Of a stretch of 33,476 bases of DNA, positions 1 to 33,476 are shown in pieces. The notes beneath the pieces were generated by a model. That model was not told where the DNA came from, did not search any database, and saw only the letters and a list, made by a program, of their open reading frames with translations. Location of the stretch: assembly GCA_902777615.1 (NCBI GenBank), contig CACYUQ010000010.1:1-33476 (forward strand), written 5' to 3'. How positions within the stretch are numbered: the stretch's first letter is position 1; the number at the start of each line of letters is the position of its first letter. Origin of the DNA: an uncultured Selenomonadaceae bacterium. GTDB lineage: Bacteria > Bacillota > Negativicutes > Selenomonadales > Selenomonadaceae. Both the position numbers and the translations under genes were made by a program.

Positions 1-480
1 ATCGCGTTGTCCGCGCTGGTGCTGGCGATATGCGCGACCTTCTCCTCCCTGAAAGCGGGCGCGTTCAGCAGCAAGGCCATCCTCGCGCAGAACGCCGCTT
101 CCAACGGCTGGGCTTATTATCAGGCGAAGAGCCTGAAAGAAAACACTTACAAAGTGCAGATCGACCAGATGAAGCTGGCGGCGGCAACCCTTGACCCTGA
201 GGAGACGCCGAAGCTGATGGAAAAATACCAGAAAACCGTCGACCGCTACAAGGCCGAGGAAAAGGAAATCATGAACGAAGCGCGGGCCGCCGAGGAAAGG
301 AGGGACAAAGCGCTGGCGCTGAACAAGGGCTTCGCGGGTGCGCTGACCTTCTTGCAGATCGCGATCCTCATGGTCTCCCTCGCGGGCCTCGTCAAGCAGA
401 TCTGGTTCTGGTACGCGGGCCTCGCCGTGGGCGCGGTGGGTATTTTCAATTTCGTCACGATGATGATGCAGACGTTCTGA
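1..480 (+). CDS. DUF4337-like membrane protein, 5' partial
   Basis: The reading frame is open from base 1, so the true start lies outside the window; the TTG at base 7 is only the first internal candidate. The visible product has a small hydrophobic segment at its N-terminus and then SSLKAG...WAYYQAKSLKE, the pattern I associate with DUF4337 proteins. A charged, probably coiled-coil stretch follows (roughly residues 60-105), and the C-terminus carries two hydrophobic helices (about 107-155). This suggests a small inner-membrane protein with a soluble helical loop. The family has no established function. It converges on the kinase gene to its right, with a shared hairpin terminator between them. 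Confidence 0.6.
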   Translation: MALSALVLAICATFSSLKAGAFSSKAILAQNAASNGWAYYQAKSLKENTYKVQIDQMKLAAATLDPEETPKLMEKYQKTVDRYKAEEKEIMNEARAAEERRDKALALNKGFAGALTFLQIAILMVSLAGLVKQIWFWYAGLAVGAVGIFNFVTMMMQTF

Positions 481-501
481 TTGGCAAACGGACATAAAGA
501 A

Positions 502-529
502 AAAGGGCAGACGCAAGGTCCGCCCTTTG
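502..529. terminator. bidirectional terminator between DUF4337 gene and GHKL kinase
   Basis: AAAGGGC at 502-508 pairs with GCCCTTT at 523-529, and the pairing extends inward with one mismatch. The arms are flanked by A-rich DNA on the left and TTGGTTTCTT on the right. It lies between two convergent genes and could serve both. Confidence 0.65.
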
Positions 530-534
530 GTTTC

Positions 535-1875
535 TTATGCCAAACTTTCCTTCCCGTGCCAATTCATCAGCAGGCGGACCCAGCCGTCTTTTTGCTCAAA
601 GAGTACGGTCGCGTCGTATTTCTTGCTGAAGTTCCGCAGGGAGACCATGCCGGTGCCGTGGCCATGCTCTTTGGTGGTCGGCAGGCCGTCTTCTCCGAAC
701 CGGAGCGGCGCGTCGAAGCGATTTTCCACGACCAGCGCGTACTCCCGCTCGTCACAGGAAAGCAGGACGCGAAGCTCCCGTTCCCCTGCCCGCTGCTTGC
801 GGCTGGCGATGACCGCGTTTTCAATGACGTTGGACAACAAAATCGCAAGATCGTTATCTCCCCCTTGCGGACATTCTTTGTCCAGATGGACGTTGTAGAA
901 AATCCGGATCCCGTCTTTTTTCGCGAGCTGCATATAGACGGTCAAAGCCGCGTTCACGATGGGGCTTTCACAGTACACGGCGATGGGCTGCGCGAGCAGC
1001 TCTTTATCCTGTGTCCCGACCAGCGCGCGGGCTTTCTCAAACTCGCCGGCGTCGATCAGGGTGGCCAAGAGACGGTTGTAATGCCGCAGGTCGTGACGGA
1101 CGCGCTGCACATCCTCCGTGCGCGATTTCAAGAGCGCCGCGTAAGCCTCCAGCGCTTCAAGCTGCTGGGTCAGGAGCTCGTTGGTATGGCGCTCGTTCTG
1201 GATTCGCGCCGCGCGCTCCCCGGCGTAGAGCGAGTACTGGTACAGGGTGATGCCCCAGAAGAACAGTACGAACCGCAGGATCGCGTCCGACATGGTAAAC
1301 AGCAGCGGTCTGTCAATCAGCAGGATCAGCGGCGTGGCGCAAAGTCCCAGCGGCATGACCGCAAAGCACCAGCCCGCCAGCCGATTGCCGGAAAAGAGAT
1401 GCGACGGCAGCAGGTTCCGGAAAATCCGTCGCTCCAGCGGCAGCATGACGAGGAAAAAGAAGATGTACAACGCCGTCTGCGTCGGCAGCCGGTTGACACC
1501 CGTGCCGAAGGACGGCGGCAGCAGCGTCAAAATCACCGCGCCGCTCATCGTATGCAGCAGGAAGAACCAGAGCATCTGCATCCCCACCACGAAGGTGTGG
1601 CGCATGGCCTCGTGACGGATGACCAGGAGAGAGAGCGCGAAGAACGGAAGCCAGCCGAAGTATTGGACGTGCTTGAAAGAAGCGACGTCGAGCCCCGCGT
1701 GCCAGAAGTACGCCGCATAAATGGCACAGGACAACGGCGCCCAGAGCAGGATGTAGTTCCGCAGGCGGGTGCGCTCCTCCGGGAGCATTCTCGTCTCGAA
1801 TGCCAAATAGCGAAGATACGCGCCGATCATCTGGATCAGCGTGATGCCCACCGCCATGCCCAAGATAAGCGCCAT
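535..1875 (-). CDS. AgrC-like GHKL sensor histidine kinase
   Basis: The first ~215 residues are strongly hydrophobic with about six membrane helices and no clear extracellular domain. A helical linker follows, then RVRHDLRHY (around residue 260), the usual phosphoacceptor site of this kinase class. The C-terminal ATPase domain has an N-box (NVIENAVIAS) and a G-box (HGHGTGMVSLRNF). The architecture matches peptide-sensing kinases of the AgrC/ComD type, which partner LytTR regulators. It is divergent from such a regulator with about 60 bp between them. A GTG at 1884 is in frame, but the ATG at 1875 has better spacing to the weak AAGTGA Shine-Dalgarno. No peptide pheromone gene is visible beside it, so the ligand is unknown. 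Confidence 0.85.
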   Translation of the reverse strand: MALILGMAVGITLIQMIGAYLRYLAFETRMLPEERTRLRNYILLWAPLSCAIYAAYFWHAGLDVASFKHVQYFGWLPFFALSLLVIRHEAMRHTFVVGMQMLWFFLLHTMSGAVILTLLPPSFGTGVNRLPTQTALYIFFFLVMLPLERRIFRNLLPSHLFSGNRLAGWCFAVMPLGLCATPLILLIDRPLLFTMSDAILRFVLFFWGITLYQYSLYAGERAARIQNERHTNELLTQQLEALEAYAALLKSRTEDVQRVRHDLRHYNRLLATLIDAGEFEKARALVGTQDKELLAQPIAVYCESPIVNAALTVYMQLAKKDGIRIFYNVHLDKECPQGGDNDLAILLSNVIENAVIASRKQRAGERELRVLLSCDEREYALVVENRFDAPLRFGEDGLPTTKEHGHGTGMVSLRNFSKKYDATVLFEQKDGWVRLLMNWHGKESLA

Positions 1876-1935
1876 ACATTTCACTTCATTTCTATACGAA
1901 AATTATATATAATTATACTATAAAATAGGGAGAAG

Positions 1936-2655
1936 ATGAATACCATGCGAATCGCAATCGTGGAAGATGACGAAAGGGACATGAAGCATCTGGTAAGCGC
2001 CCTCGACGCGTATGCCTGCGGTCATGGCCTGACCTTCAATATCGACACGTTTTCCTCCGGCGAGGATTTTTTGCGGGCCTTCGCGCCACAAAAATACAGG
2101 CTGGTCTTTTTCGACAACTACATCGGAAACGGGCTGGGCATCGACCTGGCGCGCAAGGCGCGGTCACGGGACGCCGATGTGGAGTTCGTCTTCGCCAGCA
2201 TGAGCATGGAGTTCGCGCTGTCGGGCTATGAGGTCCGCGCGCTGCATTACCTGATCAAGCCCGCCATGCCCGAGGATATTGAGAAAGTCTTCGAGCGGCT
2301 TTCGAGGATCACGCCGCAGTCCGAAGCGCCGACCATCGAAGTCATGTGCGACTATCATCCGACCCCGATTCCCGTCAATTCCATCCGATATATCGAAGTC
2401 GTCGACAAGGCGTGCATCATTCACGCGGAGAAGGAATTCAAGACGTATATGCGGCTGGGGAGCTTGTTGGAGCTTTTGCCGCCGGAGGATTTTATCCGTC
2501 CCCATCGAAGCTTCGTCGTGCGTCTCGCCTCTATCCAGTCCATGACCCCAAAAGAGTTTACGCTGAAGGGCGGCGGGACCGTCCCCATCGGCCAGTCGTA
2601 CCAGAACGACTGCATCCGCGCCTATATCGAGTATCGCGCGCGCAGTCAAAGATGA
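1936..2655 (+). CDS. LytTR-family response regulator
   Basis: The N-terminal receiver domain carries the acidic cluster EDD (residues 10-12), a phosphoacceptor Asp60 in VFFDNY, and K at LIKPA. The C-terminal part (about 135-235) is a LytTR DNA-binding domain, with recognisable IRYIEV, FIRPHRSFVV and VPIGQSY segments. It is therefore a transcription factor expected to bind paired direct-repeat sites after phosphorylation by the divergent GHKL kinase. An in-frame ATG at 1945 gives the typical start MRIAIVEDD and is an equally good choice, because GGGAG at 1928-1932 sits between optimal spacings for the two. The targets cannot be told from the window. The AT-rich intergenic gap (1876-1935) holds TATACT- and TATAAA-like -10 sequences. 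Confidence 0.9.
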   Translation: MNTMRIAIVEDDERDMKHLVSALDAYACGHGLTFNIDTFSSGEDFLRAFAPQKYRLVFFDNYIGNGLGIDLARKARSRDADVEFVFASMSMEFALSGYEVRALHYLIKPAMPEDIEKVFERLSRITPQSEAPTIEVMCDYHPTPIPVNSIRYIEVVDKACIIHAEKEFKTYMRLGSLLELLPPEDFIRPHRSFVVRLASIQSMTPKEFTLKGGGTVPIGQSYQNDCIRAYIEYRARSQR

Positions 2656-2661
2656 ACGCAG

Positions 2662-2700
2662 CACCGTGAACGTATTTTTCGATTTTCACGGTGTTTTTTA
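2662..2700 (+). terminator. intrinsic terminator after LytTR regulator
   Basis: CACCGTGAA (2662-2670) pairs with TTCACGGTG (2685-2693) and is followed by TTTTTTATT. It sits directly after the regulator stop codon. Confidence 0.85.
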
Positions 2701-2808
2701 TTATGTTGAGCGCAACGATTTCCGGCAGGAAAATGACAAGCTGCGGCGAATATTATTTTTATAAATAGTTTCTCGCCAAACGTGAAGAACGAGAGGGGCG
2801 GCGTTTGT

Positions 2809-5751
2809 ATGGGCAGATACGAATTCACACAGGAACAGCAGCGCTTCATCGAAGACATGAAGCAGCCGTTTGCCGTTTATCAATATTTGAACAAGAAGGT
2901 TGTGACCATCGCCCTTTCGGACGGTTTCTGCAAACTGTTCGGCTATACGGACCGCGTGCAGGCGTATTATGAAATGGACCACGATATGTACAAGGACACG
3001 CACCCGGACGATGCCGCGCGCCTCGCCAACGCCGCCATACGATTCGCCACCAAGGGCGGCAAGTATGACGTCATCTACCGGACGCGGAAAAAGGGAAACA
3101 CCGATTACCTGATCATCCACGCCCTCGGCGAGCACGAGACCACCGAGACAGGCGTGCGGATCGCCCACGTCTGGTACACGGAGGAAGGGCTGTACAAGGA
3201 AGGGAGCGGCTCGGAGCTGAACCGGCTCATGAACAACGCGCTCCACGAGGAAAGCATCCTGCAGGAGAACCGTTACGACGTCCTGACCGGGCTGCCCAGC
3301 ATGACCTATTTCTTCGAGCTGGCCGAAGCGGAGCGGAAAGCCATCCGGGAGGACGGCAGGATTCCCGCGCTCCTCTATATCAATCTCCTCGGCATGAAGT
3401 TTTACAACAACAAATACGGCTTCGCGGACGGCGACCGTCTGCTGCGCTCCTTCGCCAAGATCCTGAGCCGCACGTTCCACAATGAGAACTGCTGCCATAT
3501 CGGCGCCGACCATTTCACCGTGCTGACGGAGAAAGCGGGGCTGGAGGAGATCCTCGGCGCGATTTTCGAGGAATGGAAGGAAATGAACGGGGGCAAGCTC
3601 CCGCCGGTCTGCGTCGGCATCTATCTCGGCCAGACGGAGGAAATTCCCATCAGCTCGGCCTACGACCGGGCGAAAATCGCCTGCGACGCCATCAAAGGCA
3701 CCTATGCCTCCGGCTTCAATTATTACAGCCAGTCGCTGGGGGAAGACCTGCAAAAGCAACAGTACATCCTGGAGAATTTCGACCGGGCGCTTTCGGAAAA
3801 ATGGATCCAGGTCTATTACCAGCCGATTGTCCGGGCGGTCAACGGCACGGCCTGCGACGAAGAAGCGCTGGCGCGGTGGATCGACCCGGTCAAGGGCTTC
3901 CTGCCTCCGCTGGATTTCATCCCGTACCTGGAAGACGCGGGGCTGATCTACAAGCTGGATCTGTATGTGCTGGACCGGATCCTTGAGAATATCAAGACAA
4001 AGGAAGCGGCGGGGCTTTATATCGTCCCCCAGTCCATCAATCTGTCCCGCTCCGACTTCGTCACCTGCGACATCGTGGAGGAAGTCAGGAAACGCGTGGA
4101 CGCGGCGGGGGTCAGCCGCGACAGGATCAGCGTCGAGATCACGGAAAGCGTGGTGGGAAGTGATTTCGAGTTCATGAAAACGCAGATCGAGCGTTTTCAG
4201 GCGCTGGGGTTTCCCGTGTGGATGGACGATTTCGGCAGCGGCTATTCCTCGCTGGATGTACTGCGGAGCATCAAATTCGACGTCATCAAGTTTGACATGG
4301 GCTTCCTGCGGAAGATGGACGAGAGCTACAACGGCAGAGTGCTCTTGTCCGAGCTGATCAAGATGGCCATCGCGCTGGGCGTGGACACCGTCTGCGAAGG
4401 CGTGGAGACCGAGGAGCAGATGATATTCCTGCAGGAAAGCGGCTGCTCCAAGCTGCAGGGCTACTATTTCAGCAAGCCGCTCCCCTTCGCGCAGGTGCTG
4501 GAATGGCAAACAGCCCATAGGTCGGACGGATACGAAAATCCCGAGGAATCGTCCTATTATGAATCGGTGGGCCGCATCAATCTTTTCGATTTTTCCGCTA
4601 TCGCAAACGAAGAAGAGGATGCCTTTCAAAAGGCGTTCAATACGATCCCGATTGCCGTCCTCGAGTTCCGGGGCGATTCTTCCCGTTTCGTCAGGAGCAA
4701 TCCGTCCTATCGGGATTTCGTCAAGCGGTTCCTGCATTACGATTTGTCCAGCTACGGCTCGTCCTTTTCGAAAAACCAAGGCGAATTCCTGCAAAATATC
4801 GTGCAGACCTGCTGCGAGCAAGGACTTCGCTCGTTCTTCGACGAGAAGATGGAAGACGGTTCTGTCATCCATTCCTTCGCGCGGCGGATCGGCGTGAACC
4901 CGGTCACGGGAACTATCGCGGTGGCGGTGGCGGTATTGTTCATCTCGAACCCGAACGAAGACGCGACCTATATGGACATCGCGAAAGCGCTGGCCACCGA
5001 CTATTACAATATTTATGTGGTAGATTTGGAAACAGATAAATTTATTGAGTACAGCTCCCTTGTGGGCGGCCAGAAGATTGCGGTGGAGCGGCACGGCGAC
5101 GACTTCTTCGCGTCGAGTGTACGGGATGCACACCGCATTTATGAGGAAGACCGGGACATCTTCTACGCCGCGTTCTCGAAGGAGAATATTATCAAGGCGC
5201 TGGACGAGCAGGGCGTGTTCACGGCGACCTACCGACTGATGGACACCGGCGCACCGGTCTACGTCAATATGAAAGTCACCCGGATGCAGCCGGGAAGCAG
5301 CAAGATCATCCTGGGCGTCAGCATCATCGACGCGCAGATGAAGCAACAGGCCCATTATGAGGAAATGAAAAAGGAGCGCGCGGCCTTGGTCCGGGTCATG
5401 GCGCTCTCCGACGGCTATCTGAGCCTCTACACGGTGGACCCGGAAACGGGCTATTATCTGGAATATACCTGCTCGGACGATTACGACACCCTCGGCACGT
5501 CGAAGGAGGGCGAAGATTTCTTCGCGCAGTCGAGGAAGGACGTCCCGAAGGTACTGCACCCCGACGATTTGCCGGAGTTCCTGGAGCTCTTCACCAAGGA
5601 AAATATCCTGCGGGATATCGAGGAGCACGGCCGCTGCACGATCCGTTACCGCCTGATGGTGGGCGGCGAGCCCCAGCCCGTAGAACTTCGAATCGCCCCC
5701 TTCAAAGAAGCCAATAAACGCAAGCTGCTGGTGGGCGTGAAGGCGCATTGA
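2809..5751 (+). CDS. PAS-GGDEF(degenerate)-EAL cyclic-di-GMP phosphodiesterase
   Basis: The protein is 980 residues from the ATG at 2809, which has GAGGGG about ten bases upstream; an upstream GTG at 2782 has no ribosome site. Domains in order are: a PAS-like sensor (about 15-130); a GGDEF domain (about 160-315) whose signature reads GADHF at 232-236; an EAL domain (about 318-565); and three PAS-like segments to the end. The GGDEF signature is probably inactive for cyclic-di-GMP synthesis. The EAL motif is intact at 352-354 (EALARW), as are the metal-binding DDFGSGYSSL and the EGVET/QGYYFSKPL motifs, so hydrolysis of cyclic-di-GMP is likely. The last two segments (about 728-860 and 865-980) are diverged tandem copies of one module. 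No membrane helix is seen, so it is a cytosolic signalling protein. It opposes the replication direction of its neighbours. Confidence 0.92.
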   Translation: MGRYEFTQEQQRFIEDMKQPFAVYQYLNKKVVTIALSDGFCKLFGYTDRVQAYYEMDHDMYKDTHPDDAARLANAAIRFATKGGKYDVIYRTRKKGNTDYLIIHALGEHETTETGVRIAHVWYTEEGLYKEGSGSELNRLMNNALHEESILQENRYDVLTGLPSMTYFFELAEAERKAIREDGRIPALLYINLLGMKFYNNKYGFADGDRLLRSFAKILSRTFHNENCCHIGADHFTVLTEKAGLEEILGAIFEEWKEMNGGKLPPVCVGIYLGQTEEIPISSAYDRAKIACDAIKGTYASGFNYYSQSLGEDLQKQQYILENFDRALSEKWIQVYYQPIVRAVNGTACDEEALARWIDPVKGFLPPLDFIPYLEDAGLIYKLDLYVLDRILENIKTKEAAGLYIVPQSINLSRSDFVTCDIVEEVRKRVDAAGVSRDRISVEITESVVGSDFEFMKTQIERFQALGFPVWMDDFGSGYSSLDVLRSIKFDVIKFDMGFLRKMDESYNGRVLLSELIKMAIALGVDTVCEGVETEEQMIFLQESGCSKLQGYYFSKPLPFAQVLEWQTAHRSDGYENPEESSYYESVGRINLFDFSAIANEEEDAFQKAFNTIPIAVLEFRGDSSRFVRSNPSYRDFVKRFLHYDLSSYGSSFSKNQGEFLQNIVQTCCEQGLRSFFDEKMEDGSVIHSFARRIGVNPVTGTIAVAVAVLFISNPNEDATYMDIAKALATDYYNIYVVDLETDKFIEYSSLVGGQKIAVERHGDDFFASSVRDAHRIYEEDRDIFYAAFSKENIIKALDEQGVFTATYRLMDTGAPVYVNMKVTRMQPGSSKIILGVSIIDAQMKQQAHYEEMKKERAALVRVMALSDGYLSLYTVDPETGYYLEYTCSDDYDTLGTSKEGEDFFAQSRKDVPKVLHPDDLPEFLELFTKENILRDIEEHGRCTIRYRLMVGGEPQPVELRIAPFKEANKRKLLVGVKAH

Positions 5752-5790
5752 GGGTAGGCCGCCGTCATGAATCATGAGGAGTGAAGATAA

Positions 5791-5830
5791 AAAACCCGCG
5801 CATCCCTGAAAATATGGATGCGCGGGTTTT
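5791..5830. terminator. bidirectional terminator between EAL gene and serS
   Basis: AAAACCCGCGCATCC (5791-5805) is perfectly complementary to 5816-5830, with A-tract and T-tract on the respective sides. It lies between two convergent genes and terminates both. Confidence 0.93.
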
Positions 5831-5840
5831 TGTATTCGTT

Positions 5841-7130
<1,290 letters not shown>

Positions 7131-7141
7131 TTAAAGTAATT

Positions 7142-7256
7142 AGCCCTCCCCTCTGGGGAGGGGGGACCGTCGAAGACGGCGGGTGAGGTTTTCAGCAAAG
7201 GCAACAAGACCTCATCCGTCGCGCTTCGCGCGCCACCTTCCCCAATGGGGAAGGCA
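7142..7256. repeat. palindromic interspersed repeat (REP-like mosaic)
   Basis: At least four GC-rich hairpins lie in tandem: CCCTCCCC/GGGGAGGG (7144-7162), CCGTC-gaa-GACGG (7167-7179), CGCGC-ttc-GCGCG (7220-7232) and CCTTCCCC-aat-GGGGAAGG (7236-7254). GAGGT and ACCTC pair across the middle (about 7185-7213). The element occupies the gap between rsmG and serS and encodes nothing. It resembles the dispersed palindromes common in gut Firmicutes genomes. No other copy is in this window, so the dispersed nature is inferred. Confidence 0.65.
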
Positions 7257-7325
7257 AAGTCAGCAAGATTTAATTACGTTAGCTTTCATTATATATTCGT
7301 CGTGCAGGACTGTCAAACTTTCCGT

Positions 7326-8048
7326 TTACACGCCCAGCGGCTTTTTTTCCGGCGTGCCGGACTTTCTAGGATAGACTTTCGGCGTCGGACGTTCTTTTTC
7401 AATGCGGACAATCGCGCGGCCGTCGTCGAGTCCCGGTAATTTTACGGGCTTCGCCGTCGGTACGCCGCCGCCGAGGATTTTCGCCGCCTGCGCCGCTTCT
7501 TCCATTTCCTCGGCGTACTTCGCGCCCTTCAGCGCCAAAAGCGAGCCGCCGACACGCACGAAGGGAAGCGTGTACTCCGCCAGCACCGACAGCCGCGCCA
7601 CCGCCCGGGACAGCGCCAGGTCGAACCGCTCCCGATACTGTTTCTGTCGCGCCGCCTCCTCCGCGCGCCCGTGGACGCACTCGACACCGGACAGCCCCAG
7701 CGCCCCGACCACCGTCTCCAAGAATTTCACGCGCTTTTGCAGGGAATCGAGCAGCACCAGCTCCATGGACGAGTAATAGATTTTCAGCACCACGCCCGGA
7801 AATCCGGCGCCCGTCCCCACGTCGATGACCCGCGCACCGTCCGTGAACAGCGACGCGTCGAAGGCCGAAAGCGAATCGACGATATGCTTGACCGCCACCT
7901 CATGGGGCTCGGTGATCGCGGTCAGGTTCATTTTTTCATTCCATTCGATGAGCAGATTGTAGTAGACGGCAAGCTGCTCCATCTGCGTCTCCGCCAGCGG
8001 CATCCCAAAATCCGCCGCCGCCGTCCGCACCTCGTCCCGAAACTCCAT
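7326..8048 (-). CDS. rsmG: 16S rRNA (guanine527-N7)-methyltransferase
   Basis: RsmG (GidB) methylates G527 of 16S rRNA using S-adenosylmethionine. The SAM-binding motif VIDVGTGAGFPGVVLKI, the acidic LLDS and the conserved LALSRAVARL are all present. The start is placed at the ATG at 8048 (240 residues, the usual family size) because GAGGGGG lies about seven bases upstream. A longer frame opens at 8099, but it would run through the antisense promoter described below. In most Firmicutes rsmG follows mnmG directly; here about 2.5 kb with a flagellin and a toxin-antitoxin unit separate them. Confidence 0.96.
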   Translation of the reverse strand: MEFRDEVRTAAADFGMPLAETQMEQLAVYYNLLIEWNEKMNLTAITEPHEVAVKHIVDSLSAFDASLFTDGARVIDVGTGAGFPGVVLKIYYSSMELVLLDSLQKRVKFLETVVGALGLSGVECVHGRAEEAARQKQYRERFDLALSRAVARLSVLAEYTLPFVRVGGSLLALKGAKYAEEMEEAAQAAKILGGGVPTAKPVKLPGLDDGRAIVRIEKERPTPKVYPRKSGTPEKKPLGV

Positions 8049-8062
8049 GCCGTGCCCCCTCG

Positions 8063-8091
8063 TTGACAATAAAACAAAAAAATCATATAAT
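8063..8091 (+). promoter_or_regulatory. consensus sigma-A promoter for antisense RNA
   Basis: TTGACA (8063-8068) and TATAAT (8086-8091) are separated by exactly 17 bases, a perfect vegetative promoter. It points away from rsmG, into the 3' end of the small toxin-like gene, with predicted initiation near 8098. No protein gene follows on this strand before a terminator. Confidence 0.85.
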
Positions 8092-8094
8092 ATA

Positions 8095-8127
8095 GGCAAA
8101 GAAAGGGTGCCGCCTAGCGGCCTGCCC
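8095..8127 (-). terminator. intrinsic terminator of small toxin-like mRNA
   Basis: Read on the minus strand, GGG-cag-GCCGC-TAG-GCGGC-a-CCC forms a hairpin (8127 to 8105) followed by TTTCTTT. It is correctly placed to end the transcript of the 22-residue peptide gene. Confidence 0.65.
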
Positions 8128-8185
8128 CGAATTATCTGTTAGGATAAACCGCCGCAGTTGCCAGCTAGAGGCGGTTTATTTCTTG
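8098..8185 (+). ncRNA. candidate antisense RNA, type I antitoxin
   Basis: The RNA would start about seven bases after the TATAAT at 8086-8091. It would end at the perfect 10-bp hairpin ATAAACCGCC (8144-8153)/GGCGGTTTAT (8170-8179) followed by TTCTTG. It has no plausible ORF. It is complementary to the 3' region of the small hydrophobic peptide mRNA on the other strand, including its stop codon. This matches antitoxin RNAs that overlap the toxin 3' end (txpA/RatA, bsrG/SR4 arrangement). Its 5' part also contains the hairpin GCCGC-CTA-GCGGC (8109-8121), which could start pairing with the target. The role is inferred from arrangement. Confidence 0.65.
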
Positions 8186-8244
8186 TCACGAAGCTCTATC
8201 AGGATCAGCAGTATCAGAAAAAGAACCAACACCGTATCACCCAT
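8176..8244 (-). CDS. 22-residue hydrophobic type I toxin-like peptide
   Basis: The ATG at 8244 follows GGGAGGTGAT at six to eight bases. It encodes MGDTVLVLF, then a run of Leu and Ile, ending in ELRDKK. One membrane-spanning segment with a charged C-terminal tail is the typical form of type I toxins (Fst, TxpA, holin-like toxins), which damage the membrane when overproduced. The ribosome site is partly sequestered: CCTCC just upstream is complementary to GGAGG across a six-base loop. The mRNA has its own promoter (8301-8329) and terminator, and its 3' part is covered by a convergent antisense RNA. I do not recognise the exact family. It is far below normal gene-calling size limits. Confidence 0.7.
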   Translation of the reverse strand: MGDTVLVLFLILLILIELRDKK

Positions 8245-8251
8245 GGCATCA

Positions 8252-8268
8252 CCTCCCTTACAGGAGGG
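8252..8268 (-). promoter_or_regulatory. hairpin sequestering the toxin Shine-Dalgarno
   Basis: On the minus strand CCTCC pairs with GGAGG around the loop TGTAAG. An alternative five-pair stem, TCCCT/AGGGA, uses overlapping bases. Either blocks part of the GGGAGGTGAT ribosome site, as in other type I toxin mRNAs that need processing or refolding before translation. Confidence 0.6.
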
Positions 8269-8300
8269 ACAGGAAATGCCGCCAAACGACACCCTTTACA

Positions 8301-8329
8301 AGTATACCATACGAAAAGCCGTTTGCCAA
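8301..8329 (-). promoter_or_regulatory. sigma-A promoter of toxin-like mRNA
   Basis: Minus-strand TTGGCA (8329-8324) and TATACT (8306-8301) are separated by 17 bases. Initiation near 8294 gives a 5' leader of about 50 bases before the peptide's ATG. Confidence 0.75.
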
Positions 8330-8380
8330 GAAAGGCTCCCTTTCCCGGCAACGGCTTTTGTTGCCCCTGCAACTTTTTTC

Positions 8381-8410
8381 TTGACACGATCGCGCTTTTT
8401 TTGTTATACT
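8381..8410 (+). promoter_or_regulatory. sigma-A promoter upstream of flagellin
   Basis: TTGACA (8381-8386) and TATACT (8405-8410) are 18 bases apart. It is the only good promoter before the flagellin. I found no flagellar sigma-28 type site (TAAA-N15-GCCGATAA) in the gap. Confidence 0.75.
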
Positions 8411-8466
8411 GATGCTAGAAAAATGGACTTTTTTCTTTACTCATGGCACAAAAGGAGTTGGCGACC

Positions 8467-8595
8467 ATGACTGCAGGGATTCGTATTCGCGCCGGACGCG
8501 CACCCGTCTCGACAGACATTCGGAGAGCTTTATATTCGTGCAATCGGCAAGGCACTTGCGTTGTCTTCTTTCATTGCGCGAAAATTGTCAGTTAA
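8467..8595 (+). CDS. candidate 42-residue small protein or leader peptide
   Basis: An ATG at 8467 follows AAAGGAG with nine bases of spacing, and the stop codon abuts the stem of a strong terminator. Promoter, ribosome site, ORF and terminator are thus in order, which argues for a real small gene. The product begins MTAGIRIRAG, is rich in Arg, has three Cys and ends in AKIVS. I recognise no family. TCATGG and CCATGA flank the ribosome site (about 8441-8470) and could form a hairpin masking both it and the start codon. Alternatively the segment is an untranslated regulatory leader of the flagellin mRNA. Confidence 0.35.
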   Translation: MTAGIRIRAGRAPVSTDIRRALYSCNRQGTCVVFFHCAKIVS

Positions 8596-8630
8596 GCACA
8601 AAGCAACGGAATTGCTTTGTGCTTTTTTTG
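8594..8630 (+). terminator. strong terminator or attenuator before flagellin
   Basis: AGCACAAAGCAA and TTGCTTTGTGCT form a perfect 12-bp stem around CGGAA, followed by seven T residues. It lies between the only good promoter and the flagellin start 23 bases later, so it may act as a regulated attenuator. Confidence 0.85.
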
Positions 8631-8652
8631 ATTTCGAAAGGATTGATGACTT

Positions 8653-10431
8653 ATGACCATGACGGTCAAAAACAACATTTCGGCGATGAACACGCTGAAC
8701 CAGCTCGACCGCAACCAGACGGAGCTCTCCAAACAGCTGCAGAAGCTTTCATCCGGTATGCACCTGAACTCCGCCCGGGACGACGCCTCCGCCTACGCCA
8801 TCAGCGAGCGGATGCGCGTGCAGATCCGCGGCCTCGATCAGGACCTGAAGAACACACAGAACGCCCGGGCATTGATGAACACCGCCGAGGGCGCCGTGCA
8901 GAGCACCATCGAGATCCTGAAGACCTTCAAGGAGAAGGCTCTCGACGCGGCGAACGACACGAACACCGATGTGGACCGTGCCACGATCCAGCGCGAGCTG
9001 GACCAGATGATTTCCCAGATCGACGACAACGCCCATGTGACCTACAACGGCAAACTCCTGCTGAACGGCGAGATGGGCGGCAACATGGCCGCCGACGAGC
9101 AGGGCGTCATCATCGACTTCATGAGCTATCTCGACAACGCGAACCTGTCCGCAAAAGAAGCCTTGGACGGGGCGATCAACTACGCCACCGGCGGGCTTTT
9201 TACGAACGCGAAGGATTTGGAAAGCCGTTTCCTCGGCGACATGGCCGGCGGCGACCTCTTGGGCATGTGCGGCATCGACCTGACGAACGAGGACACCGGC
9301 TCGATCACCGGCCTCGACGCAGGCGGCGAAAAGGAAAAGACCGCCGAGAGCATCGTGCCGGAGGAAGGACTGCCTTACGGCGGCGCTCCCAGCAGCCCGT
9401 CAGTCATCAACGGCCTGACCGTCACATGGCCCACCGACATCGACACCGACACAAAAACGGCCATCGCTTCGGCATTGAACAACCAATGGTTGAAAAACTG
9501 TATGGACTTGATCGACGAGTCTTACCAGATCAATTTTTTGGAGCCGGAAACCTCCGTCAAGTCCATGGCCGTGAACTTCGAGAACAAAACGGGGAGCGGC
9601 ACGTTGGCTTATGTCACCAGCGGCAGCATCGGAGGCGTCACCACCAGCCTGACGCTGACGGTCAATCTGGCCTATTACAGCCAGCTCGACACCACCGACC
9701 CGAACGGCAAGGTTTTGAACGACACAAGCCAGCTTTATCTCGACCGCTGCATCGCCCATGAAATGACCCACGCGCTGATGGCAGCAAACATCAAGAACTT
9801 CAGCGCGCTCCCGAAGTATATCAAAGAAGGCATGGCGGAGTTGGTCCACGGCATCGACGACTTCCGGAAAGAGAAAATCGACCTGCTTTCCGACCCCGCG
9901 AACAAGGGTCAGTTGAAAACCGCCATCGAGAACTCCGCAGAAGCCCCCGACGACGACGCCTACGCGGCTGGCTATATGCTTCTCCGCTACATGGCGCATC
10001 AGGCCGCCGACGCCGAACCGCAGAAACGCATGGTGTTCCAGATTGGAACGAAAGCGAACCAAGCCATCAAGGTGGGACTCGCCGATATGCGTTCCGAGGC
10101 GCTGGGCTTGAAGAAGAACGGCAAGATCACCTGCCAAGTCACGACGCAGAAAAAAGCCACGTCAGCGCTTACGGTCATCGACCGGGCGCTCACGAAGGCG
10201 ATCAAGCAGCAGACCTCTATCGGCGCGGTGCAGAGCCGCCTGGACTTCACGGCAGGAAACATCACCGTTGCCCACGAAAACGTCACTGCCTCCGAAAGCA
10301 CGATCCGCGACGCCGACATGGCGAAAACCTTCACGAACTACACGAAGGCGAACGTCCTCCTGCAAACGGCGCAAAGTATGCTGGCGCAGGCGAATCAGTC
10401 GAGCAGCAACGTATTGTCGCTGCTCCAATAA
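8653..10431 (+). CDS. flagellinolysin: flagellin with embedded zinc protease
   Basis: Residues 1-140 are a typical flagellin D0/D1 N-terminus (VKNNISAMNTLNQL, LSSGMHLNSARDDAS). The last ~90 residues are the matching C-terminus (IGAVQSRLDFT...NQSSSNVLSLLQ). Between them, where ordinary flagellins have a variable surface domain, sits a metallopeptidase of about 350 residues. It has HEMTH at 369-373 and the third ligand Glu396 in KEGMAEL, a gluzincin pattern. Proteolytic flagellins of this design (flagellinolysins) are an established family that display an active protease along the filament. The protein would leave through the flagellar export apparatus. The gene reads against the replication direction and separates mnmG from rsmG. 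The GAAAGGA ribosome site lies about ten bases upstream. Confidence 0.95.
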   Translation: MTMTVKNNISAMNTLNQLDRNQTELSKQLQKLSSGMHLNSARDDASAYAISERMRVQIRGLDQDLKNTQNARALMNTAEGAVQSTIEILKTFKEKALDAANDTNTDVDRATIQRELDQMISQIDDNAHVTYNGKLLLNGEMGGNMAADEQGVIIDFMSYLDNANLSAKEALDGAINYATGGLFTNAKDLESRFLGDMAGGDLLGMCGIDLTNEDTGSITGLDAGGEKEKTAESIVPEEGLPYGGAPSSPSVINGLTVTWPTDIDTDTKTAIASALNNQWLKNCMDLIDESYQINFLEPETSVKSMAVNFENKTGSGTLAYVTSGSIGGVTTSLTLTVNLAYYSQLDTTDPNGKVLNDTSQLYLDRCIAHEMTHALMAANIKNFSALPKYIKEGMAELVHGIDDFRKEKIDLLSDPANKGQLKTAIENSAEAPDDDAYAAGYMLLRYMAHQAADAEPQKRMVFQIGTKANQAIKVGLADMRSEALGLKKNGKITCQVTTQKKATSALTVIDRALTKAIKQQTSIGAVQSRLDFTAGNITVAHENVTASESTIRDADMAKTFTNYTKANVLLQTAQSMLAQANQSSSNVLSLLQ

Positions 10432-10448
10432 AGTAACAAAAAGAAAAA

Positions 10449-10464
10449 TGTTTCACGTGAAACA
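10449..10464. promoter_or_regulatory. parS centromere site 1
   Basis: TGTTTCACGTGAAACA is the perfect 16-bp palindrome bound by ParB for chromosome segregation. It lies just after the flagellin stop codon, about 6 kb from dnaA, a usual position near the origin. Confidence 0.9.
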
Positions 10465-10482
10465 ATAAAACGTTTGTTCGTT

Positions 10483-10498
10483 TGTTTCACGTGAAACA
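10483..10498. promoter_or_regulatory. parS centromere site 2
   Basis: A second exact TGTTTCACGTGAAACA lies 18 bases after the first, so the two form a tandem ParB loading site. Confidence 0.9.
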
Positions 10499-10539
10499 TT
10501 TTACGAGTCTTAGCTAAGATTCGTATCAGAACAGAACAA

Positions 10540-10572
10540 GCCCCCGCACTTCCACGACGGAAGCGCGGGGGC
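10540..10572. terminator. bidirectional terminator between flagellin and mnmG
   Basis: GCCCCCGC-a-CTTCC (10540-10553) pairs with GGAAG-c-GCGGGGGC (10559-10572). GTTTCT follows on the plus strand and TTGTTCT on the minus strand. It separates convergent genes. Confidence 0.88.
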
Positions 10573-10582
10573 GTTTCTATGT

Positions 10583-12452
10583 TCACTGTTCTTTTTTGCT
10601 CCTGCGCTCTTTTTCGAGCCACACGAGCAATACCGAGACGTCCGCCGGTGAAACGCCGGAGATTCTTCCCGCCTGACCTACCGAACGGGGCCGCATGGCG
10701 ATCAGCTTTTCCCGCGCTTCTTCGCGCAGGCTCGGCACTTTCGTGTAGTCCATATCGGGAGGCAGCAGCTTCGTTTCGAGCTTTTCCATCCGCGCGATCT
10801 GATCCTGCTGGCGGCGGATGTAACCCTCATAGGTGACCGTAATGTCCACCTGCTTCGCCGCTTCCACCGGCTATGGCTATAACGATATCGGCCGGGAGAA
10901 GCTGGAGCAGGCGGCGCAAGAAGTCGAACAGCGACGTCGCCGTCTTGATTTCGCCGAGACCGTTGGCCGACAATTTTTCATTCGTTTCACTGCTGGGCGT
11001 CAGGATAATCTCTTGTAATTTTTGTATAGCTGTTTCAATTTCATGCTTTTTCTTTTGATAACGATTGTACCGCTCGTCTTTCACGAGACCGACTCGACGG
11101 CCATATTCGGTGAGCCGCAGGTCGGCGTTGTCCTGACGTAAGATCAAACGGTACTCGGCCCGGGAGGTCATCATCCGGTACGGCTCCTGGGTGCCTTTCG
11201 TGACGAGGTCCTCGATCAAGACGCCGATATATGCCTCGGAACGCTTCAGCACCAGCGGCTCGCCGCCCGTCACGTACATCGCCGCGTTGACGCCGGCGAT
11301 CAGCCCCTGCGCCGCCGCTTCCTCATAGCCGGAGGTGCCGTTGGACTGTCCCGCCGAGAAAAAGCCGCGGATATTTTTCAGCTCCAGCGTCGGCGAAAGC
11401 TGGGTCGGGTCGATGCAGTCGTATTCGATCGCGTAGCCCGCCCGCATGACCCGGCAATGGCGAAGCCCAGGGATCGTGTGCAGGAATGCGATCTGCACGT
11501 CCACGGGCAAACTCGTGGACATGCCCTGCACGTACATTTCCTGCGTATGGATGCCTTCCGGCTCGATAAAGAGCTGATGGCGTTCCTTGTCGGGGAAGCG
11601 CACGATTTTCGTCTCGATGGACGGGCAATACCGGGGGCCGACGCCCTTGATCACGCCGTTGGCCATTGGCGCGCGGTGGATATTTTCGCGGATGACCTTA
11701 TGGGTTTCTTCATTCGTATAGGAAAGCCAGCAGGGCACCGTGCTCCGCGTCGGCTCGTCGGTCATGAACGAAAAGGCCGCGGCCTCCTCGTCCCCCGGCT
11801 GGATTTCCATCTCATCGTAATCGAGGGAACGGGCGTCCACCCGGGCGGGCGTGCCGGTCTTGAAGCGCATCAGGGAAATGCCGAGCCGTTTCAGCGCATC
11901 GGTCAGCTTCATGGCGGCCCGCTGGCCGTTCGGCCCGGCGTCGTAAGTCGTCTCGCCGATGATGATGCGGCCCCGCAGATAGGTGCCGGTGGCGAGGATT
12001 ACGGCATGGCAACGATAAATCTCGCCGGTCTCCACGACGACGCCGCAGACTTTCCCGTCCTCGACCTGGATATCCTCAATGAGGATTTGCTTGACGTCGA
12101 GATTTTCCTGCTTCTCGCAAGTCTCCTTCATCGTGAATTGATAAAGTTTTTTGTCCGCCTGCGCCCGCAGCGCATGAACCGCCGGGCCTTTGCCCGTGTT
12201 CAGCATCCTCGACTGGATCGCGGTCTTGTCGATATTCAGCCCCATTTCTCCGCCGAGGGCGTCCAGCTCCCGGACCAGGTGACCTTTCGCGGGGCCGCCG
12301 ATGGACGGGTTGCACGGCATCAACGCGATATTGTCCATCGAAAGCGTCGCGAGCAGCGTCCGGCAGCCAATCCGCGCCGCCGCCAAACCCGCCTCCACGC
12401 CCGCATGACCCGCGCCGATAACGACGACATCATAATTTCCGGCAATAAACAC
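10583..12452 (-). CDS. mnmG: MnmG tRNA uridine modification enzyme, frameshifted near 3' end
   Basis: MnmG (GidA) is the FAD/NADH-binding partner of MnmE; together they install the carboxymethylaminomethyl group on wobble U34 of tRNAs. The main frame (GTG start at 12452, AAGGTGA upstream) has the FAD motif [20 protein letters not shown], the conserved [22 protein letters not shown] and [15 protein letters not shown]. It loses homology after [12 protein letters not shown] and ends at 10827. The expected C-terminus ([17 protein letters not shown]...[15 protein letters not shown]) lies in another frame, 10867 to 10583. A TAG at 10873-10871 blocks that frame upstream, so one indel lies near 10860-10875. 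The combined length, about 623 codons, is normal. It may be a sequencing error or a true loss of the C-terminal MnmE-binding domain. Confidence 0.93.
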
Positions 12453-12651
12453 TCAAATTCACCTTCATATTTGTTTCAATTTCTTCATTTTGTGTGATGG
12501 TAATTCTATTTTTATAAATAACATATATAAAAATTTACATTTTTTATGGCAAGAATAATTTTTTCTTATTTTATACTAAAATTTTACGTTGAAAATCATC
12601 GTAAAAAATCTGTTGTAATTGTAATTATTTATTACGAACACATCATTTTTC
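12453..12651. other. AT-rich mnmE-mnmG intergenic gap
   Basis: About 200 bases of very AT-rich DNA lie between mnmE and mnmG, unlike the GC-rich flanks. I see no ORF with a ribosome site, no clear terminator and no confident promoter. It probably holds the mnmG promoter. Confidence 0.5.
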
Positions 12652-14043
12652 TCATTTTCCGAGGCAAAACTTGCTGAAAATCTCGTCGATGATGTCCTCA
12701 CCGACCGTTTCCCCGGTAATTTCCCCGAGCGTTTCCCAAGCCGACCGCAAGTCGATGGAAACGAAATCGGCGCTCATGCCGTTTTCAATCGTCTGCAGTG
12801 CGTTCGCCAGAGAATCCGAGACGCGGCGCAGAATGTCGGCTTCCCGAGCGTCGTTGACAAAGGACGCTTCGTCCCCTCTCAGTTCGCCGCCGTACGCTTT
12901 TTCCCGCACAAGACGCGCCAGCTCTTCCATCCCCTCGCCGGTCTTCGCCGACAACTCCAAAATCACGGCATCCGAGAGCTGTGCGCGGATCGCCTTTTCA
13001 TAGTCCTCTTCATATTTCTGCGGCTGGTCGGATTTATTGATCAGGAACACGGACTCCTGTTCCTTCGCGATGCGGAGGATTTCCTCATCCTCGGCCGTCA
13101 TCGGAGCGGAACCGTCGAACACGACCAACACGAGCGCCGCTTCCTTGGCGCAGGCCCGCGCCCGCTCGACGCCGATTTTCTCCACTTCATCCACCGCGTC
13201 ACGGATGCCCGCCGTGTCGGTCAAGACCAGCGGAACGCCGCCGACATTCACGAACGCCTCGATGCTGTCCCGGGTCGTGCCGGGAATGTCGGTCACGATA
13301 GCCCGCTCTTCTAGGAGCAGCGCGTTCAACAGGCTCGATTTTCCGACGTTCGGCTTTCCGATGATTGCCGTCTTCAAACCGTCGCGCAAAATCTTCCCCG
13401 CATGGGCCGTTTTCAATAATGTATCAATATTTTCTTTTATAATAACAATACGGAGATGCACGTCATCGAGCACGACTTCGTCGATTTCGTCCTCGGGAAA
13501 ATCGATGGTCGCTTCCAGATGCGCGATCATATCGAGAATTTTATGGCGCAGCTCTTTGATCTTTCCCGAGAATTTTCCGGACAGACGCCCCGAAGCCATC
13601 CGAAGCGACGCCTTCGTCTTCGCGCCGACGACATCCATGACCGCCTGCGCTTCGGAAAGGTCGATGCGCCCGTTCAAAAACGCACGCTTGGTGAATTCAC
13701 CGCGCTGCGCCGGACGGGCGCCGAGTGTGAAGGTCCGCTCCAACACCGAGCGTAACACGACGGCGCCGCCGTGACATTGCAATTCCGCCACATCTTCCCT
13801 CGTATAAGAATACGGCGTCCGCATCACGAGCAACAGTGCCTCGTCAAGCACTTTCCCGTTCTCGTCGAGAACATCGCCGTAAGAAACCGACGCAGAACGA
13901 AGCTCATCGACCTGCTTTCCGCTTTTCGCGCGGAACATAGCGTTCGCGATGGCCAGTGCCTCGTCGCCGCTCAAGCGCACAATGCCGACGCCGCCTTCAC
14001 CCGGCGGCGTTACGATTGCGCTGATCGTATCTCCCTGCTGCAT
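12652..14043 (-). CDS. mnmE: MnmE tRNA-modification GTPase
   Basis: MnmE (TrmE) is the GTPase that, with MnmG, modifies wobble uridine in tRNAs reading two-fold degenerate codons. The N-terminal formyl-folate-binding domain (DTISAIVTPPGEGGVGIVRLSG) is followed by helical segments. An inserted G domain has GKPNVGKSSLLNALL (G1), DIPGTTRD (G2), DTAGIRD (G3) and NKSD (G4). The chain ends in FCLGK, the conserved C-x-GK motif with the catalytic cysteine. The length of 463 residues is normal. The ATG at 14043 follows AAGGGA. It sits upstream of mnmG on the same strand with an AT-rich gap. Confidence 0.98.
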   Translation of the reverse strand: MQQGDTISAIVTPPGEGGVGIVRLSGDEALAIANAMFRAKSGKQVDELRSASVSYGDVLDENGKVLDEALLLVMRTPYSYTREDVAELQCHGGAVVLRSVLERTFTLGARPAQRGEFTKRAFLNGRIDLSEAQAVMDVVGAKTKASLRMASGRLSGKFSGKIKELRHKILDMIAHLEATIDFPEDEIDEVVLDDVHLRIVIIKENIDTLLKTAHAGKILRDGLKTAIIGKPNVGKSSLLNALLLEERAIVTDIPGTTRDSIEAFVNVGGVPLVLTDTAGIRDAVDEVEKIGVERARACAKEAALVLVVFDGSAPMTAEDEEILRIAKEQESVFLINKSDQPQKYEEDYEKAIRAQLSDAVILELSAKTGEGMEELARLVREKAYGGELRGDEASFVNDAREADILRRVSDSLANALQTIENGMSADFVSIDLRSAWETLGEITGETVGEDIIDEIFSKFCLGK

Positions 14044-14064
14044 ATTCTCATTCCCTTCTATAAA

Positions 14065-14098
14065 AAAAGCCGCCGCAATCCTTCTTGCGGCGGCTTTT
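14065..14098 (-). terminator. intrinsic terminator after jag
   Basis: AAAAGCCGCCGCAA (14065-14078) and TTGCGGCGGCTTTT (14085-14098) form a perfect 14-bp stem. A run of T follows on the minus strand. It ends the yidC-jag transcript before mnmE. Confidence 0.92.
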
Positions 14099-14117
14099 CC
14101 ATCAGCCCTTATTGCGG

Positions 14118-14975
14118 TTATTCCTCAACCGTCATTTCCCGACGGTCGCGGTCATGACCTCTGTCGCGATCACGGTAGCCGCCGCGTCCCCTGACCGGCT
14201 CGATGACGACTTTACGATACGGTTCGTCGCCGGAGCTGTAGGTCGACACCCGACGATTTTCCTGAAGCGCCATGTGGATGATTTTCCGCTCGTGGCGGTT
14301 CATCGGCTCCAGCATGATCCTCTGACGCGTGCGCACCGCTTTGTCCGCAAGACGCGACGCCAGACGGCAAAGCGTCTCTTCCCGACGATTCCTATAATGC
14401 TCGACATCGAGAATGAAATGGATGCGGTTCTCTGTGACTCCATGATTGGCAGCCAAATTGGCGAGATACTGGAGCGAATCCAAAGTCTGCCCATGCTTTC
14501 CAATCAAGATCCCGAGATTCTCCCCCGAGAGGTTCAGGACGAAACCTTCCTCCGTCCGCTCCCGTTCGATCTCTACCTCCAAATGCATCGACGCAAAAAT
14601 CTGGAACAGGAACTTTTCCGCCTTTTCCAGAGGAACAGCCGCTTCCTCCTCGGTGGGGACCGTACGCGGACGTTCTTCCCGCTTATCCTCTTCCTCCTGC
14701 GTCTGCTTCTTGACCAATTCCCCTACTTGCTTGGATGTCTCGATGATTTCGGGCTTCGGCATATCTTCGACGCCGTTTTCCTGTACGCCCGAAGCTTTTT
14801 CCTTTACCGTCACACGGACTTTCGCGTCATGGCCGCCAATAATGCCAAGGAATCCTTTCGACGCTTCCTCAAGGACTTCCACGTTGACCTCGGCCTCGTT
14901 GACGCCAAGCTCCGACAAAGCGGCAAGTTTCGCCTCTTCTACCGTCTTTCCTGTCTTTTCAACACTAAACGCCAT
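14118..14975 (-). CDS. jag: Jag/KhpB RNA-binding protein
   Basis: Jag (KhpB/EloR) is an RNA-binding regulator linked to cell elongation, encoded beside yidC in many Firmicutes. The N-terminal Jag_N domain (MAFSVEKTGKTVEEAKLAALSELG) is followed by an acidic/basic low-complexity linker (about 60-125). A KH domain with the loop LIGKHGQTLDSLQYLANLA (about 160-210) and an R3H domain (NRHERKIIHMALQE) come next, then an Arg/Asp-rich tail. AGGAGG lies eight bases before the ATG. It is 11 bases downstream of yidC and co-transcribed with it. Confidence 0.95.
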   Translation of the reverse strand: MAFSVEKTGKTVEEAKLAALSELGVNEAEVNVEVLEEASKGFLGIIGGHDAKVRVTVKEKASGVQENGVEDMPKPEIIETSKQVGELVKKQTQEEEDKREERPRTVPTEEEAAVPLEKAEKFLFQIFASMHLEVEIERERTEEGFVLNLSGENLGILIGKHGQTLDSLQYLANLAANHGVTENRIHFILDVEHYRNRREETLCRLASRLADKAVRTRQRIMLEPMNRHERKIIHMALQENRRVSTYSSGDEPYRKVVIEPVRGRGGYRDRDRGHDRDRREMTVEE

Positions 14976-14986
14976 ACGGCTGCCTC

Positions 14987-15703
14987 CTATTTATCTTTCT
15001 TCTTGCCTTTTTTCGTTTCTTTCTGGGCCTTCGGCGCGGCCTTTTCCTTCTCCGCCTTTCTCTCGTCGCGGAACATCCACCACTGCTGCAGCCCCTGCAC
15101 GAAATTCATCGTGATCCAGTACAGGACGAGACCCGCCGCAAAATTCCAGCTGATCCATCCGATGAACAGCGGCATCATGTACATCATGATCTTCGCTTGG
15201 GAGCCGCCGTCGGCAGGCGTCGTCTGCGCAGATACGACATAGGTCGTCAGCGCGGAAATCACCGGCAGGATATGGAGCGGATCCGCCTCCGACAACGAGG
15301 GAATCCAGAAGAACGACGGATCACCCGTATACGTCATATCGCGGAGCGCATAATAAATCGCCATCAGAATCGGCATCTGCACGAGAAGCGGCAAGCATCC
15401 CGCCAACGGATTGATGCCGGCGCTCTCATAGAGCTTCGCCATTTCCTGCTGCAACAGCTGCGGATTGCCTTTGTACTGCTCCTGCAGTTTCTTCATTTTC
15501 GGCTGAAGCTCCTGCAGGCCCTTCATGGATTTGATTTGCTTTACCGTCAGCGGATAAAGCACCATCTTGATGATGATCGTCAGCAAGACGATCGCGGCCC
15601 CGTAATTCGGGAAACCGGCATTGGAAAGGAACTGATAGATTACATTAATTCCCGCTTGGAACAAATGAACAATCGGGTCCAACAGTGAACCAAAAAAATC
15701 CAA
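14987..15703 (-). CDS. yidC: YidC/Oxa1 membrane protein insertase
   Basis: YidC inserts and folds membrane proteins alone or with SecYEG. This is the short Gram-positive type form (238 residues) without the large periplasmic domain. Five hydrophobic segments are visible, with the family motifs GAAIVLLTIIIKMVLYPLT and YESAGINPLAGCLPLLVQMP. The hydrophilic groove arginine is absent in the first motif but a Lys is present there. The tail is strongly basic (KKGKKKDK), typical of ribosome contact. The start is TTG at 15703, with AGGATGTGA upstream. A terminator separates it from yidD, so it probably starts a yidC-jag unit. Confidence 0.96.
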   Translation of the reverse strand: MDFFGSLLDPIVHLFQAGINVIYQFLSNAGFPNYGAAIVLLTIIIKMVLYPLTVKQIKSMKGLQELQPKMKKLQEQYKGNPQLLQQEMAKLYESAGINPLAGCLPLLVQMPILMAIYYALRDMTYTGDPSFFWIPSLSEADPLHILPVISALTTYVVSAQTTPADGGSQAKIMMYMMPLFIGWISWNFAAGLVLYWITMNFVQGLQQWWMFRDERKAEKEKAAPKAQKETKKGKKKDK

Positions 15704-15738
15704 TGTATCACATCCTAAAATTCTGGAGAAACTTTGAA

Positions 15739-15763
15739 AAATGCCCGGCTCTCCCGGGCATTT
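15739..15763 (-). terminator. terminator after yidD
   Basis: AAATGCCCGG (15739-15748) and CCGGGCATTT (15754-15763) form a perfect 10-bp stem, with TTTTTC following on the minus strand. It ends the rpmH-rnpA-yidD transcript. Confidence 0.85.
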
Positions 15764-15769
15764 CCTGAT

Positions 15770-15982
15770 TTACGGCACAGGGTCGTACCCGCTTCCCGCG
15801 AAGGGATGACAACGGCAAATCCGTTTCACGGCCATCCATCCGCCTCGTGCGGCCCCGTATTTTTCAATTGCAATCATTGCATATTCCGAACAGGTCGGAA
15901 TATAACGGCAACAGGGAAGTTTCAAAGGAGACAGGTACGCGCGGTAACCACGAATCAAAAAAAGAAAAATCTCTTTCGCCAT
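15770..15982 (-). CDS. yidD: membrane protein insertion efficiency factor YidD
   Basis: YidD is a small membrane-associated protein whose gene sits between rnpA and yidC and which helps YidC-dependent insertion. At 70 residues it has the family core: [23 protein letters not shown] and [16 protein letters not shown], with the conserved cysteines. It follows rnpA by one base, so translation is probably coupled. Confidence 0.95.
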
Positions 15983-15983
15983 C

Positions 15984-16340
15984 TCAAACTTTCCCCTGCC
16001 GCAGGATCGACGCCCGCCCGGCCAATTCCAGGAAGGCTCTTTCCATTTTCGGTTCTTTGGCGCCGACCGCAGGTTTTCTCGCGACGAGCAAACAGTAAAA
16101 CCCGTCTGCCAGTTGCTCCTGGTTTCGCCGATAGCTCTCGCGCATCAGCCTTTTGAGCCGATTGCGCGTCACGGCGTTTCCCAATTTTTTCCCGGCGGCA
16201 AAGCCCGCTTTCCTTTCCGGCCCAATCACCGGAAAGACATAGAGTACCAAGTAACGATTCGCCCACGAACGCCCGTGAAGATAAACTTTCTGGAACATCC
16301 GCTGATTGCGCAGGATATTGCGCTTTGCGAGTTTCAGCAT
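15984..16340 (-). CDS. rnpA: ribonuclease P protein component
   Basis: RnpA is the protein subunit of RNase P, which matures tRNA 5' ends. It is 118 residues and highly basic. The signature [21 protein letters not shown] (the RNR motif) is clear, as is the N-terminal [17 protein letters not shown] segment. It lies 16 bases after rpmH, as in nearly all bacteria. The Shine-Dalgarno before the ATG at 16340 is weak. Confidence 0.97.
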
Positions 16341-16356
16341 AAGCTTCAGAGCCCCA

Positions 16357-16491
16357 TTACGCGGAAAGCTTCTTTCTGCCCTTCTGACGACGCTTCTTCA
16401 AAACGAGTCGGCCGCCTTTCGTCTTCATGCGGGTACGGAAACCGTGCGTAACCTTGCGATAATGTTTGTTCGGCTGATATGTGCGCTTCAA
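16357..16491 (-). CDS. rpmH: 50S ribosomal protein L34
   Basis: The 44-residue product starts [14 protein letters not shown], continues [16 protein letters not shown] and ends KKLSA, which is L34 throughout. It starts at TTG 16491 behind a GAGGAGG ribosome site. It heads the rpmH-rnpA-yidD operon and is driven by a consensus promoter at 16578-16606. Confidence 0.97.
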
Positions 16492-16577
16492 CGCTCTTCC
16501 TCCTCTCTGTTTTCCGTCTTTTGTTTGCGCGATTTGCCGTCGTTATCGGCTGAGACGGCTGAAAAATCGCTTCATTG

Positions 16578-16606
16578 ATTATAGACTAAGCATCGCGCAG
16601 TGTCAA
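16578..16606 (-). promoter_or_regulatory. rpmH: rpmH operon promoter
   Basis: On the minus strand TTGACA (16606-16601) and TATAAT (16583-16578) are 17 bases apart, a perfect vegetative promoter that fits a ribosomal protein operon. Confidence 0.9.
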
Positions 16607-16639
16607 CACATCTTGCTTTTAATTTTCCTCGAAAAATTG

Positions 16640-16668
16640 TTGATTACTTCTTTTCCGTCTGATAAAAT
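16640..16668 (+). promoter_or_regulatory. dnaA: probable dnaA promoter
   Basis: TTGATT (16640-16645) and TAAAAT (16663-16668) lie 17 bases apart, about 100 bases before dnaA. The two DnaA boxes just downstream would allow autoregulation. Confidence 0.7.
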
Positions 16669-16700
16669 ATCATCGGTATTTTTATTCGACCTTAAAAAAG

Positions 16701-16732
16701 TTATCCACATTTGTTGATAAATTTGTGGATAA
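16701..16732. promoter_or_regulatory. inverted pair of perfect DnaA boxes upstream of dnaA
   Basis: TTATCCACA (16701-16709) and TGTGGATAA (16724-16732) are exact consensus boxes in opposite orientation. They form the upstream part of a bipartite origin and overlap the dnaA leader. Confidence 0.9.
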
Positions 16733-16771
16733 CGGATTTTTTTGACCTATTTTTGGCAGGTGTAAAGCTTC

Positions 16772-18241
16772 ATGGAACAAAAAGAAATGCAGGCCATCTG
16801 GGAAAAAGTGCTGGAAAATTTCCGTCATGCGGACACCATCACGGAAAGCGAATGCCAGAGATGGCTGACCCCCATCATCCCCGTTTCCCTCACAGAAAAG
16901 ACTTTTTCCCTTGGAGCTCCCAATGATTTTTCTCTACATTATATAAAGGACCATTACATTCCTTTCATCAAAGATGCGACATGCGCCGTCATCGGAAGGA
17001 CTGTCGATATCGTGATCGAAACTGCGCCGGGAGCCGAGAGCGAGTCGAAAACGGAAAAGCCGACACCCAAGGAGAATAGCGGCGTGTCTTATGAAATCAA
17101 GACGGCCCAGCCTTCCCTGTTCACCGTCGACCGTCCGGCGCCGGAAGACCCTTCCTATAGCGTCGTTTCCCATTTCGCCCCCGTAGTACCGGGAGACCGC
17201 TCTTCTTTGAAGGAAAAATACACATTCGAGAATTTCGTGCGCGGCAACTCGAACCAAATGGCTCATGCATCCGCGTTGGCCGTAGCCGAGCTCACCGTCA
17301 CGAAATCGCCTCAACTCGAACGGTATAATCCGCTCTTCCTGTACAGCGGCGTGGGACTTGGAAAAACGCACTTGATGCACGCCATCGGCAACTACATCCT
17401 GGAAAATCGTCCGGATATGCGCGTGCTTTATATTTCCAGCGAAAAGTTCCTGAACGACTTCATCGCTTCCATCCGTGAAGGCAAGCCGGAGGAATTCCAG
17501 CGAAAATACCGCAGCATCGACGTGCTGCTGGTAGACGACGTACAATTCCTCTATACGAAAGAACGCACGCAGGAAGAGTTCTTCCACACCTTCAACGCCC
17601 TTTACGACGCGAACAAGACCATCATCCTGTCCGCCGATCGTCATCCGCGGGAAATCAAGATCATCGAAGACAGACTGCGTTCCCGCTTTGAATGGGGCAT
17701 GACCACCGACATCAAACCGCCGGATCTCGAAACGCGCATGGCAATCCTGCAGCAGAAGGCCATGCAGGAAAATCTCGAAATCCCCAACGACGTCTTCTAT
17801 TTCATAGCGAACCGGGTCAACAGCAATATCCGCGAGCTGGAAGGCGCGCTGACCCGCGTCATCGCACAGGCTTCCTTCAACCATCAAGACGTCACGGTGG
17901 AACTGGCCTCGAAAGCGATGGAAGACGTCTATCCGACGGAACAGCAGAAAACCATCACGCTGGAGCTTATCCAGGATATGACCGCTTCCTATTTCAAGAT
18001 CACCACCAGCGACCTCCTGTCCAAGAAACGCACGCAATCCCTCGCGTTTGCCCGGCAGGTCGCCATGTACCTTTGCCGCGAGCTGACGAACGCGTCGCTG
18101 CCGCAAATCGGCGAGCGCTTCGGCGGACGCGATCACACGACGGTCATGCACGCATATAACAAAATCATCAAGCAACGCAAAGAAAGCGCTCAATTTGACA
18201 GCACCATCAACGAGCTGGTCGAACGGATCCAAAAAATGTAA
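16772..18241 (+). CDS. dnaA: chromosomal replication initiator DnaA
   Basis: DnaA binds its boxes and melts the origin in an ATP-dependent way. The 489-residue chain has domain I (about 1-90), a variable linker, and an AAA+ domain with Walker A GVGLGKTH (193-200) and Walker B LLVDDVQF. The sensor and arginine-finger region follows, then a C-terminal DNA-binding domain with the signature GGRDHTTVMHAYNKI. The ATG at 16772 follows AGGTG. DnaA boxes on both sides show that the gene sits inside the origin. Confidence 0.99.
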   Translation: MEQKEMQAIWEKVLENFRHADTITESECQRWLTPIIPVSLTEKTFSLGAPNDFSLHYIKDHYIPFIKDATCAVIGRTVDIVIETAPGAESESKTEKPTPKENSGVSYEIKTAQPSLFTVDRPAPEDPSYSVVSHFAPVVPGDRSSLKEKYTFENFVRGNSNQMAHASALAVAELTVTKSPQLERYNPLFLYSGVGLGKTHLMHAIGNYILENRPDMRVLYISSEKFLNDFIASIREGKPEEFQRKYRSIDVLLVDDVQFLYTKERTQEEFFHTFNALYDANKTIILSADRHPREIKIIEDRLRSRFEWGMTTDIKPPDLETRMAILQQKAMQENLEIPNDVFYFIANRVNSNIRELEGALTRVIAQASFNHQDVTVELASKAMEDVYPTEQQKTITLELIQDMTASYFKITTSDLLSKKRTQSLAFARQVAMYLCRELTNASLPQIGERFGGRDHTTVMHAYNKIIKQRKESAQFDSTINELVERIQKM

Positions 18242-18479
18242 TCTTCATTGTGGAAAAAGAGTGAACGGAAATGTATACAGCATGTGAATAAGAATGTCTG
18301 GAATCGTCTCCTGTGTTTATGTGGATATAAACCTCGATCTTTCAACACTCTTATGCACACCGAAAAAGGCACGCGATTCCAATCCTTTGCCTCCATATCC
18401 ACATTTCCACACTCCCTATTACTATGACTACTGAATATTTTATTATCTCATAGCATAATAAAACGAGAGGTGCATAACG
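18242..18479. other. oriC: DnaA boxes, DnaA-trio track and AT-rich unwinding region
   Basis: This gene-free gap between dnaA and dnaN carries box-like sites: TGTGGATAT (18320-18328), the perfect TTATGCACA (18351-18359), ATATCCACA (18395-18403) and ATTTCCACA (18403-18411). Five bases later comes CTA-TTA-CTA-TGA-CTA-CTG (18416-18433), like the DnaA-trio track of Bacillus subtilis, where DnaA is loaded onto a single strand. About 40 bases of nearly pure AT follow (18434-18465). The order boxes, trios, AT-rich DNA is the basal unwinding arrangement. Gene orientation also switches here. Confidence 0.88.
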
Positions 18480-19595
18480 TTGAAATTTTCCTGCTTAAAG
18501 TCGGAACTCGTACAAGCTATACAGATTGCCGGCCGTTCCATAGCAAGCAAACCACAAACGCCGATTCTTTCGGGAATTTATCTGCACGCAGAAAAAGATA
18601 CGTTGGAAATACAAGCCACGGATTACGAGATCGGCGTCATTCTCCACGTCGAAGCTGAAGTCGAGAAATCGGGAGAAATCGTCGTTTCCGGGAGATATTT
18701 CCAAGAGGTCGTTCGGACATTGCCAAACGAAGAGGTTACCGTTCAGTACGACAGCTCTACGTCAATCATCAAAATCTCCTCCGGGAAATCCACGTTTACG
18801 CTTTTGAGCATGAAAGCAGACGATTTTCCGAAGATCAGGCCGATGCAGGAAGGCAATAGATTTACGATCAACAGCGCCGTACTGAAAGAATTGATCCGCA
18901 GGACGACGTTTGCCTGCGCAACGGATGAGACCCGTCCGTTGTTCATGGGCGCCCTTTTGGAGCTGGAGGGAAGCAAGGTACGTATGGTGGCTACGAATTC
19001 CCATCGGCTGTCTTTTGACGAGGGCAGTATCGAAGATGAGATTCCAAAGTTGTCTCAATATGTGATTCCGAAGCGTATCCTGGAAGAAATTCAGCATATC
19101 CTTTCCGGTGACGTACCCGAAAAGGTAGAGGTTGTCTGCACACGCAGCGAGATGGGCTTCAGTGTTCACCATATCTATATCACGACGCGTCTCATCGAAG
19201 GAAAATATCCCGAGTATCGTCGCGCGATTCCTTCGGAATTTTCCAAGCGCGTCACGCTTTCCACGTCTGACTTCCTTTCCGCGGTTTCCCGTGTGGGGCT
19301 TATCGCCCGCTCGTCGGAATACAATACCATCAAGCTGATGTTCAATATGGGCGAGGTCCATATCTATTCCGACAATCCGGTGGTCGGCAAGGCGGAAGAA
19401 ACCATGCAGGCGGTCATCGAAGGCGAGGATATCGAGATTGCTTTCAACGCTTCGTACTTGATTGACGTGTTGAAAACGATCAACGGAGATACGTTTATCA
19501 TGGAGATGAACGATTCTCTGAAGCCGGCTCTTGTGAGAGAACCGGACAATGAGGATTTCCTATATGTGATCACGCCTGTCCGTACAAGACATTAA
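18480..19595 (+). CDS. dnaN: DNA polymerase III beta sliding clamp
   Basis: The beta clamp encircles DNA and tethers the replicative polymerase. The length of 371 residues is normal for the three-domain ring subunit. Family landmarks include the N-terminal LVQAIQIAGRSIASKPQTPILSG (split here: LVQAIQIAGR then SIASKPQTPIL), ATDYEIGV, ATNSHRLSF, and the C-terminal LIDVLKTI and VITPVRT, close to the usual MPMR end. The start is a TTG at 18480 behind GAGAGGTG. Confidence 0.97.
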   Translation: MKFSCLKSELVQAIQIAGRSIASKPQTPILSGIYLHAEKDTLEIQATDYEIGVILHVEAEVEKSGEIVVSGRYFQEVVRTLPNEEVTVQYDSSTSIIKISSGKSTFTLLSMKADDFPKIRPMQEGNRFTINSAVLKELIRRTTFACATDETRPLFMGALLELEGSKVRMVATNSHRLSFDEGSIEDEIPKLSQYVIPKRILEEIQHILSGDVPEKVEVVCTRSEMGFSVHHIYITTRLIEGKYPEYRRAIPSEFSKRVTLSTSDFLSAVSRVGLIARSSEYNTIKLMFNMGEVHIYSDNPVVGKAEETMQAVIEGEDIEIAFNASYLIDVLKTINGDTFIMEMNDSLKPALVREPDNEDFLYVITPVRTRH

Positions 19596-19608
19596 GCGGG
19601 GAAAGAAT

Positions 19609-19830
19609 ATGGAACGGATTGCCATAAATACGGCGGACATTCAGCTCGACCAGTTCTTGAAGCTTTCCGGCGCGGTGGAATCGGGAGGCGCCGTCAAGCC
19701 TCTGTTGCTGGAAGGAAGGATCCGGGTCAACGGCGTACAGGAAACAGCCAGGCGGAAGAAGCTTACGATTGGCGACGTCGTGGCGCTGGAAACGGATGAT
19801 GGCAGGATGGAATATCAGGTTTCGCAATGA
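19609..19830 (+). CDS. yaaA: S4-domain RNA-binding protein YaaA
   Basis: The 73-residue protein is almost entirely an S4 RNA-binding domain (LDQFLKLSGAVESGGAVKPLLLEG, RIRVNGVQETARR, GDVVAL). YaaA-type genes sit between dnaN and recF in most Firmicutes; the Bacillus homologue is tied to 50S assembly. Its stop codon overlaps the start of recF (ATGA), so the two are translationally coupled. Confidence 0.93.
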   Translation: MERIAINTADIQLDQFLKLSGAVESGGAVKPLLLEGRIRVNGVQETARRKKLTIGDVVALETDDGRMEYQVSQ

Positions 19831-20942
19831 AAATCAAGCGGCTGGAATTGACCAATTACAGAAACTACCGGGAGCAGACGGTTTCGCTTGCTCCCGGTGT
19901 CAGTATTTTTCTTGGGCAAAATGCCCAAGGCAAGACGAATATACTGGAGGCCGTTTATTATGCGGCGTTGGGGCGCTCCCATCGTACGTCTTCGGATACG
20001 GAGCTGATCTTCTGGGATGAGGGAAAGGCTCGCCTCTGTATTGATTTTTTTCGGCTGGATGCGGAAAATCGGCTGGAATTTTTGTTTTCTCGGGAAGGCC
20101 GCCGCAGGATTATGCGGAACGGCGCCTCTATACGGATGAAAGACCTTATCGGGACGATCAATATCGTCCTTTTTTCTCCTGAGGACTTATTTCTCGTCAA
20201 AGGAGCGCCTGCGGGACGACGTCGTTTCTTGGATATGGAAATTTCCCAAGCGGATCCTGCGTATTTTTATGACCTGGCTTTATATACACGTCTCCTGTCC
20301 CAAAGGAATACGCTGTTGAAACGGATCCGGGACGGGGAAGCGCAGGAAAGTGAATTGTCCCTTTGGGATGTGCAGCTCGTACCAAAGGCGGTCTCCGTGA
20401 TGAAAAAAAGAATCGTCGCGGTAAAAAAATTGGACGGGTTGGCGGCGAAAGCGCAGGAAGATCTTTCCGGCGGTCGGGAAAAACTTTCCCTTCGTTATGA
20501 AATTCACGGCATGGAATCGGCGTCTTCGGAAAACATGACAAACGACCTCGCTTCGTGGTATAATGAGAAGCTGGCGGAATCCTTGAAGGTGGATATTTTG
20601 CGCGGGGTTACGCGATTCGGTCCCCATCGGGACGATTTGGCGTTTTTTGTCAATGACGTCGATTTACGCGCTTATGGCTCCCAAGGGCAGCAACGGACCG
20701 GCGTACTGGCCCTGAAGCTGGCGGAGCTGGCTTTCTTTCGGGAAGAGACGGGCGAATATCCGATCTTGTTGTTGGACGACGTCATGAGCGAGTTGGATCG
20801 GGAACGTCGGGAACAGCTTTTGACCTTCATCAAAGGGGAAAAATTGCAGGCGATGATCACGGCGACAGACGAAGCCTATTTCCCGTCCGGCGGCTTCGGG
20901 ACGGTCTATCATGTCGAGCGCGGGACGGTGAGCGAGGGATGA
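19827..20942 (+). CDS. recF: RecF recombination mediator
   Basis: RecF is an SMC-like ATPase that loads RecA at gaps with RecO and RecR. The 371-residue chain has Walker A in LGQNAQGKTNILEAVY (about 29-44), the signature-like AYGSQGQQRTGVLALKLAEL and Walker B LLLDDVMSELD. It overlaps yaaA by four bases and the next gene by four bases, so the three form a tight operon with dnaN. Confidence 0.97.
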   Translation: MKIKRLELTNYRNYREQTVSLAPGVSIFLGQNAQGKTNILEAVYYAALGRSHRTSSDTELIFWDEGKARLCIDFFRLDAENRLEFLFSREGRRRIMRNGASIRMKDLIGTINIVLFSPEDLFLVKGAPAGRRRFLDMEISQADPAYFYDLALYTRLLSQRNTLLKRIRDGEAQESELSLWDVQLVPKAVSVMKKRIVAVKKLDGLAAKAQEDLSGGREKLSLRYEIHGMESASSENMTNDLASWYNEKLAESLKVDILRGVTRFGPHRDDLAFFVNDVDLRAYGSQGQQRTGVLALKLAELAFFREETGEYPILLLDDVMSELDRERREQLLTFIKGEKLQAMITATDEAYFPSGGFGTVYHVERGTVSEG

Positions 20943-21847
20943 GACGGGGAAAAGCGGCGCAAGAATCCGCGCGTTCGAAAAAGACGGAACGTCTTACGGA
21001 CGTCCTGCCGCGTTTTGTCGCGTCTCTCGGTCAGGAAAAACAATACCGCACGCAGCTGATGGTCCACGCCTGGGAAAAAATCGTCGGGACTTCTATCGCT
21101 TCTCATGTGCGTCCGGTCCGAATGGATTTTCATAAGCTGTTCTTGGCGGCGGATGCGCCGGTCTGGGCCAATGAGCTCCGCTATATGAAGCGGGACCTCA
21201 TAGATAAGATCAACGCTTTCGTCTGTGACGAGCTGGTCACGGAAATCGTTTTCTGCGCGCCGCGGGAAAAATTCCGCGCCGCTGAAAGTCGAAGGGAAAA
21301 TACGGTTTCGATGCCCATTGTTCCAAAGCAAGAGGAACTTGAAAAAACCACTGCTTTCGTTTCGGGCGTCGAGGACGAGTCTATTCGGGAAGCGGCTGCC
21401 CGTGCGCTGTCGCAAAATTTCGCGCTGCGTCGGACGATATCGGAGGAAGGCGGGCATCCGTGTCCTTCCTGTGGCCGGATAGTCTCGGAGAAAGAGAAAT
21501 ACTGCTTTCTCTGCGAGCGTAAACAGAGAGAACAGGACGGAAAAGCGGTCCGTACCCTATTGCTTCGCGAACCGTGGCTTCATGGTTATGAGGCCAGCAA
21601 AATTCTTGGATGCAGTTTGGAAACGGTAGCACGGGAGAGAAACGCATTGCTTCGCAGGCTTGTTTCCCGTGTCCGGCAAGGGGACGAGACGAGCCCGGAG
21701 GCAAAACAGCTCGTGATGCTGTTCGCCTCGGTAAAGCCGGAAGCTCTGACGGAGCCTTTGATCGCGAAAACATTGCAGCGCCTTCGTTTGGATTTGGCGT
21801 TTAATCAGGAATATCAAAAGAAAAAGAAGAAAAAATCGGGGGAATGA
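20939..21847 (+). CDS. DUF721/DciA-like protein with zinc-ribbon extension
   Basis: Residues about 15-115 match DUF721 (DciA): LTDVLPRFVASLG, WEKIVGTSIASHVRPVRM and LFLAADAPVWANELRYMK. DciA proteins load the replicative helicase in bacteria lacking DnaC/DnaI. This copy is about twice the length of a minimal DUF721 protein. It adds a CPSCGRIVSEKEKYCFLCER zinc ribbon (about 179-198) and a C-terminal segment with helix-turn-helix-like GYEASKILGCSLETVAR, ending in a Lys-rich tail. Its place between recF and gyrB is usual. The function of the extension is not known to me. Confidence 0.85.
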   Translation: MRRGKAAQESARSKKTERLTDVLPRFVASLGQEKQYRTQLMVHAWEKIVGTSIASHVRPVRMDFHKLFLAADAPVWANELRYMKRDLIDKINAFVCDELVTEIVFCAPREKFRAAESRRENTVSMPIVPKQEELEKTTAFVSGVEDESIREAAARALSQNFALRRTISEEGGHPCPSCGRIVSEKEKYCFLCERKQREQDGKAVRTLLLREPWLHGYEASKILGCSLETVARERNALLRRLVSRVRQGDETSPEAKQLVMLFASVKPEALTEPLIAKTLQRLRLDLAFNQEYQKKKKKKSGE

Positions 21848-21850
21848 CGG

Positions 21851-24147
<2,297 letters not shown>

Positions 24148-24160
24148 TAAGGATGAAAAA

Positions 24161-24189
24161 AAGAGGCGTTTCCGATGGAAATGCCTCTT
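24161..24189 (+). terminator. terminator after gyrB
   Basis: AAGAGGCgTTTCC (24161-24173) pairs with GGAAAtGCCTCTT (24177-24189), followed by GCATTTT. It closes the replication operon. Confidence 0.85.
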
Positions 24190-24216
24190 GCATTTTATAA
24201 TGCGCTATGATATACT
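24188..24216 (+). promoter_or_regulatory. tRNA-Ala promoter
   Basis: TTGCAT (24188-24193) and TATACT (24211-24216) are 17 bases apart, with the mature tRNA beginning 21 bases later. Confidence 0.8.
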
Positions 24217-24236
24217 ATCCATTGTTCGAAATAAGT

Positions 24237-24312
24237 GGGGACGTAGCTCAGCTGGGAGAGCGTTCGGTTCGCATCCGAGAGGTCGAGAGTTCAATCCTCT
24301 TCGTCTCCACCA
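24237..24312 (+). tRNA. tRNA-Ala (anticodon CGC)
   Basis: The 76-base cloverleaf has acceptor arms GGGGACG/CGTCTCC with the G3-U70 pair that marks alanine tRNAs. The D arm is GCTC/GAGC, and the anticodon stem TTCGG/CCGAG has loop TTCGCAT. The T arm is intact and the 3' CCA is encoded. The anticodon CGC reads GCG. The accessory region starts immediately after its last base. Confidence 0.97.
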
Positions 24313-24400
24313 TGAGTAGCCACACATCTGACAGTTTCAATCATGGCTAGATGTGTACAAATATAGGCGATCAGAGAAATCTGGTCGCCTTTTTCTATAC
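24313..24400 (+). terminator. tRNA-flanking terminator segment, copy 1 of a duplicated block
   Basis: The segment carries ACACATCT/AGATGTGT as an inverted repeat and then the terminator AGGCGATCAG/CTGGTCGCCT with a T-run. It is closely similar to 28632-28714. The similarity begins on the first base after the tRNA CCA end. Confidence 0.8.
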
Positions 24401-24440
24401 CCTAAAACATCGGGGAGCATTCGATCTTGTACTCATAATA

Positions 24441-24492
24441 TATAAATATTTTTTTCAGCAGCGTCAATTTTTTGAGCCTTGTAATAATTTTC
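24441..24492 (+). repeat. Nif11-promoter element, degenerate copy A
   Basis: It has the CAGCGTCAATTTTTTGAGCC core, but the second half-site reads TGTA instead of TGAC and no -10 or peptide gene follows. About 70 bases of AT-rich DNA without an ORF separate it from copy B. Confidence 0.65.
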
Positions 24493-24564
24493 AGGTTGTA
24501 TAGTGTTTTGTTTATTGTCCTATGAAACCGCCCAAAAATCGAGGGGTCTCTAAAAGAGGATAGG

Positions 24565-24645
24565 ATATGATATAATATATAAAAAAATTTTTTCAAAAGC
24601 GTCAATTTTTGGAGCCCTGACTTGTATATATAGTAAAGAATATTA
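24565..24645 (+). promoter_or_regulatory. Nif11-promoter element copy B
   Basis: GTCA (24601-24604) and TGAC (24618-24621) are inverted half-sites 13 bases apart, followed by TATAGT (24629-24634). The peptide gene starts 41 bases after the -10. The upstream AT-rich tract is also shared with copy D. Confidence 0.75.
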
Positions 24646-24674
24646 AACAAATATAATTTAGGAGGGATTCTATC

Positions 24675-24917
24675 ATGCCGGTCAACAAAAACGAACTCAC
24701 GAAAGAAATGCTGGAAAAAGCGATGCAGTGTGAAACTGCGGAAGAACTGATGGCGTACGCCAAAACGGAAGGCATTGACCTTACTAAGAAAGAAGCCGAG
24801 GCGTATCTTGCCGAACTGTCGGAGTTTGAGCTGAAAGACGGTGACCTCGAACGTGCTGCGGGAGGAAAGGCCCCGGGCGGCGGTGATAAAAGTATCCCGC
24901 CGGAATCGCGCTATTGA
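24675..24917 (+). CDS. Nif11-type leader peptide 1 (putative RiPP precursor)
   Basis: The 80-residue product starts MPVNKNELTKEMLEKAM and has the helical, acidic leader with AEELMAYAKTEG and KKEAEAYLAEL typical of Nif11-like precursor peptides. The leader ends in a double-glycine site AAGG (61-64), where a C39-type peptidase would cut. The predicted core is KAPGGGDKSIPPESRY, Gly/Pro-rich and without cysteine. AGGAGGG lies about ten bases before the ATG, and a terminator follows. No modifying enzyme or exporter is in the window, so processing is inferred from family knowledge. Confidence 0.85.
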   Translation: MPVNKNELTKEMLEKAMQCETAEELMAYAKTEGIDLTKKEAEAYLAELSEFELKDGDLERAAGGKAPGGGDKSIPPESRY

Positions 24918-24958
24918 GGATTCTGCGGCACCCCAAATTTATCACAGTGCGTCACTTT

Positions 24959-24996
24959 ACAGCCGCAGAGCTTCAAATTCCGCGGCTGTTTTGTTT
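24959..24996 (+). terminator. terminator after Nif11 peptide 1
   Basis: ACAGCCGC (24959-24966) pairs with GCGGCTGT (24982-24989), followed by TTTGTTT. Confidence 0.8.
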
Positions 24997-25001
24997 CAGA
25001 A

Positions 25002-25058
25002 GTATTATCATCAGCGTCAATTTTTGGAGTCCTGACTTGTCTATATAGACAAAGGGCA
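25002..25058 (+). promoter_or_regulatory. Nif11-promoter element copy C
   Basis: GTCA (25016-25019) and TGAC (25033-25036) have the same 13-base spacing, and TATAGA lies at the -10 position. In this copy the -10 region is a perfect palindrome, TTGTCTATATAGACAA. It drives only a broken gene. Confidence 0.72.
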
Positions 25059-25091
25059 TTCAACAAAAAACATTTTAGGGAGGAGTCTATC

Positions 25092-25333
25092 ATGCCGATC
25101 AACGAGAAGGAAATCACGTAAGAAGCGGCTTGTACAGCACATTCGTGACGCTAAAGCGGAAAAAGAACAATACCACTGGAACACGGCAGTGGTATTCAGC
25201 GGACGTCGATCCAGATTCTATTGAGCTAGACTACGAAGATGAAAACCACAAACTCAGGATAGGTGAGCTTCTTAACAAGCAGGCTGAGATTTATGAGGCT
25301 CTCGGAGTGGCATTGCCAACCTCGTCATGTTAA
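25092..25333 (+). pseudogene. decayed Nif11-like/unknown peptide gene
   Basis: A normal ribosome site (AGGGAGGAG) and start give MPINEKEIT and then an immediate stop at 25119-25121. Removing one T restores EITKKRLVQHIRDAKAEKEQ. A second shift near 25195 leads into DVDPDSIELDYEDENHKLRI, ending at 25333. A separate frame from a TTG at 25130 reaches the same C-terminus. The simplest reading is one former gene with at least two frameshifts. Only the first residues resemble the Nif11 leaders; the rest I do not recognise. Confidence 0.5.
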
Positions 25334-25369
25334 TCCGAGAATCCAGGTTAAAACAAGGAGTAAATAGTT

Positions 25370-25819
25370 ATGGAAAACAAGCACGCAGAAATAGCCGTAG
25401 AGTATTATAGTCACAATTTCAACTGTTCCCAAGGTGTATTCACCGCTTATGCCATAGAGCAAGGAATCGATGAAAAGCTTGCACTTAAGCTGGCCACCAA
25501 TTTTGGCGGCGGAGCAAGGAAGGGTGAGATGTGCGGAGCAGTATCAGGTGCTCTTATGGTGTTAGGGCTTTTATATGGGCATTCTGAGAGTGATGATCTT
25601 GATACAAAAAATAAAGCGTATGCTATAACAGAGGAGTACATGAACAGATTTATCAAAAAGAACGGGAGTGTTGTTTGCAGAGAACTGCTGGGGTATGATC
25701 TTTCAAAACCGGAGGAAAAGGCTGTTATACTTGAAAAGAATCTGTTTCGTACAGTTTGCCCGAATATGATCCGCAGTGCAGTAGAGCTTCTTGATGAAAT
25801 GATGCCCCTTTTTTCATAA
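25370..25819 (+). CDS. C_GCAxxG_C_C family redox-type protein
   Basis: The 149-residue protein has the ordered cysteines of this family: NCSQGV near residue 18, MCGAVSGALMVLG (GCAxxG-like) near 58, VCRELLGYDL and VCPNM. Such proteins resemble the split-Soret cytochrome scaffold and probably bind a metal or metal cluster; no enzyme activity is established for the family as I know it. AAGGAG lies ten bases before the ATG. It is a cytosolic single gene between two Nif11 loci and shows no clear functional tie to them. Confidence 0.85.
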   Translation: MENKHAEIAVEYYSHNFNCSQGVFTAYAIEQGIDEKLALKLATNFGGGARKGEMCGAVSGALMVLGLLYGHSESDDLDTKNKAYAITEEYMNRFIKKNGSVVCRELLGYDLSKPEEKAVILEKNLFRTVCPNMIRSAVELLDEMMPLFS

Positions 25820-25850
25820 TGTCTCCTGTGTTGCACATCAGTCCCACAAA

Positions 25851-26064
25851 CTACTGCTCATAGGCGTTGAACAAGCTCCCCTCGATGAATCGAACGTCAT
25901 CAATAGGGATACTCGTTCCGTCAGCCATGATTATCTGATGCCCTGTACCATCCAGTTTTCTAATATTACCGGAGACCGTCGTATAGCGGCCTCCGGTTTT
26001 TTCGTGTCTGGAACGAAATAGGTAACGACGATGTATGTGACGGTGTTATTCGATTGTTCCTTGG
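25851..26064 (-). pseudogene. broken 3' copy of YolD-like gene
   Basis: The sequence closely matches the C-terminal part of the gene at 27035-27415, by eye above 90% over about 150 bases. One extra A in the run before CCGGAGGCC shifts the frame, and the 5' half is missing. It is followed directly on the right by promoter copy D. Confidence 0.75.
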
Positions 26065-26067
26065 CAG

Positions 26068-26150
26068 AAGTTATTATGATATAATTTAAAAAATTTTTCA
26101 TCAGCGTCAATTTTTGGAGCCCTGACTTGTATATATAATAAAGGGCATTA
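26068..26150 (+). promoter_or_regulatory. Nif11-promoter element copy D
   Basis: This is the best copy: GTCA (26106-26109), TGAC (26123-26126) and TATAAT (26134-26139). Initiation near 26146 would give a 34-base leader. No good -35 hexamer is present, so the half-sites may bind an activator. Confidence 0.78.
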
Positions 26151-26179
26151 AATATTTTGAAATTTGGGGGGATTCCATC

Positions 26180-26443
26180 ATGCCGATCAACAAGAACGAA
26201 CTCACGAAGGAAATGATCCAAAAGGCGATGGAGTGCCAGACCGCCGACGAGCTCTTGAAGCTGGCCAAGGCCGAGGGCTACGACGTCACGAAGGAAGAGG
26301 CGGAGGCGTATATGGCGGAGATGGCCGACGTGGAGTTGGACGAAGAGACGCTCACTAAGGCTGCGGGCGGCGGGTGTTACAATTTGGGTTGTGAGTCTCG
26401 TTGTGACTCGCGTAGGGTTCCTCCCCATCAAGCTGTACACTGA
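26180..26443 (+). CDS. Nif11-type leader peptide 2 (Cys-rich core)
   Basis: The 87-residue product has the same leader as its neighbours (MPINKNELTKEMIQKAM, EEAEAYMAEMADVELDEE) and a double-glycine site at 63-64. The predicted core starts GCYNLGCESRCDSRRV and has three cysteines plus Ser residues, so a cyclic thioether or disulfide product is possible. It is the first of three tandem genes behind promoter copy D. Nif11-like leaders direct modification by lanthipeptide or other RiPP enzymes in known systems; none is encoded here. Confidence 0.88.
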   Translation: MPINKNELTKEMIQKAMECQTADELLKLAKAEGYDVTKEEAEAYMAEMADVELDEETLTKAAGGGCYNLGCESRCDSRRVPPHQAVH

Positions 26444-26484
26444 CTAAACGATAAAATTCCAATAGTATGAAGGAGGTTTTATCA

Positions 26485-26742
26485 TTGGCAAAGAAACTCA
26501 AACGGGAAGAACTCACGAAGGACATGGTGAAGAAAGCGTTGCGCTGCAAGAACGCCGACGAGCTTCTTGCGCTGGCGCAGGCTGAAGGCTACGAGATGAC
26601 ACGGGACGAGGCTGAGGCCTATATGGCGGAACTGGCGGACTTCGAGCTGGACGACGAGAATCTCAAAAATGTTGCTGGCGGCGGGTGCTACATGCTGTGC
26701 CCGCAAGAGGCAATTTCTTTACCTTTCAATGAGGAGAAATGA
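26485..26742 (+). CDS. Nif11-type leader peptide 3
   Basis: The start is placed at TTG 26485 because AAGGAGG (26470-26476) lies just upstream. The ATG at 26467 falls before that ribosome site and would add six unrelated residues. The 85-residue product begins MAKKLKREELTKDMVKKAL, keeps the DEAEAYMAELADFELDDE leader signature and has VAGG at 63-66. The predicted core is GCYMLCPQEAISLPFNEEK, with two cysteines. It ends two bases before the next gene's start, so it is co-transcribed. Confidence 0.86.
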   Translation: MAKKLKREELTKDMVKKALRCKNADELLALAQAEGYEMTRDEAEAYMAELADFELDDENLKNVAGGGCYMLCPQEAISLPFNEEK

Positions 26743-26744
26743 TT

Positions 26745-27008
26745 ATGCCTATCAACAGGAACAAACTGACCAAAGAAATGATTGAAAAGGCGATGAAGTG
26801 CAAGACCGCCGACGAGCTGATTGCATTGGCGAAGGCCGGCGGCTTTGACGTCACGAAGGACGAGGCCGAGGCGTACATGGCGGAGCTGGCGGACTTCGAG
26901 CTGGATGACGCTATGCTTGAAAACGCGGCCGGTGGCGGCTTGTTTGAATACGTTAGAGATACCAATAAAAAAATAGCTAAAGGGCTTCAGGACTGGATAG
27001 CTGGATAA
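26745..27008 (+). CDS. Nif11-type leader peptide 4 (amphipathic core)
   Basis: The ATG at 26745 is preferred over the ATG at 26739 because GAGGAG (26731-26736) is eight bases away. The 87-residue product begins MPINRNKLTKEMIEKAM and has AAGG at 61-64. The core starts GLFEYVRDTNKK and ends KGLQDWIAG. It has no cysteine and looks like a cationic amphipathic helix, unlike the cores of the two upstream genes. It may be an unmodified bacteriocin-like peptide. It converges on the YolD-like gene 26 bases later. Confidence 0.86.
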   Translation: MPINRNKLTKEMIEKAMKCKTADELIALAKAGGFDVTKDEAEAYMAELADFELDDAMLENAAGGGLFEYVRDTNKKIAKGLQDWIAG

Positions 27009-27034
27009 ATTACAGTTTATGCAGGAACGTATCG

Positions 27035-27415
27035 TCAATACTGCTCATAGGCGTCGAACAAGCTTCCCTCGATGAATCGGACGTCATCCATAGGGATGCT
27101 CGTTCCGTCAGCCATGATTATCTGATGTCCTGTACCATCCAGTTTTCTAATATTACCGGAGACCGTCACATAGCGGCCTCCGGTTTTCTTATTGTCCGGG
27201 ATGAAATAGGTAACGGCAATATTCGGCTGCTCTTTGATGTGCTGCTGGATGACAGCTAATCTTGCGTCAATCATATCTATCATATCCTCGCTTAGCTCTA
27301 GTTTTTCTTCGGTTTGTCGAGCTTCTTCTATTACGGATTCCTCGTATCCGGTCAGTGCGGCGAAAGGGGCGAACTGTGCAGCTCTTTTCTCCATCGCCAT
27401 AGGTATGTTCAGCAT
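27035..27415 (-). CDS. YolD-like family protein, N-terminus possibly lost
   Basis: The 126-residue frame contains MAMEKRAAQFAPFAALTGYEES, typical of YolD-like proteins, often encoded with Y-family polymerases in Firmicutes. The rest (EEKLELSEDMIDMIDARL, IAVTYFIPDNKKTGGRYV) fits the family. The best ribosome site (AAGGAA) instead serves an ATG at about 27424 in another frame, giving MTDAEHTYGD, which is how full-length relatives I know begin. A small deletion may therefore have removed the junction and shifted the frame. The 3' part is duplicated at 25851-26064. No polymerase partner is nearby. Confidence 0.75.
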   Translation of the reverse strand: MLNIPMAMEKRAAQFAPFAALTGYEESVIEEARQTEEKLELSEDMIDMIDARLAVIQQHIKEQPNIAVTYFIPDNKKTGGRYVTVSGNIRKLDGTGHQIIMADGTSIPMDDVRFIEGSLFDAYEQY

Positions 27416-27468
27416 CGGTCATCGTTGTCGCTTCCTTACTGAAAGAGAACGAAAATACGTTTGTAAAA

Positions 27469-27497
27469 ATAATAGAGCGAATGTTTGTATTTGTCAA
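27469..27497 (-). promoter_or_regulatory. promoter of YolD-like gene
   Basis: On the minus strand TTGACA (27497-27492) and TATTAT (27474-27469) are 17 bases apart. Confidence 0.8.
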
Positions 27498-27591
27498 TAG
27501 CGTGTGAAATTATCATTAGGAAAACTGGAAGGCCGGTAATATCTGCTGTGCACAATAAGGCAACAATGATGCGGATTCGACTGGGATCATG

Positions 27592-27600
27592 TGGTATAAT
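27592..27600 (+). promoter_or_regulatory. extended -10 promoter for MTA/SAH nucleosidase
   Basis: TGGTATAAT fits the TGnTATAAT extended -10 pattern and has no good -35. Initiation near 27607 gives a leader of about 88 bases. Confidence 0.55.
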
Positions 27601-27694
27601 ATATTCGCTGAAATCTACGGATACACCACAAAACGGTTTAACGAATTGACACAGGAAAGATGGGAAAGCAGATTGGCGGAGGAGAGTGGAACGT

Positions 27695-28513
27695 ATGAAT
27701 CGTAGGGATTTTTTGCGACTGTCAGCTTTGGGGATGGCCAGCCTTTGGGGCAGTTCATTATTCATGGGAATGGCAACGGCGCAGGAAAAAATAAATACAA
27801 AGGTCGGCGTCATCGGTGCGATGGAATCGGAAGTCGCAAATCTGAAAAAAGCGATGCGGCTCACGCGGCGAACGGAAAAGGCGGGAATGGCATTCCATGA
27901 GGGAAGGATAGGGAACATGGACGCCGTTATCGTCCAATGCGGCATGGGCAAGGTAAATGCGGGCATTTGCGCCCAGATTCTCATTGATGAATTTGCTGTG
28001 ACGCATATCATCAATACCGGCATGGCCGGTTCGCTGAACCCCAAGTTGAACATCGGTGATATCGTGGTTGCGGTGGACGCCGTGCAGCATGATTTCGACG
28101 TGACGGCGATCGGCTTCAAAAAAGGGGAGATTCCCTATACGGGCAAGGTCGCTTTTGCGGCGGATCAGGAACTGCGGCAAAGGGCAATACAAGCCATCCG
28201 GAAGACGTTGCCGGGAATTGCCGCCGTGGAAGGAAGAATCTGCTCCGGCGACAAATTCGTTGCCTCCCAAACGGAAAAGGATCGGATCGTTGCGGAATTT
28301 GCCGGGGATTGCGTGGAGATGGAAGGCGGCTCCATTGCCCAGGTATGCTGCCTCAATGCAATCCCCTTCGTGATCTTGCGGACAATTTCCGACAAGGCCG
28401 ATGACAGCAGCCACATAGATTTCGCGGAATTTGAGAAGAACTCGTCGAAGAATTCTTCCAAGCTGACTCAATTCATGCTGGAGCATTGGCAGGAGGTTGC
28501 CTTCGTCCATTGA
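27695..28513 (+). CDS. mtnN: MTA/SAH nucleosidase with Tat-type signal peptide
   Basis: The enzyme cleaves the N-glycosidic bond of methylthioadenosine and S-adenosylhomocysteine. The core has VGVIGAMESEV, QCGMGKVNAG, NTGMAGSL, the substrate-binding VEMEGGSIAQVC and the catalytic RTISDKAD. The start is ATG 27695, because GGAGGAG ends ten bases upstream; the GTG at 27686 is too close to it. That gives an N-terminus MNRRDFLRLSALGMA...MATAQ, a twin-arginine motif plus hydrophobic core and a cleavable end. This suggests export, which is unusual for the normally cytosolic enzyme. The mature part, about 240 residues, is full length. Confidence 0.92.
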   Translation: MNRRDFLRLSALGMASLWGSSLFMGMATAQEKINTKVGVIGAMESEVANLKKAMRLTRRTEKAGMAFHEGRIGNMDAVIVQCGMGKVNAGICAQILIDEFAVTHIINTGMAGSLNPKLNIGDIVVAVDAVQHDFDVTAIGFKKGEIPYTGKVAFAADQELRQRAIQAIRKTLPGIAAVEGRICSGDKFVASQTEKDRIVAEFAGDCVEMEGGSIAQVCCLNAIPFVILRTISDKADDSSHIDFAEFEKNSSKNSSKLTQFMLEHWQEVAFVH

Positions 28514-28560
28514 TACGTTGAACGGCAGTATTCATTGACTCCGGAGGAAAAACGGCGGCT

Positions 28561-28660
28561 ATAAAATTATTTTCATCAGCGTCAATTTTTGGAGTCCTGA
28601 CTCGTATAACGCTTTCCAAGGCGGCGGGCGGTGAGCAGCCACCCATCTGACAGCTTCAAT
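28561..28660 (+). pseudogene. Nif11-promoter copy E fused to a peptide C-terminus remnant
   Basis: GTCA (28581-28584) and TGAC (28598-28601) are followed by CGTATAA and then, without any leader, by codons for TLSKAAGGEQPPI and a stop at 28648-28650. TL-KAAGG is the end of a Nif11 leader. About 200 bases covering the start codon and leader have been deleted. Confidence 0.7.
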
Positions 28661-28714
28661 CATGGCTAATGTGTAAAAATATAGGCGATCAGAGAAATCT
28701 GGTCGCCTTTTTGT
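28632..28714 (+). terminator. terminator segment, copy 2 of the duplicated block
   Basis: It is closely similar to 24313-24400, including the AGGCGATCAG/CTGGTCGCCT stem with TTTTT. Here it follows the Nif11 remnant, its likely original context. Confidence 0.8.
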
Positions 28715-28756
28715 TTTGGAAAATTTCGCGATGAGAGAAAAATGGTTTTCGAAAAA

Positions 28757-28772
28757 TGTTTCACGTGAAACA
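28757..28772. promoter_or_regulatory. parS centromere site 3
   Basis: An exact TGTTTCACGTGAAACA lies in the gap between the Nif11 remnant and the zinc-ribbon gene, about 12 kb to the right of dnaA. The rest of 28715-28905 shows no ORF with a ribosome site. Confidence 0.88.
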
Positions 28773-28908
28773 ATAGAACATAACCTGAAAATAAGATGAA
28801 AGAAAAATTGCCTTCCCCCTTGAGGTGCAAAACAGTCCAGTGGATTGTTTCGACGACCGCCGCAAGTGAAAACAAGCAGATAATTATGCGGCGGAAATTG
28901 GCATGATG

Positions 28909-28917
28909 TGTTATAAT
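28909..28917 (+). promoter_or_regulatory. extended -10 promoter for zinc-ribbon gene
   Basis: TGTTATAAT matches TGnTATAAT, about 50 bases before the gene. No -35 is evident. Confidence 0.55.
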
Positions 28918-28967
28918 TATTCTGAAATTTTATGTCGAGACAGGCGCAAAGGAGGCTGACAGAGAAC

Positions 28968-29261
28968 ATGAGATGGTTCTTTTGGCTGCTCCTTTGCGCC
29001 TTTATTGGTTATTGCGCCGACAGGAAAGGGCGGAACATGTGGGCGTGGGGACTTGCCGCGTTGGTCCTGAGTCCCGTGATTGTGGGAATTGTCCTTGCGT
29101 TGATGCCGGATGAAAAGGGAAACGGCGGTAACCACTTGTCGCGATCGTACAGCGATAATGAGGAAGACGAGGAGCAGGAAGAAAGACGTTGCCCAGAGTG
29201 CGGCTATCTCGCGGATGCGAGGGAGCAGCATTGCCCACGTTGTGGGGAAATGTTGTGGTAG
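28968..29261 (+). CDS. small membrane protein with C-terminal zinc ribbon
   Basis: From ATG 28968 (AAAGGAGG twelve bases upstream) the product has 97 residues. Two hydrophobic helices (WFFWLLLCAFIGYCA and ALVLSPVIVGIVLAL) come first, then an acidic linker. A zinc ribbon CPECGYLADAREQHCPRCG occupies the C-terminus. The ribbon faces the cytosol if the two helices form a hairpin. I know no function for this arrangement. It is still GC-rich, so it belongs to the host-like DNA before the AT-rich defence-type genes. Confidence 0.75.
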   Translation: MRWFFWLLLCAFIGYCADRKGRNMWAWGLAALVLSPVIVGIVLALMPDEKGNGGNHLSRSYSDNEEDEEQEERRCPECGYLADAREQHCPRCGEMLW

Positions 29262-29356
29262 GCGGGGTGAAAGACTTGGTGAGATAATGCTATATGCTAA
29301 TGATGAAATTACTGGAATGATTGAGGAATAAGCATTCGACAAAGAAAGGGAATCAT

Positions 29357-30514
29357 ATGCATCACAAAGTTATGGAAGTGTTAGCGAACGCGACTGGAGG
29401 AAAAAGCTACAAAGCTCACAAATACAGTTTGGATCACGCCGAAATACCGTACATCGATTACGGTGAGGACAATATTGTTTGGGAGAAGACAGCGGAAACT
29501 AAGCCAACGAAAAACTATGTTCCGTTGTATGATTTAAGCATTGACCTAATGAACAATGATGTTCACCGATTCAGCTACTTTCTTGATGGGTCAAGGCGTG
29601 TTTATAAAGTCGATGATATTGCATTTCAAAAGGCGGGGGGGAGGACTGCTATATATCCCGTAATTGCTGGGCAAATTGGCATTGGTTGCTGCAAACGTGT
29701 AGGAAAAAAACTCACAAAAGAATCATTTGAGTATGAATGCGATATTTCCGTTCCTGACATCGCGGATTCTGATGGTAGAAATGGATTCTTTTCTGCAGTA
29801 GCGAAGAAATTAAAAAACGAGTGTGATGAATTGCGACGTCTCAACATATCGTTCAAAAAAATAATACCATATAAGACAGCAAACGTAGATAGTAAAAAAT
29901 ACGAAGACAAAGGGACTGCCTGCATCCAAGACAGAATGATTGAACTCGAAAAACAGGCTGTAGCTGAACTTGTGCGAAAGGGAAGGCTTGACCAAGACAA
30001 CTATTTGATTAAAGACGGCTCCTTGGAATATCGGCCTTCTAAAGAAGAGAAGCATGATTTAAGAAAAGCGATGACATTCAAGAACAATTACAATTGGGTT
30101 CTTGGCGTTTCTAAAAATTTCAACCCAGAAATTTGTAAGGATGTTAAAGGGAAGTCCAATCCTGGATTTATCGCCGAACTGCCTTTGTATCATAGAACAC
30201 CAGTGGCTATGTTCAAAAGTGAAGGAATGGAGTTTGCAGTTTGGTATATTAGAATTAGGGATAAGACAAAAACACGGACGCCGTTTGATGGAGTGATTAA
30301 AGTAGAAAAAATTCTAGTAAAAGACAAGGAAATAAATGAGGGGATAGATACAGAAGTAGTGAATATTTTGAGTGCATGCTTGGTAAATGAACGGATGCCA
30401 GTATGTTACGGGGCAGATTTACGATGGGCTAATCACATTTATCCTGTATATTTGACAGAATCATACATAAAGGCAAGATATGTGAGTACAGAATCATTTC
30501 TTCACCTATTCTAA
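29357..30514 (+). CDS. NurA-domain nuclease
   Basis: The 385-residue protein has the NurA pattern of an RNase H-like nuclease. FLDGSRRVYKV places the first acidic metal ligand at Asp77, a second acidic strand occurs at LIKDGSLEYR, then WVLGVSKNF, and a C-terminal helix follows YPVYLTESYIKARYVS. NurA enzymes work with HerA translocases to resect or degrade DNA. The ATG at 29357 follows AAAGGG at six bases; an upstream frame from 29321 lacks a site. Codon use is AT-rich, unlike the core genes. It is 15 bases from the HerA gene, so they are co-transcribed. Confidence 0.82.
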   Translation: MHHKVMEVLANATGGKSYKAHKYSLDHAEIPYIDYGEDNIVWEKTAETKPTKNYVPLYDLSIDLMNNDVHRFSYFLDGSRRVYKVDDIAFQKAGGRTAIYPVIAGQIGIGCCKRVGKKLTKESFEYECDISVPDIADSDGRNGFFSAVAKKLKNECDELRRLNISFKKIIPYKTANVDSKKYEDKGTACIQDRMIELEKQAVAELVRKGRLDQDNYLIKDGSLEYRPSKEEKHDLRKAMTFKNNYNWVLGVSKNFNPEICKDVKGKSNPGFIAELPLYHRTPVAMFKSEGMEFAVWYIRIRDKTKTRTPFDGVIKVEKILVKDKEINEGIDTEVVNILSACLVNERMPVCYGADLRWANHIYPVYLTESYIKARYVSTESFLHLF

Positions 30515-30529
30515 GAAGGAGGAATTACA

Positions 30530-32239
30530 ATGGGATCGAAGATTATAGGTAGAGTGATAGCAACCGAAAAAAATCCGACAACTATGGATGAATTCACATT
30601 TTGGACGGATTCGAATTTAAAATTACATGCGTTCGATATTGTAAAAGTTAAGCATGTGGATGGCTCATTCTCATACGGGGTTATTAAAAATATATCTCAC
30701 ATTACGGATGCTCAAAGTTTTTTGACGGGTTTTATTTCAAGTGATTTCGGAAACGTAGAGCTTGATGCGCCTACGCTACGTGTTGGCATGAATTATGTTC
30801 AAGCTGCAGTATCGTATAATGATGCTAATATTTATACACCCGTTCACAATGACGCACCGGTATATCTGGCGGAAGCCAATGAAATAATCGCAGCATTGGG
30901 GTTACAAAATATAAAAAATCCTTTGGTATGTGGCTCCTTAAAAATGTACGAAGGAACAGAGAATGAAATTACACTCCCAGTGATGATGAATTCAAAATTC
31001 ATTCTTGGTCCTGAAGGTGCACACCTGAATATTTCAGGTATATCAGGCTTAGCGTCGAAGACTTCTTACGCCATGTTTTTGATGAAGGCAATTCAAGAGC
31101 AAGGATTATCTGCATCTGAGGAAGATGAAAGTGTTGCTTTTGTTATCTTTAATGTCAAAGGCAAAGATTTGATGGCAATCCACAAAGAGAATGAATTCGA
31201 TGATTCCTTGAACCCCGACGAGGAAAGGGAACGGGTATTCGAAGAATATGAACAGCTTTCTTTAAGTACATTCCCATTTTCAAATGTTCATTATTTTATT
31301 CCGTACTCATCGAGCAATTCTGCTAGGCAAAGCACATATCTTTCTAAAGATCTAGTTAAAGAATACGTGAAGTCAAATATTTTACAAAAATATAAATTTA
31401 CCTATGAAGATGACAAAGAAAGCATTGAAATGTTGTTTGCAGACATTGATGATCCACAGCATACAATGGAAGCAATTATAAGCAAGATTATTGATCAAAA
31501 CGATTCTGATTTTGGCAATTTGAATACATGGGACGATTTCCGAGGTAAGGTTGATGAATTGTCTCAAAAAACGCAGAAAGCTACAGGAGCAAAAAGCGCA
31601 AATGAAATTCCTATTGTCAGCTGGAAAAAATTCAAACGGATAATAAACAGTGCAATCCGAAATGACGACATGTTTGCGAATCGTGCCGAAGCTTCAAAAC
31701 ATGAGTGCAGACTAGCTGACGAGTTAAAGAAGATAAAAGCTAATGATGCATTTGTGATTGATGTTGCAAAACTCCCAGAAGATAAACAGGCATTCGTCTT
31801 TGGCGATGCCCTTCGTACAATTTACAATCTTAAGCTTGGAGAATATGACGAAGAAGTAGATTCTCCTCCCAAACGTATTATTGTGTTTATTGACGAACTG
31901 AACAAATATGCTTCGAAAGATACCCCCAAAAGTTCTCCTATATTGAAGGAAATACTAGATGTGACTGAACGCGGGCGCTCATTGGGAGTTGTTCTTTTCG
32001 GCGCAGAACAGTTTAGGTCAAATATTCACCCAAGGGTAACGGGAAATTGCTCTACACATGCATATGGTAGGACAAATAGTATCGAGACTGCCACAGGGAA
32101 TTATAATAGCTTACCTTCAACTTACAAGAATATGCTTACAAGGCTTGAACAGGGAGACTACCTGATTCAAAATCCGGTGTTTCGATCGTTGTTAAAGATT
32201 AAGTTCCCGAAACCTATTTACAAGCAATTTAAAAGCTAG
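30530..32239 (+). CDS. HerA-like FtsK-fold DNA translocase ATPase
   Basis: The 569-residue protein has an N-terminal beta-rich HAS-barrel-like region (about 1-130) followed by a P-loop ATPase core. Its Walker A is non-canonical: GISGLASKTSY (170-180) keeps Lys177-Thr178 but has Ser where the preceding glycine is usual. Walker B is RIIVFIDELNKYA with Asp455-Glu456. The C-terminal GVVLFGAEQFRSNIHPRV and RTNSIETATG fit HerA/FtsK sensor and arginine-finger regions. HerA forms a hexamer that pumps DNA for NurA. AAGGAGG precedes the ATG. The AT-rich composition suggests transfer together with its neighbours. Confidence 0.85.
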   Translation: MGSKIIGRVIATEKNPTTMDEFTFWTDSNLKLHAFDIVKVKHVDGSFSYGVIKNISHITDAQSFLTGFISSDFGNVELDAPTLRVGMNYVQAAVSYNDANIYTPVHNDAPVYLAEANEIIAALGLQNIKNPLVCGSLKMYEGTENEITLPVMMNSKFILGPEGAHLNISGISGLASKTSYAMFLMKAIQEQGLSASEEDESVAFVIFNVKGKDLMAIHKENEFDDSLNPDEERERVFEEYEQLSLSTFPFSNVHYFIPYSSSNSARQSTYLSKDLVKEYVKSNILQKYKFTYEDDKESIEMLFADIDDPQHTMEAIISKIIDQNDSDFGNLNTWDDFRGKVDELSQKTQKATGAKSANEIPIVSWKKFKRIINSAIRNDDMFANRAEASKHECRLADELKKIKANDAFVIDVAKLPEDKQAFVFGDALRTIYNLKLGEYDEEVDSPPKRIIVFIDELNKYASKDTPKSSPILKEILDVTERGRSLGVVLFGAEQFRSNIHPRVTGNCSTHAYGRTNSIETATGNYNSLPSTYKNMLTRLEQGDYLIQNPVFRSLLKIKFPKPIYKQFKS

Positions 32240-32263
32240 TTTTGCGAAAGGGATGGAATGATT

Positions 32264-33476
32264 ATGCGCGAACGTGAATATGTTTTTGGAGCTAATATAA
32301 TCGAAAACCTAACTACTGGTATGTATCAAGATTCAAGAATCATATATCGCGAATACATTCAAAATGCTTGCGATCAGATTGACAAAGCAATTGAAGCTGA
32401 CCTTGTGAAACCTAAGGAGGCGATTGTTCAGATTTGGATTCAGCCAGAGAAAAAAAGTATAATCATCGAAGATAATGCTACGGGCATACCAGCTGGGCAA
32501 TTTGAAAGTACATTGGGTGATATTGCTAATTCGTCGAAAAAAATAGGACAGGATAAAGGATTTAGAGGAATCGGAAAACTGGCGGGCTTGGCATATTGCA
32601 AAAAAATCATCTTCACGTCCAGTATTAAAGGCGAAAAGGTTATCTCGAAATTAGAATGCGACGCGGCTCTTATGAGGCGCTTACTTTCAGAACATCTTCA
32701 AGGCAGAAGATATACAGCGGCAGAAATCCTTCGGAGAATTTATCTTTTTTCTACTGAAAAAACAAATGATGTAAATAGTCATTTCTTCAAAGTTGAAATG
32801 ATTGATGTCAATGATGAGAATAATGATTTGTTAGCAGTGGATGATATACGAGACTATTTATCTTTTGTTGCGCCTGTTCCATATTCGGAAAAATTCTACA
32901 TAAAAGAGAAAATATATAACTATGCTAAAGAGCATCATCATAAAATTGATGAATATATTATCAAAATTAATGGTGAACAAGTATTTAAAGAATATGAATT
33001 GAACTACAGAACACGCAGCGGTGAAGACAGTATAAGAGATTTGGCGTTCCATGAATTTGGGGACAATAAAGGGAAAAGTTTGGGGTGGATGTGGCTAGGC
33101 GTATCTGGTTTTAAAGGGGCTATTCCGGAAGCGTGTAAAATGCGTTGCCTAAGAATCAGGAAGGAAAACATTCAAATTGGTGATGAAAATGCACTTCAAC
33201 GCTTTTTTACCGAAGAAAGAGGGGTTAGATATTTTATTGGTGAAATTTTTGTTACTGCCCCTGATTTAATACCAAATTCCCAGCGCGATTATTTTAACGA
33301 AAACAAAACGAGAGTTTTATTTGAACAAGCGATGCGGGATTATGTCAATGGAGAGTTGCATAAAATATTCCATAAAGGGTCTGAAATGAATACCCATCTT
33401 GGGAATATAAAACGGCTTGATAAAGAAATTGAGGATTTCGAAGAAAAAAAGAGAACGAATGGTTTTTTGAATTTGG
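32264..33476 (+). CDS. Hsp90/MutL-type GHKL ATPase, 3' partial
   Basis: The frame is open from ATG 32264 to the window end (at least 404 residues). It has a GHKL ATPase fold: REYIQNACDQ with Glu30 and Asn34, EDNATGIP with Asp70 and Gly74, and the lid loop KGFRGIGKLAGLAYC. Asp-Asn-x-x-Gly and Glu in the N-box resemble Hsp90, MutL and MORC rather than histidine kinases, so it probably hydrolyses ATP. The remainder includes a transducer-like region with PNSQRDYFNENK. It starts 24 bases after the HerA gene and completes a nurA-herA-GHKL operon. The C-terminus and any effector domain are not visible. Confidence 0.85.
   Translation, partial: MREREYVFGANIIENLTTGMYQDSRIIYREYIQNACDQIDKAIEADLVKPKEAIVQIWIQPEKKSIIIEDNATGIPAGQFESTLGDIANSSKKIGQDKGFRGIGKLAGLAYCKKIIFTSSIKGEKVISKLECDAALMRRLLSEHLQGRRYTAAEILRRIYLFSTEKTNDVNSHFFKVEMIDVNDENNDLLAVDDIRDYLSFVAPVPYSEKFYIKEKIYNYAKEHHHKIDEYIIKINGEQVFKEYELNYRTRSGEDSIRDLAFHEFGDNKGKSLGWMWLGVSGFKGAIPEACKMRCLRIRKENIQIGDENALQRFFTEERGVRYFIGEIFVTAPDLIPNSQRDYFNENKTRVLFEQAMRDYVNGELHKIFHKGSEMNTHLGNIKRLDKEIEDFEEKKRTNGFLNL

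Follow-up and report, generated by a model that had tools for sequence, protein, structure and literature searches.

We report that a DNA element repeated within a 33,476-nucleotide stretch from an uncultured Selenomonadaceae bacterium (the window) is very probably (roughly 0.88) the promoter of one dedicated ECF (group IV) sigma factor, which would switch on a scattered set of RiPP precursor genes together. Direct computation gave the boxes and their geometry, the genes that follow them, their linkage to sigma genes, and the covariation between the -35 centre and the sigma recognition helix. In the proposed mechanism, a -35 (GCGTCAATTTT) and a TGTAT -10 (followed by A/T-rich sequence), 13 bases apart, would be read by a sigma factor encoded on contig C60. 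Free C60 sigma would recruit RNA polymerase simultaneously to every box, with scattered Nif11 precursor genes, an NHLP precursor region, and a probable operon behind the sigma gene as its targets. Sigma binding and transcription at the boxes are predicted, as is control of the sigma factor by a small partner protein.

The repeated block and the genes behind it

A 47-base block occurs in five copies in the window (A to E, at 24444, 24582, 24997, 26087, and 28562). Its 24-base core is exact in four of them (24598, 25013, 26103, and 28578), with 0 expected from 100 shuffles. The repeat is real and far above chance expectation, and both the recurrence at five places and the near-invariance of the core described in the first-pass annotation were borne out. 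That annotation also assigned the copies to five Nif11 loci, which overstated the case: intact Nif11 open reading frames lie only behind copies B and D, copies C and E are followed by remnants, and copy A, as had been noted, has no gene. Copy A is a decayed promoter.

Table 1. Probable promoter copies and associated genes in the window
Feature	Position	Strand	Details
Copy A	24461..24493	+	-35 GCGTCAATTTT intact; no TGTAT at right distance; no gene
Copy B -35	24599..24609	+	GCGTCAATTTT
Copy B -10	24623..24627	+	TGTAT, 13 bases past -35
Nif11-type precursor gene behind copy B	24675..24917	+	tail KAPGGGDKSIPPESRY; TIGR03798 31.7 bits
Copy C	25014..25042	+	-35, N13, TGTCT (one mismatch)
Truncated Nif11 remnant behind copy C	25093..25122	+	MPINEKEIT, stop after nine codons
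Copy D -35	26104..26114	+	GCGTCAATTTT
Copy D -10	26128..26132	+	TGTAT
Nif11 precursor, first gene behind copy D	26180..26443	+	tail GCYNLGCESRCDSRRVPPHQAVH; PF07862; TIGR03798 33.6 bits
Nif11 precursor, second in probable operon behind copy D	26467..26742	+	PF07862
Nif11 precursor, third in probable operon behind copy D	26739..27008	+	tail GLFEYVRDTNKKIAKGLQDWIAG; TIGR03798 35.9 bits
Copy E	28579..28607	+	-35, N13, CGTAT

For copies B and D, the ATG is located 76 bases from the start of the box, and a TGTATATATA-like sequence is found 3' of the box. Judged by profile match and by a GG preceding the core, the Nif11 genes behind the box are precursors of RiPPs with Nif11-like leaders; the gene behind copy B scores just under the TIGR03798 cut-off of 32.3 bits. 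The remnant behind copy C has an intact counterpart gene in a relative (L039). Copy E is fused to a Nif11 3' remnant (TLSKAAGGEQPPI and stop, the last codons of a gene), and the junction is an apparent deletion.

Other features were observed in the window. The Nif11 operon of copy D lies between two 95% identical copies of a 149-base repeat (25852-26032 and 27039-27220), which stem from a YolD-like gene and a fragment of it. A repeated 80-base segment (24313-24394 and 28632-28712), found once behind a tRNA-like sequence and once behind copy E, contains a terminator-like hairpin (GGCGATCAGAGAAATCTGGTCGCC, followed by TTTTT). A gene pair near one end of the window (535-2655), probably for a sensor kinase and a LytTR response regulator (1936-2655), showed no link to a box.

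The source genome (2.12 Mb, 92% complete) contains nine boxes by a reduced-pattern search, five exact and four with one mismatch. A reversed control pattern gave 0 matches in this genome, the 23-base core had no further copy there within three mismatches, and viral contigs contained no exact match to the element. The nine boxes head five intact Nif11 genes, two Nif11 remnants, one sigma-partner gene, and one NHLP precursor region. Those outside the window are located on C11 (two) and C15, before Nif11 genes, on C60, behind the sigma gene, and on C83. The C83 box precedes an XRE-methyltransferase gene (~330 bases) and an NHLP precursor gene (~1270 bases), and because of these distances it is the least certain of the nine. 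This NHLP precursor (L134:3489-4010), behind a one-mismatch box, is of the nitrile-hydratase type (TIGR03793) and has an Ala/Val-rich core. All nine boxes thus have a RiPP or sigma-partner context, which supports the earlier proposal that Nif11-type peptide genes share a promoter element; boxes away from peptide or sigma-partner genes, as a mobile repeat would produce, were not found in this genome and are few in others.

Probable promoter architecture and the candidate sigma factor

Comparison of divergent copies shows what is constant across relatives, namely GCGTCAATTTT, a gap of exactly 13 bases, and TGTAT; the middle varies freely. A GTCA-N13-TGAC dyad had been proposed as the core of the element. 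The second half-site, among 23 distinct Nif11 copies, is TGAC in 5, TGAT in 8, TGCC in 5, and another sequence in 5, and in none of the 10 distinct copies preceding the sigma-partner gene does it read TGAC. The dyad as a palindromic activator operator was rejected, as its half-sites are not both conserved. A second inverted repeat (GCGTCAA-TT-TTGACGC) occurs in two divergent copies only and is not general, and a sigma-54 promoter (GG-N10-GC) was rejected by eye for its wrong spacing and missing GC.

The element has two conserved boxes with fixed spacing, common to the sigma neighbourhood and the targets, as in promoters of the ECF type. The observation that it has no good -35 held in that no canonical sigma-A -35 is visible in the window copies, but GCGTCAATTTT fits the -35 of an alternative sigma factor, and such an absence would be expected if the -35 belongs to one. 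Many ECF promoters carry a classical AAC in the -35, and the -35 here, GTCAATTTT, is without it. The -10 is TGT in this genus and CGT in G061, G005b, G208, and some G038 boxes, and the boxes of sister sigmas carry CGTAT. CGT is the textbook ECF -10, and in later classifications AAC (-35) and CGT (-10) no longer define ECFs (PMC8103513). The missing AAC and the TGT of this genus speak against an ECF promoter, and the CGTAT of the sister boxes speaks for one.

The first lead to a reader of the box came from G038, of another genus: in L003, a three-mismatch match immediately follows an ECF sigma gene, which itself lies behind a gene for an ABC transporter. Sigma-70 region 2 occurs in five genes of the source genome, and two of these are ECF-like and located close to Nif11 genes. 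One, on C60 outside the window (G000:C60:1617-2147), encodes 177 residues with PF04542 at 15-82, PF08281 at 116-165, and TIGR02937 above cut-off; having only regions 2 and 4 and a linker of <50 residues, the protein is by its domain content an ECF sigma factor. The other (C5, in an NHLM cluster, ~28% identical) was rejected as reader: no good box was found in its neighbourhood, and the Nif11 genes of its cluster are without a box.

On C60, the order is an NHLM-type ABC exporter gene (TIGR03797, first 303 model positions missing), the sigma gene, the box, a small gene, a flavoprotein gene, two further genes, a Nif11-Hint fusion, Nif11, and radical SAM/SPASM. At L049:5616-6296, in a RiPP cluster, a Nif11 leader is fused to a Hint (intein/hedgehog-type) domain, and Nif11 matches also occur in open frames of 231-244 amino acids, near the size of this fusion, in related clusters.

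In the source genome the sigma gene is adjoined only by the ABC gene and the small gene. The box stands before the small gene; G005b was the one case in which a box was seen preceding the sigma gene. The small protein (94 residues in the source genome) had no family match in a profile search; it reads EMDELFRRADFAAE...RELSEDELEELAAAG, and its end resembles a Nif11 leader. It is the first candidate for sigma release. In flagella, FlgM acts as an export-coupled anti-sigma. By analogy the partner might be carried out by the NHLM exporter, freeing sigma only when export works, a model we consider unlikely; if true, the state of the exporter would license the whole scattered peptide library.

In eight species belonging to three genera (G000, G003, G010, G009, G002, G004, G049, and G038), the distance from the sigma gene to the box that follows it is ~30-50 bases. 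In G005, G006, G007, and G008 the partner gene is elsewhere or further off, still behind a box (<=two mismatches). No box lies directly beside the sigma copies of G005 (main copy), G006, G007, G175b, and G038b/c. Among 120 genomes, a sigma orthologue (>200 bits) occurs in 12 and an exact box in 12, with both in 11, neither in 107, and one each with only one of them, counts that are confounded with phylogeny and with the location of a box inside the cluster. The genome with a box and no detected orthologue (G001) is 69% complete.

Sigmas of the same clade that are 38-50% identical, mostly from further genera, also have an adjacent box of the same geometry with a 13-base gap. Trained solely on Nif11 promoters, a matrix found the box beside these diverged sigmas, where present, with p of 0.002-0.012 each against shuffles, as compared with 0.02-0.73 for nine ECF controls outside the clade. 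The first open reading frame behind the box in G071, G228, G229, and G230 is a Nif11-like precursor.

The centre of the -35 tracks positions 4 and 7 of the recognition helix AVSxxYxRLL. Helix residues Q..H go with GTCA (own genus, G009b, G175a), H..S with GGCA (G071 group, G061b), S/N..S with GACA (G005b, G229b), and D/E with GTGG or GCGG (G061a, G175c, G208). Grouped by helix class, ten diverged sigmas give a within-class mismatch of 2 (permutation p 0.00015, an optimistic value, as the grouping was made once the data had been inspected). Overall identity fails to explain the -35 centre, because G071 and G229b are 81% identical yet pair H..S with GGCA and N..S with GACA, whereas G000, G009b, and G175a are only 41-48% identical and share both helix residues and -35 centre.

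Competing explanations and known systems

The first-pass annotation envisaged a dedicated activator switching all the peptides. A dedicated regulator is strongly indicated, but the mechanism fits an ECF sigma factor rather than an activator of half-sites. In the activator model, a protein such as the LytTR response regulator at 1936-2655 would bind the dyad and recruit housekeeping polymerase to a TATAAT-like -10. Two four-base inverted half-sites are indeed present in window copies, and LytTR two-component genes occur in the window. However, the second half-site is not conserved, and the genome's four LytTR genes were not observed next to any box. The spacing to the -10 is fixed, the -10 itself varies (TGTAT, TGTCT, or CGTAT) between sigma types, and the -35 centre covaries with the sigma helix, all of which make this model improbable.

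Conservation through recent gene duplication alone could give a housekeeping sigma-A promoter a similar appearance, and TATAAT-like bases do occur 3' of the box in several copies; the bases after TGTAT are, however, only loosely A/T. The same -35, spacing, and -10 also precede unrelated genes (sigma partner, TpsB-like, autotransporter, HlyD-like) and recur in other genera, and we regard a sigma-A promoter as very improbable. The degenerate state of copies A, C, and E and the duplications and deletions at the locus are what might be seen if the block were a mobile or MITE-like repeat merely travelling with peptide genes. Such an origin is extremely improbable given the context of all nine boxes in the source genome, the restriction of homology to promoter positions around a variable 13-base middle, and the location of the start codon ~73-79 bases past the box in most Nif11 copies from genomes of the genus.

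Alternative sigma factors of the UviA/TcdR type serve Clostridium toxin and bacteriocin genes. The ECF sigma factor proposed here would likewise be an alternative sigma dedicated to peptide genes, but the UviA/TcdR type is a different sigma subgroup. Titles cited in PMC8103513 name alternative sigmas for Clostridium toxin and bacteriocin genes. ECF control of lantibiotics is already known, as MibX/MibW and PspX control microbisporicin and planosporicin in Actinobacteria (PMC6001450). These resemble the present case, predicted from sequence in a Selenomonadales relative, in that an ECF sigma is dedicated to a RiPP pathway. MibX and PspX, however, regulate one biosynthetic cluster, whereas the precursor genes here are dispersed around the genome. 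A membrane-associated anti-sigma restrains MibX; beside the C60 sigma no membrane-bound anti-sigma of the MibX/PspX type is present, and the neighbour here is instead a small protein (73-98 residues) that contains no known domain.

Residue-to-base codes for ECFs are likewise known, with domain 2 and 4 residues predicting promoter bases of autoregulated ECFs (PMC8103513); the code described here was read from adjacent boxes within one NHLM/Nif11-linked clade. Its helix and -35 pairs would be a natural orthogonal set of sigma-promoter parts.

Nif11 and NHLP RiPP precursors with NHLM export were described by Haft et al. 2010 (PMC2887384), whose text mentions no sigma factor or promoter. Shared with those systems and with prochlorosins are Nif11 leaders ending in GG, diverse cores, an NHLM exporter, and many precursors. 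In the openly searchable literature we found no paper linking Nif11/NHLM peptides with a dedicated sigma factor (a methanobactin paper, PMC3621798, contains both words) and none on joint switching of scattered Nif11 precursor genes. Such precursor genes can lie far from their maturase and exporter. With the motif and the sigma factor, all peptides of the set could be listed directly for a given genome, and silent ones might be expressed by expressing one sigma factor.

Extent of the proposed regulon

A motif-independent census placed this Nif11 subfamily in G038 and in the genus, across its eleven genomes, with isolated matches elsewhere. First genes without a direct box are mostly inside the sigma/maturase cluster or the other NHLM cluster; G004 and G009 have a few stand-alone Nif11 genes without a box. 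G038 has three such sigmas and ~30 Nif11 genes, several of them preceded by boxes that keep the geometry but vary in the -35 and carry TGTAT or CGTAT. The GGCA-type box of G071 and G061 is unique to the sigma neighbourhood (zero mismatches), and their set therefore appears to be single-site. The scattered set appears to occur only in the genus (g1) and, probably, G038. In single genomes the box also precedes genes for a TpsB-like outer-membrane protein, an autotransporter, and an HlyD-like protein, which may be members of the regulon. Between a box and its Nif11 gene in G009 (L042:8130-8377) lies an insertion that has AAGGAAGCACTGA-type ends.

Follow-up and report, generated by a model that had tools for sequence, protein, structure and literature searches.

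A predicted Tat-exported MTA/SAH nucleosidase in an uncultured Selenomonadaceae bacterium and its relatives with other export signals in gut microbes

An uncultured Selenomonadaceae bacterium encodes an MTA/SAH nucleosidase (MTAN) behind a conserved Tat-type signal, and a Tat-exported periplasmic enzyme acting on methylthioadenosine (MTA), adenosylhomocysteine (SAH) and 5'-deoxyadenosine from outside is the best explanation, held with moderate confidence. The gene lies in a window of 33,476 nucleotides, the whole stretch of DNA that was analysed (Table 1). Selenomonadaceae cells are diderm. The Tat pathway would export the folded MTAN into the periplasm, signal peptidase would release it at the predicted site, and the enzyme would then hydrolyse MTA, SAH and probably 5'-deoxyadenosine arriving from the surroundings of the cell. 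The products would be adenine, open to uptake, and a 5-substituted ribose, and SahH would deal with the cell's own SAH in the cytosol. The sequence supports export well, and from it we infer actual export and cleavage as well as the substrates, the uptake of adenine and the benefit of an exported MTAN.

Table 1. Positions of the MTAN gene and of its associated features in the window
Feature	Position	Strand	Basis
CDS of the MTA/SAH nucleosidase, predicted to be exported (272 aa plus stop)	27695..28513	+	NF004079, 257.2 bits (cut-off 169)
Tat-type signal peptide MNRRDFLRLSALGMASLWGSSLFMGMATA, residues 1-29, predicted cleavage between ATA and QE	27695..27781	+	RR and FLR conservation; pLDDT <50 at residues 11-31
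MTAN catalytic domain (PNP_UDP_1 fold)	27800..28489	+	profiles, alignment, AlphaFold2/Foldseek; carries E46, E210, D233
Ribosome-binding site ggcggaggagag	27675..27686	+	read from sequence; SD-like score 4.5
Weak sigma-70-like promoter candidate	27577..27605	+	9/12 matches
Terminator-like hairpin (11 pairs) and T run, about 170 bases past the stop	28683..28718	+	

The position of the open reading frame given in a preliminary description was confirmed, and its choice of start by ribosome site held: the ATG at 27695 is best, with a purine-rich AGGAG at 27680-27684 ending 10 bases upstream. An alternative GTG at 27686 abuts the ribosome site and would give just three extra residues. The promoter candidate is not significant, since five sigma-70-like sites were observed around the gene against 3.3 (sd 2.3) in shuffles; terminator-like sites numbered three against 2.9 (sd 1.7). 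The identity as MTA/SAH nucleosidase was borne out by PF01048 (E 7.8e-58), NF004079 and TIGR01704, the latter two exceeding their cut-offs (168.6 bits against 73.8 for TIGR01704), and a Pfam scan of the protein revealed no domain besides the MTAN domain. The three residues listed in Table 1 for the catalytic domain are, in order, the counterparts of E. coli Glu12, Glu174 and Asp197. Glu12 and Asp197 are named in the titles of PDB 1z5n and 1z5o. The catalytic E/E/D was unchanged in all 118 rows of the larger tree described below (79 of 79 exported, 39 of 39 unsignalled). An AlphaFold2 model built from an 18-sequence alignment had a mean pLDDT of 80.5, with values below 50 at residues 11-31. The 50 PDB matches shown by Foldseek were MTANs (E. 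coli 1jys among them) and a related enzyme, the futalosine hydrolase of Helicobacter; the nearest solved structures are also MTA/SAH nucleosidases. By family, modelled fold and catalytic residues the gene product appears to be an ordinary MTA/SAH nucleosidase, and hydrolysis of MTA and SAH is predicted.

A Tat signal is defined by a twin arginine in the n-region (RRxFLx), a weak hydrophobic core and an AxA-like site. The twin-arginine signal proposed earlier was recognised in the window N-terminus, MNRRDFLRLSALGMASLWGSSLFMGMATA followed after the predicted cleavage by QEK, and was compared in eight distinct complete sequences, the window's and those of seven orthologues 69-88 % identical to it. 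RRxFLR was kept in all eight and the A-x-A-Q site in seven (A-A-P-Q in L012), with a variable stretch between them, and each main start was preceded by an SD-like site with a score of 3.0-5.0. The hydrophobic core described before the catalytic domain is present, but it is weak in all eight sequences, as expected of Tat signals: the maximum, taken as the best 12-residue Kyte-Doolittle mean, was 1.42-1.57 in the eight Tat rows against 2.02-2.98 in four Sec rows and 1.85-3.66 in 56 lipoprotein rows, the signal classes being partly assigned by eye. The profiles for Tat signals matched below their cut-offs. TIGR01409 yielded 13.2-15.8 bits against 16.7, and PF10518 yielded 16.2 and 18.2 bits for the window and Schwartzia sequences against 22.7, with no match in L011. 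These matches to short models, with few matched residues, count against the Tat reading; they lower the claim and do not remove it. Judged from the aligned N-termini, the conserved Tat feature exceeds a chance resemblance.

A non-working signal or an internal start would turn the protein into a cytosolic housekeeping enzyme, which we consider unlikely. It is the sole MTAN found in the window genome, Met14, Met24 and Met26 are possible starts of a shorter protein, and the Tat profile scores favour such a form as well, but the internal ATG and GTG codons have SD-like scores of just 0-1.9, L011 has no internal ATG ahead of the domain, and SAH is already covered by SahH. Some TTG codons in the signal score up to 3.7, but they are located near its beginning or middle. 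The internal-start form was rejected on the weak internal SD-like scores together with the conservation of RRxFLR and of the cleavage site.

For the predicted export by Tat, the machinery is at hand. The window genome contains TatC twice, one copy beside a TatA-like ORF recognised by eye. TatC was detected in eight of nine genomes carrying a Tat MTAN, the window genome and seven of the eight others, the miss being a genome of 80 % completeness (G084). As TatC was also found in all 13 searched relatives without a Tat MTAN, in G062 as a marginal fragment only, its presence does not discriminate and indicates solely that the pathway is available.

Export signals prevail among the nearest relatives of the window MTAN. 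From a GTDB scan the best 80 of 189 relatives were kept and 109 weaker ones left out; FMGMATAQ, a peptide pattern used for the scan along with five others, falls in the signal, which causes a small bias towards signal-bearing matches. The N-termini of the 80 loci were read, and their classes were assigned from the chosen start, the hydrophobic core and the presence of a lipobox or a twin arginine. The class rule alone assigned 63 of 79 loci as exported and 16 as not. The rule picked starts by ribosome score, which failed for some rows, and ten of the 16 were relabelled as exported by eye (L042, L053, L072, L076, L079, L080, L091, L095, L096, L116), least surely L096 and L116, in which a stop codon is followed by a short stretch resembling a lipobox. 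Among the best 80 of 189 loci there are thus 73 MTANs classed as exported (63 by rule, 10 by eye), six without signal and one unclassed (L114). Lipoprotein signals form the majority of the 73 (63 loci), next to five Tat signals, four Sec signals and one Tat signal plus lipobox in a member of the Coriobacteriia. According to the record titles, the lipoprotein hosts are affiliated to Clostridia (48), Coriobacteriia (11), Thermoplasmata archaea (3) and Bacilli (1); in the archaea the lipobox assignment is less certain, and the signals may be membrane anchors. Near relatives outside the Negativicutes are 47-57 % identical to the window MTAN, and the carriers include two named strains, Schwartzia succinivorans DSM 10502 and [Clostridium] aminophilum KH1P1. 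The titles of 55 of the 80 records match a word list for ruminant sources or rumen MAG series, a description and no test, because such genomes are numerous. Carriage of the gene on plasmids was rejected: 115 records of a plasmid collection matched, all below 60 % identity and 63 of them from Borrelia or Borreliella, and the best identity was 47 % among the matches listed (40 of the 115).

Two control draws gave a different picture from the 80 nearest loci. In 148 evenly drawn genomes of the Clostridia, the class of [Clostridium] aminophilum, 55 MTAN places were above the cut-off, two in the centre genome and 53 elsewhere. Forty of these 53 had frames below 255 aa, against 257 aa for the shortest exported protein. 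The N-termini of the 13 longer frames and of one short frame (252 aa) were read, and one MTAN of the 53 had an export signal (L188, Sec-like), the other N-termini read being unsignalled. In 149 genomes of the window phylum, 28 places besides the window gene were above the cut-off, none with a clear signal; of seven frames of at least 255 aa six were read, the seventh duplicating the coordinates and score of L184, and L196 is ambiguous at its start. With 73 of 80 near loci against one of 53 and none of 28, few MTANs overall are exported, but most of the nearest relatives are. In L188 (420-1649, + strand) a Cu_amine_oxidN1 domain (copper amine oxidase N-terminal) stands between the Sec-like N-terminus and the MTAN, another export route.

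A tree of 118 rows was calculated from the domain sequences, signals left out, after removal of seven duplicate or partial rows, eleven divergent rows, and L114 and L152 for want of a start codon. All Tat rows were placed on one side of a branch with an SH-aLRT of 98. A more careful tree was made from 65 selected rows and rooted with L148, L149 and L162. Here the Tat sequences formed one clade (support 99/96) inside a Negativicutes group of 25 with 14 unsignalled, eight Tat and three Sec sequences; the other main group was mostly lipoprotein. The five signal classes require 10 changes on the smaller tree and 11 on the larger one, in both cases without direction, and not every change of signal class is forced by the starred branches. 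Two sister MTANs of Selenomonas differ, L042 having a Sec signal and L044 an upstream region that does not read as a signal. This pair represents a recent change of targeting, in either direction, and L044 counts against the exported reading.

A second, cytosolic MTAN, whose existence had been left to be checked, was not found in the 92 % complete window assembly: its two PF01048 loci are the Tat MTAN and the purine nucleoside phosphorylase DeoD. SahH is present in the genome, hence a cytosolic MTAN copy is unnecessary for SAH. A family set comprised 121 Selenomonadaceae genomes (by record titles), evenly drawn from a larger group, of which the best matches were read. Nine of them possess the Tat form (window, G006, G020, G035, G051, G055, G084, G101 and a fragment in G106), and a high-similarity MTAN is absent from most of the 121. 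SahH was present in 113 of the 121 genomes and in seven of the nine Tat carriers, the two without a match being G084 and G106 (69 % complete), so the SAH route of the family is SahH. With its sparse occurrence and the widespread SahH, the Tat MTAN of the family looks accessory.

The search for MTAN, SahH and LuxS was extended to 50 host genomes of the 80 nearest loci, and the N-termini of second MTANs above the cut-off were read. Among the 45 genomes with an exported MTAN, 17 had an unsignalled MTAN only, 19 SahH only (one, G168, counted from a SahH fragment), two had both and seven neither; a Fisher test of SahH against unsignalled MTAN gave p 4.9e-5, the relatedness of the genomes ignored. 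LuxS was present in 15 of the 19 exporting genomes with an unsignalled MTAN versus one of the 26 without. Since SahH or an unsignalled MTAN accompanies the exported one in 38 of the 45, the latter looks like an accessory copy. The seven genomes with neither route above the cut-off count against this picture; among them, G156 has MTAN fragments, G169 and G134 have sub-cut-off matches of 134 and 102 bits, and G136 has a second lipoprotein MTAN.

Export may also serve the cell's own waste: the enzyme would split excreted MTA and 5'-deoxyadenosine in the periplasm and recover adenine without a cytosolic MTAN. This is possible at rather low probability. It agrees with DeoD as the only other PF01048 gene found in the window genome and with the excretion of MTA and 5'-deoxyadenosine by cells lacking MtnP, as stated in the accessible part of PMC8102628, but 19 of the 45 exporting genomes have an unsignalled MTAN too, thus waste handling is not the general reason. 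A periplasmic MTAN acting on nucleosides from outside remains the preferred reading. The export claimed in the preliminary description is supported by the conserved Tat signal, by TatC and the TatA-like ORF, by the relatives with other export signals and by SahH, and action on external MTA, SAH or deoxyadenosine is a plausible prediction. Nothing pointed to the role in signalling that had been considered as well, and LuxS was not found in the window genome.

MTAN is viewed as a housekeeping enzyme of the cytosol and as a drug target. The cytosolic MtnN/Pfs of E. coli and V. cholerae (NF004079, TIGR01704) shares family, fold and catalytic residues with the window MTAN, which differs by its additional Tat-type signal and by a genome with SahH in which LuxS was not found. 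The lipoprotein MTANs of gut Clostridia, Coriobacteriia and Thermoplasmata archaea (e.g., L048, [Clostridium] aminophilum) have the same catalytic residues and an export signal, but theirs contains a lipobox in place of the Tat signal, and many of their hosts keep an unsignalled MTAN. According to the accessible part of a paper from 2020 (PMC7557402), most bacteria have a single cytoplasmic MTAN, and no organism other than Borrelia burgdorferi is known to have three, of which two are exported. These two, Bgp (BB0588) and MtnN (BBI06), are thought to bring adenine from outside and are reported with signal peptides; Tat is unmentioned in that part of the paper, whereas the window MTAN has a Tat-type signal. 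Borrelial plasmid MTANs are 26-33 % identical to it among the matches listed, chromosomal Bgp left out, and are not close kin; the window MTAN therefore looks like a separate case. Bgp is reported there as an MTAN and glycosaminoglycan binder (PMC7557402, same part), and the window protein might by analogy be an adhesin or act in signalling, or degrade a nucleoside signal of neighbours. This is very unlikely, given the low identity to the borrelial plasmid proteins, the single domain of the window protein and the failure to find LuxS in its genome.

Exported MTANs are thus known from Borrelia, while for a Tat-exported MTAN or a gut group of exported MTANs no report was found in the open-licence literature, a weak absence. 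We give even chances to a wider proposal, in which microbes of the gut and rumen, from several phyla and including archaea, would share surface or periplasmic MTANs with a repeatedly exchanged signal (lipoprotein, Tat, Sec, none), apparently moved between lineages, that scavenge MTA, SAH and 5'-deoxyadenosine of the community to free adenine. If exported MTANs are common in gut microbes, these communities may share SAM by-products as a purine source outside the cell, inhibitors of MTAN would not have to enter such cells, and annotations assuming cytosolic recycling are wrong for these enzymes.

The gene neighbourhood was inspected in 88 loci, among them five duplicates of places already in the set, and the MTAN ORF was recovered in 78. 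A conserved operon was rejected: no neighbour family recurred at a fixed place across many of the 78 loci, and neither a transporter nor a ribose pathway was seen in a conserved operon with the gene. In 34 of the 78 loci an ORF of 90 aa or more lies on the same strand within 120 bases, but these ORFs differ. Some neighbours are suggestive, and several of these look like exported enzymes. A 5'-nucleotidase with a lipoprotein-like N-terminus lies 23 bases upstream of the MTAN in L049. In L091 and L100 the gene is adjoined by a HAD phosphatase that has a signal or anchor, with a relative nearby in L067 and L078, and a sodium symporter follows 16 bases past L047. The Tat MTAN is adjoined by a choloylglycine-hydrolase-like protein with a signal-like N-terminus in Schwartzia and L038, and has a Tat-signal carboxylesterase nearby in L041. 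A 5'-nucleotidase also precedes the unsignalled MTAN of L021, which counts against the neighbour argument.

Further ORFs were observed around the MTAN genes. In the window, a Nif11-like leader peptide ORF (26467-26742, + strand; PF07862 27.1 bits, cut-off 23.8; TIGR03798 32.1 bits, just under 32.3) is a likely RiPP precursor, and five loci of the neighbour set, counting the window, contain an ORF related to it. Two adjacent ORFs of 397 and 569 aa (29321-32239, + strand) had no Pfam or NCBIfam match at E 0.001 and look NurA/HerA-type by eye, an impression only. In L041, a 71-base piece (1835-1905, + strand) located some 2.65 kb before the Tat MTAN gene is a 97 % identical copy of an internal part of that gene, and G035 has a 25-residue match similar to this copy. 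The Selenomonadaceae contain a second, divergent PNP_UDP_1-like group with the motif I(Q/E)GAMxxE, 20-29 % identical to the MTAN described here; three scanned members (L174, L031, L029) reached 99-105 bits with NF004079, below the cut-off. Sec-type N-termini occur in this group in L174 (125-943, - strand) of Schwartzia and in L031, a tandem array in G092.
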